Shown here: positions 1 to 64,000 of the stretch, piece by piece
How the letters are laid out: each line of letters opens with the position of its first letter
How positions within the stretch are numbered: position 1 is the stretch's first letter
NCBI GenBank assembly: GCA_024345305.1
Contig: BRON01000004.1
Coordinates: forward strand, 1,674,001 to 1,738,000
Source: Mrakia gelida
Lineage: Eukaryota; Basidiomycota; Tremellomycetes; Cystofilobasidiales; Mrakiaceae
Reading direction: 5' to 3'
DNA length: 64,000 nucleotides
Made by a program: the position numbers and the translations under genes
The notes under the pieces: generated by a model
Told to the model about the DNA's origin: nothing
Database searches by the model: none
Seen by the model: the letters and a program-made list of their open reading frames with translations, nothing else

Positions 1-3000
1 AGTGAGTCTTCCCCTCGTCTTTCCTTTCTGCTTCAACTCTTCGCGAAGACGACTTAGATCGTTGCAAGTGCTTACGCTTGTTCGTTCGTTCCATTTATCT
101 TCGCCTCTCAGACGCTAGGGAAACGTTCTCTCGATGCTCGAGGCAAGATCTCCCCTCGGACACGACCTCCTCCTCTCTCCTCCCTCTCGCCCTCGTCCTC
201 AGCGAAGGGCAAGGGCAGGGAACGTCAGACGATCGATCCTCTGGACAGGGTACGATCCGAGGTGCCACCCCCGAGACCCTGGGGCGAGATCCTCTCGATG
301 GAGCGAGACGACAAGGTCGACGAGAGGTGGAAGAAGGTTGTCGTCGTTGAGGTCGAAGCTGGCTCAAGGACGGATCTGGGCAGTGTACGGGAGGGAGCGA
401 CAACGAGGGCACGGGTGGTACCGATGGAGGGTAGCGGAGACATGCGGTCGAGGATGATAGCAGGGATACCGCCGGTGAGGGAGGAGAGCTTAGCAGAGAG
501 TCGACGGACGACCCCTCGACCCGTCCCAGCCCCTCTCCCTCGTCCTCGAGCTATACCAGCAGCACCACCCTCCTTCCTCTTCGACCGTCGGACACCCCCT
601 CCTCCTTCTCCTCGAGCCAAACCAACTGGACCCGTCTTCCTACGCGGCGGACGGTCCTCTCCTCCTCCTCCTCCTCCTCCTCCTCGGTTCAGCGACAGGC
701 CCGAACACAGGACGATCCTCGTTCTCGTCGAACCGCCAGTCAAAGGGAAGGATGCCTTATCAGCTACTCCTCCTCCTCCTCAAGCTCGGAAATCCCAATC
801 CCTCGCTCCTCCTCCAACACCACGGTCGTCCTCGTCGCGTTCCCCTCCACCTCCCATCCCCGCTTTCCTCCTCGCTCCTCCCAAACCTCAAACCCCTCCT
901 CCAAGACCTCAAACTCCTCCTCCCAAACCTCGGACCCCTCCTCCTCCTCCTCTCCCAACGACACCGTTCGAAGAGCCGTCGTCGACATCGTCACAGAACG
1001 TCAATGTCCTCGTCGAATCGGAACCAGCACTTGAGGGCCTTGCCGGCCTTCTGGGAAGCAAAAGGAAACCGAACGCGATCTCAAGTCCCGCTAGCCTTGA
1101 GCTCCTCTCAGGATTGAGCAGCTCGAAGAAGGAGACGAAGGAGACGAAAACGGAATCGAATCGACCCTCCTCTCCTCTTCCTCCACCACCACGACAGCTC
1201 TCTCCTCGGTCACCCCTCTCACCCGCTCCTCCAGCACTCTCCTCTCCTCCTCCTCCTCCTCCTCCTCCTCCTCCTCCAACACCATCCTCGCGTCGGTCAA
1301 CCCTCTCGTTCGCTCGTCCAGCACGCCAGCGACCCCCTCCCTCCTTCCTGACGTCGCCCTCTCCTCCTTCCCCCCCGCCAGCGCCCCTACCACCCCCGAA
1401 GCAGGAGACGAAGACGGCCGAACGGACTCAGCCCTTCCAAGCCATCCCTACTCGAATCGACGACTTCTTCGCGGACTGGGCAGCACCACCTTCTACGCCG
1501 CCGACGACGGTCGACGCGTCCTCGTCTCCTTCTTCCCCGCCAGCGCTCCTACCACCCCCGAAGCAGGAGACGAAGACGGCCCAACGGACTCAGCCCTTCC
1601 AAGCCATCCCTACTCGAATCGACGATTTCTTCGCGGATTGGGCAGCACCACCTTCTACACCGACGACGGTCGTCGACGCGTCCTCGTCTCCTCGCTCCCC
1701 TTCAGCTCCACCTACACGGTCGCGATCACGATCCTCCCCACCCCCTCCACCACCGTCCCGAATACAGCTTCCTTCCCTACCACTCTCCGCTTCGCCGCTC
1801 TCACCCTTCGCTCCAGCACCAGCAGCAGCCTCAGCAGCACCTCCACCTCCCTCGGATCGAACGCCTCGGAAAGCAACGTCGCCAACACCGAGCGTCCTTC
1901 CCGAGACGAAACAACCAGCACTCAAAGGGCTCGCGTTCCTCCTCGGAAAGAAACCCTCCTCTTCGTCGAAACCGAAGGAACCGTCTCCCCTTCCTGTCGT
2001 CGTCAGAGGAGGACCATCGTCGGCGGTTCCGTCCCAGAAGAAGAGGACGAAATCACCACTCAAGGGACTCGCGTTCCCCCTTGGAAAGAAACCCTCGCTC
2101 GCCTCCTCGGAATCGAAGGATCCTCCTCCCCATCCTTTCGTCGTCGTCGGAGGACCAACGTCGACGACATCCTTGGACGCGAAGCCTCTCGTCGAGAAGG
2201 AGTCAGCGCTCACGGGACTCGCTTTGCTCCTGGGGAAGAAACCATCCGCCTCGGAAACGAAGCAGCCCTCTCCTCTTCGAGAGTCCACCGTTCCTCTGGA
2301 CTTCGCCTCGGAATGGGCAGTCGCTGGACCTCTCGTCGTCGCCAAAAGCAAGCGAGGAAAGAAAGTCGCGTCCGTTCCCTCTCCTCCTTCTCCTTCAACC
2401 CTCTCGCCTTTCCTCCCTTCCCACCTCACCGCCCTTCCATCACCGCCACCAAAGCCAACTCCTCCTCAGCTCAAGTTGAAACGACCCACACCGAATCCCT
2501 CGCCATCCTCGAAACCTCCTTCGACTCCCAAACCTTCCTTGGAACCTCCTCCCTCTCCCAAACCAGCTCGTCGTCCTCCTCCCCCAGTCGCACCAGCGTT
2601 CCTCACCCAACAGCCCACCACTTCCATCTCAACATCCGCTCCCGTCACCCTCTCCGCCTCCCCTCCCAGACTCAAACTCAAACAATCTCGTCCCTCCTCT
2701 CCTCCTCCATCCCTACGCACCCTCCCGTCCGTTGCTCGACCAAAACCTCGCGCCTCCCCACCCTCCCTCGCACTCACCATCCCCCCTCCAACCTCCCTCC
2801 TAGCCAACGACGTCCAATCCCACGAGCTCGTCGACTTCCTCATCCCCATCCCTTCCTTCGATTTCTCCCAACCGTCCTACAAACCAACCCTCAACCTCTC
2901 CTTCGACAAGTTCAAGATCCGCCGACCGACGGTGTTTGGGAACCTGGAGGACAAGGAGTGGAGTCCTGGGATGAGAGGGTTGATGCATTTCAAGTGGTTC

Positions 3001-4863
3001 GAGAACAAGACGCCCAAGTTCTACGATGTAGGGTCGGACGAGAGGTATCCGTTGACGGCGGAGAGGAGGTTGGCTGGAGGGGATGGGCAGGAGGTGGTGA
3101 AGGAGGAGATGGTGGTGGAGGAGGGTCCGTCGTGGTTTGATTTGGTGGGGGTGCCGAACGCTTTGGAGGGAGAGCCTGGTGGGAAGGAGGTGGGCTCGGA
3201 GGCCGCGTTTGAGGACTCGACGACTACTCAACCCGTTCCCTCCCCTCCCCGAACCTCCATCCCTCTTTCCGGTCCTCAACCCGTCCTCCTCCCCTCCTCG
3301 GAAGCCATTCGTCTGTTCACTACCCTTCCTACCGACACTACTTCCCTCTCGCCCACCCAGAAGTACTTCCTCTCTGCTTCACCGCCGTCAAGGAGGGAGC
3401 GAGGATCGAACGAGGCGTTCGAGAAGAAGTTGGAGCAGGTGTTGATGGCGGACGCGTCGATGGACGAGCAGACGAAGAGGCTAGAGGAGTTGGTGGGCTT
3501 GGCGAAGGATGGGTGGGATTTGAGGATGGTGATGGGAGTGATGGCGTTGGGGGAGAGTAGAGGAAGGAAGAGTCATCGAGAGTTGGGAGGAGCGTTCTTG
3601 GGTGAGTCGTCGATTGGGTTTCGTTGACGCGTCTCCGCTTTCGCTCGCGAGACTCTCTTGCTGACCTTTCTTCGTCTTCTTCGCATGTTTTTTGATACAG
3701 AGAAATCCCTCGAGCTTGGATCCGAGATCCTTGTCGTCGTCCTCACTTCGTCGCCAGCGATCTACGGAATCACCCCGTCGTCGCTCTTCACTCAGTCAGC
3801 CTCGTCCCGCTACGAGCTCCTCGCAGGGATCATCAAAGCTGCTCAGCAATCACCATCTTCGGATCCCGAGGATGCTCTCTTCTCATCACCCACCTCACTC
3901 TTATCACCGCTCCCTCAACCTCCTCTCCTTACCCAACTCGAATGGTCCCTCCCCGTCCTTCAACGAGCTCTACCTCCCCATCCCGTCGTCGCAGCTCTCG
4001 CCATCCAAGCCTACTCCTCCTTCGGAGGTTCAGCAGCAGCCCTCACCACGGAAGCAGAGCAGGAAGCGAGGTCAGCCTGGAGGAAAGGATGGAGTTTCCG
4101 ACCTTCGGAATCTCTCGAGTCGCGTCAAAGGGAATGGTCCCTCGTCGTCGGAGCCATCCTCGAACGAGGGAACAGGGAACTCCTCCCTTACTGGAGGACC
4201 TGGCTACCCAAGACGGAGGACCCATCCATCCAGAGGGAAACCATCCGACTTGAGATCGAACGTCTCTCCTCCTCGCCGAACTCCAACCCACCCACCATCG
4301 CCTTCCTCGACCGAATCATGGATCTCACCCTCACCGAGTTCCCAACCGACCCTCTCCTCACCCTCTACCATCTCCACCTCCTCGCTCTCTCCCCTCCTTT
4401 GGACCAGCGCTCCGCTTCCATCGAAACCGTCCTGGGGAAAGCCGACTCCCTCGCAGACGAGTGGGAACGCGAAGACGCGAAGCTCGATCTTTCGTCACCC
4501 AAAGCGAGAGCTGCTCGCTCCCTCCTTTCGGAGAGGGTGAAGGAGTCGGTGGATGCGATGGAGAAGGTGTTTGGAGTGAGGTTGGATTTGTGGACGGCCT
4601 TGGAGGTGGATACGACCCTTGGGTTGGAGGTTTGGATTGGCGGCGGTGAACGGGGTGCGAAGAGAGGAGTTGTTGGGAGTTGGGATTGGGGAGGAGTTGG
4701 GAAATCGGTGGGGAGTGCGGGAGGGAAGGGTCCGTTGATGAAGTCTGGGAGGTTGGGTGGAGGCAGGCAAGGAGGAGTAGTTGGTGGAGTGGGAGGAGGA
4801 GTGGGGAGGAGAGCGATTCACGGGACGACGAGGGGGGTGGCGTCGGTTGGGATCTTTGGCTGA
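1..4863 (+). CDS. Pro/Ser-rich protein of unknown function, 5' partial
   Basis: Base 1 is followed by GTGAGT and an acceptor CAG ends at 111, so an intron opens the window and the gene starts to the left. The first full exon is 112-3601, the second 3701-4863. The intron 3602-3700 has GTGAGT, CTGAC and TACAG, and splicing restores a Glu codon in frame. About 1,550 residues are visible. The first ~870 are low-complexity Pro/Ser with two internal repeat families: a 54-codon tandem duplication and four copies of a GLAxLLGKKP-like motif. A more ordered block of about 90 residues follows (around 2812-3080, with the motif SPGMRGLMHFKWFENK). The second exon encodes a mostly alpha-helical region and a Gly-rich tail. 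I do not recognise the family. A start at 262 is unlikely: that codon is GTG and the frame is open upstream to 112. The long open frames on the opposite strand are shadows of the CCT/CTC/TCC-rich codons. Confidence 0.8.
1380..1703 (+). repeat. Tandem duplication, 162-bp (54-codon) unit, two copies
   Basis: The block starting with GAAGCAGGAGACGAAGACGG at 1398 recurs at 1560, a period of 162 bp. Each unit encodes KQETKTA, then TQPFQAIPTRIDDFFADW, then a Pro/Ser spacer. The two units differ at only a few bases, mostly synonymous or in the spacer, so the duplication looks fairly recent and keeps the reading frame. Confidence 0.9.
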
Positions 4864-5092
4864 GTCGAAGAGTGGTTGTGTATCTTAGTTTGAGTTTTTA
4901 GACTGCTTTGCTTTGCTTTGGTTTAGTTTTGGTGATGATTGTAACGAACTTTCGGACTTGGACGAGCGTCGAAGCAGACGGCAAGACGAAAGGGCTTGCG
5001 AGAATGGGAGAGCCGAGAGACGCGAAAGAACCCATTTGAATACACGTTGAGACAGGGAGAGCTTAGGCAGAGAGTGAGAAGACATGAGAAGC

Positions 5093-7793
5093 TTAAGCGA
5101 GAGGCTTGAGACCGAGCTCTTCGCAGGTCGTTCCCTCAGGAGCTGCTCGAGAGAAAAGCGACGCGTCAGAGAGAGAAGTTGAGCGTGGGGAAGAAGAGGA
5201 CGGAGGGCTTACTAGGACCGTCTTCCAAGACACCTCCAGCACCGTATACTTTAGCTCCGTTGACGAACAAAGGGCCCGTAGTTCCGAGGACTAACGAAAC
5301 AGCGAGATCAGTCAGTCGGATTCGACGCGACGAGACGAACTGCGAAGAACGGACCGTTGAGGTTGTGGTTTGCGAACAGAGGCTTTCCACAAGATGGGAT
5401 GGTACTGAAATCAAGAAGAGAAAAAGAGTTGGGTCAGAGAGAGCTCAGGAAGAGGGCGAACGAGAGGCAAAAAGGGCAGACGAACTCGAGATCATCCGAC
5501 TCGTCGACATAGAATCCGCTGCACTTTCCCGGCGAGCAGGAGAGGACTGCTACGGTGTTGCCAAACTTTCCCGAGGCGGCGTGCGCACCTGGGACGGGGT
5601 GGTGATCGGTGAAGCTGAAGAGAAAGAGGAAGAGGTTGGTGACTGACGCAGAACGCGAAAGAGGAAGAGGAGGCACGAACAAGATGTTGCTGATCTCAAT
5701 GCTGAAATGACGAAAGGAGTGTCAGCTATGGTATGGGAGGAATCTAGGGAAGAGATGGTGATGCTCACTTGGAAGGGTCGACTGAGAAAAGAGACGAAGG
5801 AGAGTCAGCGAGACGCCACGATTTTCGAGACGAAGAGGGACGAGAGGCTCACGAGTGCAGTTTCCAGGGGTGGTCTACAGCGAGAGGATGATAGATCAAC
5901 GGGTCAGCAGTGAATATTGAAGGAGGGAAAGACATCAAGACTGAAAAAGCGTCTGGCGGTGGTCTCGACGCGTCGTTTCGTCGAAGTCGTTTAACGAGAC
6001 TTACCTTGTAGCAGGAATCAAGCGTGATAGCTACGTCGTTGTTTTCGTGCCAGAAATTGGAGAAAACCACCTGCTTGACTCGTCCATAACCCCTCTTCTT
6101 TCCTCCAAAGGCCTTGATTCTACAGAAGCGACCACGACGCGTTTCAGCTCGAGACAGAGAATGGATATGAAGCTGGAAGACTCACCGAGCTCCATTCTCA
6201 GAGTTTCTGATCGTGACGTTGTTGCTGAAAGTGGGAAGGAAGAGGTGTCAGCTTCGGGATGAGAACGGGAAGAGAATGAGGAACACAGCGCTGCGAGCGA
6301 CGCACATGAAAATGTTTTCGACGATGTCTTGCACTCCAGGATACTCTCCGAGCGAGCCTACCGAGACTCCATGTGATCCGTCGCACACGAGGTTGTTGAC
6401 GAAGACGTTGGTTCTGACACGAGAAGGGAAAGGAGGTCAGTTTCGTCGGGTCAACGAACTGCGACGCGTCGGACATGAAGAGTCTTGCGTCTTGCAATAT
6501 CTACACTCACGAATTTGGCTTTAGACTGATACAATCGTCACCAGCTTCATAGTACATGTCGTGGATGAAGATTTGATCCGACTGGTAGATGTCGACTCCA
6601 TCCGTCTCGCGATTGGACTCGCGTCCGAAAGCACGAGCGTTCGATCGACTGAACACAGAGAAGAACGAGAGTCAGAAGCGAGGTCGTGATCTTACACAGA
6701 GGTAGAGAACTTACTTGATCATAGAGACGTGAGACAAGACGACGTTCCTGTGGGCAGAGCGCGCGAAGGTCAGCCAACAAGCTCGAGCGATCAGAGGAAA
6801 GACGAGGAGGACGGACTTTGAGCTGTGAATCATGGTCGTCCACCGAGGAGACTGCACGAAGTGGATGTTGTCGATCTTGAGGCCATCGGACTCGTATACC
6901 TATCAAGCAAGGAAGCTCTGCGTCAGACGCTCGAGTCGCGAGCAAAAGAGAAAGAAGAAAGAAAGCTCACGACGAGGAAGAAAGGCGGTTTGAGGGTCGT
7001 GTCTGCGAGAAGGAGGGTGATGAGTGATCGTTCGGAGTATAGAGCGTAAGTTTCAGACTCACTGGTAACTCGAGCGTCGTAGAAGGTCTGTGAACGAAGA
7101 CAAAGGTCAGCGAAGAAGATTGAGAAGAGGGGACGCGACGCGTCTTCGACGACTCACTTGGCCGTTTCCATCGAAGGTTCCTCCTCCATCGAGCAGGACG
7201 TTGTTTCCTCCGAGAAAGATGAAAGCAGAGTTGGACTGGAAAGACACATTGAAGGCGTTTCCTGGCTCGTTCCAGTACGCGACGTCGGGCCAGAGAGTCA
7301 AGTTGCCGTGGAAGTGGATGTGAACGTCGACGAGCCCAGTGGCGTTGAGCTTAGATCGAATGGAGAGGTTTTGGTCGACAGGAACGACGATATCCTTGCA
7401 AGTCTGTGAGTGGAGAGGGCCAGAACCGAAAGAGAAGAAGGGGTGGAGTTCAGCTCGGATGCGAGCCGAGGACGACGTCGACGAGAGCCAAGAACGAAAA
7501 GAGGGACGGCACTCACGGCGAAGGCAGCTTCAAGAGCTGGAGTATCGTCTCCGCCCTGAGAGAGGGAAGCTGGTCAGCGTTCGGTTGGGAGGAGAGAGAG
7601 GGAAGGAGAGACGACGAACAGAAGCGTAGATCGTGCAGTTCTGGCCGTCGTTGTTTCGACCGTAGACATCTCCACCACGTTTTCCGAACAAGGCAGGCTC
7701 GTTGAGACCTAGACCAGAGTTGAGAGATGGAGCTGCTGCTGCAGACAGAGCGAGGAAAGGGAGAAGGAGGAGAAGGCGAGATGGGCTGAACAT
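5093..7793 (-). CDS. Secreted glycoside hydrolase family 28 (exo-polygalacturonase-like)
   Basis: Eighteen exons join in frame to 459 aa: 7620-7793, 7517-7555, 7158-7403, 7063-7087, 6971-7002, 6817-6899, 6715-6747, 6511-6648, 6306-6413, 6186-6224, 6005-6119, 5853-5874, 5769-5781, 5681-5701, 5501-5614, 5355-5404, 5213-5290, 5093-5142. The start ATG (7793) opens a signal peptide ([20 protein letters not shown]). GH28 hallmarks appear in order: ETDGVD (Asp227, in place of the usual NTD), GDDCISLKP (Asp248/249), [11 protein letters not shown] (His271) and RIK (306-308), then CSPGKCSGF near the C terminus. These are the residues known to hydrolyse alpha-1,4-galacturonan by inversion, so the enzyme looks active and probably degrades plant pectin outside the cell. 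Endo versus exo action is inferred only from overall resemblance. One internal boundary (5614/5681) is chosen by phase. The intron density is extreme for a gene of this length. Confidence 0.92.
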
Positions 7794-8293
7794 CTTTCAA
7801 GTGGTCGTCGTTTGAGGTTCAAACAAGCGAGGTGAATTTCTCCATAAGCCCGTCGTAGGAAAGGTCAGCTGTTCAGACATCTCTCCGGAAAGAGAGCCGT
7901 CCGAGCTCATCAGCAGCGAAAAACTGGGAGAGGAAGAGAGGCACCGGGAGGAGGTCCGTCTGAGCGAGCTCGAAGATCGTCGGTCCATTGTTTCGTTCCT
8001 TGGCGACCGGACCTTGATCTGCCGGCAAGGAGATTTTCCGAAACGAGTGAAGAGTATGTAGAAGTGAAGATTACTGAAGGTCAAACTCGAGGAAGAGGAC
8101 AGAGCTGTGAGGAAGGTGGAAGCGAAGGACGAGCGAGTTCTCGATCGCGTCTTCGCGTGCTTCGACTCTCCAACCCTCCCGTCCAACACCGCAAAGAACG
8201 AAGAACATGCTCGAGGCGATAAAGATGGTATCGATACAGTCAGGGGTATACTAAGAAAGGAGATTAAAGACTGATCAAGCGACTCGTCACAAA
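7794..8293. other. Intergenic spacer, promoter side of the GH28 gene
   Basis: The 500 bp separate the GH28 start from the stop of the next minus-strand gene, so they should hold the GH28 promoter and the upstream gene's 3' end. A CGATAAAG (GATA-type) site near 8217 is visible. No coding pattern is seen. Confidence 0.5.
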
Positions 8294-11200
8294 TCAAGAA
8301 GACGAAAGAGACGTCGCCTCGAGCCTCTTCGCCAGCGTCTCCCCTTCGTCCGCCGGGAGTTTCTCCTCCTTCAGCCCCCAAGCCTTCTTCAGCTCAGCGT
8401 GCGAGGTTTCCATCAACTCCTTCAACTCAACCTCCCAACCGAGTTCCTTCGCGAGCTCCAAACACGTATCGTCCGAATCTCCCAAGACGAGGACGTCCCG
8501 ACCTCCTTCCGAAGCAGGTCGATCGAAGTCGAACCCATGGCGAGCTCCGGGGTAGCTAGCTTCTCCAGCGATTTCTTTGTTGACGAGAAGACGAGGTGTG
8601 TCGGGTTTGACTCGGTCGATGAGGGAAGCGAAGGGCTGTCAGAGAGAACGAAGAGGGTCAGAGAGCGTCGAGAGCTGTAGCAGAGAGACGAAGGAAGAGG
8701 ATAGGACGTACTTGGACCTTGAGGGAGGTTCCTAGAACGATGAGAAGGTCACAATCCTTCGAGAGATCCCCGATGCAGTCGAAGAATCGTTTGGGAAGAC
8801 CCTCGCCTGAGAGAACGAAAGGAAAGGAAATCAGAAGGTGTTGCTCGACGAGGAGTAGAGAGCCGGCGCGACGAACCGAAGAAGACGATGCCAGGCTTGA
8901 CGAGACCGTTGCATCCTCGTTCTTGACACCGAGGGATCTGAGAAGTCTGGATCTTCTCCTTGACCCAGTCGACGTCGGCGGCGGTTTGGCATCTGCGGCG
9001 AGGGATAGGAAGCGAGCAGCCCGTCAGTCTCGAGCCTCATCGACGAGGGAAGGCCAAACGAAGAGGACTCACGAGACGCAATGAGCAGTCGAGAAACTTC
9101 CGTGAGCCTCGACGATGGACGAAACAGGAAGACCAGCGATGGTTTCGAGCGTGTCGATGTTCTGAGTGAAGCATCGTCGAAGAAGACCGTGGGTGTGAAG
9201 CAGTCGGAAGAAGTAGTGGGTCGCCGTCGGTAGGTATTGACCTGGGAGAAGCTCCTTCGCGAGCTAAAAGACGACGAAGAAGACAAGGAGATCAGCCTCG
9301 AGCTCGACGCGAACGAACGAAGGACAGAGACGGGGAACAAACCTCGAAGAACGGCTCCGGCTTAGTCTTGAAGAAAGGAAGGTCGAAGACTGCCTCAGCG
9401 TAAGGAAGGTTGAACCGAGAGAGATTGGCGTAGAGTCCCGTCTCCGGAGATCGGAAGTCGGGGATCCCAGCGTTCGTCGAGATACCAGCGCCTGCGAGGA
9501 TGCAGATGTTGCTCGCTTGACCTGACTTGATCATCCGAGCAATCCCACTGAGACTCTTATCTTCATCCGAGAACGGTGGAAGCTCGGGCTCGACCTGAGA
9601 AGAGAAGCGAGAAAGGGAAAGTCAGCGACGGACGAGCGAACGATGTCGCGGGTCGTGAGGACGAGACTCACGATCTCGGGCTCCAGGATCGAGTTCGCTC
9701 TGCTCGAAGCGAGAACCTCTTGGACCAGATGCGAGGACGGACCTGAAAAGAACGAGAATGATTAGAAGATCAGCTTGTGTTCGTTACAGGTGAAGCGACG
9801 AGTCAACTCGAACTCACTGAACATCCCTCCACTCGCTTCCATCGCAGGGTTGAACGCAGGGCTGGGAGTGAGAGCTCCAAGTTGAGTCTTGAGGAAGGAT
9901 TCGATCTGATCGACGTAGACGGGAGGCAGCTCGTGGGCGGAGACGAAGCGAGTAGCGGCTTCTCGAGGCTCGTCTGAGATTGAGAGAGGGAGGAGGGAGG
10001 GAAGATCAGCGATCTGGGCGCGAACGACGTCGAGGAGGAAGGCAGACGAACCTTGGATGTTGTACTCAAGCTCTATCGGGGGCTTGTCGTCTGCCACGTC
10101 GACCGAGAGACGGAAGCTCGACACTGATTTGAAGAAGACGAGGAAGGAAAGATCGTGAGCTTCGTTCGCGCGAAGGACTCCAGGGAAAAGTCAAACTCAC
10201 AACTTCCTCTCATATCCACAGCAGCAGGAGGACTCTTCACAGCGTCCGCTACCGCTTCCTCGTAAGCCTGAAGGGTATCGTCGTCGGCGAGTCGCTTCTT
10301 GTCCCTCGAGAAGATTCGAGCCGTCGAGTCTGACGCTCCCGTGAGGAGGTCGCCGTTGGGAAGAGCTGCCACCGACCAGACCGAGATCGCTGGGTGAAGG
10401 ATGGTTTGGATCTGCTTTCCGTCTGAAACGATTCGAATAGAAAGAAGGCAAGGTCAGGAAGGAAACGCTCGAAGGGAAGATCGAGGGACGCGTCGACGAC
10501 GAACCTCTCCAGATTCGAACCGAGTGGTCCTCTCCACTCGAAGCGAGATCTCCATCAGGAAGCAGAGCGATGGAGTAGATGAAGGAGGAGTGACCGGCGA
10601 GGATCGAAATGGTCTCTCCTGAGAATCCCCAGATGTGGATGTTTCTGTGCGAGGAAAAGCGAAAGGGCATCAGCGCTCGACGTCTCGACGCGAAAGTCTC
10701 GATATCGTTTCGAAGGAGTGATGAGCTCACCCGTCGTTCGAACACGAAGCGAACTGCTGACTCGGCAGCACGACGATCCCTCGAACACAGTCGGTCGATC
10801 CTGTTTTGAACGAAGCAAAGACGCGTCAGTTCTCGAACCGAGCGAGAACGCGAGCTCGAAAGCTGGTGATGACTGACCTTTGAAGTTCCTGATAGCCTTC
10901 CCCTCTCCATCCCAGTGAATGATAGTCCTATCGGCAGAGCCTGCAGAGCCAAGTCAACCAGGAAAGGTGAGCTCTTCCAACTCAACGTCGCCTCGTTCGT
11001 CTCGTCTCACGTCTCGACTCACCCGTCAAGAAACTCCTCTCCCCTTCCTTCCTCCCACAATCGATCCCCTCCACAATCACTCCCGCCCAAACAGCCTCCT
11101 TATGTCCCTCAAGCACAAACTTCTCGTCCCACTCCTTGGTCCCCCAAACCCTCGCGGTGCAATCCCAACTCGTCGAAATCAACAACTGCTCGGGAAGATC

Positions 11201-12457
11201 CTCGTCTGGGAGAACGGGCACCGCCTCAGGGTTCTGGGATGGGGATCCAGCGATGGAGAACGAGGAGGTCATAGGTGAGGAGGGTGAGATGGAGGAAGCT
11301 GGGGAGGTTCCGGAAGCGAGGTTGGAGGTGCTGATGCTGGTTGGGAGGGTGAGGTTGAAGGTTGAGGTCGTTGGAGAAGCCGGAGGAGGAGTGATGGTCG
11401 TTCCTCCTCCCGCTGAGGTGGTGGTGATATTGAAGGATTTGAAGGAAGAAGAGGAGGTGGGTCGAGAGCGTGGTTTGGCTTTCATGGAGGTTGGGCGTCG
11501 GGTTGAGAGGGCGGCGGCTCGGAGGGTTTGGAGGGAGGAGGGTTGGGAGAGGGGAGGGGCTGAGACGGAGAGGGAGCAGACGTTGGAGGCGTGGCCTGAT
11601 GGGAAGTACGAGGGGGTGGTAGAGAGGAGAGTCAGTTGAAAGGCGCTAGTATAGTTGGAGGGGGGAGACCTGCTGCTCACCGACGAGCGTCTTGATGGCA
11701 TCCTCGTTCCCTCGAGCTTCTCTCCCCGGCGTTGCTCCTTCCTCTCCATCGACGTTGCTCGCCCAGCTTCCGTTGGAGGGACCTTCGTGGATGAGGATCA
11801 GTGACGAGAGGGATCCAGAAGCGATGAGACCTGTGATAAGAAAGAAGCAACGAAGGGAAGATGAGCTCGAGACGTGGAGCGAGAGAGAGAGAGATGGAGT
11901 CGAGGAAAGCGAGGAACGAACCATTCGGATGCTCCACCGTAGGAGCGAGATAAGCTACAGAGTTCACATACGACCCATGTCCCAGTCCAACTCCAGTAAG
12001 CTTGAACTGAGAGAAGAGGAAGCAACACGATTTCAGTGAGCTCGAAGAGAGAAAGCAACGGAGGGAGGGAGAGGAGGTCGACTCGAGCTGCTTCCACTCA
12101 CTTCTCTATCTCCAGGCTTCTCTCTCCCCCAAGAGCACACCGTCTCGTCCCTAGAAGCTGTGAGCAGGAGGTTGTTTCGAGGCGCTAAGACAGCTTTCAC
12201 ATCGCTCTCGTGAGCCTGAGGGAGGGAGGGGTGTAGGGGGAGAGGGAAGGAAGGAGGGGAAGTCAGCTCGTGTTTGGTTGACTCGTCTCGAGACCTTGAG
12301 AGATCTAGATATCCTACGAGACTGGTTCTAGAGCGTGAAGAGAGCCCCGACTCTTCTATACAGCCAGGACCTCGAGATCGGGGATGAAAGGAAGGGAAAG
12401 ACTGACCTCCAAGGTCGCTGAGAAACGGAAGGGAAGTCGTAGCTCGTCCAGCGGCAT
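8294..12457 (-). CDS. WD40-PFU-Sir2 fusion: Doa1/Ufd3-like propeller joined to a sirtuin deacetylase
   Basis: Seventeen exons close in frame to 920 aa: 12407-12457, 12102-12215, 11922-12006, 11681-11830, 11023-11595, 10878-10940, 10731-10800, 10505-10644, 10201-10422, 10052-10123, 9818-9973, 9672-9742, 9343-9594, 9073-9263, 8877-8992, 8712-8806, 8294-8635. Residues 1-~460 form the WD40 propeller typical of Doa1/PLAA ([53 protein letters not shown] split over exons). A Ser/Thr/Pro insert of roughly 110 residues lies in exon 5. Residues ~490-560 are a PFU ubiquitin-binding domain ([17 protein letters not shown]). Residues ~590-870 are a class I-like sirtuin: GAGIST (from ~624), [20 protein letters not shown], catalytic His ~727 in VEAHGS, zinc ligands CVSC and CQERGC, GTSLKVQPFASL, LLVNKE. 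The PUL domain that normally follows PFU and binds Cdc48 is absent. Exons 11-12-13 join through normal introns with no stop. A two-gene model would need the sirtuin to start inside the PFU exon (ATGs near residues 556-562). Confidence 0.78.
9743..9817 (-). other. Junction intron between PFU and sirtuin parts
   Basis: The 75-nt intron has GTGAGT, an internal CTGAT and TTTTCAG, like every other intron of the gene. If retained, translation would stop after about 16 extra residues and give a WD40-PFU protein without sirtuin. This makes it the decisive splice for the fusion. Confidence 0.75.
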
Positions 12458-12861
12458 CGTGGGTTGCGATCGAGCTTGATTCGTGGGATATCTGGTTGGG
12501 AGTAGGGTGTAGAAGGGACGATACTGCTGCTGTGTACGTGTATGGGAGAAGTTGACGGAAGAGGGTGAACGTTGGCCGCAAAGAGAAGGGAAAAACGAGG
12601 AGAAGTGGACTGAGCCGAAACCGACTCGCGAGAAATGACGTCCGAGAGAGATCAGAGAGGGCTGACTCTGCTTTTCCCTCTCACAGAGCGAAGCTTTTTT
12701 AATCAAGAGTCAAACGAGGGCAAGACAGACGCACAACAATAAAGGGTTTCGTAATCAAGATCGTCAAACTATAGGACACACACAGAAACCAAGCCAGCGA
12801 GAGGGAAGAGCTCGCCCTCGTCTAAATACATCCGGACGCGTTTCGCTCTGACCTCCTTCGC
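12458..12861. other. Spacer between ATG15 3' end and the fusion gene start
   Basis: Both neighbours are on the minus strand, so these 404 bp should hold the ATG15 terminator region and the fusion gene promoter. No coding pattern or clear TATA box is seen. Confidence 0.5.
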
Positions 12862-14711
12862 TCAAAATCTACCAGCTTCCTGACCCAAGAAAGTCCAGTC
12901 TCCACAATCCGAGCAGTCCTCCTTCTCATGGGTAACGAGAGGAACTTCAGTCCAGTCTCTACCTCTTCCGTCAGGTCCCTCCTTCTCGCCGTTGTTCCAG
13001 TCCTGACGAAGAGAGAAGAGAGACGAGGACGCGAAGGAAGGAGAGGTCAGCGAAGGGATGGCAGATCGAGGAGAAGAGATGAGACGCACTAGGCTGTAGA
13101 CGTTGTCTGTAAGGAGAAGAAGGGAAGTAGAGTCAGCGAGTGCGAGGGGCTCGAAGAAGGGAAGATGGAGAAGACGACGAACCGATCGCGTACTGAATCG
13201 TGTGCGAACGACCTGTCAGATCGACGTTCCATCCCCACTGGAAGACGACGAAGAGAACGCAGATCGTCAGCTCAATCCTCAAAAGAGGTCTCGAAGCTCA
13301 AACCCACCTTCTCAACAGTCTCGTACACGATCAAGTTGCCCTGATGGCACTCCGACTCCATCGCGTACCCTCCCCTCCCACACAGGCTCAGCACCCCCCT
13401 GCACTTCCCCACCGCCATCACATCTCCAGTGTGGTAGATGTGAGTTACAGGGTTGAGCTCCCTCCTCCCGTGAGGCATGTCGAGCCTTAAGCGACGAACG
13501 GCGAGTCGATCCGGAGGAGCTTCGAATGAAATCGTTGGGAGGGAGAAGGTGAGACCGAGGAGGGCTGAGACGACTCCTCCTAGACTGTGACCGACGAGCC
13601 AGATCTGAGCGTGAGGATAGAGGAGACGGATTTGGGCGTAGAGGGTCTGGATGAGAGGAAGGGAAGGTCAGCGCGTCGAGATTGGAGGAGAGCGAGGGAG
13701 AAGGCGAAGGACTCACGATCGCTGCAACGTAGTAGCTGTCCTCGTCGTACAGAGACATCTCAACGCATGAAGAGTCACAGATCTTCTTCTCCCTGTTGAT
13801 CTTTCCACCGACGAAGCAAGGGCAGACGTTCGGAGAGGTCGGGTTGAGGTGACCGCTGGGACGACGAGGACGGCAACGAGCGAGTCAGTCTGTGAGCTTT
13901 ACGGGACAAAGTCTCGAGGTTTCGAGAACTCAGGGTCGAGGAGAAGACGTACCAGCAACAACTGAAGAGCTTGTTATCGTTGATTCGATCCAGTCGAGCC
14001 GTCGACCCTCCCTTCGGCACCGGTCCATCCAAACTCGTTCCCTTGATCGATACGACCAGCGTTGAGTTCGTCGAGTCCGCGAAGACATGCCCTCTCAGAC
14101 CAGCATCGTCCTCTCCCCATCCGAAAGGAAGAGTCTGTAAGCGAGCATGCAAAGGTAAGTCATTGAGGAGAGGGAGCGACCGAGAGGGGACGGAGGACGA
14201 GGAGGAAAGGACGAAGCGAGCTCACCAAGTTGAACTTGTCCAACTCCATCCACCTCGACTCCCCTGGAGTCGCATAAGCATCGTTCGCCATCCTAGCAAG
14301 GTTGAGAACTGTCTGCTTGTCTGTGAGATCTGGAGCGTCGACCTCTACTTCCTCCCAGCGAAGGTTGTCGTCCTCCTCGCTTGAGGCTGAGTCCCATCCA
14401 AGGTTGCTCCAAGCTCCTCCTCCTGCTCCTGCTCCCTGTAGGATCAAACCTGAGCTTCCAGTACCAGATCTCCGACGAAGAATAGTCCGACGAGTAGTCT
14501 TGAGTTGGAAGGCGAGAGGAGAGGAAGCTGAGAAGATGGAGGAGGAGGAGGAGTTGGCGAGGTTGGGGGAGGCAGGGTGGAGAGTGGAATGATGATGCTT
14601 CTGGATCGGGTGAAACGTCGTGGATCCGTTGGAGTCCGAGGGTGAAGGCGAGGCTAGAAGGAGTGGTGGGATGAGGATGAGAGCGAAGAAGGAGAAGGAG
14701 GAGGGAAGCAT
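12862..14711 (-). CDS. ATG15: Autophagy lipase ATG15
   Basis: Seven exons (14226-14711, 13953-14134, 13717-13855, 13308-13646, 13183-13237, 13090-13106, 12862-13002) give 452 aa. The N terminus ([13 protein letters not shown]) is a single signal anchor. The class-3 lipase core shows the nucleophile elbow GHSLGG (Ser ~290), then [30 protein letters not shown] and a C-terminal CSDCGDW, all diagnostic of fungal Atg15. NDNKLFSCC matches the conserved loop ahead of the catalytic block. Known family role: a phospholipase carried by the multivesicular-body route to the vacuole, where it lyses autophagic bodies and Cvt vesicles. The length is slightly below that of the budding-yeast protein. A 17-nt exon encodes only six residues. 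The start at 14711 is chosen because the anchor follows directly. Confidence 0.93.
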
Positions 14712-15173
14712 GGTCGCTGAGCGTTGGGGAGGAGGAAGAGGAGAGAACGTTCAAGACAGGGCCAGGGCGAGAGACGAATCGGGACCGTCGCCGAGGCTGA
14801 GCTTGGTTACTCCCCTTTCTGATAGTGAGATCAGAAAAATCTCCGAGACGGAATCGGAACGAAGGAAATTCTGCTGTTCAACTCTGGAATCAGCTCAGAT
14901 GTTGGGCTGATTAGAGAAGTGGGCTGAAGCTCGCGAGAGGGCTGGGCTCGACTCGTCGCTACCTCCCTTCGCGTGAGTTTTTCACGTCGAACTCAGAGGA
15001 AGATCGTGCTCAGATCAATCATCCTCGTTTCCAGCCACATTTTTCCTTCATCTCATCCTCAGGAAAGTTGGACTTGACGACTCGGACGCGACTCGCTTGA
15101 CGGTTCGAGCTCGTCCCTTCGTTCGAGCTCTCCAAAGTCCTTCCTCTCTCCTTCAACCCTCACTCAATAAACA
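14712..15173. promoter_or_regulatory. Divergent promoter region, ATG15 / CHZ1-like
   Basis: Two head-to-head genes start at either end of this 462-bp spacer, so it must contain both promoters. No TATA box is obvious. A CACTCAATAAACA leader directly precedes the plus-strand ATG. Confidence 0.5.
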
Positions 15174-19058
<3,885 letters not shown>

Positions 19059-19462
19059 GGAGGAGATGTTTCGCTTCTATATATGTTACTAACGCTCTCT
19101 CGACCGACTCTTTCCCTCTCCTTCCAGACGAAAACAAAGCCTCGAAGGCGAGTCAACGATTAACATCGGCCGGGGGCGAGCGGTTAAGAAGTTGCGGTCC
19201 CCGTCAAGCTCACCACTTCGATCCTTCCTTCCTCCTTCCTCCCCCAAAACCGCGAACAGCTCTCTACTCATCCACCTTTCTAGAACCTTTGCCGAGACCT
19301 CTATCACCTTCTCCAACCGCGCCTCCTCGACCTCTCCCCTTCCTGCCTCAGCTTCGACGGCGACCAACCTTCAGCCCTCCCTCCGATTCCCCAACCTCGT
19401 TCTCTCCAAACGTTTGCATGACTCGACGAGCCACCTCTCCCCTTCCCTCCTCGCCTTCGAAT
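19059..19462. other. Spacer with TATA-like element upstream of the MFS gene
   Basis: These 404 bp hold the synthetase 3' end and the transporter promoter and leader. TATATAT lies at 19078-19084. An in-frame ATG at 19418 could also be the transporter start. Confidence 0.5.
19078..19084 (+). promoter_or_regulatory. TATA-like element for the MFS transporter
   Basis: TATATAT stands alone in a GC-rich spacer, 334-385 bp ahead of the two candidate ATGs. Its role is inferred from position only. Confidence 0.35.
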
Positions 19463-22400
19463 ATGGACCCACTACCCCCAAGACACGACTCCAACACCAC
19501 TCCTACCCCTCCCCTCTCTTCCCTCCCTCCCAAAGTCGAAACTTTCACGAGCTCGAGAGACGCTTCGACGTCGGACCTGGGCGCATCCGACCTAGACGGA
19601 CTCTCTCCTCTGCCTACCGGAAAGCCTGCTCCTTCCTCAGGTCTGGAAGCGCTCAAGAGGATCCCTACTGGCTACGGGAACGAAGGAGAAGGTCTGAAGA
19701 GGACGACAACGGTTGAGCTGAACGGACGACAGTGGCCGACGAGAACTGGAGGAGGAGAAGCCATCGGAGAGCCACTGAGAGACGCGAGGACGCACGAGGA
19801 GATCACGTATATAGATTGGCCGGAAGGAGATCCTGATGTGAGTCGAACTCTCTGTCTCTCTCTCGGTCAAAATTTCGTCGAGGGAAGGCGCAGAAGGATC
19901 TTCGGTGCATTCTTGTTTGCCGACCGACGTCTGACTCGTTCGGCACTCCTTCCTCGTTGTGATCGCTGACCGCTGATTTCCGCTTCCTCCTCTTCTCGCA
20001 GAATCCGTTTAACTGGCCGAATAGTCGGAAATGGTTCTTCACAGTGATCTGTGTAGTCATGACGTCCCTGTGAGTTTTCTCAAGCTCCGAGCTCGAACGA
20101 AGGGATCGCGAGCTGAACCTCTCCTTGGTCTCGCTCTCCTCTTTCTCAGGACGAGCACGAACGCCACGGCTTACTCGTCGGGCTTTCTATCAGCTGGGAG
20201 TGTACTGGGAGTGGGGAAAGAAGGTTGGACGGTAGGGAACGCTGTCGTGAGTAAAGTCTCGACGTCTAGCGCACTCGTCTGATTTCTCGCGTCGCTGACT
20301 TCGGCTCCCTCTTTCGCAGTTCTTGCTCGTGATCGCTTTCGTACCTCTGGTACTCGCTCCTCTCTCCGAGGTGTACGGTCGTAACTCAATATACGTGAGT
20401 TCGAGCGTACGACGAAGGAGAGCCGCCGGACGAAGCTCACCTAGTTTTCACCTTTGACTTCGTCGCAGCTCGTTACCTCTTTCCTCAGCGCCGCTCTTTT
20501 CATCCCTCAAGCTCTGTCTCCAACTATGGCTGGTATCACCGCTTCCAGAGCCTTCGTGAGTTCCCCTCTTTGTCGTACTCCGACGCTCTAGTCGCGTCTG
20601 ACTGATCTCGTCTCGCTCGATTTTCCAGCAAGGCGCGTCTTCTTCGGTTGGAAACTCCCTCGTCGGTGGAACGATAGCAGACATGTTCGTTGCTGAGGAG
20701 CGTGGTCTCGGTATGAGCATCTACTCGTGAGTTCGAGCGTCTCGGCCTCCGTTTCTCTTCGATCTCAACTGACGAACTCGTCTCGTCTGTCGCAGCCTCT
20801 TCGTCTTCGCCGGACAAGCCATCGGACCTTGTCTTTACGGCTGGGTCTGCCAGAAACTGGACTACAAGTGGATGTTCTGGATCCAGACGATCCTCGGGAT
20901 GGTTTCGTTCCTCGGGAACGCCGTTTTTCTTAAAGAAACGCGTGGCGGAGTGCTCCTTTCTCGACGTGCTCAGCAACTCACAAAGGCGACGGGGAGGCTG
21001 CATGCTGCTCCTGGGGACTCTGAGCGAGCGGATCTCAGGACCCTGATCCGAGTTTCTGTTTCAAGACCGATTGGTGAGTCTTCTTGAAGCTCTGGCCATC
21101 AAACTGAGCCTGACTCAAAACCTCTAGTTCGACGCGTCGTCCCTCGTTTCTGTCCTCTGACGCCTCGTTCCACGTTCCCTTCCCTCTCAACTAGTGTACC
21201 TCGCAACCGAACCCATTGTCTTCTACGTCAGTCTTTGGGTGGGAGTCTGCTGGGGCTGCATCTTCGTGAGTCGAAGAGCTCCCTCGATCTCTCTCGATCC
21301 AAGCGCGTCCGAAGCTGACCTTGTCTCCCTCACTCTCGCTCTCGACGTCTTTCTCTCCCTTCAGCTCTTCATCAACTCGGTATCCATCGTCTTCGGAGGC
21401 TCGTACGGCTTCGGAACTGGTCTGACTGGGACAATACTGCTGTGGGTCAAATCTCCTTCTCTTCGATTCTCGTCGAGAGGAACGCGAGCTCACCCATCTC
21501 TCCTCTTCCCGTTTCTTTCCGCAGCTCGAACGGTATCGGCGGTCTCATCGGCTTCTGTTCGTCCTGAGTACTGCTCGCTCACTCTTCGTGGAACGTCGAC
21601 TCGAGCTGAGTCGTCCTTCTTCCCTTCGCCTCGCTTCGTCCAGGTCTCAACTTCTTCCAAGAGAGGCTCTACAAGAAGGCATGCCTCAAGTCACCCACAG
21701 GCAAAGCCGAACCCGAGGCGCGTTTGTACTGGGCGTGTATTGGAGCGTTCGCTTTCCCTCTCGGTATCTTCTGGTGAGTCCATTTCGCAGCGTCGAACCA
21801 GTCGTCCGACGCGTCTCGACTTCGAGCTCGCTTTTACTAACCTTCCTTTCCCTTCCCTCCTTCCTCGTCTTTCAGGTATGCGTGGACCGGTCGACCAGGT
21901 CAGCTCGCTCCCTCTCATCTCGTCGCGTCCCTCTCTCCCGTCGCTCACGCTCTCCCCACCTCCCCTCCCTCCCAGGAATCCACTGGATCTGGGCAACCCT
22001 CGCTCTCGTCTTCATCAACGCAGGAGTCTTCCTCATCTACTCAGGAGTGAGCTCGATTTCCGTTCCATTTCTCAACTCATCCATAGCTCTCAACCTCTCT
22101 CGAACTGACCTCGTCTTACCTCCCTCCCCGTCTTGTCTCGTCGCGTCACGCCAGGTCTTCTCCTTCTTCGCCGACGCCTACGAACGCTACTCCAGCTCAG
22201 CTCAAGCTTCCCAGAGTCTTTTGAGAAACATCTTCGGTAAGCTAGCTCGGCCCTTCCTCTCCCCCCTATTCGTTCGCAACTCAAACTGACTCTTTCGTCT
22301 TCCCCGACCACCTTCCCCTTCGTCCTCCCAGCCGGTGTCTTCCCCCTCTTCTCCACGCAGATGTACCTCAAACTCGGCACCCCTTACGCGTCCACCGTTC

Positions 22401-22624
22401 TCGCCTGCATTACCCTCGTCCTAGGGTTCTGCCCGTGCGTGCTGCTCGTGTACGGGAAGAGGCTGCGAGCGAGGTCGAAGGTCGCTTCGGCTTTGCTGAA
22501 GGAGGCCGAGGAGGAGGAGGAGGCGAGGGTCAGGAATAGGGAGGAAGCGAGAAGGAAGGAGAAGTCGAGGCAGCACGTGCTGGGTTTGGACGCTCAGGAG
22601 GGGGAGGAGAAGAGAGAGGTGTAG
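19463..22624 (+). CDS. Major facilitator superfamily transporter, DHA1-like
   Basis: Fifteen exons (19463-19837, 20002-20069, 20150-20246, 20320-20394, 20469-20555, 20629-20726, 20796-21073, 21195-21265, 21365-21441, 21525-21556, 21644-21773, 21876-21898, 21976-22046, 22155-22236, 22332-22624) give 618 aa. A cytosolic Ser/Pro-rich N terminus of about 125 residues ends in NPFNWPNSRKW, the usual junction before TM1 in fungal DHA1 drug/polyamine exporters. About twelve hydrophobic segments follow. LAPLSEVYGRNSIY is the motif-A region between TM2 and TM3, and RAFQG lies in TM4. The C-terminal tail is charged (EAEEEEEARVRN). The likely role is proton-coupled export of drugs, polyamines or metabolites at the plasma membrane; the substrate cannot be told. 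The ATG at 19418 would add 15 residues. Confidence 0.9.
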
Positions 22625-25038
22625 CTGAGAGATTCGAACGACGCGTTTCTTTTCTTGGTCGACGGACTTCGAGTTCGCTTGCTTTGTAGATCTAGCCTTT
22701 GCTCTGCTTTATACTTCTTAATGCTCCGTGCTCGCTTGCTCCCTCGTCGGTGAAACAGGGAGGAACAAGCGTTGCTTTCATCGTTTAAGAAGGAAGTGCG
22801 ATGCGAAGAGGTCGAACGAACGAACGAAGTCGAGAGCTGAACTCACCTTTCTTTCCTCCCTGTTCTCTCTCCCCCTTCCACTACACCCTCGACTCTACCA
22901 CTCAAATCTCAATCCCTCAGCCATCCCTCCCACTCAGATTCCCACCTCTCCCCCTCTCCTCCTCATCCGTCCTCTCTCGTCGTCCCTCCTCTCCATCAAA
23001 ATCTTCCCTCTCAAGTCCCAAAAACGCGTCTTCCCTCGAAGCCCAACCTTCTCCCTACCCATCGCATCGATTCGAAAGACGGAGCGATGTCGAGGAAAGG
23101 TGGGAGAGGACAAGGAGGGACCCGTCGACGCCGTTGTGTTTGTTGTTACCGGTCCTCCGTTTCGCGAGCTTCCGCTTTTGGGTCGTTGCTGTGGGTTGAG
23201 GGTGTGGGTAGTGCTGGATGGTAGGGGATGAGGGAAGAGGAGGTGGTGGTGCTTTTGGGGTCTGGTAGGAGAGAAAAAGAAGGAGGAGGGGAGGCGGCGA
23301 GCGAGAGGCAGAACAAGCGGAACGGGTGGGGTGAGGGTTTGTGTGAGTCGACGAGCGACGAGGATGGAGGATTTTGAGCTTGGATCTGGGAGAGAACGCG
23401 TCGAGATTCGATAGAAAGGAGGTGGGAGGCTTTGAGGTGAGGAAGAGGGAGGTGAAGGGAGCGTGGGAAGAGAAGCGAGATGTCAACGCCGTTGTTGGCG
23501 TTTCGTCTCGCCTCGTCTTCGCGAGTGAATCATCTTTTTGGGGGAGACGTGGGTAGTGGAGAAGACTGTTGGATGAGAGGAGTAAGATGTAGGTGGCTTG
23601 GAATCTGGTTGGAGAAAACTACAGGGAGGTGGGAGATGGCGAGTGCAGAAAGCGGAACGGATGGGGTTGAGCTTTTGCGCTAACCGACGTCGACGACAAT
23701 GGTGCTTTTCGAGGCTGTCTTTTGGAGGAGGACGCGTCGGATATGGATGGAGGGTAGCTTATAGATGGTGGAGGTGAGTCTTGAGGGGAGTCGATGAGGA
23801 AAGATGGAAGGGAGGGAGGGAGGACGTGCTTGATCGATGGTCGAATCGTTGTTCTTGGTTTTGCTCACGATTTTGTTGAGGATGGAGGCGTGAGCGTAGG
23901 GGAAGGTGAGAGGAGAGGCTCACGGGGTGGCGAGAGAAGGAAGGAGGAAGGGAGCCGAAGAAGGAAGGGAGGGAGGTGGTGGTTAGAAAAAGTCGAAATC
24001 GACCGACGACCGAACGACTCTTCCCGAAGTTTGCAGGGCTGAAACGGCGGAGATGAAGTAAGCCTAGCCCTTCCGATGGTATTCGCCTCCTGTACCATGA
24101 CGGAGGGTGTCTTAGGTGAAGGAACGAGGAAGAGCGGAGATCCGAAGGCGTCCCTCCCTTCATCTGCCTACTCTCTCCCTTTTCCTTGTTCGATTTAGAT
24201 TGTTTCTTAGCCCACGATCTTACTGGACGATATCGAAAGAAGAGGCTAGAAGGTATCTCGGCAGCAAATTGGAGTTGAAAGGAGAGGGTCCGTGTGCTGA
24301 AACTGAACAGGACTTCTCGAGAAGGTTGAGTGAACGACGACGCGTCGACTCGAGTTGACGACGACGACCGAGGCTTGAAGTCTAAGATGGTGACAGGTCT
24401 GAGGATACGTCGTCAAGGAAGATACTGCGTATGAAGGGAGGATCAAAGGGAGAGTGAACCTTGGGAGCAAAGAAAGGAGCAACGGTGTTTCGAAAACAAA
24501 ATCCACGAGGAGGGCTGAGAATCGATCGCGCGTCGCAGTGAGACCCTCAACCTCGCTGTTTGTCTGCTTTGCCTTTCTATATCACTTCTCTAGAGAGAGG
24601 GGTAGAGAGTATCGCCGACCCTCTCGTCCAAGCAATCCCCGAGGGAAAAAAAGGAAGGAAAGTCTTCCGTCGAGACAGCAAAGCGAGCCCAAGGATCGCG
24701 TTTCGGTCGTCCCTTCGCTGAGTACCTACTTCGAATGATCCAGAGGAGAAGGAGAGACATCTAGGAGGTAGAAATCCGATGGTCGTTGGGGTGGGGATGT
24801 TTGTACCCGGGCGAAAGCGCGAGCTCATCGCTTTCTGAACCAAGCCGAGAGCGTCTCTTAGGGGACGCCCCAAAGCTAGAAGAGGACAAAGGGAAGACGA
24901 AATCGAAATCGTATATAGAACCGAATTCGAGCTCTACTTCCCTCCTTACTCTCAACCATCATACGCTCTCACCCAACCCACCTCACTCCACCCCAACTCA
25001 ACTCAGCCCACGTCCCACCCTCCCTCCTCGCGCCCACC
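22625..25038. other. Gene-poor spacer, no supported gene
   Basis: About 2.4 kb carry only short overlapping open frames in every frame, with strong purine/pyrimidine strand bias (CTCCC-rich around 22870-23050, GGAGG-rich around 23750-24000). Isolated splice-like words occur but I could not chain them into a reading frame. The 3' end of the MFS transcript and the promoter of the small gene at 25039 must lie here. Confidence 0.55.
24912..24917 (+). promoter_or_regulatory. TATA-like box for the small gene at 25039
   Basis: TATATA in the context CGTATATAGAACC sits 122-127 bp upstream of the ATG, a plausible core-promoter distance. A pyrimidine-rich leader follows it. Confidence 0.45.
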
Positions 25039-25515
25039 ATGTCCTTCAACTCCTCCAACTCCTCCAACTCCTTCGCCTCCAGCTCAACTCAGAGCAGCCT
25101 CAACGAATGGAACGACTTCGGAGCACCCGCCAACTCCCCTCCTCCTCCTCCTCCTTACAGCGCTTCGTCGAACAAAGACCTCCCTCTCGCCAACCTCCTC
25201 GATGGCATGACCCAGGCCCACTTCGACGCGACGGAGATCATGGTTCGCCTCATGTCTCCAAGCCTCTACGGACCACCACTCAACCCACTCAAGGCCATCT
25301 TCTCGGCGAGCGTGAGGGAGGAGAAGAGGGCGAGGAGGGTGTTCGAGAAGACGTACCCGCTGACGGACCTGCAGCAAGCGGTTCTGGCAGAGATGCGGCA
25401 CCGAGAAGAGACGTTGTGAGTCAGCTTTATCTTTCAGGCCGAGCGTCGAGCGTTAGGAGGGAGAGAGACTGACCCCTTCGTTCGAAACAGGAACTACCGG
25501 GAGGCTGGCTTTTGA
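25039..25515 (+). CDS. Small orphan protein, 133 aa
   Basis: Two exons (25039-25415 and 25491-25515) separated by a canonical 75-nt intron (GTGAGT, ACTGAC, AACAG) give 133 aa ending in NYREAGF. The first ~45 residues are Ser/Asn-rich with a poly-Pro run. The rest looks folded and helical: LANLLDGMTQAHFDATEIMV, then SVREEKRARRVFEKTYPLTD, then AVLAEMRHREETL. Coding character is strong (C-ending codons, open frame, TATA box upstream). No family is recognised. No signal peptide or membrane segment is seen. Confidence 0.75.
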
Positions 25516-27733
25516 GCGGACGCGTCGTCTTTTGGGAAGGTCTTGGAGGGCGAAGGAAAGGGTTTGGATGGGTGGGTCGTGCGGGTGAAGGGAAGGAAGG
25601 AATCTTGGTATCTGTTCTGTACTCTAGTTGACGACTTCTTGATGTTGTACCTGCTTTAGAAGACGAGGAAGTCGTTTGAGTCGTGAGCTTCGATCTTGTG
25701 AGCTTCGCCATCTCGTTCTCCCTCCCCAGCCCCTCCTCGTCATTTTCCATGCACCCGTCCCAGCTTAAGCCATGTCGAGCAGCTTTGTAAAAAGTACTTA
25801 CAGCTCTGAAGCCTTTTCCTTCCCTCCTTCGACGACCACGAGTTCCGAAGCTGACCGACCTCCTTCCCTTCCCTTCCCTTCCCTTCCCATCCTCCTTCGT
25901 CCCTGCTGCAGGTCTCCGACCCTTCCCCTCCCCGCCAGCTCTAGTAACTTCCAGTCCTCACTCGCTGGCCATGGACTCTCGAAGGAGTAGGGGAGAGGAG
26001 AGGAGATCGCTCGCGCTGAACTCTCCCTCCCGATGGACCAACGCCGTCGTCGTCGCTCGAGGGATTCGTTGGGGGTTGCGACGAGGGGAGAGAGCCATGG
26101 ACGGAGGTAGTTTGAGGTGAGTAGATGTGCGTTGTCCGAGGTGTGAGGGGAATGGGGTGAATGAGGTCGGGAACGGAGGGAAGGGTAGGGAAGACGGAGA
26201 GGTGATGGTGGCCGACGCGTTTTGGGAAGGAAGGACGAGGAGCTGCTGACGATGACTGATTTCTTCATCAACAGAACCTCGACCACCAGCGGCTAGCACC
26301 ACCCGTCCTCAGCTTCCTCGATCTCCATCCAGTTTGCGATGGTGACGAGCTCTGCCTCGCGACGTGTTGATGGTCGAGGCTCGATGTTCCTCCTACGCTG
26401 GAGAATACGCGACGACGACGCTGTTTGGAGAAGGATCGCTTCCTGACTGCAGCGCTCGGGGTCTGGAGGTACGTCTGACAGGTGAAACGGAAGTTCGGGA
26501 GGGCAGGCGGTGGAAGCGGAGGAAGGGTGGAGAGGGAGGTCGCAGCGTCGAGCTCCTGGTGGCGGGGTGTTGCGAGGGCGACGAGGAGGGAGGGGGGATG
26601 AGATAGAAGGGTGGGAAGGATGTAGCTTCGGTCTGAGGGTGGTATAGGAACACAAACGAGGAAGGGGAGAGGGTAAGAAACGGTGAGCTCGCTCGCTCGC
26701 GTCGACGGCGACGGTCCGCGAGGGGAAGATGGGAAGAAACTCAGGACTGACTTGACATCCCTTTGCCCCTCTCTCTTTAGTACCAACGAGACCTGGAGTC
26801 TCCCTCCACCGTCCAGGAGTTGGAGGCCTCGGTCCTCTCGAACCACTGGCTGTCGAGGAAGCTCGAGGGAGGAAGGAGAAAGCAAGGGCGCGAGGAGGAG
26901 CCTGAAGCTCAACCTCTCCTGGTCCGTAGACTAGCATGTAGGTGGGTAGTTGGAGGACAAGTTGACGGGGGAGGAACCAATCGAGAGGGGGAGGAGGGGG
27001 ACGAGGAAGGGAGGAAGGTGAAGGGAGGAAGGTCGACGAGGAGGAAGGCGCCTCGAGTCGCTTCCCCTGAAGAGGTAGGGAGAGCTCTAGTGGGCGCGGA
27101 GGGTGGATATGCCTCTCGAGGTGCTGCCGAGAAGGGATGGGACCTCTGAAGTCGTTTCAGAGGCCAGGGTCGTCGTTTGGGAGACAACGACGAAACGTCA
27201 GCTCCGCTTGACCCATTTCGCGCTTCCCGCCCCTGCCCTTCCTTCCTTGAACACGCGCGTTCGACTTGCTTTCGCTTTGTGTTTCGTCGCTCGAAGCACT
27301 CTCCTCAGAGGACGAACCAAAAGCTAGAGAAGGAGAAACGAGCGTTGGTGGGATCTCATCATCTAAAAGAACGAAGTGCGAGGCGGAAGAGGTTCGAACG
27401 AACGGACGAACGAACGAGATGCGAGAGAGGGAGAAAGGGAGTGTAGATATCGACGAAGTTTAGGTTTAGAGAGTTGAGGGAGAAGGAAGGAAACAGCGAA
27501 TAAATGATAGTTGGTTCGAGAGAGAGAGAGGGGTCGTGAAGGAGGGTTGGTTAAGCAAAAAGTCCGGTGGTCGCGAGAGAGGCAAAGCAAGGAGAAAGAG
27601 ATGTAGCAGAGATGGAGTGATGCGAGAGATAAAGTAGAGAAAAGGAGGTGTGAGAGCAAAAAGGAGAGAAAGTCTAAGAGAAAGCAAGAAAGAAACGCGA
27701 CGCGTGAACGAACGAAACGAAACAACTCCTTGG
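25516..27733. other. Gene-poor spacer with one possible coding exon
   Basis: No complete gene could be built in these 2.2 kb. Plus-strand splice-like signals occur (an acceptor ending at 25911, a GTGAGT near 26118, an acceptor at 26780) but frames between them conflict. The tetraspanin 3' end adjoins on the right. Confidence 0.45.
26781..27149 (+). CDS. Possible terminal exon of an unresolved gene
   Basis: After a strong acceptor (TCTCTTTAG, with CTGACTTGAC upstream) an open frame of 122 codons runs to TGA. Its first third has typical coding composition for this genome (ESPSTVQELEASVLSNHWLS); the rest is Gly/Arg/Glu-rich and less convincing. I could not place a matching upstream exon. It may be a fragment, an unresolved gene or chance. 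Confidence 0.28.
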   Translation, partial: YQRDLESPSTVQELEASVLSNHWLSRKLEGGRRKQGREEEPEAQPLLVRRLACRWVVGGQVDGGGTNREGEEGDEEGRKVKGGRSTRRKAPRVASPEEVGRALVGAEGGYASRGAAEKGWDL

Positions 27734-30162
27734 TCACTTCCGCCCCCCGATCAACCACTTCTTCTTCTTCCCTCCTGCCCCACCACTCCCCTGCACCGTC
27801 TCCTCCCCATCCGACTCGTCCCAACCCCCCTGCCCTTGCTGTCCACCCTCTCCTCTCAGTCCACTCATCGCGTACTCCCCACCCTCCTGCCCTCCTCCTC
27901 CCATCCCCGCCATGCTCGTCCGACTCTGATTGAACGGCGTCCCGTACGGACTCCCTGATCTCGATCCTGACCCCTTCGGGGAGTTGTAACCTGACTGACG
28001 GCGAGAGGAGTCGGACGATTGACCTGGGTGGGAGGAGTACTGGAGGAGTTCGAGGTTGGAGGAGGAGCGATGGATGGCTTCGGCGGCGAGGGTGGGGCCG
28101 TAGGCGGCTGCTATTTCGCTGAGAACGACGAGAGAGGGAGAGGGAGGTTGGGTGAGTACGAGAAGAGGACAGGAAGATGCGAGAGAGGGAAGAAAGAGGA
28201 CGAACCCAGCGTAACCATCCATGATGAACGCGAGACTTCCCAAATCGAGTCGGTACTGTTTGGGCGTGAGACCCTTTCCGAACCGGTAGGTGACGTGGTT
28301 GGACGAGAGGAGAGCGATGATGATGATGGCGATTTGAACGGGGATGAGAGCGAACGAGACGATGAACCATCGTTTGAGGAGCATGTCTTGGAAGTTGAGG
28401 AAAGGGCCTTTGCATCCTGGGATGGAGGCTCGAGAGTAGCAGGTTGCCGAGACCGTAGCTTCCACGAAGGGAGAGTAGTAGCCACAGCATTTGAGCTGTG
28501 AAGCGAGAGGGAGGAAGGGACGAAGAGAGAGTCAGGTTCGCGAAGGGAGGGAAGGGAGGAGGCGCGAGCTCGAAACGAAACGAAAGACGAAAGACGAACC
28601 TGGTTCTGGATCCTCAGCCTTCCGTTCTCTCCGAGATATCGACTCCACTGCCTGTTGGTGTGACCTTCCAGACTGAACGCCCAAGCCTTGTAGGTGATGT
28701 ATCCAGGGGTGAGGACGAGGGCGAAGCAGACCCAGAGGAGAACCGAGTAGACGGCGAGGAAGGATCGGTTGTTGAGCAGGATTCCAGCGTAGCCGATGAG
28801 AGCGGTGACGAGGCAGACTCCTAGAGCGACGGTCGAGACTGTGAAAGAGGAAAGGGAGGTGAGCTGGGAGGTCGCCAGAGACGAAGGAGATGGGAGGGGA
28901 GACGAGACGAACCGATGAGAGCTTCCGAGCTTCCAACTCTGATGATGTCGGCGTGTTTCCAGACGTTGAACCACACGAGCAGGATGCAGACGAGACCGAT
29001 GAGCGAGTAGAGGATGAGCTGATCGAGACGTGAACGAGGAAAACGAGTCAGCTTGCGAGCTCGAAAGGAGAGAAAAGAAAGAAAGGGAACGAACGACGGT
29101 GTTCGCGACGAAGATCATCCACTTGAATCTGTTCCACAGCAGCTTCGGACGCTTCTCCTTCCCAGATCCATCGTCAGGACCCTCATCAGGCATCCTCGCC
29201 TCATGCTGCACATCCCAACAAACAGGGAAGATCGCAGTATGGTCAGCTCCGAGCACTCTCTCTCCTCCACTGCGGCGAGGGCTGAACGAAGCTCGAAGGT
29301 TCGTGGGTCGTGCAAAAGAGGAGAAGCTCACCCTTCCGAAAGCAGCTCTTCCACCTCCTACTTTAGCGCGACGATGAGCCCATTGACCCTGCTTGTGAGG
29401 GGTTGAGAATTTTGAAGGGAGGTAGTGGACTGAGAGGGGACGAGGGGAGGAGGGCGAGCCTGCGAAGGGAGCGTTAGGGGGGAGGAGGCTGTTTGTTTTT
29501 GGAGAGAGAGCACAAAGGAAAGAGGGAAATCAGCTCTCGCAGTTTTCCAAAAGAGACGAAGAAGATCGTCGTGCGTCTATCTCGCATGGTACCAAGGACG
29601 AGCGAGAGCAAGGGAGGAGAGAGGGAGAGGAAGGAGGAGGGCTAAAGAACGGCCTCCGTTCGCTCGTCCTCCCCTCCCTCTCCTCCTTCTCAAGCTCAAC
29701 TGAAGGCAAAAAAGGGACTTACCTTGAAGCGCTCCCGTTCCAACTAGCGAAACTTCCTCTACTCTGGGTTGAAGGTACTCCTCTATGCTTGATTCCTCCA
29801 TCTCCTGCTCTTCCTGAGTCTGTGAAAGGGTTCTTGACCTGTTGACCTTGCTGTTGCTGATCGTAGGCGGCTCCCGAGTGATGGTTCTGAGAGTTGCTGT
29901 AGGACGAGTCTGCTGCTGACCAGTTGGACGTTTCTGTAGTTTCGAAGGATTGTCTGGGTCTTGCTGATTGATTTGTGTTTGGACTGTTGGCGTGTAAGGT
30001 GGCAGAGGAGGAAGGGAAGTGCGAGTCCTCCGAGGCGGAATCGTTGGACGTTGGGATCGGAGACGTTTGAGGAGAATAGGTGGAAACAGGCTCAGCCAGG
30101 TAGTCCGCGTACTGTTGAGACGAAGAGGAACTCGACGAGTTGTTGTAGACGTTCCGTGACAT
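27734..30162 (-). CDS. Tetraspanin, basidiomycete Tsp2 type
   Basis: Seven exons (29723-30162, 29332-29488, 29095-29205, 28913-29018, 28600-28838, 28206-28495, 27734-28118) give 575 aa. The long N terminus is disordered, Ser/Asn/Gln-rich and cytosolic. Four membrane segments follow: in WMIFVANTV/LILYSLIGLVCILLVWF, in STVALGVCLVTALIGYAGIL, in SFLAVYSVLLWVCFALVLT, and after the large extracellular loop in FIVSFALIPVQIAIIIIALL. The loop has the tetraspanin signature KCCGYYSPF and further Cys (CYSR, PGCKGPF) for disulfides. A Ser/Gly-rich tail ends in Lys-rich residues. Fungal Tsp2 proteins are known to affect infection structures, morphology or pigment in basidiomycetes; the role here is inferred. 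The first intron (29489-29722) is longer than the rest. Confidence 0.92.
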
Positions 30163-31396
30163 GGCCAGAAGGGGAGCGAAGGAGGAGGTCCGAGGAGAGC
30201 GAGGAGGAGGAGGAAGGAACTGAAGGACGAGGACGAGGGGGGGCTGGAGGGGAATCGAAGAGGGCGAGCTCGACTGCTGGCAGAGAGGGAGGGGTGGATG
30301 GATTCAACGAAGAACCTAGGTTGTCGAGGGAGGAAGGGGACTCCTGCGTCGAAGGGGAGAGGAGGGTATCCACGAAGGGAAGGAGGCTGGAGGAAGGGAG
30401 GGAGGGAGGGTCGAGGTTGGCAGGACAAAGACTCGCGAGGTCATCGAAAGGAAAATCAACGAAACTGGGGGGTGAGAAATCCTCCTTTGCTCCCTGAAAA
30501 AGGGATCTATATAGTACTGGCCACGGCAGCGATGGAGCTGGAGAGGACGGACACGCGAACGCGAGAAAATTTAGAGGGAAGGAAAGGGAAGCAAGACCGT
30601 CGTGACCGATGGGATGACGATCTTTTTTGGCTGACAGCCTCCGAGAAGCTTCAAAACTACCCTGACTCTGCCTCGGAGGACATATCTTCAGAAGGATTAC
30701 ATGAACAGAAGGCGATTACTACGATCTCTGAAGTCTACGCGTTCTTGGGATCTCGTCGTAGCTTCGCCGAGGGTGACAGGCGATGGAAACCAGCACGCGT
30801 CGAGTTCGTCGGTCCCCCCTCTCGACCGCCTTTCTGGGGGAGGGAGCTCTCTAGCACAGCCATCAGGATTCCCTGCGACAATTTCAAGCCTTCTAGAGTC
30901 ATTTGGAACGAGCCAGAAGCATCAGAAGCCCAAAGGAAGAAGATCTTCTACAGAGCTCTCCTTGCTCGTCCCTCGCCGCGCGCGTCTCTTCGAACTCCTC
31001 TCCTTCCGCGTCGCCCTTTCCTTCTCTCTGCGACCTTACAACCACCAACCCGTATGTATCCGAACAGACTCTCAACTTGCAAACCGCCCTTTCCCCACGC
31101 TGAAGGCATCCTCGTCAACAGAAGGACGAGATCTCGACGCGTCGAAACTTACCCTCGCTCCCCATCTCAGTCCAGATTCCAACGTCGTCGTCGCATCGAG
31201 ATCGCGCAAAGACGATCTGAACCTAAGCTGATAGATCAAAGTGTGGATGTAGGTAGGGAAAGAGATGGGCGAAAAAGAGAGAGAGAGACAGAGTCCTCGG
31301 GTCGTTAAAACACAACATCGTTAAAATCGAAGGCGGGCGAGAAAAGCGTCGAAGGAACGAAACGAACGGAAGCTAGATCCCAAGCAAGAGAGCTAT
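30163..31396. other. Spacer upstream of the tetraspanin gene
   Basis: The region holds the tetraspanin promoter and the 3' flank of the RING gene, both on the minus strand. A palindromic CTATATAG lies near 30508, about 345 bp upstream of the tetraspanin ATG. A 336-codon open frame on the plus strand has atypical codon use and is not accepted as a gene. Confidence 0.5.
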
Positions 31397-34239
31397 CTAC
31401 CTCATCACCCCACCAGAAAGCATCGAACTCAACCCACTCGCCTGCTGCATCCCTGACCTCGCTGCTTCCCCAACTCCTCCTCCGGTCGTGGTGGCGAGAC
31501 GTTGACTCCTCCTCGACGAGCGGACGTTGGCGAGGTAGCGAGAGATCCTGGTTGCTAGAGGGTTGCCAGCTGCGACGGCTGAGGCTGGAGGGTCGGCGGT
31601 GAGGGGGAGGGAGGAGCTGGAGGCGGAGGCGGGGGCGAGGGAGAAGTCTAGGAAGAGGCGAGGAGGGAGAGAGGGGAGGGAGTCAGTTTGCGATGAGACG
31701 CGTCGAAGGTGTCGAGGAGTCGAACGAGAGGGCAGGCGTACCTTTTCGGCAGAGTGGACAGTTTCCTGAGACGTCGAGAAGCCAGTTGTCGATGCAGTCT
31801 TGGTGGAAGCGATGGTGACCCTCGCAGGGAAGGACTCGAAGGTCGTCGCCTTCTTCGAACTTGGGGACGAAACGAGACGAGATGGTCAGCTTCGAAGCCG
31901 TTCCCTCCTCCCATAGAAGAACTACCCGCGTGTTCGTGCAGTTCAGAGAGGGAGATCGAAACGTACCTCGAGCAAGCAGATCGCACAACTCTCTCCGACC
32001 TCGCGTCTCTCGTCCTCGTCCTCCTTCCCGCCCTCCTTCTCGTCGACAACCTCCGACCTGCTCGACCTCCCAGCAGCATGTCCAGACCTCAAAACGGGAA
32101 CGACGAAGTCCTCCTCCTCCTCCTCTGGATGACCGGCAAGACCTTGACGCGACGGCGAGGATGAGGGCATGAGCGATTCCTTCGTCGAGTGGTAGGAGGA
32201 TCGAACGTCGTCGCGAGAGCCTCGGTTCGAAGGAAGATCGAGAGGGTAGGAAGATGAAGAGGAGTGTTGACGATGAGATCCTCGCTTGCCGTCGTTGTTG
32301 TTGACCTCGTTCGTCAGAGGCATCTCCCAAGCCTCGCCCGACAGCTTCTTCGACGGCATCAGTCCTCCCGAAAGTCCTCCTCCTCCTCCTCGAGCGTCGA
32401 CGGAGTTCCTAGCCTTCTTCGAGCCGACGAACTTGATGATAGGGAAGGTGTCGACGATGGCTCTAGCGAGACCTCCAGTTCGAGTTTGAGCGACCTCTCC
32501 TCCGTCTCCGACGTCGTTTCCGTCTCCTCCTCCGTAGCGAGGATCGTCGAAGTTGTAAGGATACGAGCTCGGTTCACGTCGTCCACTCCTCGGACCGTAG
32601 CGCTCTGGATGACGGATCGCTCGAATCGCGCCACCTGGAAAAGGCAACAGCAAGAAGCGAGAGGTCAGCTCAGCTCGAGCGCGACGAAGAAGCGAAGGAG
32701 GAGTCGGTGACGAACTGATGATCACGACCATAAAGAGAACAGTAATGACTCCAGTGATGGCGTACAGGATGATCATGGCCTAAGAGAGCGAGCGACGAGA
32801 GGTCAGCGAAGAGACGAACCGAGTTCGACGCGACGTTGGAAACGAGAACGAAAGACTCACGAGACTCGTCCCTGGCTTCAAAGCGCCACCGGAAGATGAC
32901 GCAGTTCCTGTGCTCGTGGACGACGCCGTGGGTCGAAGGATGGGAACTGTTGCCGTCGCGTTGTAGGCCGTCAAGATCGCGACGAGGTAGGTGTTAGAGG
33001 TTGGGTAGGTTCCGTTGAGGAGAGAGGTGACGGATTGGAAGGAGGTGTTGAGGAGGGAAGGAGCGAAGTTTTGGAAGGCTCTGAAGAACAAGAGAAGCCA
33101 AGAAAAGAACGAGATGAAGAGTCAGGAGGAGCCGAAAGGATAGGGACGTCGACGCGAACGAAGGCAATGTCGTGTGAAAGGTGGTGACGAACGGGTCGCA
33201 GTGCTGTTCGAACTGATCCTCGATAACGATAGCATCGTTCTTGTTGTGGGTGGTCTGCGAACGAAGGGGAAGAGAGACGAGAGTGAGAAAGAGGGACGCG
33301 AGTAGAGTCGGGAACGAGGGCTGAGCGGACGGACGAAGACGTCGAGCGGTTTTTCGAACTCGTTGATGTACTCCTCCGAGATTTGGCAACCTTCGGACCT
33401 GGAAAGAAAAAGAAACAGGAGATATGAGATCAGCAGTCTGGTACTAGAGGAGGAACAGGGAAGGGAGGAGCTCACTGGTTGGAATACAGAAGCTGAAACG
33501 CGAAGCGAGAGCGAAGGAAGCCACGTTGGTCCAAAAATAAGGGTCAGGATCGCAGGGTCGAAAAACTGACATGAAGATATGACTTACTGCAGCCATGGCT
33601 CCTCGATCTCGAGCCAAAGTGAAGATATCTGGAAGGAAGAGGGAGGATAGAGGGAAAGGTTAGCGAGCTAATCAGCGGAGAACGTCCCGGCTCTTTCGCC
33701 TGAACTGACCGTCCTCCAGGCTCATGGTCGACGAGTTGGTATCACAGCTGATGAAGGCGATCCATGGGGTCTCGGAAGAGTCGTTGTTGTGCACCATATC
33801 CTCTCTGGAGGTCAAAACAAGGCCAAAATGAGCGGGAGTCGAAGGGGAAGAAGGAGGGCGACTTGACTCACGAGAAATGTACCAAAGCTCCCCGATCTAC
33901 GCCTCCCGAGGACCATGTATTAGGAAAGAACGAGCTCGTATTCAGGTCGGCTGTAAGCTGAAGAGATATAGAAGCGCTGTAGGAGCCATGGACCCAGACG
34001 AAGTCGAGGGAGGAGGAGTCGCTTCGACTTATTTTACCAGTGTTGTTGACGGCCGCGGCTGTCAACAGAGAAGAAGAAAGTGTCAGTTCAAGCTTCCTGG
34101 TGAAGAGATTGTATACCTGAGAATCTACTACGAAGAAGAGAGAGAGAGAGAGAGAGAACGAACCAGGGATGTAGGCGAGGACGGAAGAAGGAAGGAGGAG
34201 GAGGGAGGTCCCGAGAAGGAAGGAGACGAAAGCGGCCAT
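31397..34239 (-). CDS. PA-TM-RING type E3 ubiquitin ligase
   Basis: Twelve exons (34164-34239, 33872-34058, 33710-33804, 33588-33628, 33476-33492, 33335-33398, 33193-33254, 32861-33080, 32716-32779, 31967-32634, 31742-31859, 31397-31647) give 620 aa. A signal peptide ([17 protein letters not shown]) leads into a lumenal protease-associated-like region (WIAFISCDTNS, DIFTLARDRGAMAA). One membrane segment follows (AMIILYAITGVITVLFMVVI), then the juxtamembrane RAIRHPERYGPR typical of fungal members, a long Ser/Arg-rich linker and a C3H2C3 RING-H2 (CAIC, LPCEGHHRFHQDC, NCPLC; ~492-537). This layout matches RNF13-like ligases of endosomal or vacuolar membranes; substrates are unknown. Exon 5 is 17 nt long. 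Confidence 0.92.
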
Positions 34240-34476
34240 CCTGGCGAGGGAGCGAGAGTCACTGAGCGATAAGAGATTGATCCTAGGTGTAGATATGGAT
34301 CACTGGATGAGCTTTGTGGGGTTTGTTGTTGGTTGTGATAAGTTTCGTTGGTGGAGGATGGAGGAAAAGAGCGAGTCGATCGAAAGGCGAGCTCTAGGAC
34401 CGCTGAGCTCCGCCCTCGCTCTCCCGCTAACGACGAGTATCTCCTCGACGGAAAAAAATTCCAATCAACCCTCAGC

Positions 34477-35497
34477 ATGTCCAACTCCCCGTTCTCACCT
34501 CCCCTCTCCCAGTCGAGCTCAAAAAGCACATCCTTCGCTTCTGCGATCCCTCCACGCTTGCTGTCACCTCCTCCCTCTCTCTCGAGTTCCTCGAACTCTC
34601 CTCCCCTCTCCTCTACGACGAGGTCAACATCACGGGTTTCGAGGTCATGGCTAAGCTCTTTTGTAGTCGATTGAGTCTCTTCCAGCTCTGGGAGCTTGGT
34701 GTTCTGCGCTTCGAAGCACGGAGAGGCTCGAGGTTGAAGCTCACGACTCCTCCCCTTCTCCCTCCTTTCTTCCTCTGCTCTTCTCCGCAGAGCTCCTCCC
34801 ATCAACCTCAACCCGAACCCTACCTCTCTTTCCATCGAATCCGCTCCCTCATCTTCGCCCCATCTCCCTCCGACTATCTCTACTCCCTCCCCTTCTTCTT
34901 TACGGATCGCCTCCCACACCTCTCCGCCGTCGTCGAGGTCGACTCCCTCACCCTCCGCTTCCTCACCCCTACCCTTGCCCACACCGTCACTCATAGGTCG
35001 TGGGACAGGCTTACTCGCCTCCTCAGCCCTCGGCTGGTCTACCTCACCTCGAATCATCACCCCCTATCCACCTCCCCCCCTCCCATCGTCGAGGCCTTGC
35101 ACGCGCGCTGGAGCAACCTCTCCCTCCTCGAGTTCAGAGACTGCGACTTTAGACAGATCGAGGACTGGCGTTGTTTAGGATCGGGGAGAAGAGATGTTAC
35201 GATCAGAATGGTGTCGGACCGTTCAGGACGTCCCATTGGAACCTTCGTAGTCTACTGGATTACTGTACCCGCGTGTCGTTGGCGCCGTCGAGGGTGAAGA
35301 AGGTCGTCGTTTGCTTGCCTACGGAGGATCAGAGTCGCGATTTACAGAGGAGAGTCGATGCTATGCTTGAGGAGCGTGTCACATCGGTGGATGAGCTTGC
35401 TCAGAGGAAGGCTCTCCTTACGTACGAGGTTGAGTCTTCCGACGCGTCGACTTTGTGCGATTTCCTTCGTTCTTTGACTGCTCCTCGATGTCGCTGA
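34477..35497 (+). pseudogene. Broken F-box-like paralogue of the gene at 58507-59610
   Basis: The translation resembles the intact paralogue: ELKKHILRFCDPSTLAVTSS here against ELKAEILRFCDPSTLAATSR there, and FLELSSPLLYDEV against FLELSSPILHDHV. The ATG at 34477 opens the right N terminus but shifts out of frame within about 11 codons. The homologous frame then runs open to about 35165 and continues, after a second shift near 35165-35175, to the stop at 35495-35497. The donor used by the paralogue after its SR codons is missing here. Two independent frame breaks argue for a pseudogene. An unusual splice pattern or assembly indels remain possible. It lies head-to-head with the RING gene. Confidence 0.65.
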
Positions 35498-36592
35498 CCT
35501 GCTTCCTCTCTCTCCGACTTCTTAGGCTTAATCCGATGCTATTCGACGCCGCCGACCATTGAGTTCTTCGCTGGTTCTACTCCTCGCTCTCTCGTGAGTC
35601 TGAACCGCACGACCGACCGCTCGACCTTTTCGTTGATCGCCGCTGACTCTCCACAAGCCTTCTTTCTCCTTTTCAGGTCTTGGAGACACCTCTCCATCGT
35701 CGACATCAAGATCTTACTCTCACTTCGCTCAGCTCGTCGGATGCAACGCTCAGCGTTCTCGATTTTGTAAGCTGCACTCCACTCGCTTCTTGCCTACACT
35801 CACAACCTCGCTGACCTTCTCTCCTCTTTTTCTCAGCTTACGTCTACACAACGTCATATTATATTTGAACTAATCTCATGTCGCTGAGCTCGTTCCTTGT
35901 CCTCGTTCTCGCTAGGAAAAAAGGAAAGCGCGCCGATCGAAGCTCGACGCGTCGAGCGAGATGGCTGGTTCAGTCGCGAGCGAAACTGCACTCACTGGGC
36001 GACCGTTCGAGAAGCGAAGCAAAAGCCTAATGTCCATAAACTAGAGGCGAGGATCGAACCTGCGATTCTAACTACTAGGGGTCATCCCTGCGACCGAAGA
36101 GGAAACGAACGAAACGGAAAAACCGAGAAAGGGACGAGGTGTTGCACGATGGGCTATACCAAGTCCCTGAAATGCAGGCTCTTCTCAGCCATGATAGACG
36201 CAAAGTGAAAACTCGTGGCCCAGCCAAAACGTCATCAGGGGCGAAGGCTCGGGTCGGATCGTCTCGTTCAAGATGAACGACGACGCGTCCGAATCAAGTC
36301 TTTTCCCTTCCTTTCACTCCACAGCAAGCGAGCGAGAGATCCGTCGTCAGAGGATACGATATAGATAGAAAAGCACCAGAAGGGTAAGGGAGAGAAAGCA
36401 AACAGTACGAACGAACGAACCCGAAAACCAAAGCACCAAAAAGCCCAACGAAAGAAGAAAAGCAAAAGCGAACGAAACAAGACACTGGCCACACGAGAGA
36501 CTAGGAGACGATAGATACACCAGATATAAATACATAGACTAGATGGGGAGGACGGGGGAGAGCGAGAGCGAGAGGAGAAGTCGTGAAGCAGA
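35498..36592. other. Spacer with intron-like segments and a dispersed repeat
   Basis: Just downstream of the pseudogene two plus-strand segments look like introns (GTGAGT at 35597 to an acceptor near 35677; CTGACC and CTCAG ending near 35837), suggesting lost exons or spliced 3' UTR. The dispersed repeat copy A occupies 35938-36202. The remainder is low complexity. Confidence 0.45.
35938..36202 (+). repeat. Dispersed repeat, copy A
   Basis: About 260 bp closely match 58040-58300 in the same orientation. Shared blocks include GCGAGATGGCTGGTTCAGTC, TAATGTCCATAAACTAGAGG and GACGAGGTGTTGCACGATGG. On the minus strand it contains GGTTCGATCC, a B-box-like word (Pol III internal promoter), but no foldable tRNA. 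It may derive from a tRNA-related mobile element. No target-site duplication was recognised. Confidence 0.75.
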
Positions 36593-38099
36593 TCAATCGA
36601 CGACGTCGACGCGTCCTTCCTTCGAAGGCTCGAAGCCGTAGACCTCCATCAACGAGCGAATCCTCTTGACCTTCTCCTGTAAATGAAGCAACAGGGGAAG
36701 AGAAGAGAGTCAGTGATTGTGTTGGAAAACAACGTCGAGGTCGAAGAGGGAACCGAATCGAAAACGAACCTGAGCCTTCGCCGCCTCGTCTCTCGCTCGG
36801 GCGACCGCCTCCTCAGCCTTCGTAGACTCCAGTTCAGCGCCAAGGAGAAGCGCTTGAAGACGTTGGAAGTCCTGAGTGTCGTCGAAACCGCAAAACAGGG
36901 TCAGCAACGACCTCCGGCGAACGAAGCGAAACGAATGGAGACGCGACTCACGTCCGAATCACTCGGCTCGTAGACTCCCCTCGAGCGCTTCCTTCCAGCT
37001 CCCGCAGATGGATCCACTCCCGAAGCTCCTTCATCCGAGATCGAGACCACCGAAGGCGAGGGAGAGACGTATTGCGACGGGAGAGGCTGCTCCGGCGACG
37101 AGTTGCGACGCGACGACGACGAGACCTCAACCGCTGAAGGAGGGACGACTTGGGTAGAGGGCTCCTCCTTTGTGGGAAGAGGAGGACTGGTGGGTCCATC
37201 GGCGAGTCCGAGTTGGTTGAGTGGCGAGAGGGAGGGAGGAGGAGTAAGGATTGGGCTCGGTTTGAGGCACGACTTGATTGGGAGAGGGGATCTCGAGGAT
37301 TTGAGGGGGGAGGAGCGGCTTTGAGGGACCGAGGGCTCGTCGGGTCGATACGAGGAGGAGGGCTGAGTGGCCTGGTGGCGTAGGGTTGGGGAGGAGGAGG
37401 AGGAGTGTTGGGACGTTGGAGGCGAGGAGAGGGCGAAAGGGTTCGGTTCCTGGTCGAGGAGGGCAACGACGATAGTATCAGTATGTTCGTAAGCGATAAG
37501 AGATCGAAGACGTGGTTTATCTGCTCTATACTCACTTTCCCACAAACTGGTGCAAAAATGGCAGGCGAGCTCATCCCTTCTGCCTTCCCAACACTCCTCG
37601 CCTTCACTCCCTGCTCGTCGCCTTCGCCCGTCGCTCGTTGAGCGCTCGACGAAACCTGGAGCTGCACTGGTCTTGAAGTGGGACTTGGTCGAGGTTTCAC
37701 GAAAGATCCGGGGAAGGGTCTTGGTCTGAAGGGAGGAAAGGCTCGTCCGGATTGAGCAGGAGCAGAAGTGGTGGGGGAAGAGGCGGTGTGGAAGTCCCAG
37801 CGGGGACCTTTGGGAGGAGAGTCGTTAGGTTTCCAGGGTTGAGTGTAGGAAGGCTTGTGAGAGTCGTAGGCGGAGACGGCTCGTTTGTGTTGGGGTGCAG
37901 GTGGAGAGAAGTGAACCGCTCGAGGAAGAGGGCGGATGGCTTGCTGGGAAGGAGGAGGAAGAGGAGGAGAGGCGAGGAGAGGAGCAGGAGGGAGGGGAGC
38001 TGATGTCGAAGTCGGTTTCTTCTGCTGAAGCCTAGGGTCCGTAGGCCTAGGTTTCTGAGGGATGAAGTCGGCGACGGAGGGATGCATGGACCTTTGCAT
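36593..38099 (-). CDS. Disordered/coiled-coil orphan, tandem copy A
   Basis: Four exons (37536-38099, 36952-37449, 36770-36871, 36593-36676), all joined in phase 0, give 415 aa. The first ~350 residues are Pro/Ser-rich and disordered (MHPSVADFIPQKPRPTDPRL at the start, IKSCLKPSPILTPPP later). The last ~75 form a helical, probably coiled-coil end: GRKRSRGVYE, then FQRLQALLLGAELESTKAEE, then IRSLMEVYGFEPS. The neighbouring upstream gene shares the exon count, intron phases and C-terminal pattern, so the two are tandem duplicates. A basic KR motif before the coil could be a nuclear signal. I do not recognise the family. Confidence 0.82.
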
Positions 38100-38520
38100 T
38101 CCGAGGAAGAGTTGAAGGAAATGGGTTGGGGGGAGAGGAGATGGTGGTCAGAGGCTCAAAGAAGAAGGAGTGGAGTGAAGGAGAGTTGGGAAGCGTGCTG
38201 AGCTGGGCTCTCTTCGTTTAGCTTCCTTCCCTACTCTCTCAGCCACTCAGCTGGCACGGAAGTTTCTTTCTTCTTTAGAACTTTTTCCAGTGCTCACGAA
38301 CGAAGAAGAAAACCTTCTCACGCAGACCGTCTAGCTTGCGAAAGGAAGGTACGAGGAACCGAGGACGGCTCCCGCTCCGCTCCCCTCCTCCCCTCGAGAT
38401 TCGTAAAAGGTCGTAGATATCGTTAGAAAAGCCCATCCGAAAGAGTAGAAATCGAAGAAGAAGGGGGTAGAAGGGTCGGGTACTAGTGGTATAAGAAGAC
38501 TGGGCTATAAGGGGACAAAG
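38100..38520. other. Spacer between the tandem orphan genes
   Basis: The 421 bp hold the promoter of copy A and the 3' end of copy B (both minus strand). No coding pattern is seen. Confidence 0.5.
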
Positions 38521-40254
38521 CTAAGCCTCCTCCATCTTCGCGTCGCAGTTGGGTTCCATGTCGACGTCGAGTCCGTCCTCCTCATCCTCGTCGGCGGGAG
38601 TGAAGCCGTAGTGGGTGAGCATGAGAGCTTTGACGTCGTCGTATTTGTTCTGAGAGAGAGAGAGAACGAGAAGCGAAAGTCAGCTATCCTGAAGGGACGA
38701 GACGAGACGAGACGTCGAAACGAACCTCAGCCTGCTCTTGTTCCTCTTCAGCTCGAGCGAGAGCCTCGCGAAGCTTGATGGTCGCGTGCCTTTTCCTCCT
38801 GACGTCTGAAGAGGAGTTGGCGTAGAGAGCTTGAAGTCGCTCGTTGTCTTGAGCGGTCTGCGGAAAGACGAGGCGAAAAGTCAGCGCGAGTCAGGCCATC
38901 GAGCTCAAACGAGAAAGGACGCGACTCACCTCCTCCTCAGAGATCGCCTCATACTCGTCCCTACACCTCTTCCTCCCACTTTCACCTCTACCCTCGCATT
39001 CCATCTCCTCCATGGCGTCGTCCTTTTTAACCGAAGCGGCGGAAGGCGAAGGAGAGACGGATCGGGAGGAGGGAGGAGAGGAGACTCGTCGTTGACGCGA
39101 CGAGCAAGGTGATTCGTCCGGCAGTTCCTCGTCGAACTCGTCGTCCGAGTCGTCGTCTTGTTGGGTAGGCTTGCCCGAGGTAGGAGTTGGGAGTTGGACG
39201 TTGAGGGGGGCTGAGGGAGTTTCGAGCCCGACGGTGGAGAGGGAGGGAAGAGGAGGTCGGTCGACGTGGGAGGGTCCTGCTCCAGGTTGTTCTTGCTTGT
39301 CGTCTTTGACCCGCTCGGTAGGCTTCGGGAGTTGAGCGTTGTCGAGGAGGATGGGACTTCCTAGTCCAGCGATGGCGACGGGAGGGAGAGGTGCCTCATC
39401 TCGAAGGGACGGAGTGGAGAGTTGTTGGGATTCCTCGGTGAGAGCGGTGAGGGAGGAGGAGTCGGACGACTCCGACGACTGACGCTGATGCTGTGGTCGC
39501 TGAGTGGCAGTGGCGGAGGAGGAGGAGGAGGAGAAGGATGTGAGGGTGGTGATAGGAAGGGAGGAGGTTGGGTTTCTCGAGAAGGGATTGATTCCGTTCC
39601 AGTCTTCCCTCGAAGGAGAGGCCTGCCAGAGAGAGCGAACGAAAGGGAGAGGGGAACGAGTCAGGTCTCTAGATTCTCTTCCTTCCTGAGGATCTGGATG
39701 AGCGAGAGATGGAGATGAATGGATGGACTTACGGTTCTCAGAGGAACTTCCTTCTCGAGGGATGAGCGTGCTTCCTCGACCGATAACCTCCTCTCGCTCG
39801 AACCTCCTCCTCCCGCATCTCCACATGCCACTCGAGTTCCTCCCGCTCTCGCCGCTGCCGTTGCCGCTGCCGTCGCTGCTGGAAGGATGGGAGCAGGCTT
39901 GGGGTTGGGAGGGAGAGGATGTGTCCCACATCGAACTTGACTGACGTCGAAGGGCCTGTGAGGGAGTTTGGCGAGGGAGGAAGATGCTGAGCTGGAAGCG
40001 GGAGGAGGGTGTTGAGGTCGAGGAGGAGAGACTCGATATTGCTTTCCGTAGTGTTGCGTCTCGTTTCGAGGACCGGAGGGAGTAGAGGATGAGGGGAGAG
40101 CGATGATCCTTCGACCCTGAGTGGGCGGTGGCGAGAGAGGAAGAGGTGGAGGAGTGCAGGTGCGCTGAGTGGGAGGAGGAGGAGGGACGGCCTTCTTGAC
40201 CTTCTTCTTGATCATAGGGAGAGGAGGGAGGGGTTCCAAGACTGGAAGCGGCAT
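38521..40254 (-). CDS. Disordered/coiled-coil orphan, tandem copy B
   Basis: Four exons (39733-40254, 38930-39622, 38726-38857, 38521-38649), all joined in phase 0, give 491 aa. The layout copies its neighbour: a long Pro/Ser/Thr-rich disordered part, then GRKRCRDEYE, a helical block (NERLQALYANSSSDVRRKRH, LREALARAEEEQ), and LMLTHYGFTP ahead of an acidic tail. Shared anchors with copy A are GRKRxRxxYE, RLQAL, an Ala/Arg/Glu-rich helix and YGFxP. An acidic run (DDDSDDEFDEELPDE) precedes the anchor. The family is unknown. The basic motif plus acidic stretches suggest a nuclear protein, which is inference only. Confidence 0.82.
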
Positions 40255-40635
40255 AGTTTGGGAGGATTGTAGATGAGGGCGGAGGTTTTGTTTATAGGGT
40301 GTTGGATGTAGCAGCTGGGAGCAGGATGTGGGTAGAGGTCAACTCACAAAGCGTGGGAGGCGAACGAGTCAAGGAACGGAAGGTCGTCGAGGGAAACGCC
40401 TCTTCCCTCCCGCTTGCTTTTCTTTGCCAGGAACAGACCACGGAGTCATCAGCATCGTCGACGTCGAACCAAGTGTAAAAGAGTAAGGATGAAGAGGTAG
40501 AGCAAAAAACGAAGAAGAGAGAAAGAGCGACAAACGGAGGGAAGGAAGCAACACGAGATGAAGCGTTTGGCGTAGGCTCGGTCGAATGACGTCGAGTTCG
40601 ACGGGAGGAAGTTTTTCGACGAATCCACTGTAGGC
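40255..40635. other. Spacer between orphan copy B and RAD51
   Basis: These 381 bp should contain the copy B promoter and RAD51 3' flank. No gene is seen. Confidence 0.5.
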
Positions 40636-43121
40636 CTAGGCCTCCTCCTCAGGGTCTCCGATACCGTCCGCACTGGGACGAAAGAAGCAGAAAGAGGAAA
40701 GCGGGAGGAAGGAGATGCAAAAGAGTTGAAGTCAGCTTCCGCGAGAACAAGAGAAACATCCGAGCTCGACGCGTCGTTCATGCCCTTTTCAGCCCATCTC
40801 GAAGCGAGCAGCTGACATCCCTTTCCTCCTCAATTCCAAACGGGTTACTCTGCGCTCTGCTAGACAGCTGAGCGTGACCTCTCGTTCGTCTGGTCGACAT
40901 CTGACCTCTCGTCGAGTCGAAGTTCGACGCGTCTTCCCGTTTCGGCGAGGCGAGCTCGCTCCCTGCCTCTCGCTCTTCTCTCTGCTTCTCGCACCCTCCC
41001 GCCTCCCATACCACCCGTCTCTACCTCCCTCCATGGACCTCTCCCCTCGCCCTCCTCCCCTCCTCTGTCCCAATCCCACGCCCTCCCGAAAAAGCGAACG
41101 AAAACGCGACTCACTTGATACTGAACAAACAATCGCTCTCCGGCAGACAAGGCGAGTCGAAGATCTTGCACTTTCGGTTCGACCCTCTCGACTTGCTGAG
41201 GAACAGTCGAGTCGTCGAGGAGTGGGCCCTGTTGCGAGAAACCAAAACGAACGCGACGTGGTCAGCGAGGGAACGAAAGACGACGCGCGCAAACCTCGAA
41301 GCTGCGAAGCGATAGATGGAATCGGAAAACGAACATGATGTTTCCTCCGATAGGTTTTTTCTGTCGGGTCGGGTCGAAAGTGAGGAAAGGTTAGGAAGAG
41401 TGAGTTTGGGTTTGGTTCGGTCGACGCGTCGAACAAACGAAGAAAGAGAAGAGAGGTGGACAGCACTCACATCAGCAGCCATACTCCCACCATCAACGGT
41501 AGCGACGACTTGGTTGGTGACTACCACGGCGATTCCGTACTGTCAAACGCGAACGCGAAGAGGTCAGCCCAGCCAAACACGCGAGTCGAGTTGGGAGGGA
41601 GAGGCGACGGAAGGCTCACCTCGTCTGCGAGCCTCATGAGTGTACGAAGGAACTTGGCGAGGTGGACTTGACGCTGAGGAGGGGAACGAGCGAAGGGAGG
41701 AGTGTGAGCGTGAAGATTTCGAGGAAGAAGAGGAGGAAGAGAGAGGTAGGCAGACTCACAGCAGACAACTCTCCTCTCCCTGCGAAATCCACACGATACA
41801 GCGACATGCACGAGTCCACGATCAGGAGAGAGAACCTACGACGACGACGCGAGTCAGCTCGTTCGAGTCTCGAACGCGAACAAGAAGGGTAGGGAAGGAA
41901 AGAGAGCTCGAGCCCACCTCGACTCAGCCATCATCGCGGACGCCTGAAGCAGGAGCTTCTGTTGATGATCCGAGTTGTAGGCCCTACGAGAACGCGAACA
42001 AGGTCAGCGTAACCTTCTTCCCCTCCAAGCTGTGATCCGCGAGAGGTGCTGCTCACCTAGCATAAGCGATATTATCCAACACCTCCTCCCCATTCAACCC
42101 AAACCTCTCCGCGACAGCGAGCACTCGAACAGGTCGGAACGTCCCCTCCGTGTCGATGTACAAGCATTTCCCTTCTCCTCCTCCCATCGTCACGGGTAGC
42201 TGAAGGCGCAGAGCGAAGTCAGTCTCGCGAGCGAGGGAGCAGAGGAGTGAGCGAGGGAAGGGAGGAGACGAACCTGACAAGTCACCGCCAAAGTGTGACA
42301 CAACTGACTCTTCCCCGTTCGGAACTCTCCTATCAACTCTGTGATGGCTCCAGTTTCGATCCCACCTGTTTCCGCCCGAACACCCAACCCCAAACGATCA
42401 GCTCTCAGCTCTCCTCCCCAAACACACGCTCTCGAAAGGAAGGAAGGGAAACGGAGCTCACCTCCCAACAACGTATCGAGCACCTTACTCCCCGTGGTGA
42501 TGCAGACCAGCTCCGATCGACGAGAGTGGAACTCTGTGGCGGTAGTGAAGCCCATGGGGACTAGTTTGTTGGCTGTGAGACGAACGAAACCGAAACAAAC
42601 CAGGGAGAAGGACGAGCAAAGCAGAACCAAAGGAAGGAAGGTCAGCTCCGTTCGCTCGTTCGTTTGGTCTTGCTTCTTCGTGCGAATCGACACCCACCCT
42701 CAGCCAAAATCTTATCCGCCTTCGCCTCCGAGATCCCCTTGATGGTGATGAGGACCTTCTTGGGTGTGAAAGCGACGGATTCCACCGTACTGTTTCGTCC
42801 AATCCAACCCAAACCAAAGGTCAGCTCGCTCGCTCCCTCCTTCCTCTTTCCACCTTCCCTCGTTTGGATCGCTCGTACGCACAAGAGACCAGCATCCTGC
42901 AACTTCTTCACATCAGCAGCTGAGACTCCTGCTTCCTGTTCGTCCGCAGATTGGGAGGTCAGCTCCGATTTGATAGAGCGAGCAAGGGAGGGAAGGAAGC
43001 GAGAGAAGGAAGGAGGGAAGGAACGAACGATGAGCTTCGCGATGAGGAGAGGACCTGCTAGACCGTTGTCTTCTTCTTCTTCCTCCTGATCTGGGTCTTG
43101 GGAGGCTTGCGATTGGGACAT
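40636..43121 (-). CDS. RAD51: RAD51 recombinase
   Basis: Thirteen exons (43029-43121, 42883-42935, 42698-42789, 42462-42572, 42274-42365, 42057-42199, 41918-41983, 41760-41835, 41620-41673, 41471-41539, 41335-41360, 41114-41227, 40636-40672) give 341 aa, the normal length. The N-terminal helix-hairpin-helix domain ([19 protein letters not shown]) precedes the ATPase core: Walker [10 protein letters not shown] (Lys ~135), [14 protein letters not shown], Walker [24 protein letters not shown] polymerisation and DNA-binding region, [11 protein letters not shown] and the C-terminal [11 protein letters not shown]. This is the mitotic strand-exchange protein of homologous recombination. [12 protein letters not shown] fits Rad51 better than Dmc1. 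The last intron (40673-41113) is 441 nt, far above the others. The ATG at 43121 was chosen because the acidic N terminus follows it directly. Confidence 0.95.
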
Positions 43122-43763
43122 CCGAAAGGGGAACGAGAACAAGGAGGATTGGGGGGAGGGTGGGGTGGCGGCTGGAGGGGAGAAGGAAGGAGGGAGGAGG
43201 GACGAGGGGAGTTGATTTCGACCAGGTGGCGAAAGAGAAGAGCGTCGCGTCCCGAAAGAAGCGCGTCGAAGGATCTGTTTTCTTTTGTTTTATTTCTCGG
43301 TTGGGTTGTTCAGTGGTGAGAGATGGAGGCGAGGAATGCAGAGAAAAGCTGAAGAGAGGAGGGTTTGGGGAAGAGAAAGCGAGAACGAGACGAGCTTGAC
43401 GGAGGATCGACGAGCTCGAGAAAGACGATCAAGAGCAGGTGAGAGGTCCATGTGGATACGAGACTAGAGTAGTGAGCGAGCAAGCGGACGAGTCAAAGGT
43501 GAAGTGAAAGAGAAGAAAGAAAGAAGAGAGCTCAGAGAGAAAGAAGAAGGTCGAGAAGGGGAATAGAGACAAAAGAGAAGGGCTACGGCTACAGTGAGAG
43601 AAGGGGTGGAAAAGTCGCGACTTCTATAGGGTGGAGACGTGCATGCGAGTGGGGAAAGATAAACAAGCGAAGATGAAATCTCTAGAGTGGGGGATGGGGA
43701 ATGCGAACGAAACCAGCGAGACGAGCGAGCGAACGGACCCGCCCTTCCTCGACCTCCCTCCAT
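43122..43763. other. Spacer, RAD51 promoter side
   Basis: The 642 bp are Gly/Glu-codon-like GA-rich sequence without a credible reading frame. They should contain the RAD51 promoter and the 3' flank of the next minus-strand gene. Confidence 0.5.
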
Positions 43764-44940
43764 CTATCTAACCTCGTAGTTGTTCACGTTCAACTTCATA
43801 CTCGGCCTTCTGCTCCCAGGCCTGCTGCTCCCACTCCTGATGCTCGTCTGTCGACTCAAGCTCGCTCCCGTGTTGGGAGTGTTGACTCCGCTGGAGATGG
43901 CGCTCTCGTTGGCGGTTGGGTCGTAGGTGTGAGGTTCCTCGTGGATTTGGTTGACGAAGGGAGCGTTGGCTGGAGTGGAGGAGGTCATGGTGAGAGGAGA
44001 GGAGGTAGAGGGGACGGCGGAGGTCATGGAGAGACCGGAAGGGAGGTGGTGGACGGGAGGTCGCTGGACGTGGTCGGTTGGGAGAGGAGGAGAGGAGGAT
44101 TGGACGGGGGATCGAGTGGTGGTTGCTGGAGCTGAGGTCTTTAGAATGAGAAAAACGATGGGAAAGAGCGAGGACGAGGTCAGCGTGGGCTCGAGAGAAG
44201 GGAAGATCATGTTGTGGGAAGAGGTGACGACCAAACGAGACTGCGTAGGAGGAGGGGGAAGGGAGAGCTAGGGAAGAGGGGGGGAGGTGGGGAGACCGTG
44301 ATGGAGACGGAGCAAGCGAGACGGAGAGACAGACGAGCAACGAGGAACTCACAGGCAAGGACGACATGCCACCTCCACCGGCGCTGAAGGGCGACCCTCC
44401 TCCACTGAGAGAGAAGGACCCACTCCTGGACCTTGACTCGATGAGCTGAAGAGCTCGAGCCTCAATCAAAGCATCGAAGTCCCCTTGAAGCTCCTCCGAA
44501 GTAGGCAGGTTGTTCTTGACGGGATCCTCCTCTGTAGGAACCGGATATGAGAACAGCCGGAGGTGGAGAAGGTCAGCTTGGGAGCTATACCGAGAGGCAA
44601 GAGGGCGAGAACGAAGAAGGAAGGAGGGAGGGAGGGAGGGCAGAGGGAAACGGGGAACTCACGAGCTGCTCTGGCAAACTCCTGGAGGAGCTTCTTCTGG
44701 ACTTCCTCCAAGTCGAGACCTCCACCGTGAAGCGGAGTAACCTTGGGTCGAGTAGGGACTGTAGAGAACGAGACGACGAAGGGATTCGTTGTCAGTTTTT
44801 TCGTTCGTTTCAGACCATGACGCTTGACTCGGGCCGCGAACGAGTCGCTCTCCTCTTCTGTTGAGCTCGTAGAGAAGACGGAGGATGGAAGGAAGGGGAA
44901 GCGTACCTGCTGTCTTCTGGTTATCCATGGCTGCTGACAT
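43764..44940 (-). CDS. Low-complexity orphan protein, 227 aa
   Basis: Four exons (44907-44940, 44663-44758, 44353-44531, 43764-44138) give 227 aa. The N-terminal ~75 residues look ordered and helical (LDLEEVQKKLLQEFARAA, then LPTSEELQGDFDALIEARAL). The rest is Ser/Gly/Pro/Thr-rich and ends in SRRPSMKLNVNNYEVR. The introns are canonical, the third being about 214 nt long. It is transcribed divergently from the SR/RGG-rich gene. No family is recognised, and no signal peptide or membrane segment is present. Confidence 0.75.
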
Positions 44941-45264
44941 CTTGAGGTAGAGGAGAGCGATCGGAGGAGAGAGGGTGTGAAGGTAGTGCGGGTGGGTGTC
45001 GTGGTGAGAAGGGAGGAAGTGAACAGACGGCATCGGGAGAGAGCAAGGGTCGAAAAGGCGGAGTTTCAAAGGGAGGAGAAGAGGGTGTTGAACGGAGGGA
45101 GAAGGGAGTCGCGACTACGATTTCTGAAAGTCGATTACCTTCTTCTTACAACCTCCATCCCCTTCTCGCCTCTTACTCTCTCTCTCGCAACTCTCTTTCC
45201 TCCTTCTTCTTCTTCTTCTTCCTCTTTCTTATCTTCTTCGGCGCCTTATCTCCATCCGCATCCG
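44941..45264. promoter_or_regulatory. Divergent promoter region
   Basis: The 324-bp spacer lies between two divergently transcribed genes. It ends in a pyrimidine-rich CTTCTTCTTC leader before the plus-strand ATG. No TATA box is obvious. Confidence 0.45.
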
Positions 45265-48200
45265 ATGGCAGGTTCTCCTCCACCTCCAACGACCATCGCT
45301 CCTTCCCCGGCAGCTTCAACGTCGACGGTTCTGGTTCCTCCTCCTCGCCGAGCTCGCTCTCCTCTCCTCCCTCCCCGTCCATCCTCAGCAAGAGTCCCTC
45401 CGCCGCCCAACCCAAGAAGAGATCAGAGGGAAAGATCAAGATCACCAGGAAGATGGAGAGGCGACTTCCAGGACGACTTCAGGGGTAGAGGACGAGGTCG
45501 AGGAGGCTCGGGAGGAGGGAGGGGTGGCAGAGGAGGGAGGGGAGGAGGAGGAGCTCAAAGGTTCAGATCCAGAAGTCCTCCTCCACCGCCGAGAGGAGCA
45601 AGAAGCAGGAGTCCTCCGCCGGGAAGATTTAGAGATAGGTCGAGAAGTCCTCCATCGAGGTACAGGGACGGCGCTGGAGGTGGGATGAGAGGCAGGGATA
45701 GTTGGGAAGCAGGCTCAGCTTCAGGAAGGAATCGAAGTCGAGAACGAGGTCAGCTCGCTTTCTTCCCTCTTTCCACCCGCCTTCGAGCTTCCAGCTTTTC
45801 TCCTTTCGAGCTCATACTGACCTCTTCTATGCTCTCTCGATATCTTGTGCAGACGGACCTCCTCGACGTCGCTCCATCTCCCCTCCACCTCGCAGACCTC
45901 GTTCACCTTCGCCCTCCTCCTTCTCCTCCTCTCGTCACTCTCCTCCTCCCTCAAAACCATCCACATCGGATGGACGGCCGAGTCTTCTCAGTCGGATGGC
46001 AGTCGGAGGTCCCCTCGACGCTGAGGTCGAAGAAGGAGAGGTCTCTTCAGCTTCAGACGGACAGCGGTCGCCTCCTCCCTCTTCAAGACGAGATCGTTCA
46101 CCTCCTCCGCGACCGACTCAACCACCACCGCTTCAAGAGAGGATGAAGAGACGTCGCGTCTCCCCAGAGCGACCCAAGCCCTCTCTCAAGGATAGGATCC
46201 AGCTCGAAGGAGGAGGATACGATCTCAGTCCAGCAGTACTCGACTACGACACCGGCAGCGACGATGGAAGGTCAACCACTCCTCCCTTTCCTCCCTCCTC
46301 CTCCCTCCCCAACGTCTCGTCCCTTCCCCCTAAACCTACCCAAAACGGCGACTCAGGTCTCGCATCTTCATCCTCCTCATCTTCAACCGCTCGACCCGCT
46401 CGCTCCCCTCCTCCTCATCGAGCTCCAGCTCCTTCCCAATCCTCGACCTCGAACGAAGAACCCAAACCCACTCGTCGAAGTCGGTTCTCCGACCGAGTTC
46501 CCACTCCTCCTCCATCAGCATCAGCATCAGCACCCGTCGCCGCATCATCCGGATCTCCTCTTCCTTACATCCCAACCCCAGGATCTCCCCTCCCCTACAT
46601 CCCAACCGACGAGGATCGAGTCGCTCTCGCCTCAGCCCCGACTACGACGCGAGGTCGAAGTCGCACGCGTTCTCCCGTTCACCAATCGTCACAACGGTCC
46701 GCATCTGGAAGGAATGACGACGGAGGACGACCGTATCGACGAGTCTCCCCACCACCATCAGCAGCAGACGACCGCCGTCGAGTCAGCGGAGGCGCAGGAC
46801 CTCCTCCTCGTCTCGGACACCAGACCTACTTCCCTCCTCCCCTCCCTTACCCCAATGGATCGAGACATCGCTCACCCTCAGCAGATCGCGACCTCCCCAA
46901 CTCTCAACGTCGACGTCTCAGGAGTCCCTCGCCTCCTCCACCGCCTCAAAGACGAGCAGGAGGACCTCCCATCAACGGCAGCTCTCGACCTCCCCTCTCC
47001 GTTCGTCGTCGAGCAGGCTCGAGATCCCCACCGCCTCCCCCTCACCTCACCTCCAACGGTCGACGAGCAACCGTCTCCCCTTCCCGCTCAGCTTCAGCAT
47101 CCACCTCCGCTCGCTCCCCCCCACCTCACGCTCGCAGACCCAGCTTCTCGAGATCACCTTCGCGAGGAGCCTCCTCGCCAGACAAGGAGGATCGAGATCG
47201 TCGTTCCACCACCACCTCCTCTCGTCGTCGTTCCTCCTCTCGAAGCAGAAGCCCAAGCATCCCTCCTCCTCGTCGCGACATCGACCTCGACACCTCCCGC
47301 CATCAACGACGGTCGAGGAGTCCTACTCGAAGTCCAAGGAAGGGAGCCGTCCCTCTGGGAAGTCAATCAGGCGCGTTCGGATCGAGTTTCGTCCCCGTTT
47401 CCCTTCCTGGACCTTCGGCGTCGTCGTTCAGAGGTGGAAGGGGAGGGTTCGATTCTCATTTCCGAGGTGGTCGAGGCGGTGCGGGTTTGCGAGGAGGTCG
47501 AGGAGCCTGGGGAGCAGGAGTTGGGGGTGTCGGTCGAGGAGGATCGTCTCTCGTCGGTCAAGCAGCCCACCATCTTTCCCCACCAGCAGGTCCCTCGTCT
47601 TCCCTTCCCACCAACCTCATCCCCTCTGCTCCTCGCGCACCGAAGGATACTCGATCTTGGGCGGAGCGGATGGCGTCGAAGCAGGCTGAGCTGGAGGTCG
47701 AGAGGGAAAGGAGAGCTGTGAGGGAGAAGGATCAGTTGGAGATGACGAGAAGGAAGGAGGAGGAGGAGAGGAAGAACCAACCTCTTGGTGGGAAGGAGTG
47801 GGCTGAGAGGGTCAGGGCGATCGAGGAGAGGAAGCAGGAACGGGCGAGGTTGGTTGAGGCGAGGGAGCGAGGGGAGGAGGTTGGGACACCGGGTCCGCCT
47901 GTTGAGGAGGATGCGGTGATGAAGGAGGAGGTGGTGGAGAGGGTGGAAGTGGTGCAGGAGAGGGAAGTGGAGATGGAGGAGGAGGAGGTGACGCCTGTGG
48001 TAGCGCCGGTGGTCGTGAAGAGGGAGGAGGAACGACAGCCCGTCGCGTCGCCCGTTCCCGTTGAGGACAGTTCCTCTCGTCGATCTTCCTGGGAACAGCA
48101 GCAACAGCAACAGCAGCAGTACCACCAACACCAACAGCAGCCACCCTCCTTCAACGACTCTCGACGAAACTCCCTCCTCTACTCCGTCCAGCAGCAGGAT

Positions 48201-49004
48201 CAACCCATCCGGGACAGTCCTACCTCCCCTCCTCCCGACCGCGACGAAGCCTACCCTCAACCCCACTCCAACGGCCACAGCTACAACAACTCCCAGAACC
48301 CCTCTCGAGGACCCAGTCCACCTCCTCCTTCGATGTCTCGTCATCCTTCTTACCAGCAGCAGCAACAGCAGCAACACTACCCTCTCTCCGCCTCCTCTTC
48401 GTCCTCGTCTCTCCCGGCTCGACCTTCCCTCAACAACAACAACTCCAATCACCCCTCGTACAGCAACAGCAACCCAACACGGGAACGAGAGAGAGAGCGA
48501 TCCCCTCCTTCTCCTCCTACTCACACCACCTCCCGCCCACCCGTCCTCTCTCGAATGGAGATCATGCAGCTGGACAAGGAACGCGTCGAACGCGATCGGA
48601 TCGAGGGTGTGCTGACGAGGCTGATGAGGAGCGTTGGGGAGGTGGATCTCAGGAGGATGTGGGGTGGAGGTGGGAAGGAGGAGAGCGATGCTGAGGTGCG
48701 TTTCGAATCACCCAAATTCCCACTCTTTCGCGACGAACGGTGCTTCGTTCCCTTGCGAGAACAAACGACGTTTGGCTGACCTTTCTCGCTTTCCTTTCTT
48801 TCCTTCCTTCTTTCGTTGATTCGTTTTTGCCGTCGCTCGCAGCTCAAACGCCTCCAAACCTCCTCGTTCAACCTCCAGTCGGACCACACCCGCCTGCACG
48901 TCGAAGTCTGGCGCGCTCAGCAGGAGTTGAAGAACGGGGAGTTGGAGCTCGAGGGAGTGGAGGAGAGGAAGAGGTATGCTGAGGCGGGTATCCGGAGGAA
49001 CTGA
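45265..49004 (+). CDS. SR/RGG-rich nuclear RNA-binding-like protein
   Basis: Three exons (45265-45748, 45853-48695, 48843-49004) give 1,162 aa. It is dominated by RS dipeptides and Pro-rich SR blocks (RSRSPPPPPRGARSRSPPP), two RGG clusters (GRGRGRGGSGGGRGG near the start, FRGGRGGFDSHFRGGRGG around 47420-47480), then a charged helical stretch (MASKQAELEVERERRA), a poly-Gln tract and a C-terminal coiled coil (LDKERVERDRIEGVLTRLM to the end). No RRM is seen. The composition is that of splicing-speckle or mRNP proteins, so an RNA-processing role is inferred. The 485-codon frame overlapping at 46264-47721 is a shadow. Confidence 0.8.
48091..48375 (+). repeat. CAG/CAA tracts encoding poly-Gln
   Basis: Two glutamine runs (about 48097-48118 and 48350-48374), built from mixed CAG and CAA codons, lie inside the SR/RGG-rich gene. 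The mixed codons should limit replication slippage. Confidence 0.75.
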
Positions 49005-50425
49005 GGGGAGCGTTAGCGAGGCTGGGGCTGGGTGAGTGTGGTGGCGGGGCTGGGTGACTGTGGTGGTGAGGCTGAGGAGGACGAGCGTTCGATGAGTGGA
49101 GCGGGAGGGAGTGTTTTCGACGACGCGAAGAGATTTGCTTAAGCATGGCTGCGTTCGTTTTCGTGTCGGTTTGGCTTTATGCATCAGTATGCGCTTTTCA
49201 CTGGACTTGCGGGGGGCGGAAGTGGGAAGAGTGGAGATGGAGGAGAAGAAGGGGAAGACGAGTTTGAGAAAGCGACGCGTCGAGTTTCGAATGAGGTCCC
49301 GTTGTTCTTCGCTAATTGAGAAGGTCCATGGCTCAAACAGATGTCTCAAATTCAAAAGCTCAACCCTGATTTTCTCTCGTCGAATAAGCTTGAGCTTTGC
49401 GACACCAAGAGGCGAGCGAACAGAAGTCGAGACGACCGCGTCGAACTTTTCCGTTCCGCCTCCGTCCTTCGTCTTCTGGAACCTCCCTCGCCCTCGGACG
49501 TATAAATATCACGGAAGCAGTAGCCTCCTTACACGTCTGAGATAAACACGCCACGTCGCAGATCGAGGAAAGGCCCACAACAGGTCTCAGGAATAGCGAG
49601 GAAGGTGTCCGTCGCTCCCTCTGCTTGACAACGCAAAAGAGGCCGTCTCGTCGCGAACGACAGATTTGCAGCAACAAATTGCGAACTCCCATCACCAGCA
49701 CTGCAAAGTATCACGAGCTGACTCGCTCGTGTCAGTTTTTAGGCTCTGGGAAGGTCGTAGGAAGCCGGGAGGACGTAGGCTCAAGCTCGGCTCGATGCTG
49801 ATCCATGCTCCCACCTCCCCTCTTCGTCCTCGAGGATTGCACTCTCTTTTTCAGCGCCTGTTACGGGTTTTGAAACAATCCCCAAGGAGGTTCGAGAGCT
49901 TACATGTACATACAGGGTCTCGAAGAGGGCTGAGCTGTTCACGGTTCGACGCGTCGCAGCTGAGAACGTGAATGAGGTTCGCCCTTCCCGCTCTCACACC
50001 CTCCCCACCCCTCCTCCGACACCACCCCAAACTCTACGCTGTGGCACGGAGCAGGGGGCTGTCTGGCAAAGGCGATCGTAGCAGCGCGCGTCCTCGGGGG
50101 AAATGAGGAGGAGGGCAAGAGATTTGAAGTTCGAAATTCCTTGGGTTCTCTCCCTCTTGAGCCTACGAGTCCAGGAGAATTTTGACGAAGAGCTGGAGCT
50201 GATATAGAGGGACCTGAGCTAGCAGCAGAAATTTTCGGGCTCAGCAAGGCACCGCTCGTTCCAAGGCACGAAATCTCTAGATGAAAAACGACGCCTCCAT
50301 CATGGGTTCCCCTGTTCTGCTCAACCTTCCGTGTCTTTTCCAAGCTCTTTTCAACGCTCACTCCCACCCTCCTCCTCCTCCCTCCTCGCCCTTCGTCTTC
50401 CTTCTCGGTCACCCTCTCCCCTTCT
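49005..50425. other. Long spacer upstream of the cyclin gene
   Basis: The 1.4 kb contain no supported gene. A clear TATAAATAT stands at 49501-49509, followed by pyrimidine-rich sequence. It may start a long 5' leader for the cyclin or an unrecognised non-coding transcript. Confidence 0.45.
49501..49509 (+). promoter_or_regulatory. Strong TATA box, possibly for a long-leader cyclin transcript
   Basis: TATAAATAT is a near-perfect TATA box in GC-rich surroundings. The nearest credible downstream ATG is 917 bp away, so its target is uncertain. Confidence 0.35.
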
Positions 50426-53179
50426 ATGCCCTCTGCTTCTTCTGCGTTCCTCACTCCTACCAGTCTGGATCAGAGCCCAAAGGATCGTTCGTACACGATG
50501 CCGTCGTCGTCGTCCTCGAAAGGAAGGGACTACTCCCAAGGAGTGGACGCCTGGGTCGCAAAACTTCCTCAAGGGTTGGCTCTCTTCACAGGTGAGTCTA
50601 TAGAGTCCAGAACCGGGCAGGAGAAGGAGGGAGGAAGGGAGGAAGAGAGGCAAGGGTGGCGAGACGAAGGAGAAAGCGAGCAATGTTTGGCCAGCTCGCT
50701 CGTTCCGCAGATGATCGACGTGTCCTCTCCCCTCCTTCCGCCTTTGTTGAGTGACCTGGAGCCTCCGACATCCAGCCTAGCGTGCAGAGAGGGAACGTGG
50801 GAAGTTCTTCTCTCCCTTGGGTGGTGGCGAAGAAGGGGGGGAAGGAAGTAGTTTTTTGCATTGTTTCAACAGAGTCGAGTGACCCGCGACGACCGAGCTC
50901 ATCTCCTCCCTTTCTGTTTCGTCCCTTCCCTTTGCAGCCGAGACCATCGCCTTCCTCTGGTTCTCCAACTCCCTCTCGCTCTCGAGCCATGCTCTCTCCA
51001 ACCCTCCTTCCCCTCATCACCTTCCAGTCAACCTCCCATCAAGAATCGTTCATCCAATTTCGCCTTCACCATCCATCCCTCCCTCGAGCTTCCATCTCCC
51101 CCAACCCGCTCTTCACCTCTGGCCCTCTCGAGAGTTCGTCGACTCGGTGGAGACGGTCCTCAAGACGACGCAGGTATCGGCTCAGGTCGTTCTCATGGCT
51201 ATCCTCTTCATCGACAGGTTCAAGAAGAGCAGCAATGTGAGCGGAGAGCGAGGAAGCGAGCTCAGGCTCTTCGTTGTCGGTCTTCTCCTCTCGAACAAGT
51301 TCGTTCCCTTTTTGCTCCCTCTCTGCTCGTCGTGAAGACAACGGCTAATCGCTCTCCCTCTGTCCCTTTCAGGACCCTCGACGACTCAGCTTACACGAAC
51401 AAGACTTGGAGCGAAGTTTCTCATATTGATCTGGAGGAGCTGAATCGAATGGAGCGGTGAGTTTGGAACCCTCTTTGCCCTCGGCGACGCGTCGTCCTCC
51501 TCTTTTTCTTTCCCCTTCCTGGTTCCTTCCTTTGCCTCGCTTCGAAACTAATTTGGATATTGTCTCTTTGCTCGCAGACAATTCCTCCTGGGGATCGCCT
51601 TCGACCTCTGGACCTCGACCGATGAGTTCAAGACTTGGCTTCTCCGTCTCGACGACCTCCAAAACACTCGACGCGACGCCATCGAGGCCTTCCGTCCTCA
51701 TCAACCCGTCGCCTCCCCAGCAATCCCACACTTCCCCTTCTCCTCTACCCTCCACTCCAACCTCAACCTCAACCACTACCCCTCCTCACAACGTCCGACA
51801 TCTTCCTCCTCCTCGATCCAAATACCAAGCTACCATCATCCGCTCGACCCTTCTCCCTCGAACCCTCCTGCGGCTTACACGAACCTCGTCTACCCCGCTT
51901 CGTTCGTACAGAGGCCAGGACCTCCTCAACAGCATCAAAGGATCCCTCAGATGTCGATGAATCAACTCCAAATCGGATCTTCCTCCTCCACCGCGTCGAA
52001 GGCTCAGGATCCATCGCACTTCGTCGTACCCACGTCGACGCGTCTCCCACCTCCTCCTCCTCACCAGCAACCTCAAGTCCAGCAACCATCCTACCCTTAC
52101 CCTCCGATCACCGTTCCCATGCCTTCCTTCATGACCCAGCAACCTCTCCTCCCTCATCAACAACGAACCACTCCTCATCACGCGTCGTCATCCTCGTCCA
52201 GCTTCCCTCCTCCTCCCTCCCACTCGTCCATCCCCACCATCGCAACACCTCGAAGCAACAAGCGACCAGCCGGAGACGCCTTCTCCTCTCCACCTCATTC
52301 CTCGTCGTACGAGACCGGCGTCCCTGCTCCGAAACGCCAGCACCGAGCGTCGTTCGATTCGTCCGCGGTCTCGACACCCTCGAATCCCTACCCTCAGCCA
52401 CCTCAGGTTCCGGTTCTTCCTCGAGAGATGATGGTTGGGATGGGAGGAGCAGGACCTTCGAACGGTGGAGAGACGATGTTCCCTGGATCTCAGATGGGAG
52501 GGTTTGGAGGACCGGTCGTTCGAGGAGCAGGAGGACGAGGATCAGTCCAGTGGCCGTCGATGCAGGATTACGCTGCTGGAGCGGGAGGAGCTCTCTACGC
52601 TCCTTTGGTCTACGAAGCTAGGGATGCCAATGGAGTCCCTCAGGTTCGTCAACTCTTCGTCTCTTCGAGCTCGCACTTTCGAGACCTGTCACTGACCTTC
52701 TGTCCCTCCTCTTTTCTTCGTCACAGCTCTACGTTCAGACCATCGCCGCCTCCCCTCTCTCTTCCTCGCCATCCTACCTCACCTACCGCAAAGCTCACCG
52801 CAAAGTCCAACCCGCTCCCTCGAACCCTCAGCAACAAGCTCAACAATCCTCCTCCTCTCAACCTCGATACTCTTCCAACCTCTCTCAACCGCCCTCCAAC
52901 TCAAGTCTCTACCCCTATCCTCACTCCCAGCCTCAACCTCAGACGCAGTACACCCGTCCAGTCTCGTACGAACACCAGCAGCAACACCCTTCAAAGGAGC
53001 AGGCTCCCTCGATGATGCAGCAGCCTACTCCGTCGACCTGGACCGCCGCTCGACCGACGCAGCAGCAGCAGCACCAAGGCCTGGTCAACGGTGACGGCGG
53101 ACCTCTTCCTCACGGCCTGGACTGGGATGGGTTGGAGAGGTGGAGGAGGGGGGTGGTCAGCTCTCCGGCGACGGAGTGA
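50426..53179 (+). CDS. PCL-family (Pho85-type) cyclin
   Basis: Five exons (50426-50591, 50938-51298, 51373-51456, 51578-52643, 52727-53179) give 709 aa. The cyclin box lies around residues 125-215: REFVDSVETVLKTTQVSAQV, ILFIDRFKKSSN, ERGSELRLFVVGLLLSNK, LDDSAYTNKTWSEVS and ELNRMERQFLLGIAFDL. The YTNKTWSEVS block is diagnostic for fungal PCL cyclins that activate Pho85/CDK5-type kinases in growth and cell-cycle control. The C-terminal two thirds are Pro/Gln/Ser-rich and disordered, with a KRPAG/PKRQH basic pair that may be a nuclear signal. GTGAGC inside exon 2 is not used, because reading through it gives the conserved SGERGSEL stretch. An alternative in-frame ATG lies at 50498. Confidence 0.88.
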
Positions 53180-54419
53180 AGGTCGCGTTCTCGTTTCGTT
53201 TCCGTCGCATTTCTTGTCTCTCGCTCTCCCTTTCCCGTAATCATACTCTAGGTTAGGTCTCTTAGTTCTACGGATAGGTACGCTTCTCTCCGGTGTAGTA
53301 GGTTTTCAGGTTTCTTCGTTCTCTCCCTCTAGCAATTTTCTCGCTTTGCTTTTTCCCTTCTCGCCCATCGCACGCATCTCTCTTCTCTCGCACACGCTCT
53401 TCCTCTCGTCCTCTTTTCGGTAATCTTCGCTCGCAACACAACCCACGCACACCACTGTATCGCTTATGACCTGCTTTCGTTTTCCCACCGAGTAGATCCG
53501 AGGGAAAGGAAGGGAGACGTCGCGAGGAAGTCGCGTCGTGCTGATCGTCCTTCGCTCAGCACCAGCACCGCTGCCCTCCGTTCTCTCGAGCTAATTTTCG
53601 CTTGAGTCTCAGTCTCGCCCAGAGTTCCAAGCACGCGCTATGGAAGCGTTGTAGACCGAGTACGAGCGAGACAGGTTTTCGAAGCTCGTCTTCGATGGAA
53701 AAGAGTTCAAGAACCTCGCCAGCGAAAGAACGAGATCGACGAAAGTCGAGCTAGCTGCACCCAACCAACACCGACCTTTTCTCTTGGAAGCGAGGCCCTC
53801 TGCGGTAACCCAGCTGGGCTGGAGCAGATCTTCATTTACTGAGACGTCCCGTCTGGGGCCGACGTCGGTGAATGAGGGTCCTGAAGGAGGGAGAGAAACA
53901 AGGGGAGGAGGAAGCAGAATCGATCCAGCGAGACGTCGAAGCGATCAGTCCTCCCCTCCCTCCTTCCCTTCCCCTTCCCCACCCTCGAAGCTTCACCCTT
54001 TGCGCCCCTCATCATCTCGTCGACTGCTCTCAAACCCTCTCTGTACGAACGTGTATCCTCATCAAGACCAGCCCTTTCGATCTCAACATGGCTCGCCTTC
54101 TCGCTCGCTCTTTTGAAGGAGGACCGACAGCCTCCGTCGGTCGAGCCAAGAGTCGAGCTGATCTTTTTGGGAGCGTTCCAGCTAGCAGAGATCGAGATCT
54201 TTCCTGATTACTCTCTGAACCGCTTCGACCCTACCTCATAGCTTGGCGAGCTTCCACCTTATCTCTCCTTCTTCCCTCTAGCACCCCCTTGGTCCTCTCT
54301 GCTTCGTTCGACTACCAACGTTCTCTACAACCTCCATCTCAATCAACCCCCACTCCAACCCTCCAACCCAACCCAACACACTCTCCCCTCTCCCTCATAC
54401 GTCTATAGATCGCCCGCGA
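53180..54419. other. Spacer between cyclin and LrgAB genes
   Basis: The 1.24 kb hold the cyclin 3' flank and the promoter and leader of the membrane-protein gene. Short open frames show no coding composition. A CCAACCCAACCCAACACAC repeat lies just upstream of the ATG. Confidence 0.5.
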
Positions 54420-57400
54420 ATGTTCACTCGTTTCGTTTCGAAGGAGGGCTCGTTGGTGATATCAGACTCGCTGAGAAAGGTGAGTCTCGACTCGTCTCTC
54501 GTCTTCCTCTCTCTCTTCGCTCTGCTAGTTCTCGAGCTGGAGCATGCACATAGCTGACCTTTACATCTAACTCTCGTTTGATCCAGGCATGGCAAAACAA
54601 GAAGCTGGTGAGTCCAGTTTCCCTCGTCGTCTCGCGAACGAACTCAGCCCCCCTCCACTCTTCGTTCTCTCATCTTAACGCTCCCTCCACCCTCCCCTTC
54701 AGACCTTCTTCGCCAACTTCATTCAATCCCCACTCGTCCTACTCTCCCTCCTCGCCATGGCTTGGGGATTTCACTACCTCATTCGTCTCATGGATCCATT
54801 CTACCTCCCAGCCCCAGTGAGTCGTCCCGTCCCGCCACCTCTGTCTCTCTCTCTTCGAGGGCGCTAGTTCTCATCTCGCGCCAAGATTCGCTCGCCATCG
54901 GCTTTACTGACTTTCTCTTCTTTCGACAATCTTTACAGATCGTCTCCTGCCTGGTCGTCCTCCTCGTTCTCTCGTTTCTCTCGTGGCTGTCGCCCGTCGA
55001 GTACGACGACGAGGGGAATCGATCCAAGAGGAGGAAGTACGCCGATCCGGTGCTCAAGGTTATCGAGAAACCTTGCGACTTGATTCTCAAGCATATGGCT
55101 GTGTGCTTCGTGAGTACGAGTCTCTTCAGTTTTGTGTAGAAAGAGGAGGGGAGAACCTGTTGAGTCGAGTCGAGTCGAGATGAACCGCGGGCTGATCTTC
55201 CCTCTTCCCTTTCTTGATACTTGAACAGACACCCAGCTTCATCCTCATTCCCTCGGGAGCTAAGATGTCTAATGAACAGATCGGACTCCTCACCGTGCGT
55301 TCGTCGTTCGCTTTCGTTCGTGTCGAAGAACGAAACCTGGACTGACGCGTCTTGATCCCCATCTCGTTTTGATCGCAGGCTTGGTTCCTCACCTCCTTTG
55401 TCGTCAGTTCTAGTCTCTCCCATCCATGTACCAAGTCGACACGAGCTGACAAAGACTCCCTTTGTCTTTATCTCAGGCCGTCTTCGCGATCGTGATCATC
55501 CTTCATCGTCTACTGGGTCTCCTCCCTTTCTTCGCCGACAAGTCCAAGCAGGTCGACGTCGAATCAACTCCCACCCCTCCTTCCACTCTCAAAGTTTCCC
55601 TCATAACCACCCCGTCTCCACTATCCAAAACCTCCCCTCTCCCACCCATCGCCAACCCTCCTCCCGTCTCATTTTCGCGACTCAACCTCAACACCGCCGC
55701 CGAGCTCGAACATAACGACCGTCGAAGGAAGAGTTCGGTTACCACGATGGTCAACTCAGTCATGGACCTCAAGGCCTACGGAGAGGAGAAGGAGCGGGAG
55801 CGAGAGAAGGGAGGAGGGTTGGAAGAGGACGAACGCAGGGCAGGGTCGTCTCAAGGCGAGACGAAGAAGGAGGATCGGTCGTGGGTCGACGAGGTGGATC
55901 TCGGACTTCGTAGAGCTCAGTCCTCCAGCTCTAGCGACGACTCAAGTACTCAAGACGACCACGACGATCAGGAGGAGGAGGAGGAGGACGTTCCTCGACC
56001 AGCTCTCTTCCGGAAGTCCTACGACTGGGATGCTCGAACGATTCGCGACGACGGTCAGAACTCGGTCTTCGGAGAACCTTACATCCCTCCTCGCACCAAC
56101 CTCTCTCGACCAGCAACTCCCTTCCCACCTTCAGACACAAAAGCGGACCTCAAGGATATCGCAACTCGTGACCTCCTCGTCGCTCGACTCAGTGCATCCC
56201 TCGACATCTCCCTTTACTTCCTCTTCGTCGTCATTTCGGTCCCAATCTTCTACGCCACTCGATGCTCGGTACCCTTCTTCCTCACCCTCAACATCCTCAT
56301 GTACCTCCTCGTCATCAAGAACGTCCCCAAGCCGGTCGCTAAGTTCGCACACCCCATTCTTACGACTTCGTTCTTGACTTTCGTGAGCCCTCCCTCTTTC
56401 CTCCCTTTTCTCTCCTCATCTCGCCGAAGCTTACCCTCGTCCTCCTTTCCTTCCGCCAGTTCCTCATCTGGGGATTTGGCGCTTCCGTCGGCTGGGGTCT
56501 GCAAGAGAGTCAGTCCTCGACGTTTCGTTCTGACAGCCGCGTGCGTCTCGTCTTGTCTCGCTGAAGCTTTCTTCTCTTTCGCAGCTCTTTCTCGGTACTC
56601 AACGGGAGCAGGATACATCCAGATGTGGTCGATCAACTCACCCCCGGAAGGACGGTCTCCTGGAGCTGGGGATCTCCTCGTCGACGGGCTCGACGCTGGC
56701 ATCGTGAGTCGACCTCTTTTCCCGCCTCGCTTTTCCAGAGACACATCACTTACCACTGTCGTATCGCGTCTCAGATCGCTCTCGCCCTTCCGCTGTATCG
56801 TTATCGAGCGGACTTGAGGAAATACGTGAGTTCGACGCGTCTCTTTCTGTCCTTCCTCCGTCGGACGCTGACTCTTCACTCCTAACTCTCCAGTTCTTCC
56901 GCATGATGTCCCTCATCGTTGTGAGTAGATCTACGACTTGCTTCCTTCTCGACGGAAGAGCTGAGACTCTTCTTTCTTCCCCATGTCTTCAGCCAGCAGC
57001 CGTCGTCTCTCTTTTCGTTTGGCCTCTCGGAGCCATCGCTGTCGGTCTCGAGCCCAAAACTGCTCGTTCGTCCATTCCCCTACCCTTCCTCCTTTCCCTT
57101 CCGTTGCTGATACTCCTTCTCCTTCGACACAGTCGCCTTCGTCGGTCGGTTCTCTTCCACACCTCTCGCCGTCGCTCAAGTCGCGCGACTGATGGGAGAC
57201 GAGAGTATCACCGTTGTCTTGGTTGTGATAACCGTACGTCTTCTTAACCCTCCTTACTATCTTCTTCGCCCTCTAACTCTTCCGTCACTTCTCCTTCTCG
57301 TCCCCAGGGTATCCTCGTCGTTATCTTCGAGAAGCAGATCCTCAGCGCCTGCCGAGTGAAGGAGGACGACTTCCTCGCCGTCGGTCTTCTCTTCGGAGTG

Positions 57401-57707
57401 ACTGCTGGAGCGATAGGAGTAAGTCTCGCTCTCCATTGCGTATCCGGTGTACTGGATCGATATTCTGACCCGCTCTTTTCGCTTCTACTCCAGGCAGCGG
57501 GACTTCACAACAGCGGGCAACCTCGAGCGGCCGCGATCGCGTCGCTCACCTTCGCTCTTTTCGGAACGGTTCTTCTCATCGCGTGAGTCTCCTCCTTTCT
57601 GCTCCTCCTCTCAAGTCGCTCGTACTTACTTTCATCATCTTCCTCCCTCTTCCAGAATCGGAATCCCTCCAGTAGCAATGTACATTCAGAAGCTCATCGG
57701 CGTGTGA
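54420..57707 (+). CDS. LrgA-LrgB fused membrane protein
   Basis: Sixteen exons (54420-54479, 54587-54607, 54703-54816, 54939-55109, 55229-55294, 55379-55402, 55477-56382, 56460-56508, 56585-56703, 56775-56825, 56894-56920, 56993-57065, 57133-57233, 57309-57419, 57494-57582, 57656-57707) give 677 aa. The N-terminal half has LrgA/CidA-like helices (SPLVLLSLLAMAWGFHYL; ILKHMAVCFTPSFILIPSG). A cytosolic loop of about 230 residues follows, with long acidic runs ([13 protein letters not shown]). The C-terminal half is LrgB-like: STPLAVAQVARLMGDESITV, VVITGILVVIFEKQIL, GLLFGVTAGAIGAAGLH. The same LrgA-LrgB order occurs in the plant plastid glycolate/glycerate transporter PLGG1, and bacterial LrgAB/CidAB relate to pyruvate uptake and lysis control. 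An organic-acid transport role is inferred. Confidence 0.87.
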
Positions 57708-58506
57708 GCTTCCCTTTTTTTCCTTCACTCGTTTTCTTTCTCTGCTCGGCCTTCAGGTTTCTTTTGTTGTGTATCTAGACTAGGATCATACGTGCGTACT
57801 GGATACGATCTCAGATTATGCTTTGATCTTGACCTCGCAGACGAGTGAGGAGCGAGGACGGGAGTGGACCATGCGACACGAAGTCGAGCGGACGAACCTT
57901 TCAGGTTGAAACGAAGACTCGAACAAAGCTTTGTTGTCGATTTTGGGCCATAGACAGCCACTCTGATACCTTCAGAGAAGCTCAGAACGCTCAGGGCCCA
58001 ACTTCTAAGGTTCCCCAACGAAAAAGAAGGAATGCTTGTCGAAACTCGACGCGTCGAGCGAGATGGCTGGTTCAGTCGCGAGCGAAACTCGCTGGGCGGC
58101 CGTCGACGTCGACGAGCGAGACAAAAAGCTAATGTCCATAAACTAGAGGCAGGGATTTGAACCTGCGATATACTATCAGACTAGGGGTCAACCCTGCGAC
58201 CGAAGAGGAGACGGACGAAACGGAAAGGCGAGAAAGGGACGAGGTGTTGCACGATGGGCTAGCCAAGTCCCTGAAATGAAGTCTCATCTTAGTCGTTATA
58301 CCCTCAAAATAGAAGACTCGAGAGAGCTGGACCGTGAGAAACGACGAGGAACCTACTATGGATGGAAGGAGCGACGAAACCTGCGGTCGAGCTCTCGCAG
58401 CCTTCCTCGAGAAGACGGAGCTTTGACATCCGAGGCGAGCCGAAGCAAGAAAAAACGAAGTAGACTCGACATCGGAGGAAAGCAATGGCTAACAAAACGA
58501 GCAGTC
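57708..58506. other. Spacer holding dispersed repeat copy B
   Basis: The spacer lies between the convergent LrgAB and F-box-like genes. Copy B of the dispersed repeat fills 58040-58300. The rest shows no coding pattern. Confidence 0.5.
58040..58300 (+). repeat. Dispersed repeat, copy B
   Basis: It matches copy A (35938-36202) over nearly its whole length with scattered substitutions and small indels. It shares the palindromic TCGACGCGTCGA at the left and CCAAGTCCCTGAAATG at the right. The minus strand has GGTTCAAATCC, a good B-box match, but the flanking bases do not form a normal T-arm. Confidence 0.75.
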
Positions 58507-59610
58507 CTAAACGACTTTGAACGAAACCAAACTCCTCCTCCTCTCCACATCCTCCAACGCGTATCCCATCTCCGTCCAGTTCGCCTCCAGGTTCCTCTGA
58601 ATACTCTTGCTCTCCTCGCTCGTCGAGGACTCAACAATAACCTTCGACACCCTCCTACACCTCTCCTCCAGTACTCCTCCGTCCCAAAGCGAGTAAAGTA
58701 CCATGTCCGCGTCGTTCTCCTCGAATTTCACCTCTCCGGCCCTCCTCGTCGGCTTGAACACGACCGTCACCTCTCGAGGGTTGGTATAGACCAGCCGAAG
58801 GCAGTACCACTGGGCGATGCTGGCGTCGCTCATGACGTCCGTGAGCGTGAGGAGGCGAAGGCCGGAGAAGAACGCGTTGTGGAGGTCGACGGAGGGGAGG
58901 TAATGGGTCTTTGGGTTGAAGGGGAGACCGACCAGATGGATGGATTTGGAATTGAGGTGGGGGGCGATGTAGTACCAAAAGGGATGCGAGTGAGGAGAGT
59001 TGTTGCCGCCGTGGGGCAGAGCGTTGATTCGAAGGATGAGGGTGTCGATGGCGAGGGGAGTGGGATGGGTGACGAGGCGGCCTTGCGAGAAGGAGTGGTC
59101 GTGAGGGTCTACCGTGGAAGGAGAGGTGATGGTGAGGGAACTGATGTGTGCGCGAGAGAGGAAAGGGTCGAGCTGGGGGAAGGAGGACCGGTCCTTTGAG
59201 AGTCGCGTCGAGGGAAGGAGGAGCAGAGGAGAAGGAAGAAGCAAAAGAGTCAGCTCAGCTCGATGGGGGCGAAGCGACGAAAGAGATGTAAGGTTTACCC
59301 GAGAGACAAGTAGCTGTTTCAGTTTCTTGAACTCTACGATCTCGACGTGGTCGTGCAGAATTGGGGAGGAGAGCTCCAAGAAGGAGAAGGAGACGCGAGA
59401 GGTCGCGGCGAGAGTTGATGGGTCGCAAAAGCGAAGGATTTCCGCCTTGAGTTCCATGGGAAGAGGTGGGAAAGGTCGAACCATGATCTCTGAGGTCGTC
59501 TCATCGACTCCAGAGGAGCGGGGTGGAGGTGGGGGTGGATGGGAAGGAGCGAAGAGGGAGACGGGACGGGGGAGGGAGTGAGGAGATGAAGGAGGGAGTG
59601 AAGCGTCCAT
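58507..59610 (-). CDS. F-box-like protein, intact paralogue
   Basis: Two exons (59299-59610 and 58507-59193) joined in phase 0 across a 105-nt intron give 332 aa. A Pro/Ser-rich leader precedes an F-box-like segment at residues ~43-75 (PFPPLPMELKAEILRFCDPS, then FLELSSPILHDHVEIVEF). The remainder is a mixed alpha/beta region of the kind found C-terminal to basidiomycete F-boxes, without recognisable LRR or WD repeats. If the F-box is functional it would bind Skp1 in an SCF ubiquitin ligase; this is inferred. The frame stays open even without splicing, so the intron is supported by its signals only. A broken relative lies at 34477-35497. Confidence 0.75.
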   Translation of the reverse strand: MDASLPPSSPHSLPRPVSLFAPSHPPPPPPRSSGVDETTSEIMVRPFPPLPMELKAEILRFCDPSTLAATSRVSFSFLELSSPILHDHVEIVEFKKLKQLLVSRVNLTSLSSLRPHRAELTLLLLPSPLLLLPSTRLSKDRSSFPQLDPFLSRAHISSLTITSPSTVDPHDHSFSQGRLVTHPTPLAIDTLILRINALPHGGNNSPHSHPFWYYIAPHLNSKSIHLVGLPFNPKTHYLPSVDLHNAFFSGLRLLTLTDVMSDASIAQWYCLRLVYTNPREVTVVFKPTRRAGEVKFEENDADMVLYSLWDGGVLEERCRRVSKVIVESSTSEESKSIQRNLEANWTEMGYALEDVERRRSLVSFKVV

Positions 59611-59849
59611 TCTGCGCGGGTGTTGGTTGGGTTCGAATAGGGCGATCGAGGTAGGGATTGGACAGTGGAATGAAGGAGTATCGTATGTTGACTAGGATGG
59701 GTCTCAAAGAGAGATAGATGTCCTTTGTCGATCTGGAGATGGGTGAGGGAGAGAGGGGAGGAGGGGAGCAAGCTCGAAAGCGAGCTCGACCTTTCCCTCC
59801 TTTGGCTCCTTCTTCGTTGGTTCGCCACCGACCAGAACAACCTCTCAAG

Positions 59850-62654
59850 ATGGATTCCTCGATGACTTCCACTCATCAGTCTCCTATAGCATCTCCTACT
59901 TCACCTTCTGCATCCACTCCGCCAACATCCTTCCCCGACTCGTCCCTCCCTCCTGCTCCTCCTCCCTCCGGTCCTCCACCTCCCGCTTCCCTCGCTTCGG
60001 TCCTTCACAAGTGCCCAAAATGCTCAGCTCGTCCGTTCGACAGCAAAGCGAAGCTCATAAACCATACATCCGCTCGACATGGCCGTTCGAGAACTGCGAC
60101 AACAGTCCTAGGGAGTCATTCCTTCGTGGATCAACTCATCGAGTCCGGAAGCACTTGTTGACAGCGCCTCATCCTCTTCTCCCTTCAGATCTGTCAGCCA
60201 GCAGGGGAGCAGACGATCGGATAGGCTGTCCCTTGTGCTCGAAGTCCTACCAGTACACATCCAATTGGGGTACCCATGTGAAGGCTTGTGCGAAGGCGAA
60301 GGAGGAGAGGGAGCGAGGCGAGCTTCAACCTCCTCCACTGAGAAGGACTCCCTCGGTCTCCGACGCTAGGTCTGTCTACGGGATGGATATCGATGATAGT
60401 ACTGGAACTGAGGGGAAGGCTGCTCAGTGAGTCCTCCAGCTCCTTTTCGGCGCTTCCCGCATCGCTCGAGCGTCGTCCGTCGACTGAGAAAGCGAGTCGC
60501 GACTCGGACGCGATTCTGACCCGCTCTCCTCCTCCATCCTCACGTCGCCATCAGACCCCAATCCAACTCCACGTCTACGCCATCTTCTTCTTCAACCAAT
60601 CAGCTCCCTCCTACGCCCCTCTCCCTCCCTCACTCCTTCGGCCCTCCCCTCAGTACTTCCCCATCCAACGCCCACGCACTTCTCCTCCTCCGCCTCAGTT
60701 CAACCCGTACTCATCTCTTGCAGGGCCCTCCAACGGTTTCTTCAGACCTCCTTACAACCTCTCTATTTCACAAGGTGGGTTGAGCTGTTCCACTTCGACC
60801 GTCGTTGCGTGGAGGCACGTCTGACTTCGACGCACATCTGTTCCCTCCCCACGCGCTCTCTCTCAGCTCCCTCGAACCTCCTTCATCAACCGGCCTCACC
60901 TCTACTCAGTCCATTCGACCAAAGTAACGGTTTCACGCCGTACTACTCAGCACGTCAGGATTCTGTCTCAGCTGTTCTTCCTTCGTCGTCGTCGCTCGGA
61001 GCGAGGTTCGTTGCGTCTCTTTCTCCGCTTCGAAATGAAGACTTGTCTTTCGAACGAGGCCCAGCACTGACTTCAGCACTCACCACATGGTACACTCAGT
61101 CCTTACTCCAACTTCCGCTCCGATCTCGACTCCATTCTCGGGCTCTCGCAAGGTCAGTCAACCGAACTTCATGGCTCGTCGCGTCCAGCTCTTCGTCGCT
61201 GACTTTCCTTTCCCTCCGTCGACCTTCCTCCAGCTCTCGACTCCGATCTCAACAACCCTTCACCTACCTCGTCAAACTCCCTGCACGTCTCCCTCTCGAA
61301 CGATGATCGCCTCCTCGCTCATCTCGAAGAGCAACGACACCAGCAGAACGAACGATTGGGAGACGAACTCATCAGCCTTCGAACGGAGAAGAGCTCTCTC
61401 GTCAAGCAGATCTTGGAGGCCGAGCATCTTCTTGCTGCCGAGAACGAGGAGGTCGAGAGAGCTGAGGCTCTGAGAGTCGAGAGGCAAGAAGAGGAGAACG
61501 AGAGGATTGCCGTCAAGAAGTTGGAGGTCGAGCATGAGACGGAGAAGAGTCTGAGGGAGGATGCTGATTCGCTGATGGCTGGGCTGGAGGTCAAGGTAGC
61601 CGAGTTGGAGGTCGAGCTCGCCGGTTTGGGTAGGGCGAGAGCTGCTGGTGAAGGGACGCGACGAGAGGAGGAGGATCGTACGTTGGAGCTTGAGGTCGAG
61701 GTTTTGGAGAGGGAGATTGCCGAGATCAAGGAGGAGAGGAAGCAGACGCCTTCGAAGGAACACGAGATGGAGTGCTTGAGGTTCGAGAACGAGGAGATGA
61801 AGAAGAGGATTGCTGAGTTGGTGAGTCTTGTTCGAGCCGACTTTTCGCGAACAACCGTCGCTAACCTCGACCTTCTCCCTCCTTCATACATCTCAGGAGA
61901 ACCCCTCGTCGCTTACCGATCAGGTATACTGCTTGATTGCCTCTCCTGTGCTCGTCAGTCCGTTACTGACTCGTCTTTCCCTCTTCGTTTACGCTCAGAC
62001 TCAACCATCGCCGTCTCTTCTCGCTTCCCGCGACTCATCCCTTCCTCCTTCCTCGAACTTCAAACGACCTGTCACTACCTCACACGACCATCCTTCCTCT
62101 TCGAACTCTTTCAAACATCCCAAGCTCAGCGAAGAAGAGCTCAGCATCTCTACTTCCTCGAGATCACCTTCCACCGACGCCCCAGCACGACGAAGGTTTG
62201 ACTCGGTTGATCAGAAGTTCACCCGAGGTCGTCCTCAGAGTCAGATTGAGAGGTGAGTAACCTCTTCTTTTTCCTTCGTTCGTGGACGAACCGGTCCATG
62301 CTGATTGTCCGTCGTTCGTTTCGTTTCGTCCCGTCGTGCAGGAACGAGTTCGATCGCTTCTGGACGAGCAACCTCGTTGTCCAAGAGACCAACGTCTGTT
62401 CTACCTGCTCGTGAGTGTCACGCAACCCCCTTCCTTCGCTTATCTCAACTCGATCTGACAAGCCCTCGTTCCCTTCTCCTTCTTTCGTCTGCAGCAAAAC
62501 GACCTCCTACTCTGATCCTCTTCCCCTGTCCTCCGACGAGACGACGCGAATCAGCGAGATCGTTCTTCACCTGGAGACGAAGCATCGTGCTATATGGAAG
62601 AGGATTTGCGACCCTCCTTCTGGAGACTTGAGGTCGAAGGGAACTTTCGGTTGA
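59850..62654 (+). CDS. C2H2-type zinc-finger/coiled-coil protein, exon structure partly unresolved
   Basis: Well-supported exons: 59850-60114, 60189-60426, then 61234-61820, 61897-61923, 61999-62252, 62342-62410 and 62495-62654. The N terminus is Ser/Pro-rich and followed by two finger-like motifs: CPKCSARPFDSKAKLINHTS ending in ARH, and CPLCSKSYQYTSNWGTHVKA ending in C, the second with Cys in place of the last His. A long coiled coil follows (residues encoded by 61234-61820; LRTEKSSLVKQILEAEHLLA and onward). The last exons carry a basic stretch and a small Cys pair (CSTCSK). Between 60540 and 61160 the exons encode Pro/Ser-rich sequence (FNPYSSLAGPSNGFFRPPYN; SPYSNFRSDLDSILGLSQ) but their phases do not agree with canonical splice sites. 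A transcription-factor-like role is plausible only from the fingers. Confidence 0.65.
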
Positions 62655-62884
62655 GGGAGGGAGGAGGGAACGGACGCGCGCGTCGAGTTTTCGGATCTCG
62701 TCGTCGTCGTTCGCTTTCGTTCGTTTCCAGCATGTCATGTTCGTTTCTTCGGATCGTGCTGAAGCTCATTTGATTGATCGAAGTCCGTCACATATCTCGC
62801 AGCCCGTCGCATCTCGAAAGAACCCTGAGTCCGGCCCTCTCAGTATCCTCCGACCCTCTTCGCGTCCAAGGGCGCCATCGAGTC

Positions 62885-64000
62885 CTATTTTTCAACCTAC
62901 GAAGCGATCAGTAAAGGTAACTCCGCGCTGACTGAGAGCGAGAGAAAGGAAGACTCACAGTGCGAGACTGAGTTCGCTCAGCGAGAACGGTCGCCTCAGC
63001 TTGCCATCGCTTTGCAGCAGCTTTTCCGAAGGCAGCGTATCCCATCTTCCAGGCAGCGACGAGACCAGCCAGCATGACGACGAGGACGATGACTCCTCCG
63101 ATGACTCCTCCGATGGCGGGGGAAAGTCCTGAGGAGGAAGAGGAGGAGGGAGTCGTGGTTGAAGGCGTGGTGGTTTCGACGGGGGTCGTCGCGCTGTTCG
63201 ACGCGAACAGAGAAGTTTGAGTTAGCTGAGGCATTCGAGGCGCGGGAGGGGAAGAGAGGAACGTACTCGGTGTCAGTCGAGGTGTTGGTGCAGACGAAGG
63301 TGTCGGAGACGTAGGCGGAATCGGCGACGAGGGTGAGATCGGCACATTCGTCTGAAAAGAACACCAAACGCGTCAACATCGATTCGGCTCGGAGAACTGA
63401 GTAGAAAACGAGATTGGGAGCTCACAGTAGTCATCCAAGTCGGCTCCGGATTGGTACTGCATCATCACAGTGATCTCCTGTCCAGCGGAGAGTCCGAAAC
63501 CAGCGAACGAGACCGCGTCGAGGCAGGTCGTTCCGGCGTACTGAATGCGAAGTGAAGGCGAAGAAGAGTCAGCGCGAGATCCCGATTTGAAAGAAGGCGA
63601 GGAGTAAGGACTTACTCGCTGGCCGACGTCCATGCCCATGTTGGTGAAGTCGGTGAGAGACTGAGGGTCCTCGAGCGTGCTGTAGGCGAGCTTCAAGTTA
63701 CGGATCTCTTGAACCTGGCTGAAAGTGAACTTTCCCCCAGCTGTGAAGTAGACGAAGTCAGGTTCGATTCTCCGAGAGAAGCTTAGAAAGACTAGGATGA
63801 CTCACAGCTGAGAGGGAAGTCGAATCGTCCTCCTTGCTTGATCTGAGCGACGAAAGAAAACGAGGTCAGCTTCAGTCGTCTCGCTCCTTCAAACGGAACG
63901 ACGAGTTCTTCACTCACTCCCTGGCAAGGCCCGGTGGAAGCAGAGAGGGCGTGGGTGCCTCGAGAAGGTGGATGCTCGAACTCGGCTGCAAAAAAGGAAC
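62885..64000 (-). CDS. BIM1-like (X325) copper-binding surface protein, 5' partial
   Basis: Visible exons: 63918-63985, 63806-63842, 63616-63740, 63426-63540, 63267-63351, 62959-63193 and 62885-62896. The first exon, with the signal peptide, lies beyond the window edge. The visible part reads EFEHPPSRGTHALSASTGPC, GGRFDFPLSSGGKFTFSQ, DPQSLTDFTNMGMDVGQRY and a closing ECADLTLV...VCTN. This is the pattern of the fungal X325/BIM1-like family, whose members bind copper with an N-terminal His brace and in Cryptococcus support copper uptake. A Thr/Ser-rich stalk and one membrane helix follow (IGGVIGGVIVLVVMLAGLVA), with a short cytosolic tail of about 40 residues ending TVEK. The last coding exon is 12 nt. 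Confidence 0.82.

Follow-up and report, generated by a model that had tools for sequence, protein, structure and literature searches.

A Doa1-derived WD40 propeller probably fused to an Hst2/SIRT2-type sirtuin in Mrakia gelida, with the same predicted domain order in Phaffia and Wallemia

A gene located in a 64,000-nucleotide stretch of the Mrakia gelida genome (the window) is predicted to encode one protein in which a Doa1-type WD40 propeller, a remnant of a PFU domain, a short linker, and a complete SIRT2/Hst2-type sirtuin follow one another. We consider it probable that this is a real and conserved fusion gene, in which a duplicate of Doa1, deprived of PUL and of the N-terminal half of PFU, has been joined ahead of the cell's Hst2/SIRT2-type sirtuin. 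This reading is based on the architecture, the intact catalytic motifs, a deletion shared among the fusions, a separate canonical Doa1 in the same genome, and the same domain order in gene models of Phaffia and Wallemia.

An earlier note on this DNA stated that 17 exons chain in phase from ATG to stop and that no stop separates the PFU exon from the Sir2 exons, which proved exact on splicing and on rebuilding of the CDS. The exons are in frame on the minus strand (Table 1), splicing at the listed coordinates gives back an identical 920-aa protein, every one of the 16 introns has GT...AG borders, and no stop codon is present between PFU exon 11 and SIR2 exon 13. The two linker introns (11 and 12) possess the donor GTGAGT, which is the commonest one in the gene (6 of 16 introns). 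The distance from the end of PFU (aa 545, 9879) to the start of the sirtuin core (aa 601, 9561) is about 317 bp including these two introns, all of it exon or intron in the model, compared with gaps of roughly 400 and 500 bp, by reading of the window, that separate the gene from the neighbouring reading frames. Chance joining of exons is ruled out, because predicted proteins of other basidiomycetes show the same domain order. The upstream neighbour (window 12862-14750, minus strand) has a weak similarity to Lipase_3 (21.4 bits, below the 22-bit cut-off). The downstream one (window about 5850-7793, minus strand) has a signal-peptide-like start; its motifs look like those of a GH28 polygalacturonase, and the one piece of it that was scanned gave no Pfam match.

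Table 1. Features of the predicted fusion gene and protein (window positions)
Feature	Position	Strand	Basis
Whole coding span, 17 exons, 920 aa (ATG 12457, stop ending 8294)	8294..12457	-	in-frame splicing, rebuilt from coordinates
Exons 1-9	12457-12407, 12215-12102, 12006-11922, 11830-11681, 11595-11023, 10940-10878, 10800-10731, 10644-10505, 10422-10201	-	
Exons 10-17	10123-10052, 9973-9818, 9742-9672, 9594-9343, 9263-9073, 8992-8877, 8806-8712, 8635-8294	-	
Seven-bladed WD40 propeller (blades counted by reading of sequence), aa 13 to about 455	10304..12421	-	Pfam WD40 and Doa1 structure match
PFU C-terminal half, aa 491-545	9879..10121	-	Pfam PF09070 profile 52-109 of 113; local PFU model from 60 of 121
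Linker interrupted by introns 11 and 12, aa 546-600	9562..9878	-	gene model
SIRT2/Hst2-type sirtuin core, aa 601-889	8390..9561	-	PF02146, human SIRT2 4rmg_A match, motifs
Sirtuin core motifs: 14-residue motif at aa 624, FTQNID at aa 705, GTSLKV at aa 801			
Sirtuin core His 727; four zinc Cys 735, 738, 759, 764			

The N-terminal part is a propeller of the kind that characterizes Doa1/Ufd3/PLAA proteins. It was identified by Pfam WD40 (E 6.4e-32), and among solved structures its best match over one continuous stretch was yeast Doa1 (3odt_A, 162 bits, rising to 180 bits once the blade-3 insert is excluded), while repetitive WD40 chains (2ymu and WRAP-T chains) outscore Doa1 only by adding up several stretches. 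The insert in blade 3 is Ser/Thr/Pro-rich and about 120 residues long (about aa 147-268; window about 11194-11559, minus strand); it is also present in the Phaffia fusion and absent from W. ichthyophaga. Behind the propeller, Pfam PFU was matched at 488-545 (E 5.4e-10) and only profile positions 52-109 of 113 are covered, so the complete PFU domain of Doa1/Ufd3/PLAA is lacking. A Pfam scan of the 920 aa found neither the C-terminal PUL of these proteins nor a zf-UBP domain (PF02148) as in HDAC6. The description in the earlier note of a WD40-PFU protein fused to a complete sirtuin without PUL therefore holds for a single predicted protein with WD40, PFU, and full SIR2, with the correction that the N-terminal half of PFU is gone.

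The C-terminal part contains a complete SIR2 domain (PF02146, 624-808, E 2.6e-57, profile 1-180 of 180) with the NAD and catalytic motifs expected of the Hst2/SIRT2 class. Human SIRT2 (4rmg_A) is the top structure match for aa 601-889 with 325.6 bits, and the scores descend from SIRT2 (325) through SIRT3 (267) and Hst2 (195) to SIRT1 (178 bits), with SIRT3 standing above yeast Hst2. The motifs are those of NAD binding, catalysis (His 727), and zinc binding (the four Cys). The catalytic motifs are intact in all five fusions, and the sirtuin is a putative NAD-dependent deacylase. AlphaFold2, run on the Phaffia fusion protein with a 30-row alignment, gave a confident propeller and sirtuin, and the PFU remnant (497-552) was modelled as two strands and two helices (block pLDDT 67-96 over 491-550). 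The linker (551-650) had low pLDDT (30-63) and the whole-model pTM was 0.51, so the placement of the domains relative to each other is not predicted.

The idea of the fusion as a one-off had to be given up, because the WD40-PFU-SIR2 order was also found in predicted proteins of Phaffia rhodozyma (P0001, 1 sequence in its cluster), Wallemia ichthyophaga (P0005, 9), W. mellicola (P0006, 30), and W. hederae (P0008, 1). Phaffia belongs to the Tremellomycetes and Wallemia to the Wallemiomycetes, and in databases these fusion proteins bear names like 'sirtuin 2'. When residues 440-920 were used as query (7992 candidates scored, 357 matches), four of the best 120 of 357 had the full order, namely these. 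The search with residues 310-600 returned mostly canonical Doa1 and other WD40 proteins in the best 120 of 438, among which P0001 was the only one showing SIR2 (some domain annotations are incomplete), and a profile of three fusions recovered P0001 and P0006 among the best 120 of 393, P0005 and P0008 not being among these. In a motif test of 339 database proteins collected, PFU and the sirtuin core occurred together only in P0001, P0005, P0006, and P0008. This small number of species counts against a conserved fusion. The W. mellicola and W. hederae models have an RRM protein in front as well, which is probably an annotation merge. A candidate from Cryptococcus amylolentus (P0063) was rejected as a fusion; it carries Utp12 next to WD40 in the part ahead of the sirtuin (among the best 25 of 44 families), and it is absent from the PFU-model matches. 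Two Rhodotorula proteins (P0328, P0332) have WD40 and full PFU and end right after PFU without PUL; they are perhaps cut gene models. Considered as possible PUL-less intermediates, they lay with the five fusions on one side of a branch in a constrained tree search, with support of only 40/89.

The missing PUL of the earlier note is an absence from the fusion protein, not a loss from the organism. A separate canonical WD40-PFU-PUL Doa1 (partial gene model; complete PFU 364-470, PUL 547-735) sits on contig C20, which rules out the loss of PUL from the genome, and an exon-by-exon genome search found PUL matches only there and at a second PUL locus on contig C5. The same note had held that a full-length WD40-PFU-PUL gene elsewhere in the genome, combined with separate sirtuin transcripts starting within exon 11, would speak against the fusion; the first half of this combination is what C20 provides. 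Ten fusion introns were mapped, and two of them share alignment column and phase with introns of this Doa1; both are of phase 1, and they lie in blade 2 and in PFU. Such shared intron positions and phases, together with the existence of a separate canonical Doa1, indicate that the fusion is a diverged Doa1 paralogue.

Further SIR2 matches outside the window were detected on C11, C18, C9, and C8, which match the fusion sirtuin in pieces of 30-57% identity over short stretches, none of them close. According to their motif patterns, these loci are presumably of Sir2/Hst1, Hst3/4, and mitochondrial types. The exon-by-exon genome search, which may miss an Hst2 locus, found no second Hst2-like sirtuin, and the available passages of a previous study report one sirtuin for each of five subfamilies in Ustilago maydis (PMC10126416), suggesting that the fusion probably fills the Hst2 slot of the cell.

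According to the proposed course of events, a Doa1 gene would have been duplicated, one copy would have been stripped of PUL and of the N-terminal half of PFU, and the shortened copy would have been placed in front of an Hst2/SIRT2-type sirtuin gene; one mRNA would give one protein of about 100 kDa. The propeller, perhaps with the PFU remnant, would direct the NAD-dependent deacylase to proteins that carry ubiquitin. As PUL is absent, these proteins would no longer be handed to Cdc48 in the Doa1 manner, and the fusion would use NAD to strip acyl groups from them or from their surroundings. We infer, as did the earlier note, a single protein that could both read ubiquitin and remove acyl groups. 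In previous studies, the WD40 propeller of PLAA binds ubiquitin more strongly than PFU does (Kd of the propeller for mono-ubiquitin ~220 uM; PMC5420347), and the Doa1 propeller can stand in for the ubiquitin-binding propeller of COPI (PMC5663479), so ubiquitin binding could survive the loss of half of PFU. The broader proposal is a tentative one, namely that these proteins form a conserved basidiomycete family of ubiquitin-guided NAD-dependent deacylases, in which the Doa1 duplicate is the substrate finder of Hst2, and which would be a sirtuin counterpart of HDAC6, separately reached by dictyostelid zf-UBP sirtuins. It is rather unlikely, though not by a wide measure, that the fusion is real and its propeller has ceased to bind ubiquitin and now does no more than localise Hst2 or serve it as a scaffold. 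The loss of half of PFU in all five fusions and the long stem branches of the fusion propellers (1.33 and 1.77 changes per column in the WD40-PFU tree) would fit such a role, whereas the propeller is kept, no solved structure matches it better over a single stretch than Doa1 does, and some sirtuins of another lineage carry zf-UBP.

The five predicted fusions have a deletion in common. A local PFU model of 121 positions, for which 60 sequences covering the domain were selected, matched 174 proteins; the match starts at 43-63 of 121 in the five fusions and at 26 or before in 168 of the 169 other proteins, the exception being P0282 at 42. The end of blade 7 and the DVD strand are separated by 46-49 residues in the five fusions and by 105-110 in the five canonical Doa1s measured, and the missing PFU stretch includes GQVxMVK...VEAxQWS...IGEVV. 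PUL and the N-terminal half of PFU are both missing in 5/5 fusions, which argues against an annotation accident. A merged model would be expected to keep the whole upstream gene, and the absence of the same part of PFU in two classes speaks against a merge.

As to the number of origins, the trees neither establish nor reject one clade of all five fusions. Support for grouping the window and Phaffia fusions was 100/100 in the WD40-PFU tree; in the SIR2 tree, which was built without rows P0097 and P0110 because they have no GAGxS motif, it was 97/87. The three Wallemia fusions grouped with 100/100 in both. All five formed one clade in 34% of bootstraps of the WD40-PFU tree (p-AU 0.528; the constrained tree scored 0.66 higher) and in 1% of bootstraps of the SIR2 tree (p-AU 0.177, not rejected). 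The position of the Wallemia sirtuins in the SIR2 tree, beside Hst2 of the Rhodotorula/Microbotryomycetes type (92/88) and apart from window and Phaffia, counts against a single origin. We nevertheless lean towards a single origin of the join, because the PFU deletion is common to both lines. Two independent joins, one in Wallemia and the other in the line of window and Phaffia, appear unlikely: the SIR2 tree and the WD40-PFU tree as drawn each need two changes, with the low bootstrap proportions given above, but neither p-AU value rejects one clade and the same half of PFU has been lost in both lines.

The linker bears on whether one product is made. In the window fusion, in-frame ATGs occur at aa 558 and 564 (linker, exon 11) and another at aa 610 (core), and retention of intron 11 would add 18 codons before an in-frame stop. 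One gene could thus give two products, the full fusion together with either a shorter sirtuin from the exon 11 start or, where intron 11 is retained, a WD40-PFU isoform. This is doubtful, since in the other four fusions (4/5) the sole Met between PFU and the catalytic GAGxS sits two residues ahead of GAGxS, which leaves their sirtuins without a linker start within the predicted exons, an unannotated first exon being possible. The frequency of joined sirtuin models counts against a fusion: among the matches listed, 117 sirtuins contain the core motif, and in 37 of them it is preceded by more than 250 residues (a length-selected list, four fusions included). Fungal Hst2 models were found joined to MBOAT (P0021), P450 (P0069 and P0115), GST (P0064), hexokinase (P0081), COG4 (P0104), kinase (P0038), and Pwp2-like (P0063) parts, and these unrelated joins are likely annotation merges. 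That the model merely merges two adjoining genes, a shortened Doa1 copy and an ordinary Hst2, each having its own transcript, is very improbable: Hst2 models are frequently merged with neighbours, the exon 11 ATGs would yield a sirtuin of ~360 residues, which is about as long as yeast Hst2, and two Wallemia models have yet another protein in front, but the short distance from PFU to sirtuin core is fully occupied by exon and intron in the model, the identical join and identical PFU deletion recur in five species (two classes where species are named), and the linker ATG is absent from 4/5 fusions.

Among the matches listed in the CC-licensed literature, no paper was found to describe a WD40-PFU-sirtuin join by title or abstract opening. 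The main text of a study on C. neoformans sirtuins (PMC5399365) contains no mention of WD40, Wallemia, Phaffia, Xanthophyllomyces, fusion, or ubiquitin, 'WD40' is absent from the available passages of PMC10126416, and PMC8631298 was discarded because its content, as far as accessible, is unrelated. Some of the literature searches on the biochemistry of PFU and the propeller and on sirtuins of dictyostelids gave no paper. As the join is predicted in a few other fungi and no paper on it was found among the matches listed, the fusion looks like a new domain architecture built of known parts, a real but undescribed enzyme design. In the available passages of PMC11274570, Phaffia mutants were selected and mapped, and gene g2846, sirtuin-2-like with a splicing mutation, is labelled 'Sirtuin, class II'; g2846 could be the fusion gene. 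Such selection and mapping of mutants makes the idea testable. If it is true, ubiquitin reading and NAD-dependent deacylation, signals that are mostly investigated separately, would be physically tied, and this tie would sit in what seems to be the cell's only Hst2-type enzyme, as no other was found in the genome search. A natural PUL-free relative of Doa1 would also separate ubiquitin reading from delivery to Cdc48.

Compared with known systems, the fusion resembles Doa1/Ufd3/Lub1/PLAA in its propeller, in the position of PFU after it, and in the two intron positions common with the Doa1 of the genome; it differs in lacking PUL and the N-terminal half of PFU and in having a sirtuin where PUL would be. 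Like the Hst2/SIRT2 class I sirtuins, it has a complete catalytic core with zinc cysteines and SIRT2 as best match, whereas ~600 residues (Doa1-derived propeller, PFU remnant, and linker) stand in front of the core. HDAC6 is a zinc-dependent, not NAD-dependent, protein deacetylase with a ubiquitin-binding zf-UBP at its C-terminus, and is similar in that a protein deacetylase is joined to a domain of ubiquitin-binding kind. All five zf-UBP sirtuins were confirmed (dictyostelid P0029, P0032, and P0043, plus P0014 and P0036); they possess a sirtuin close to that of the fusion (the best structure for P0029 is SIRT2) and an N-terminal domain of a ubiquitin-binding class, which is zf-UBP instead of propeller and PFU, and they presumably originated independently of the fusion.
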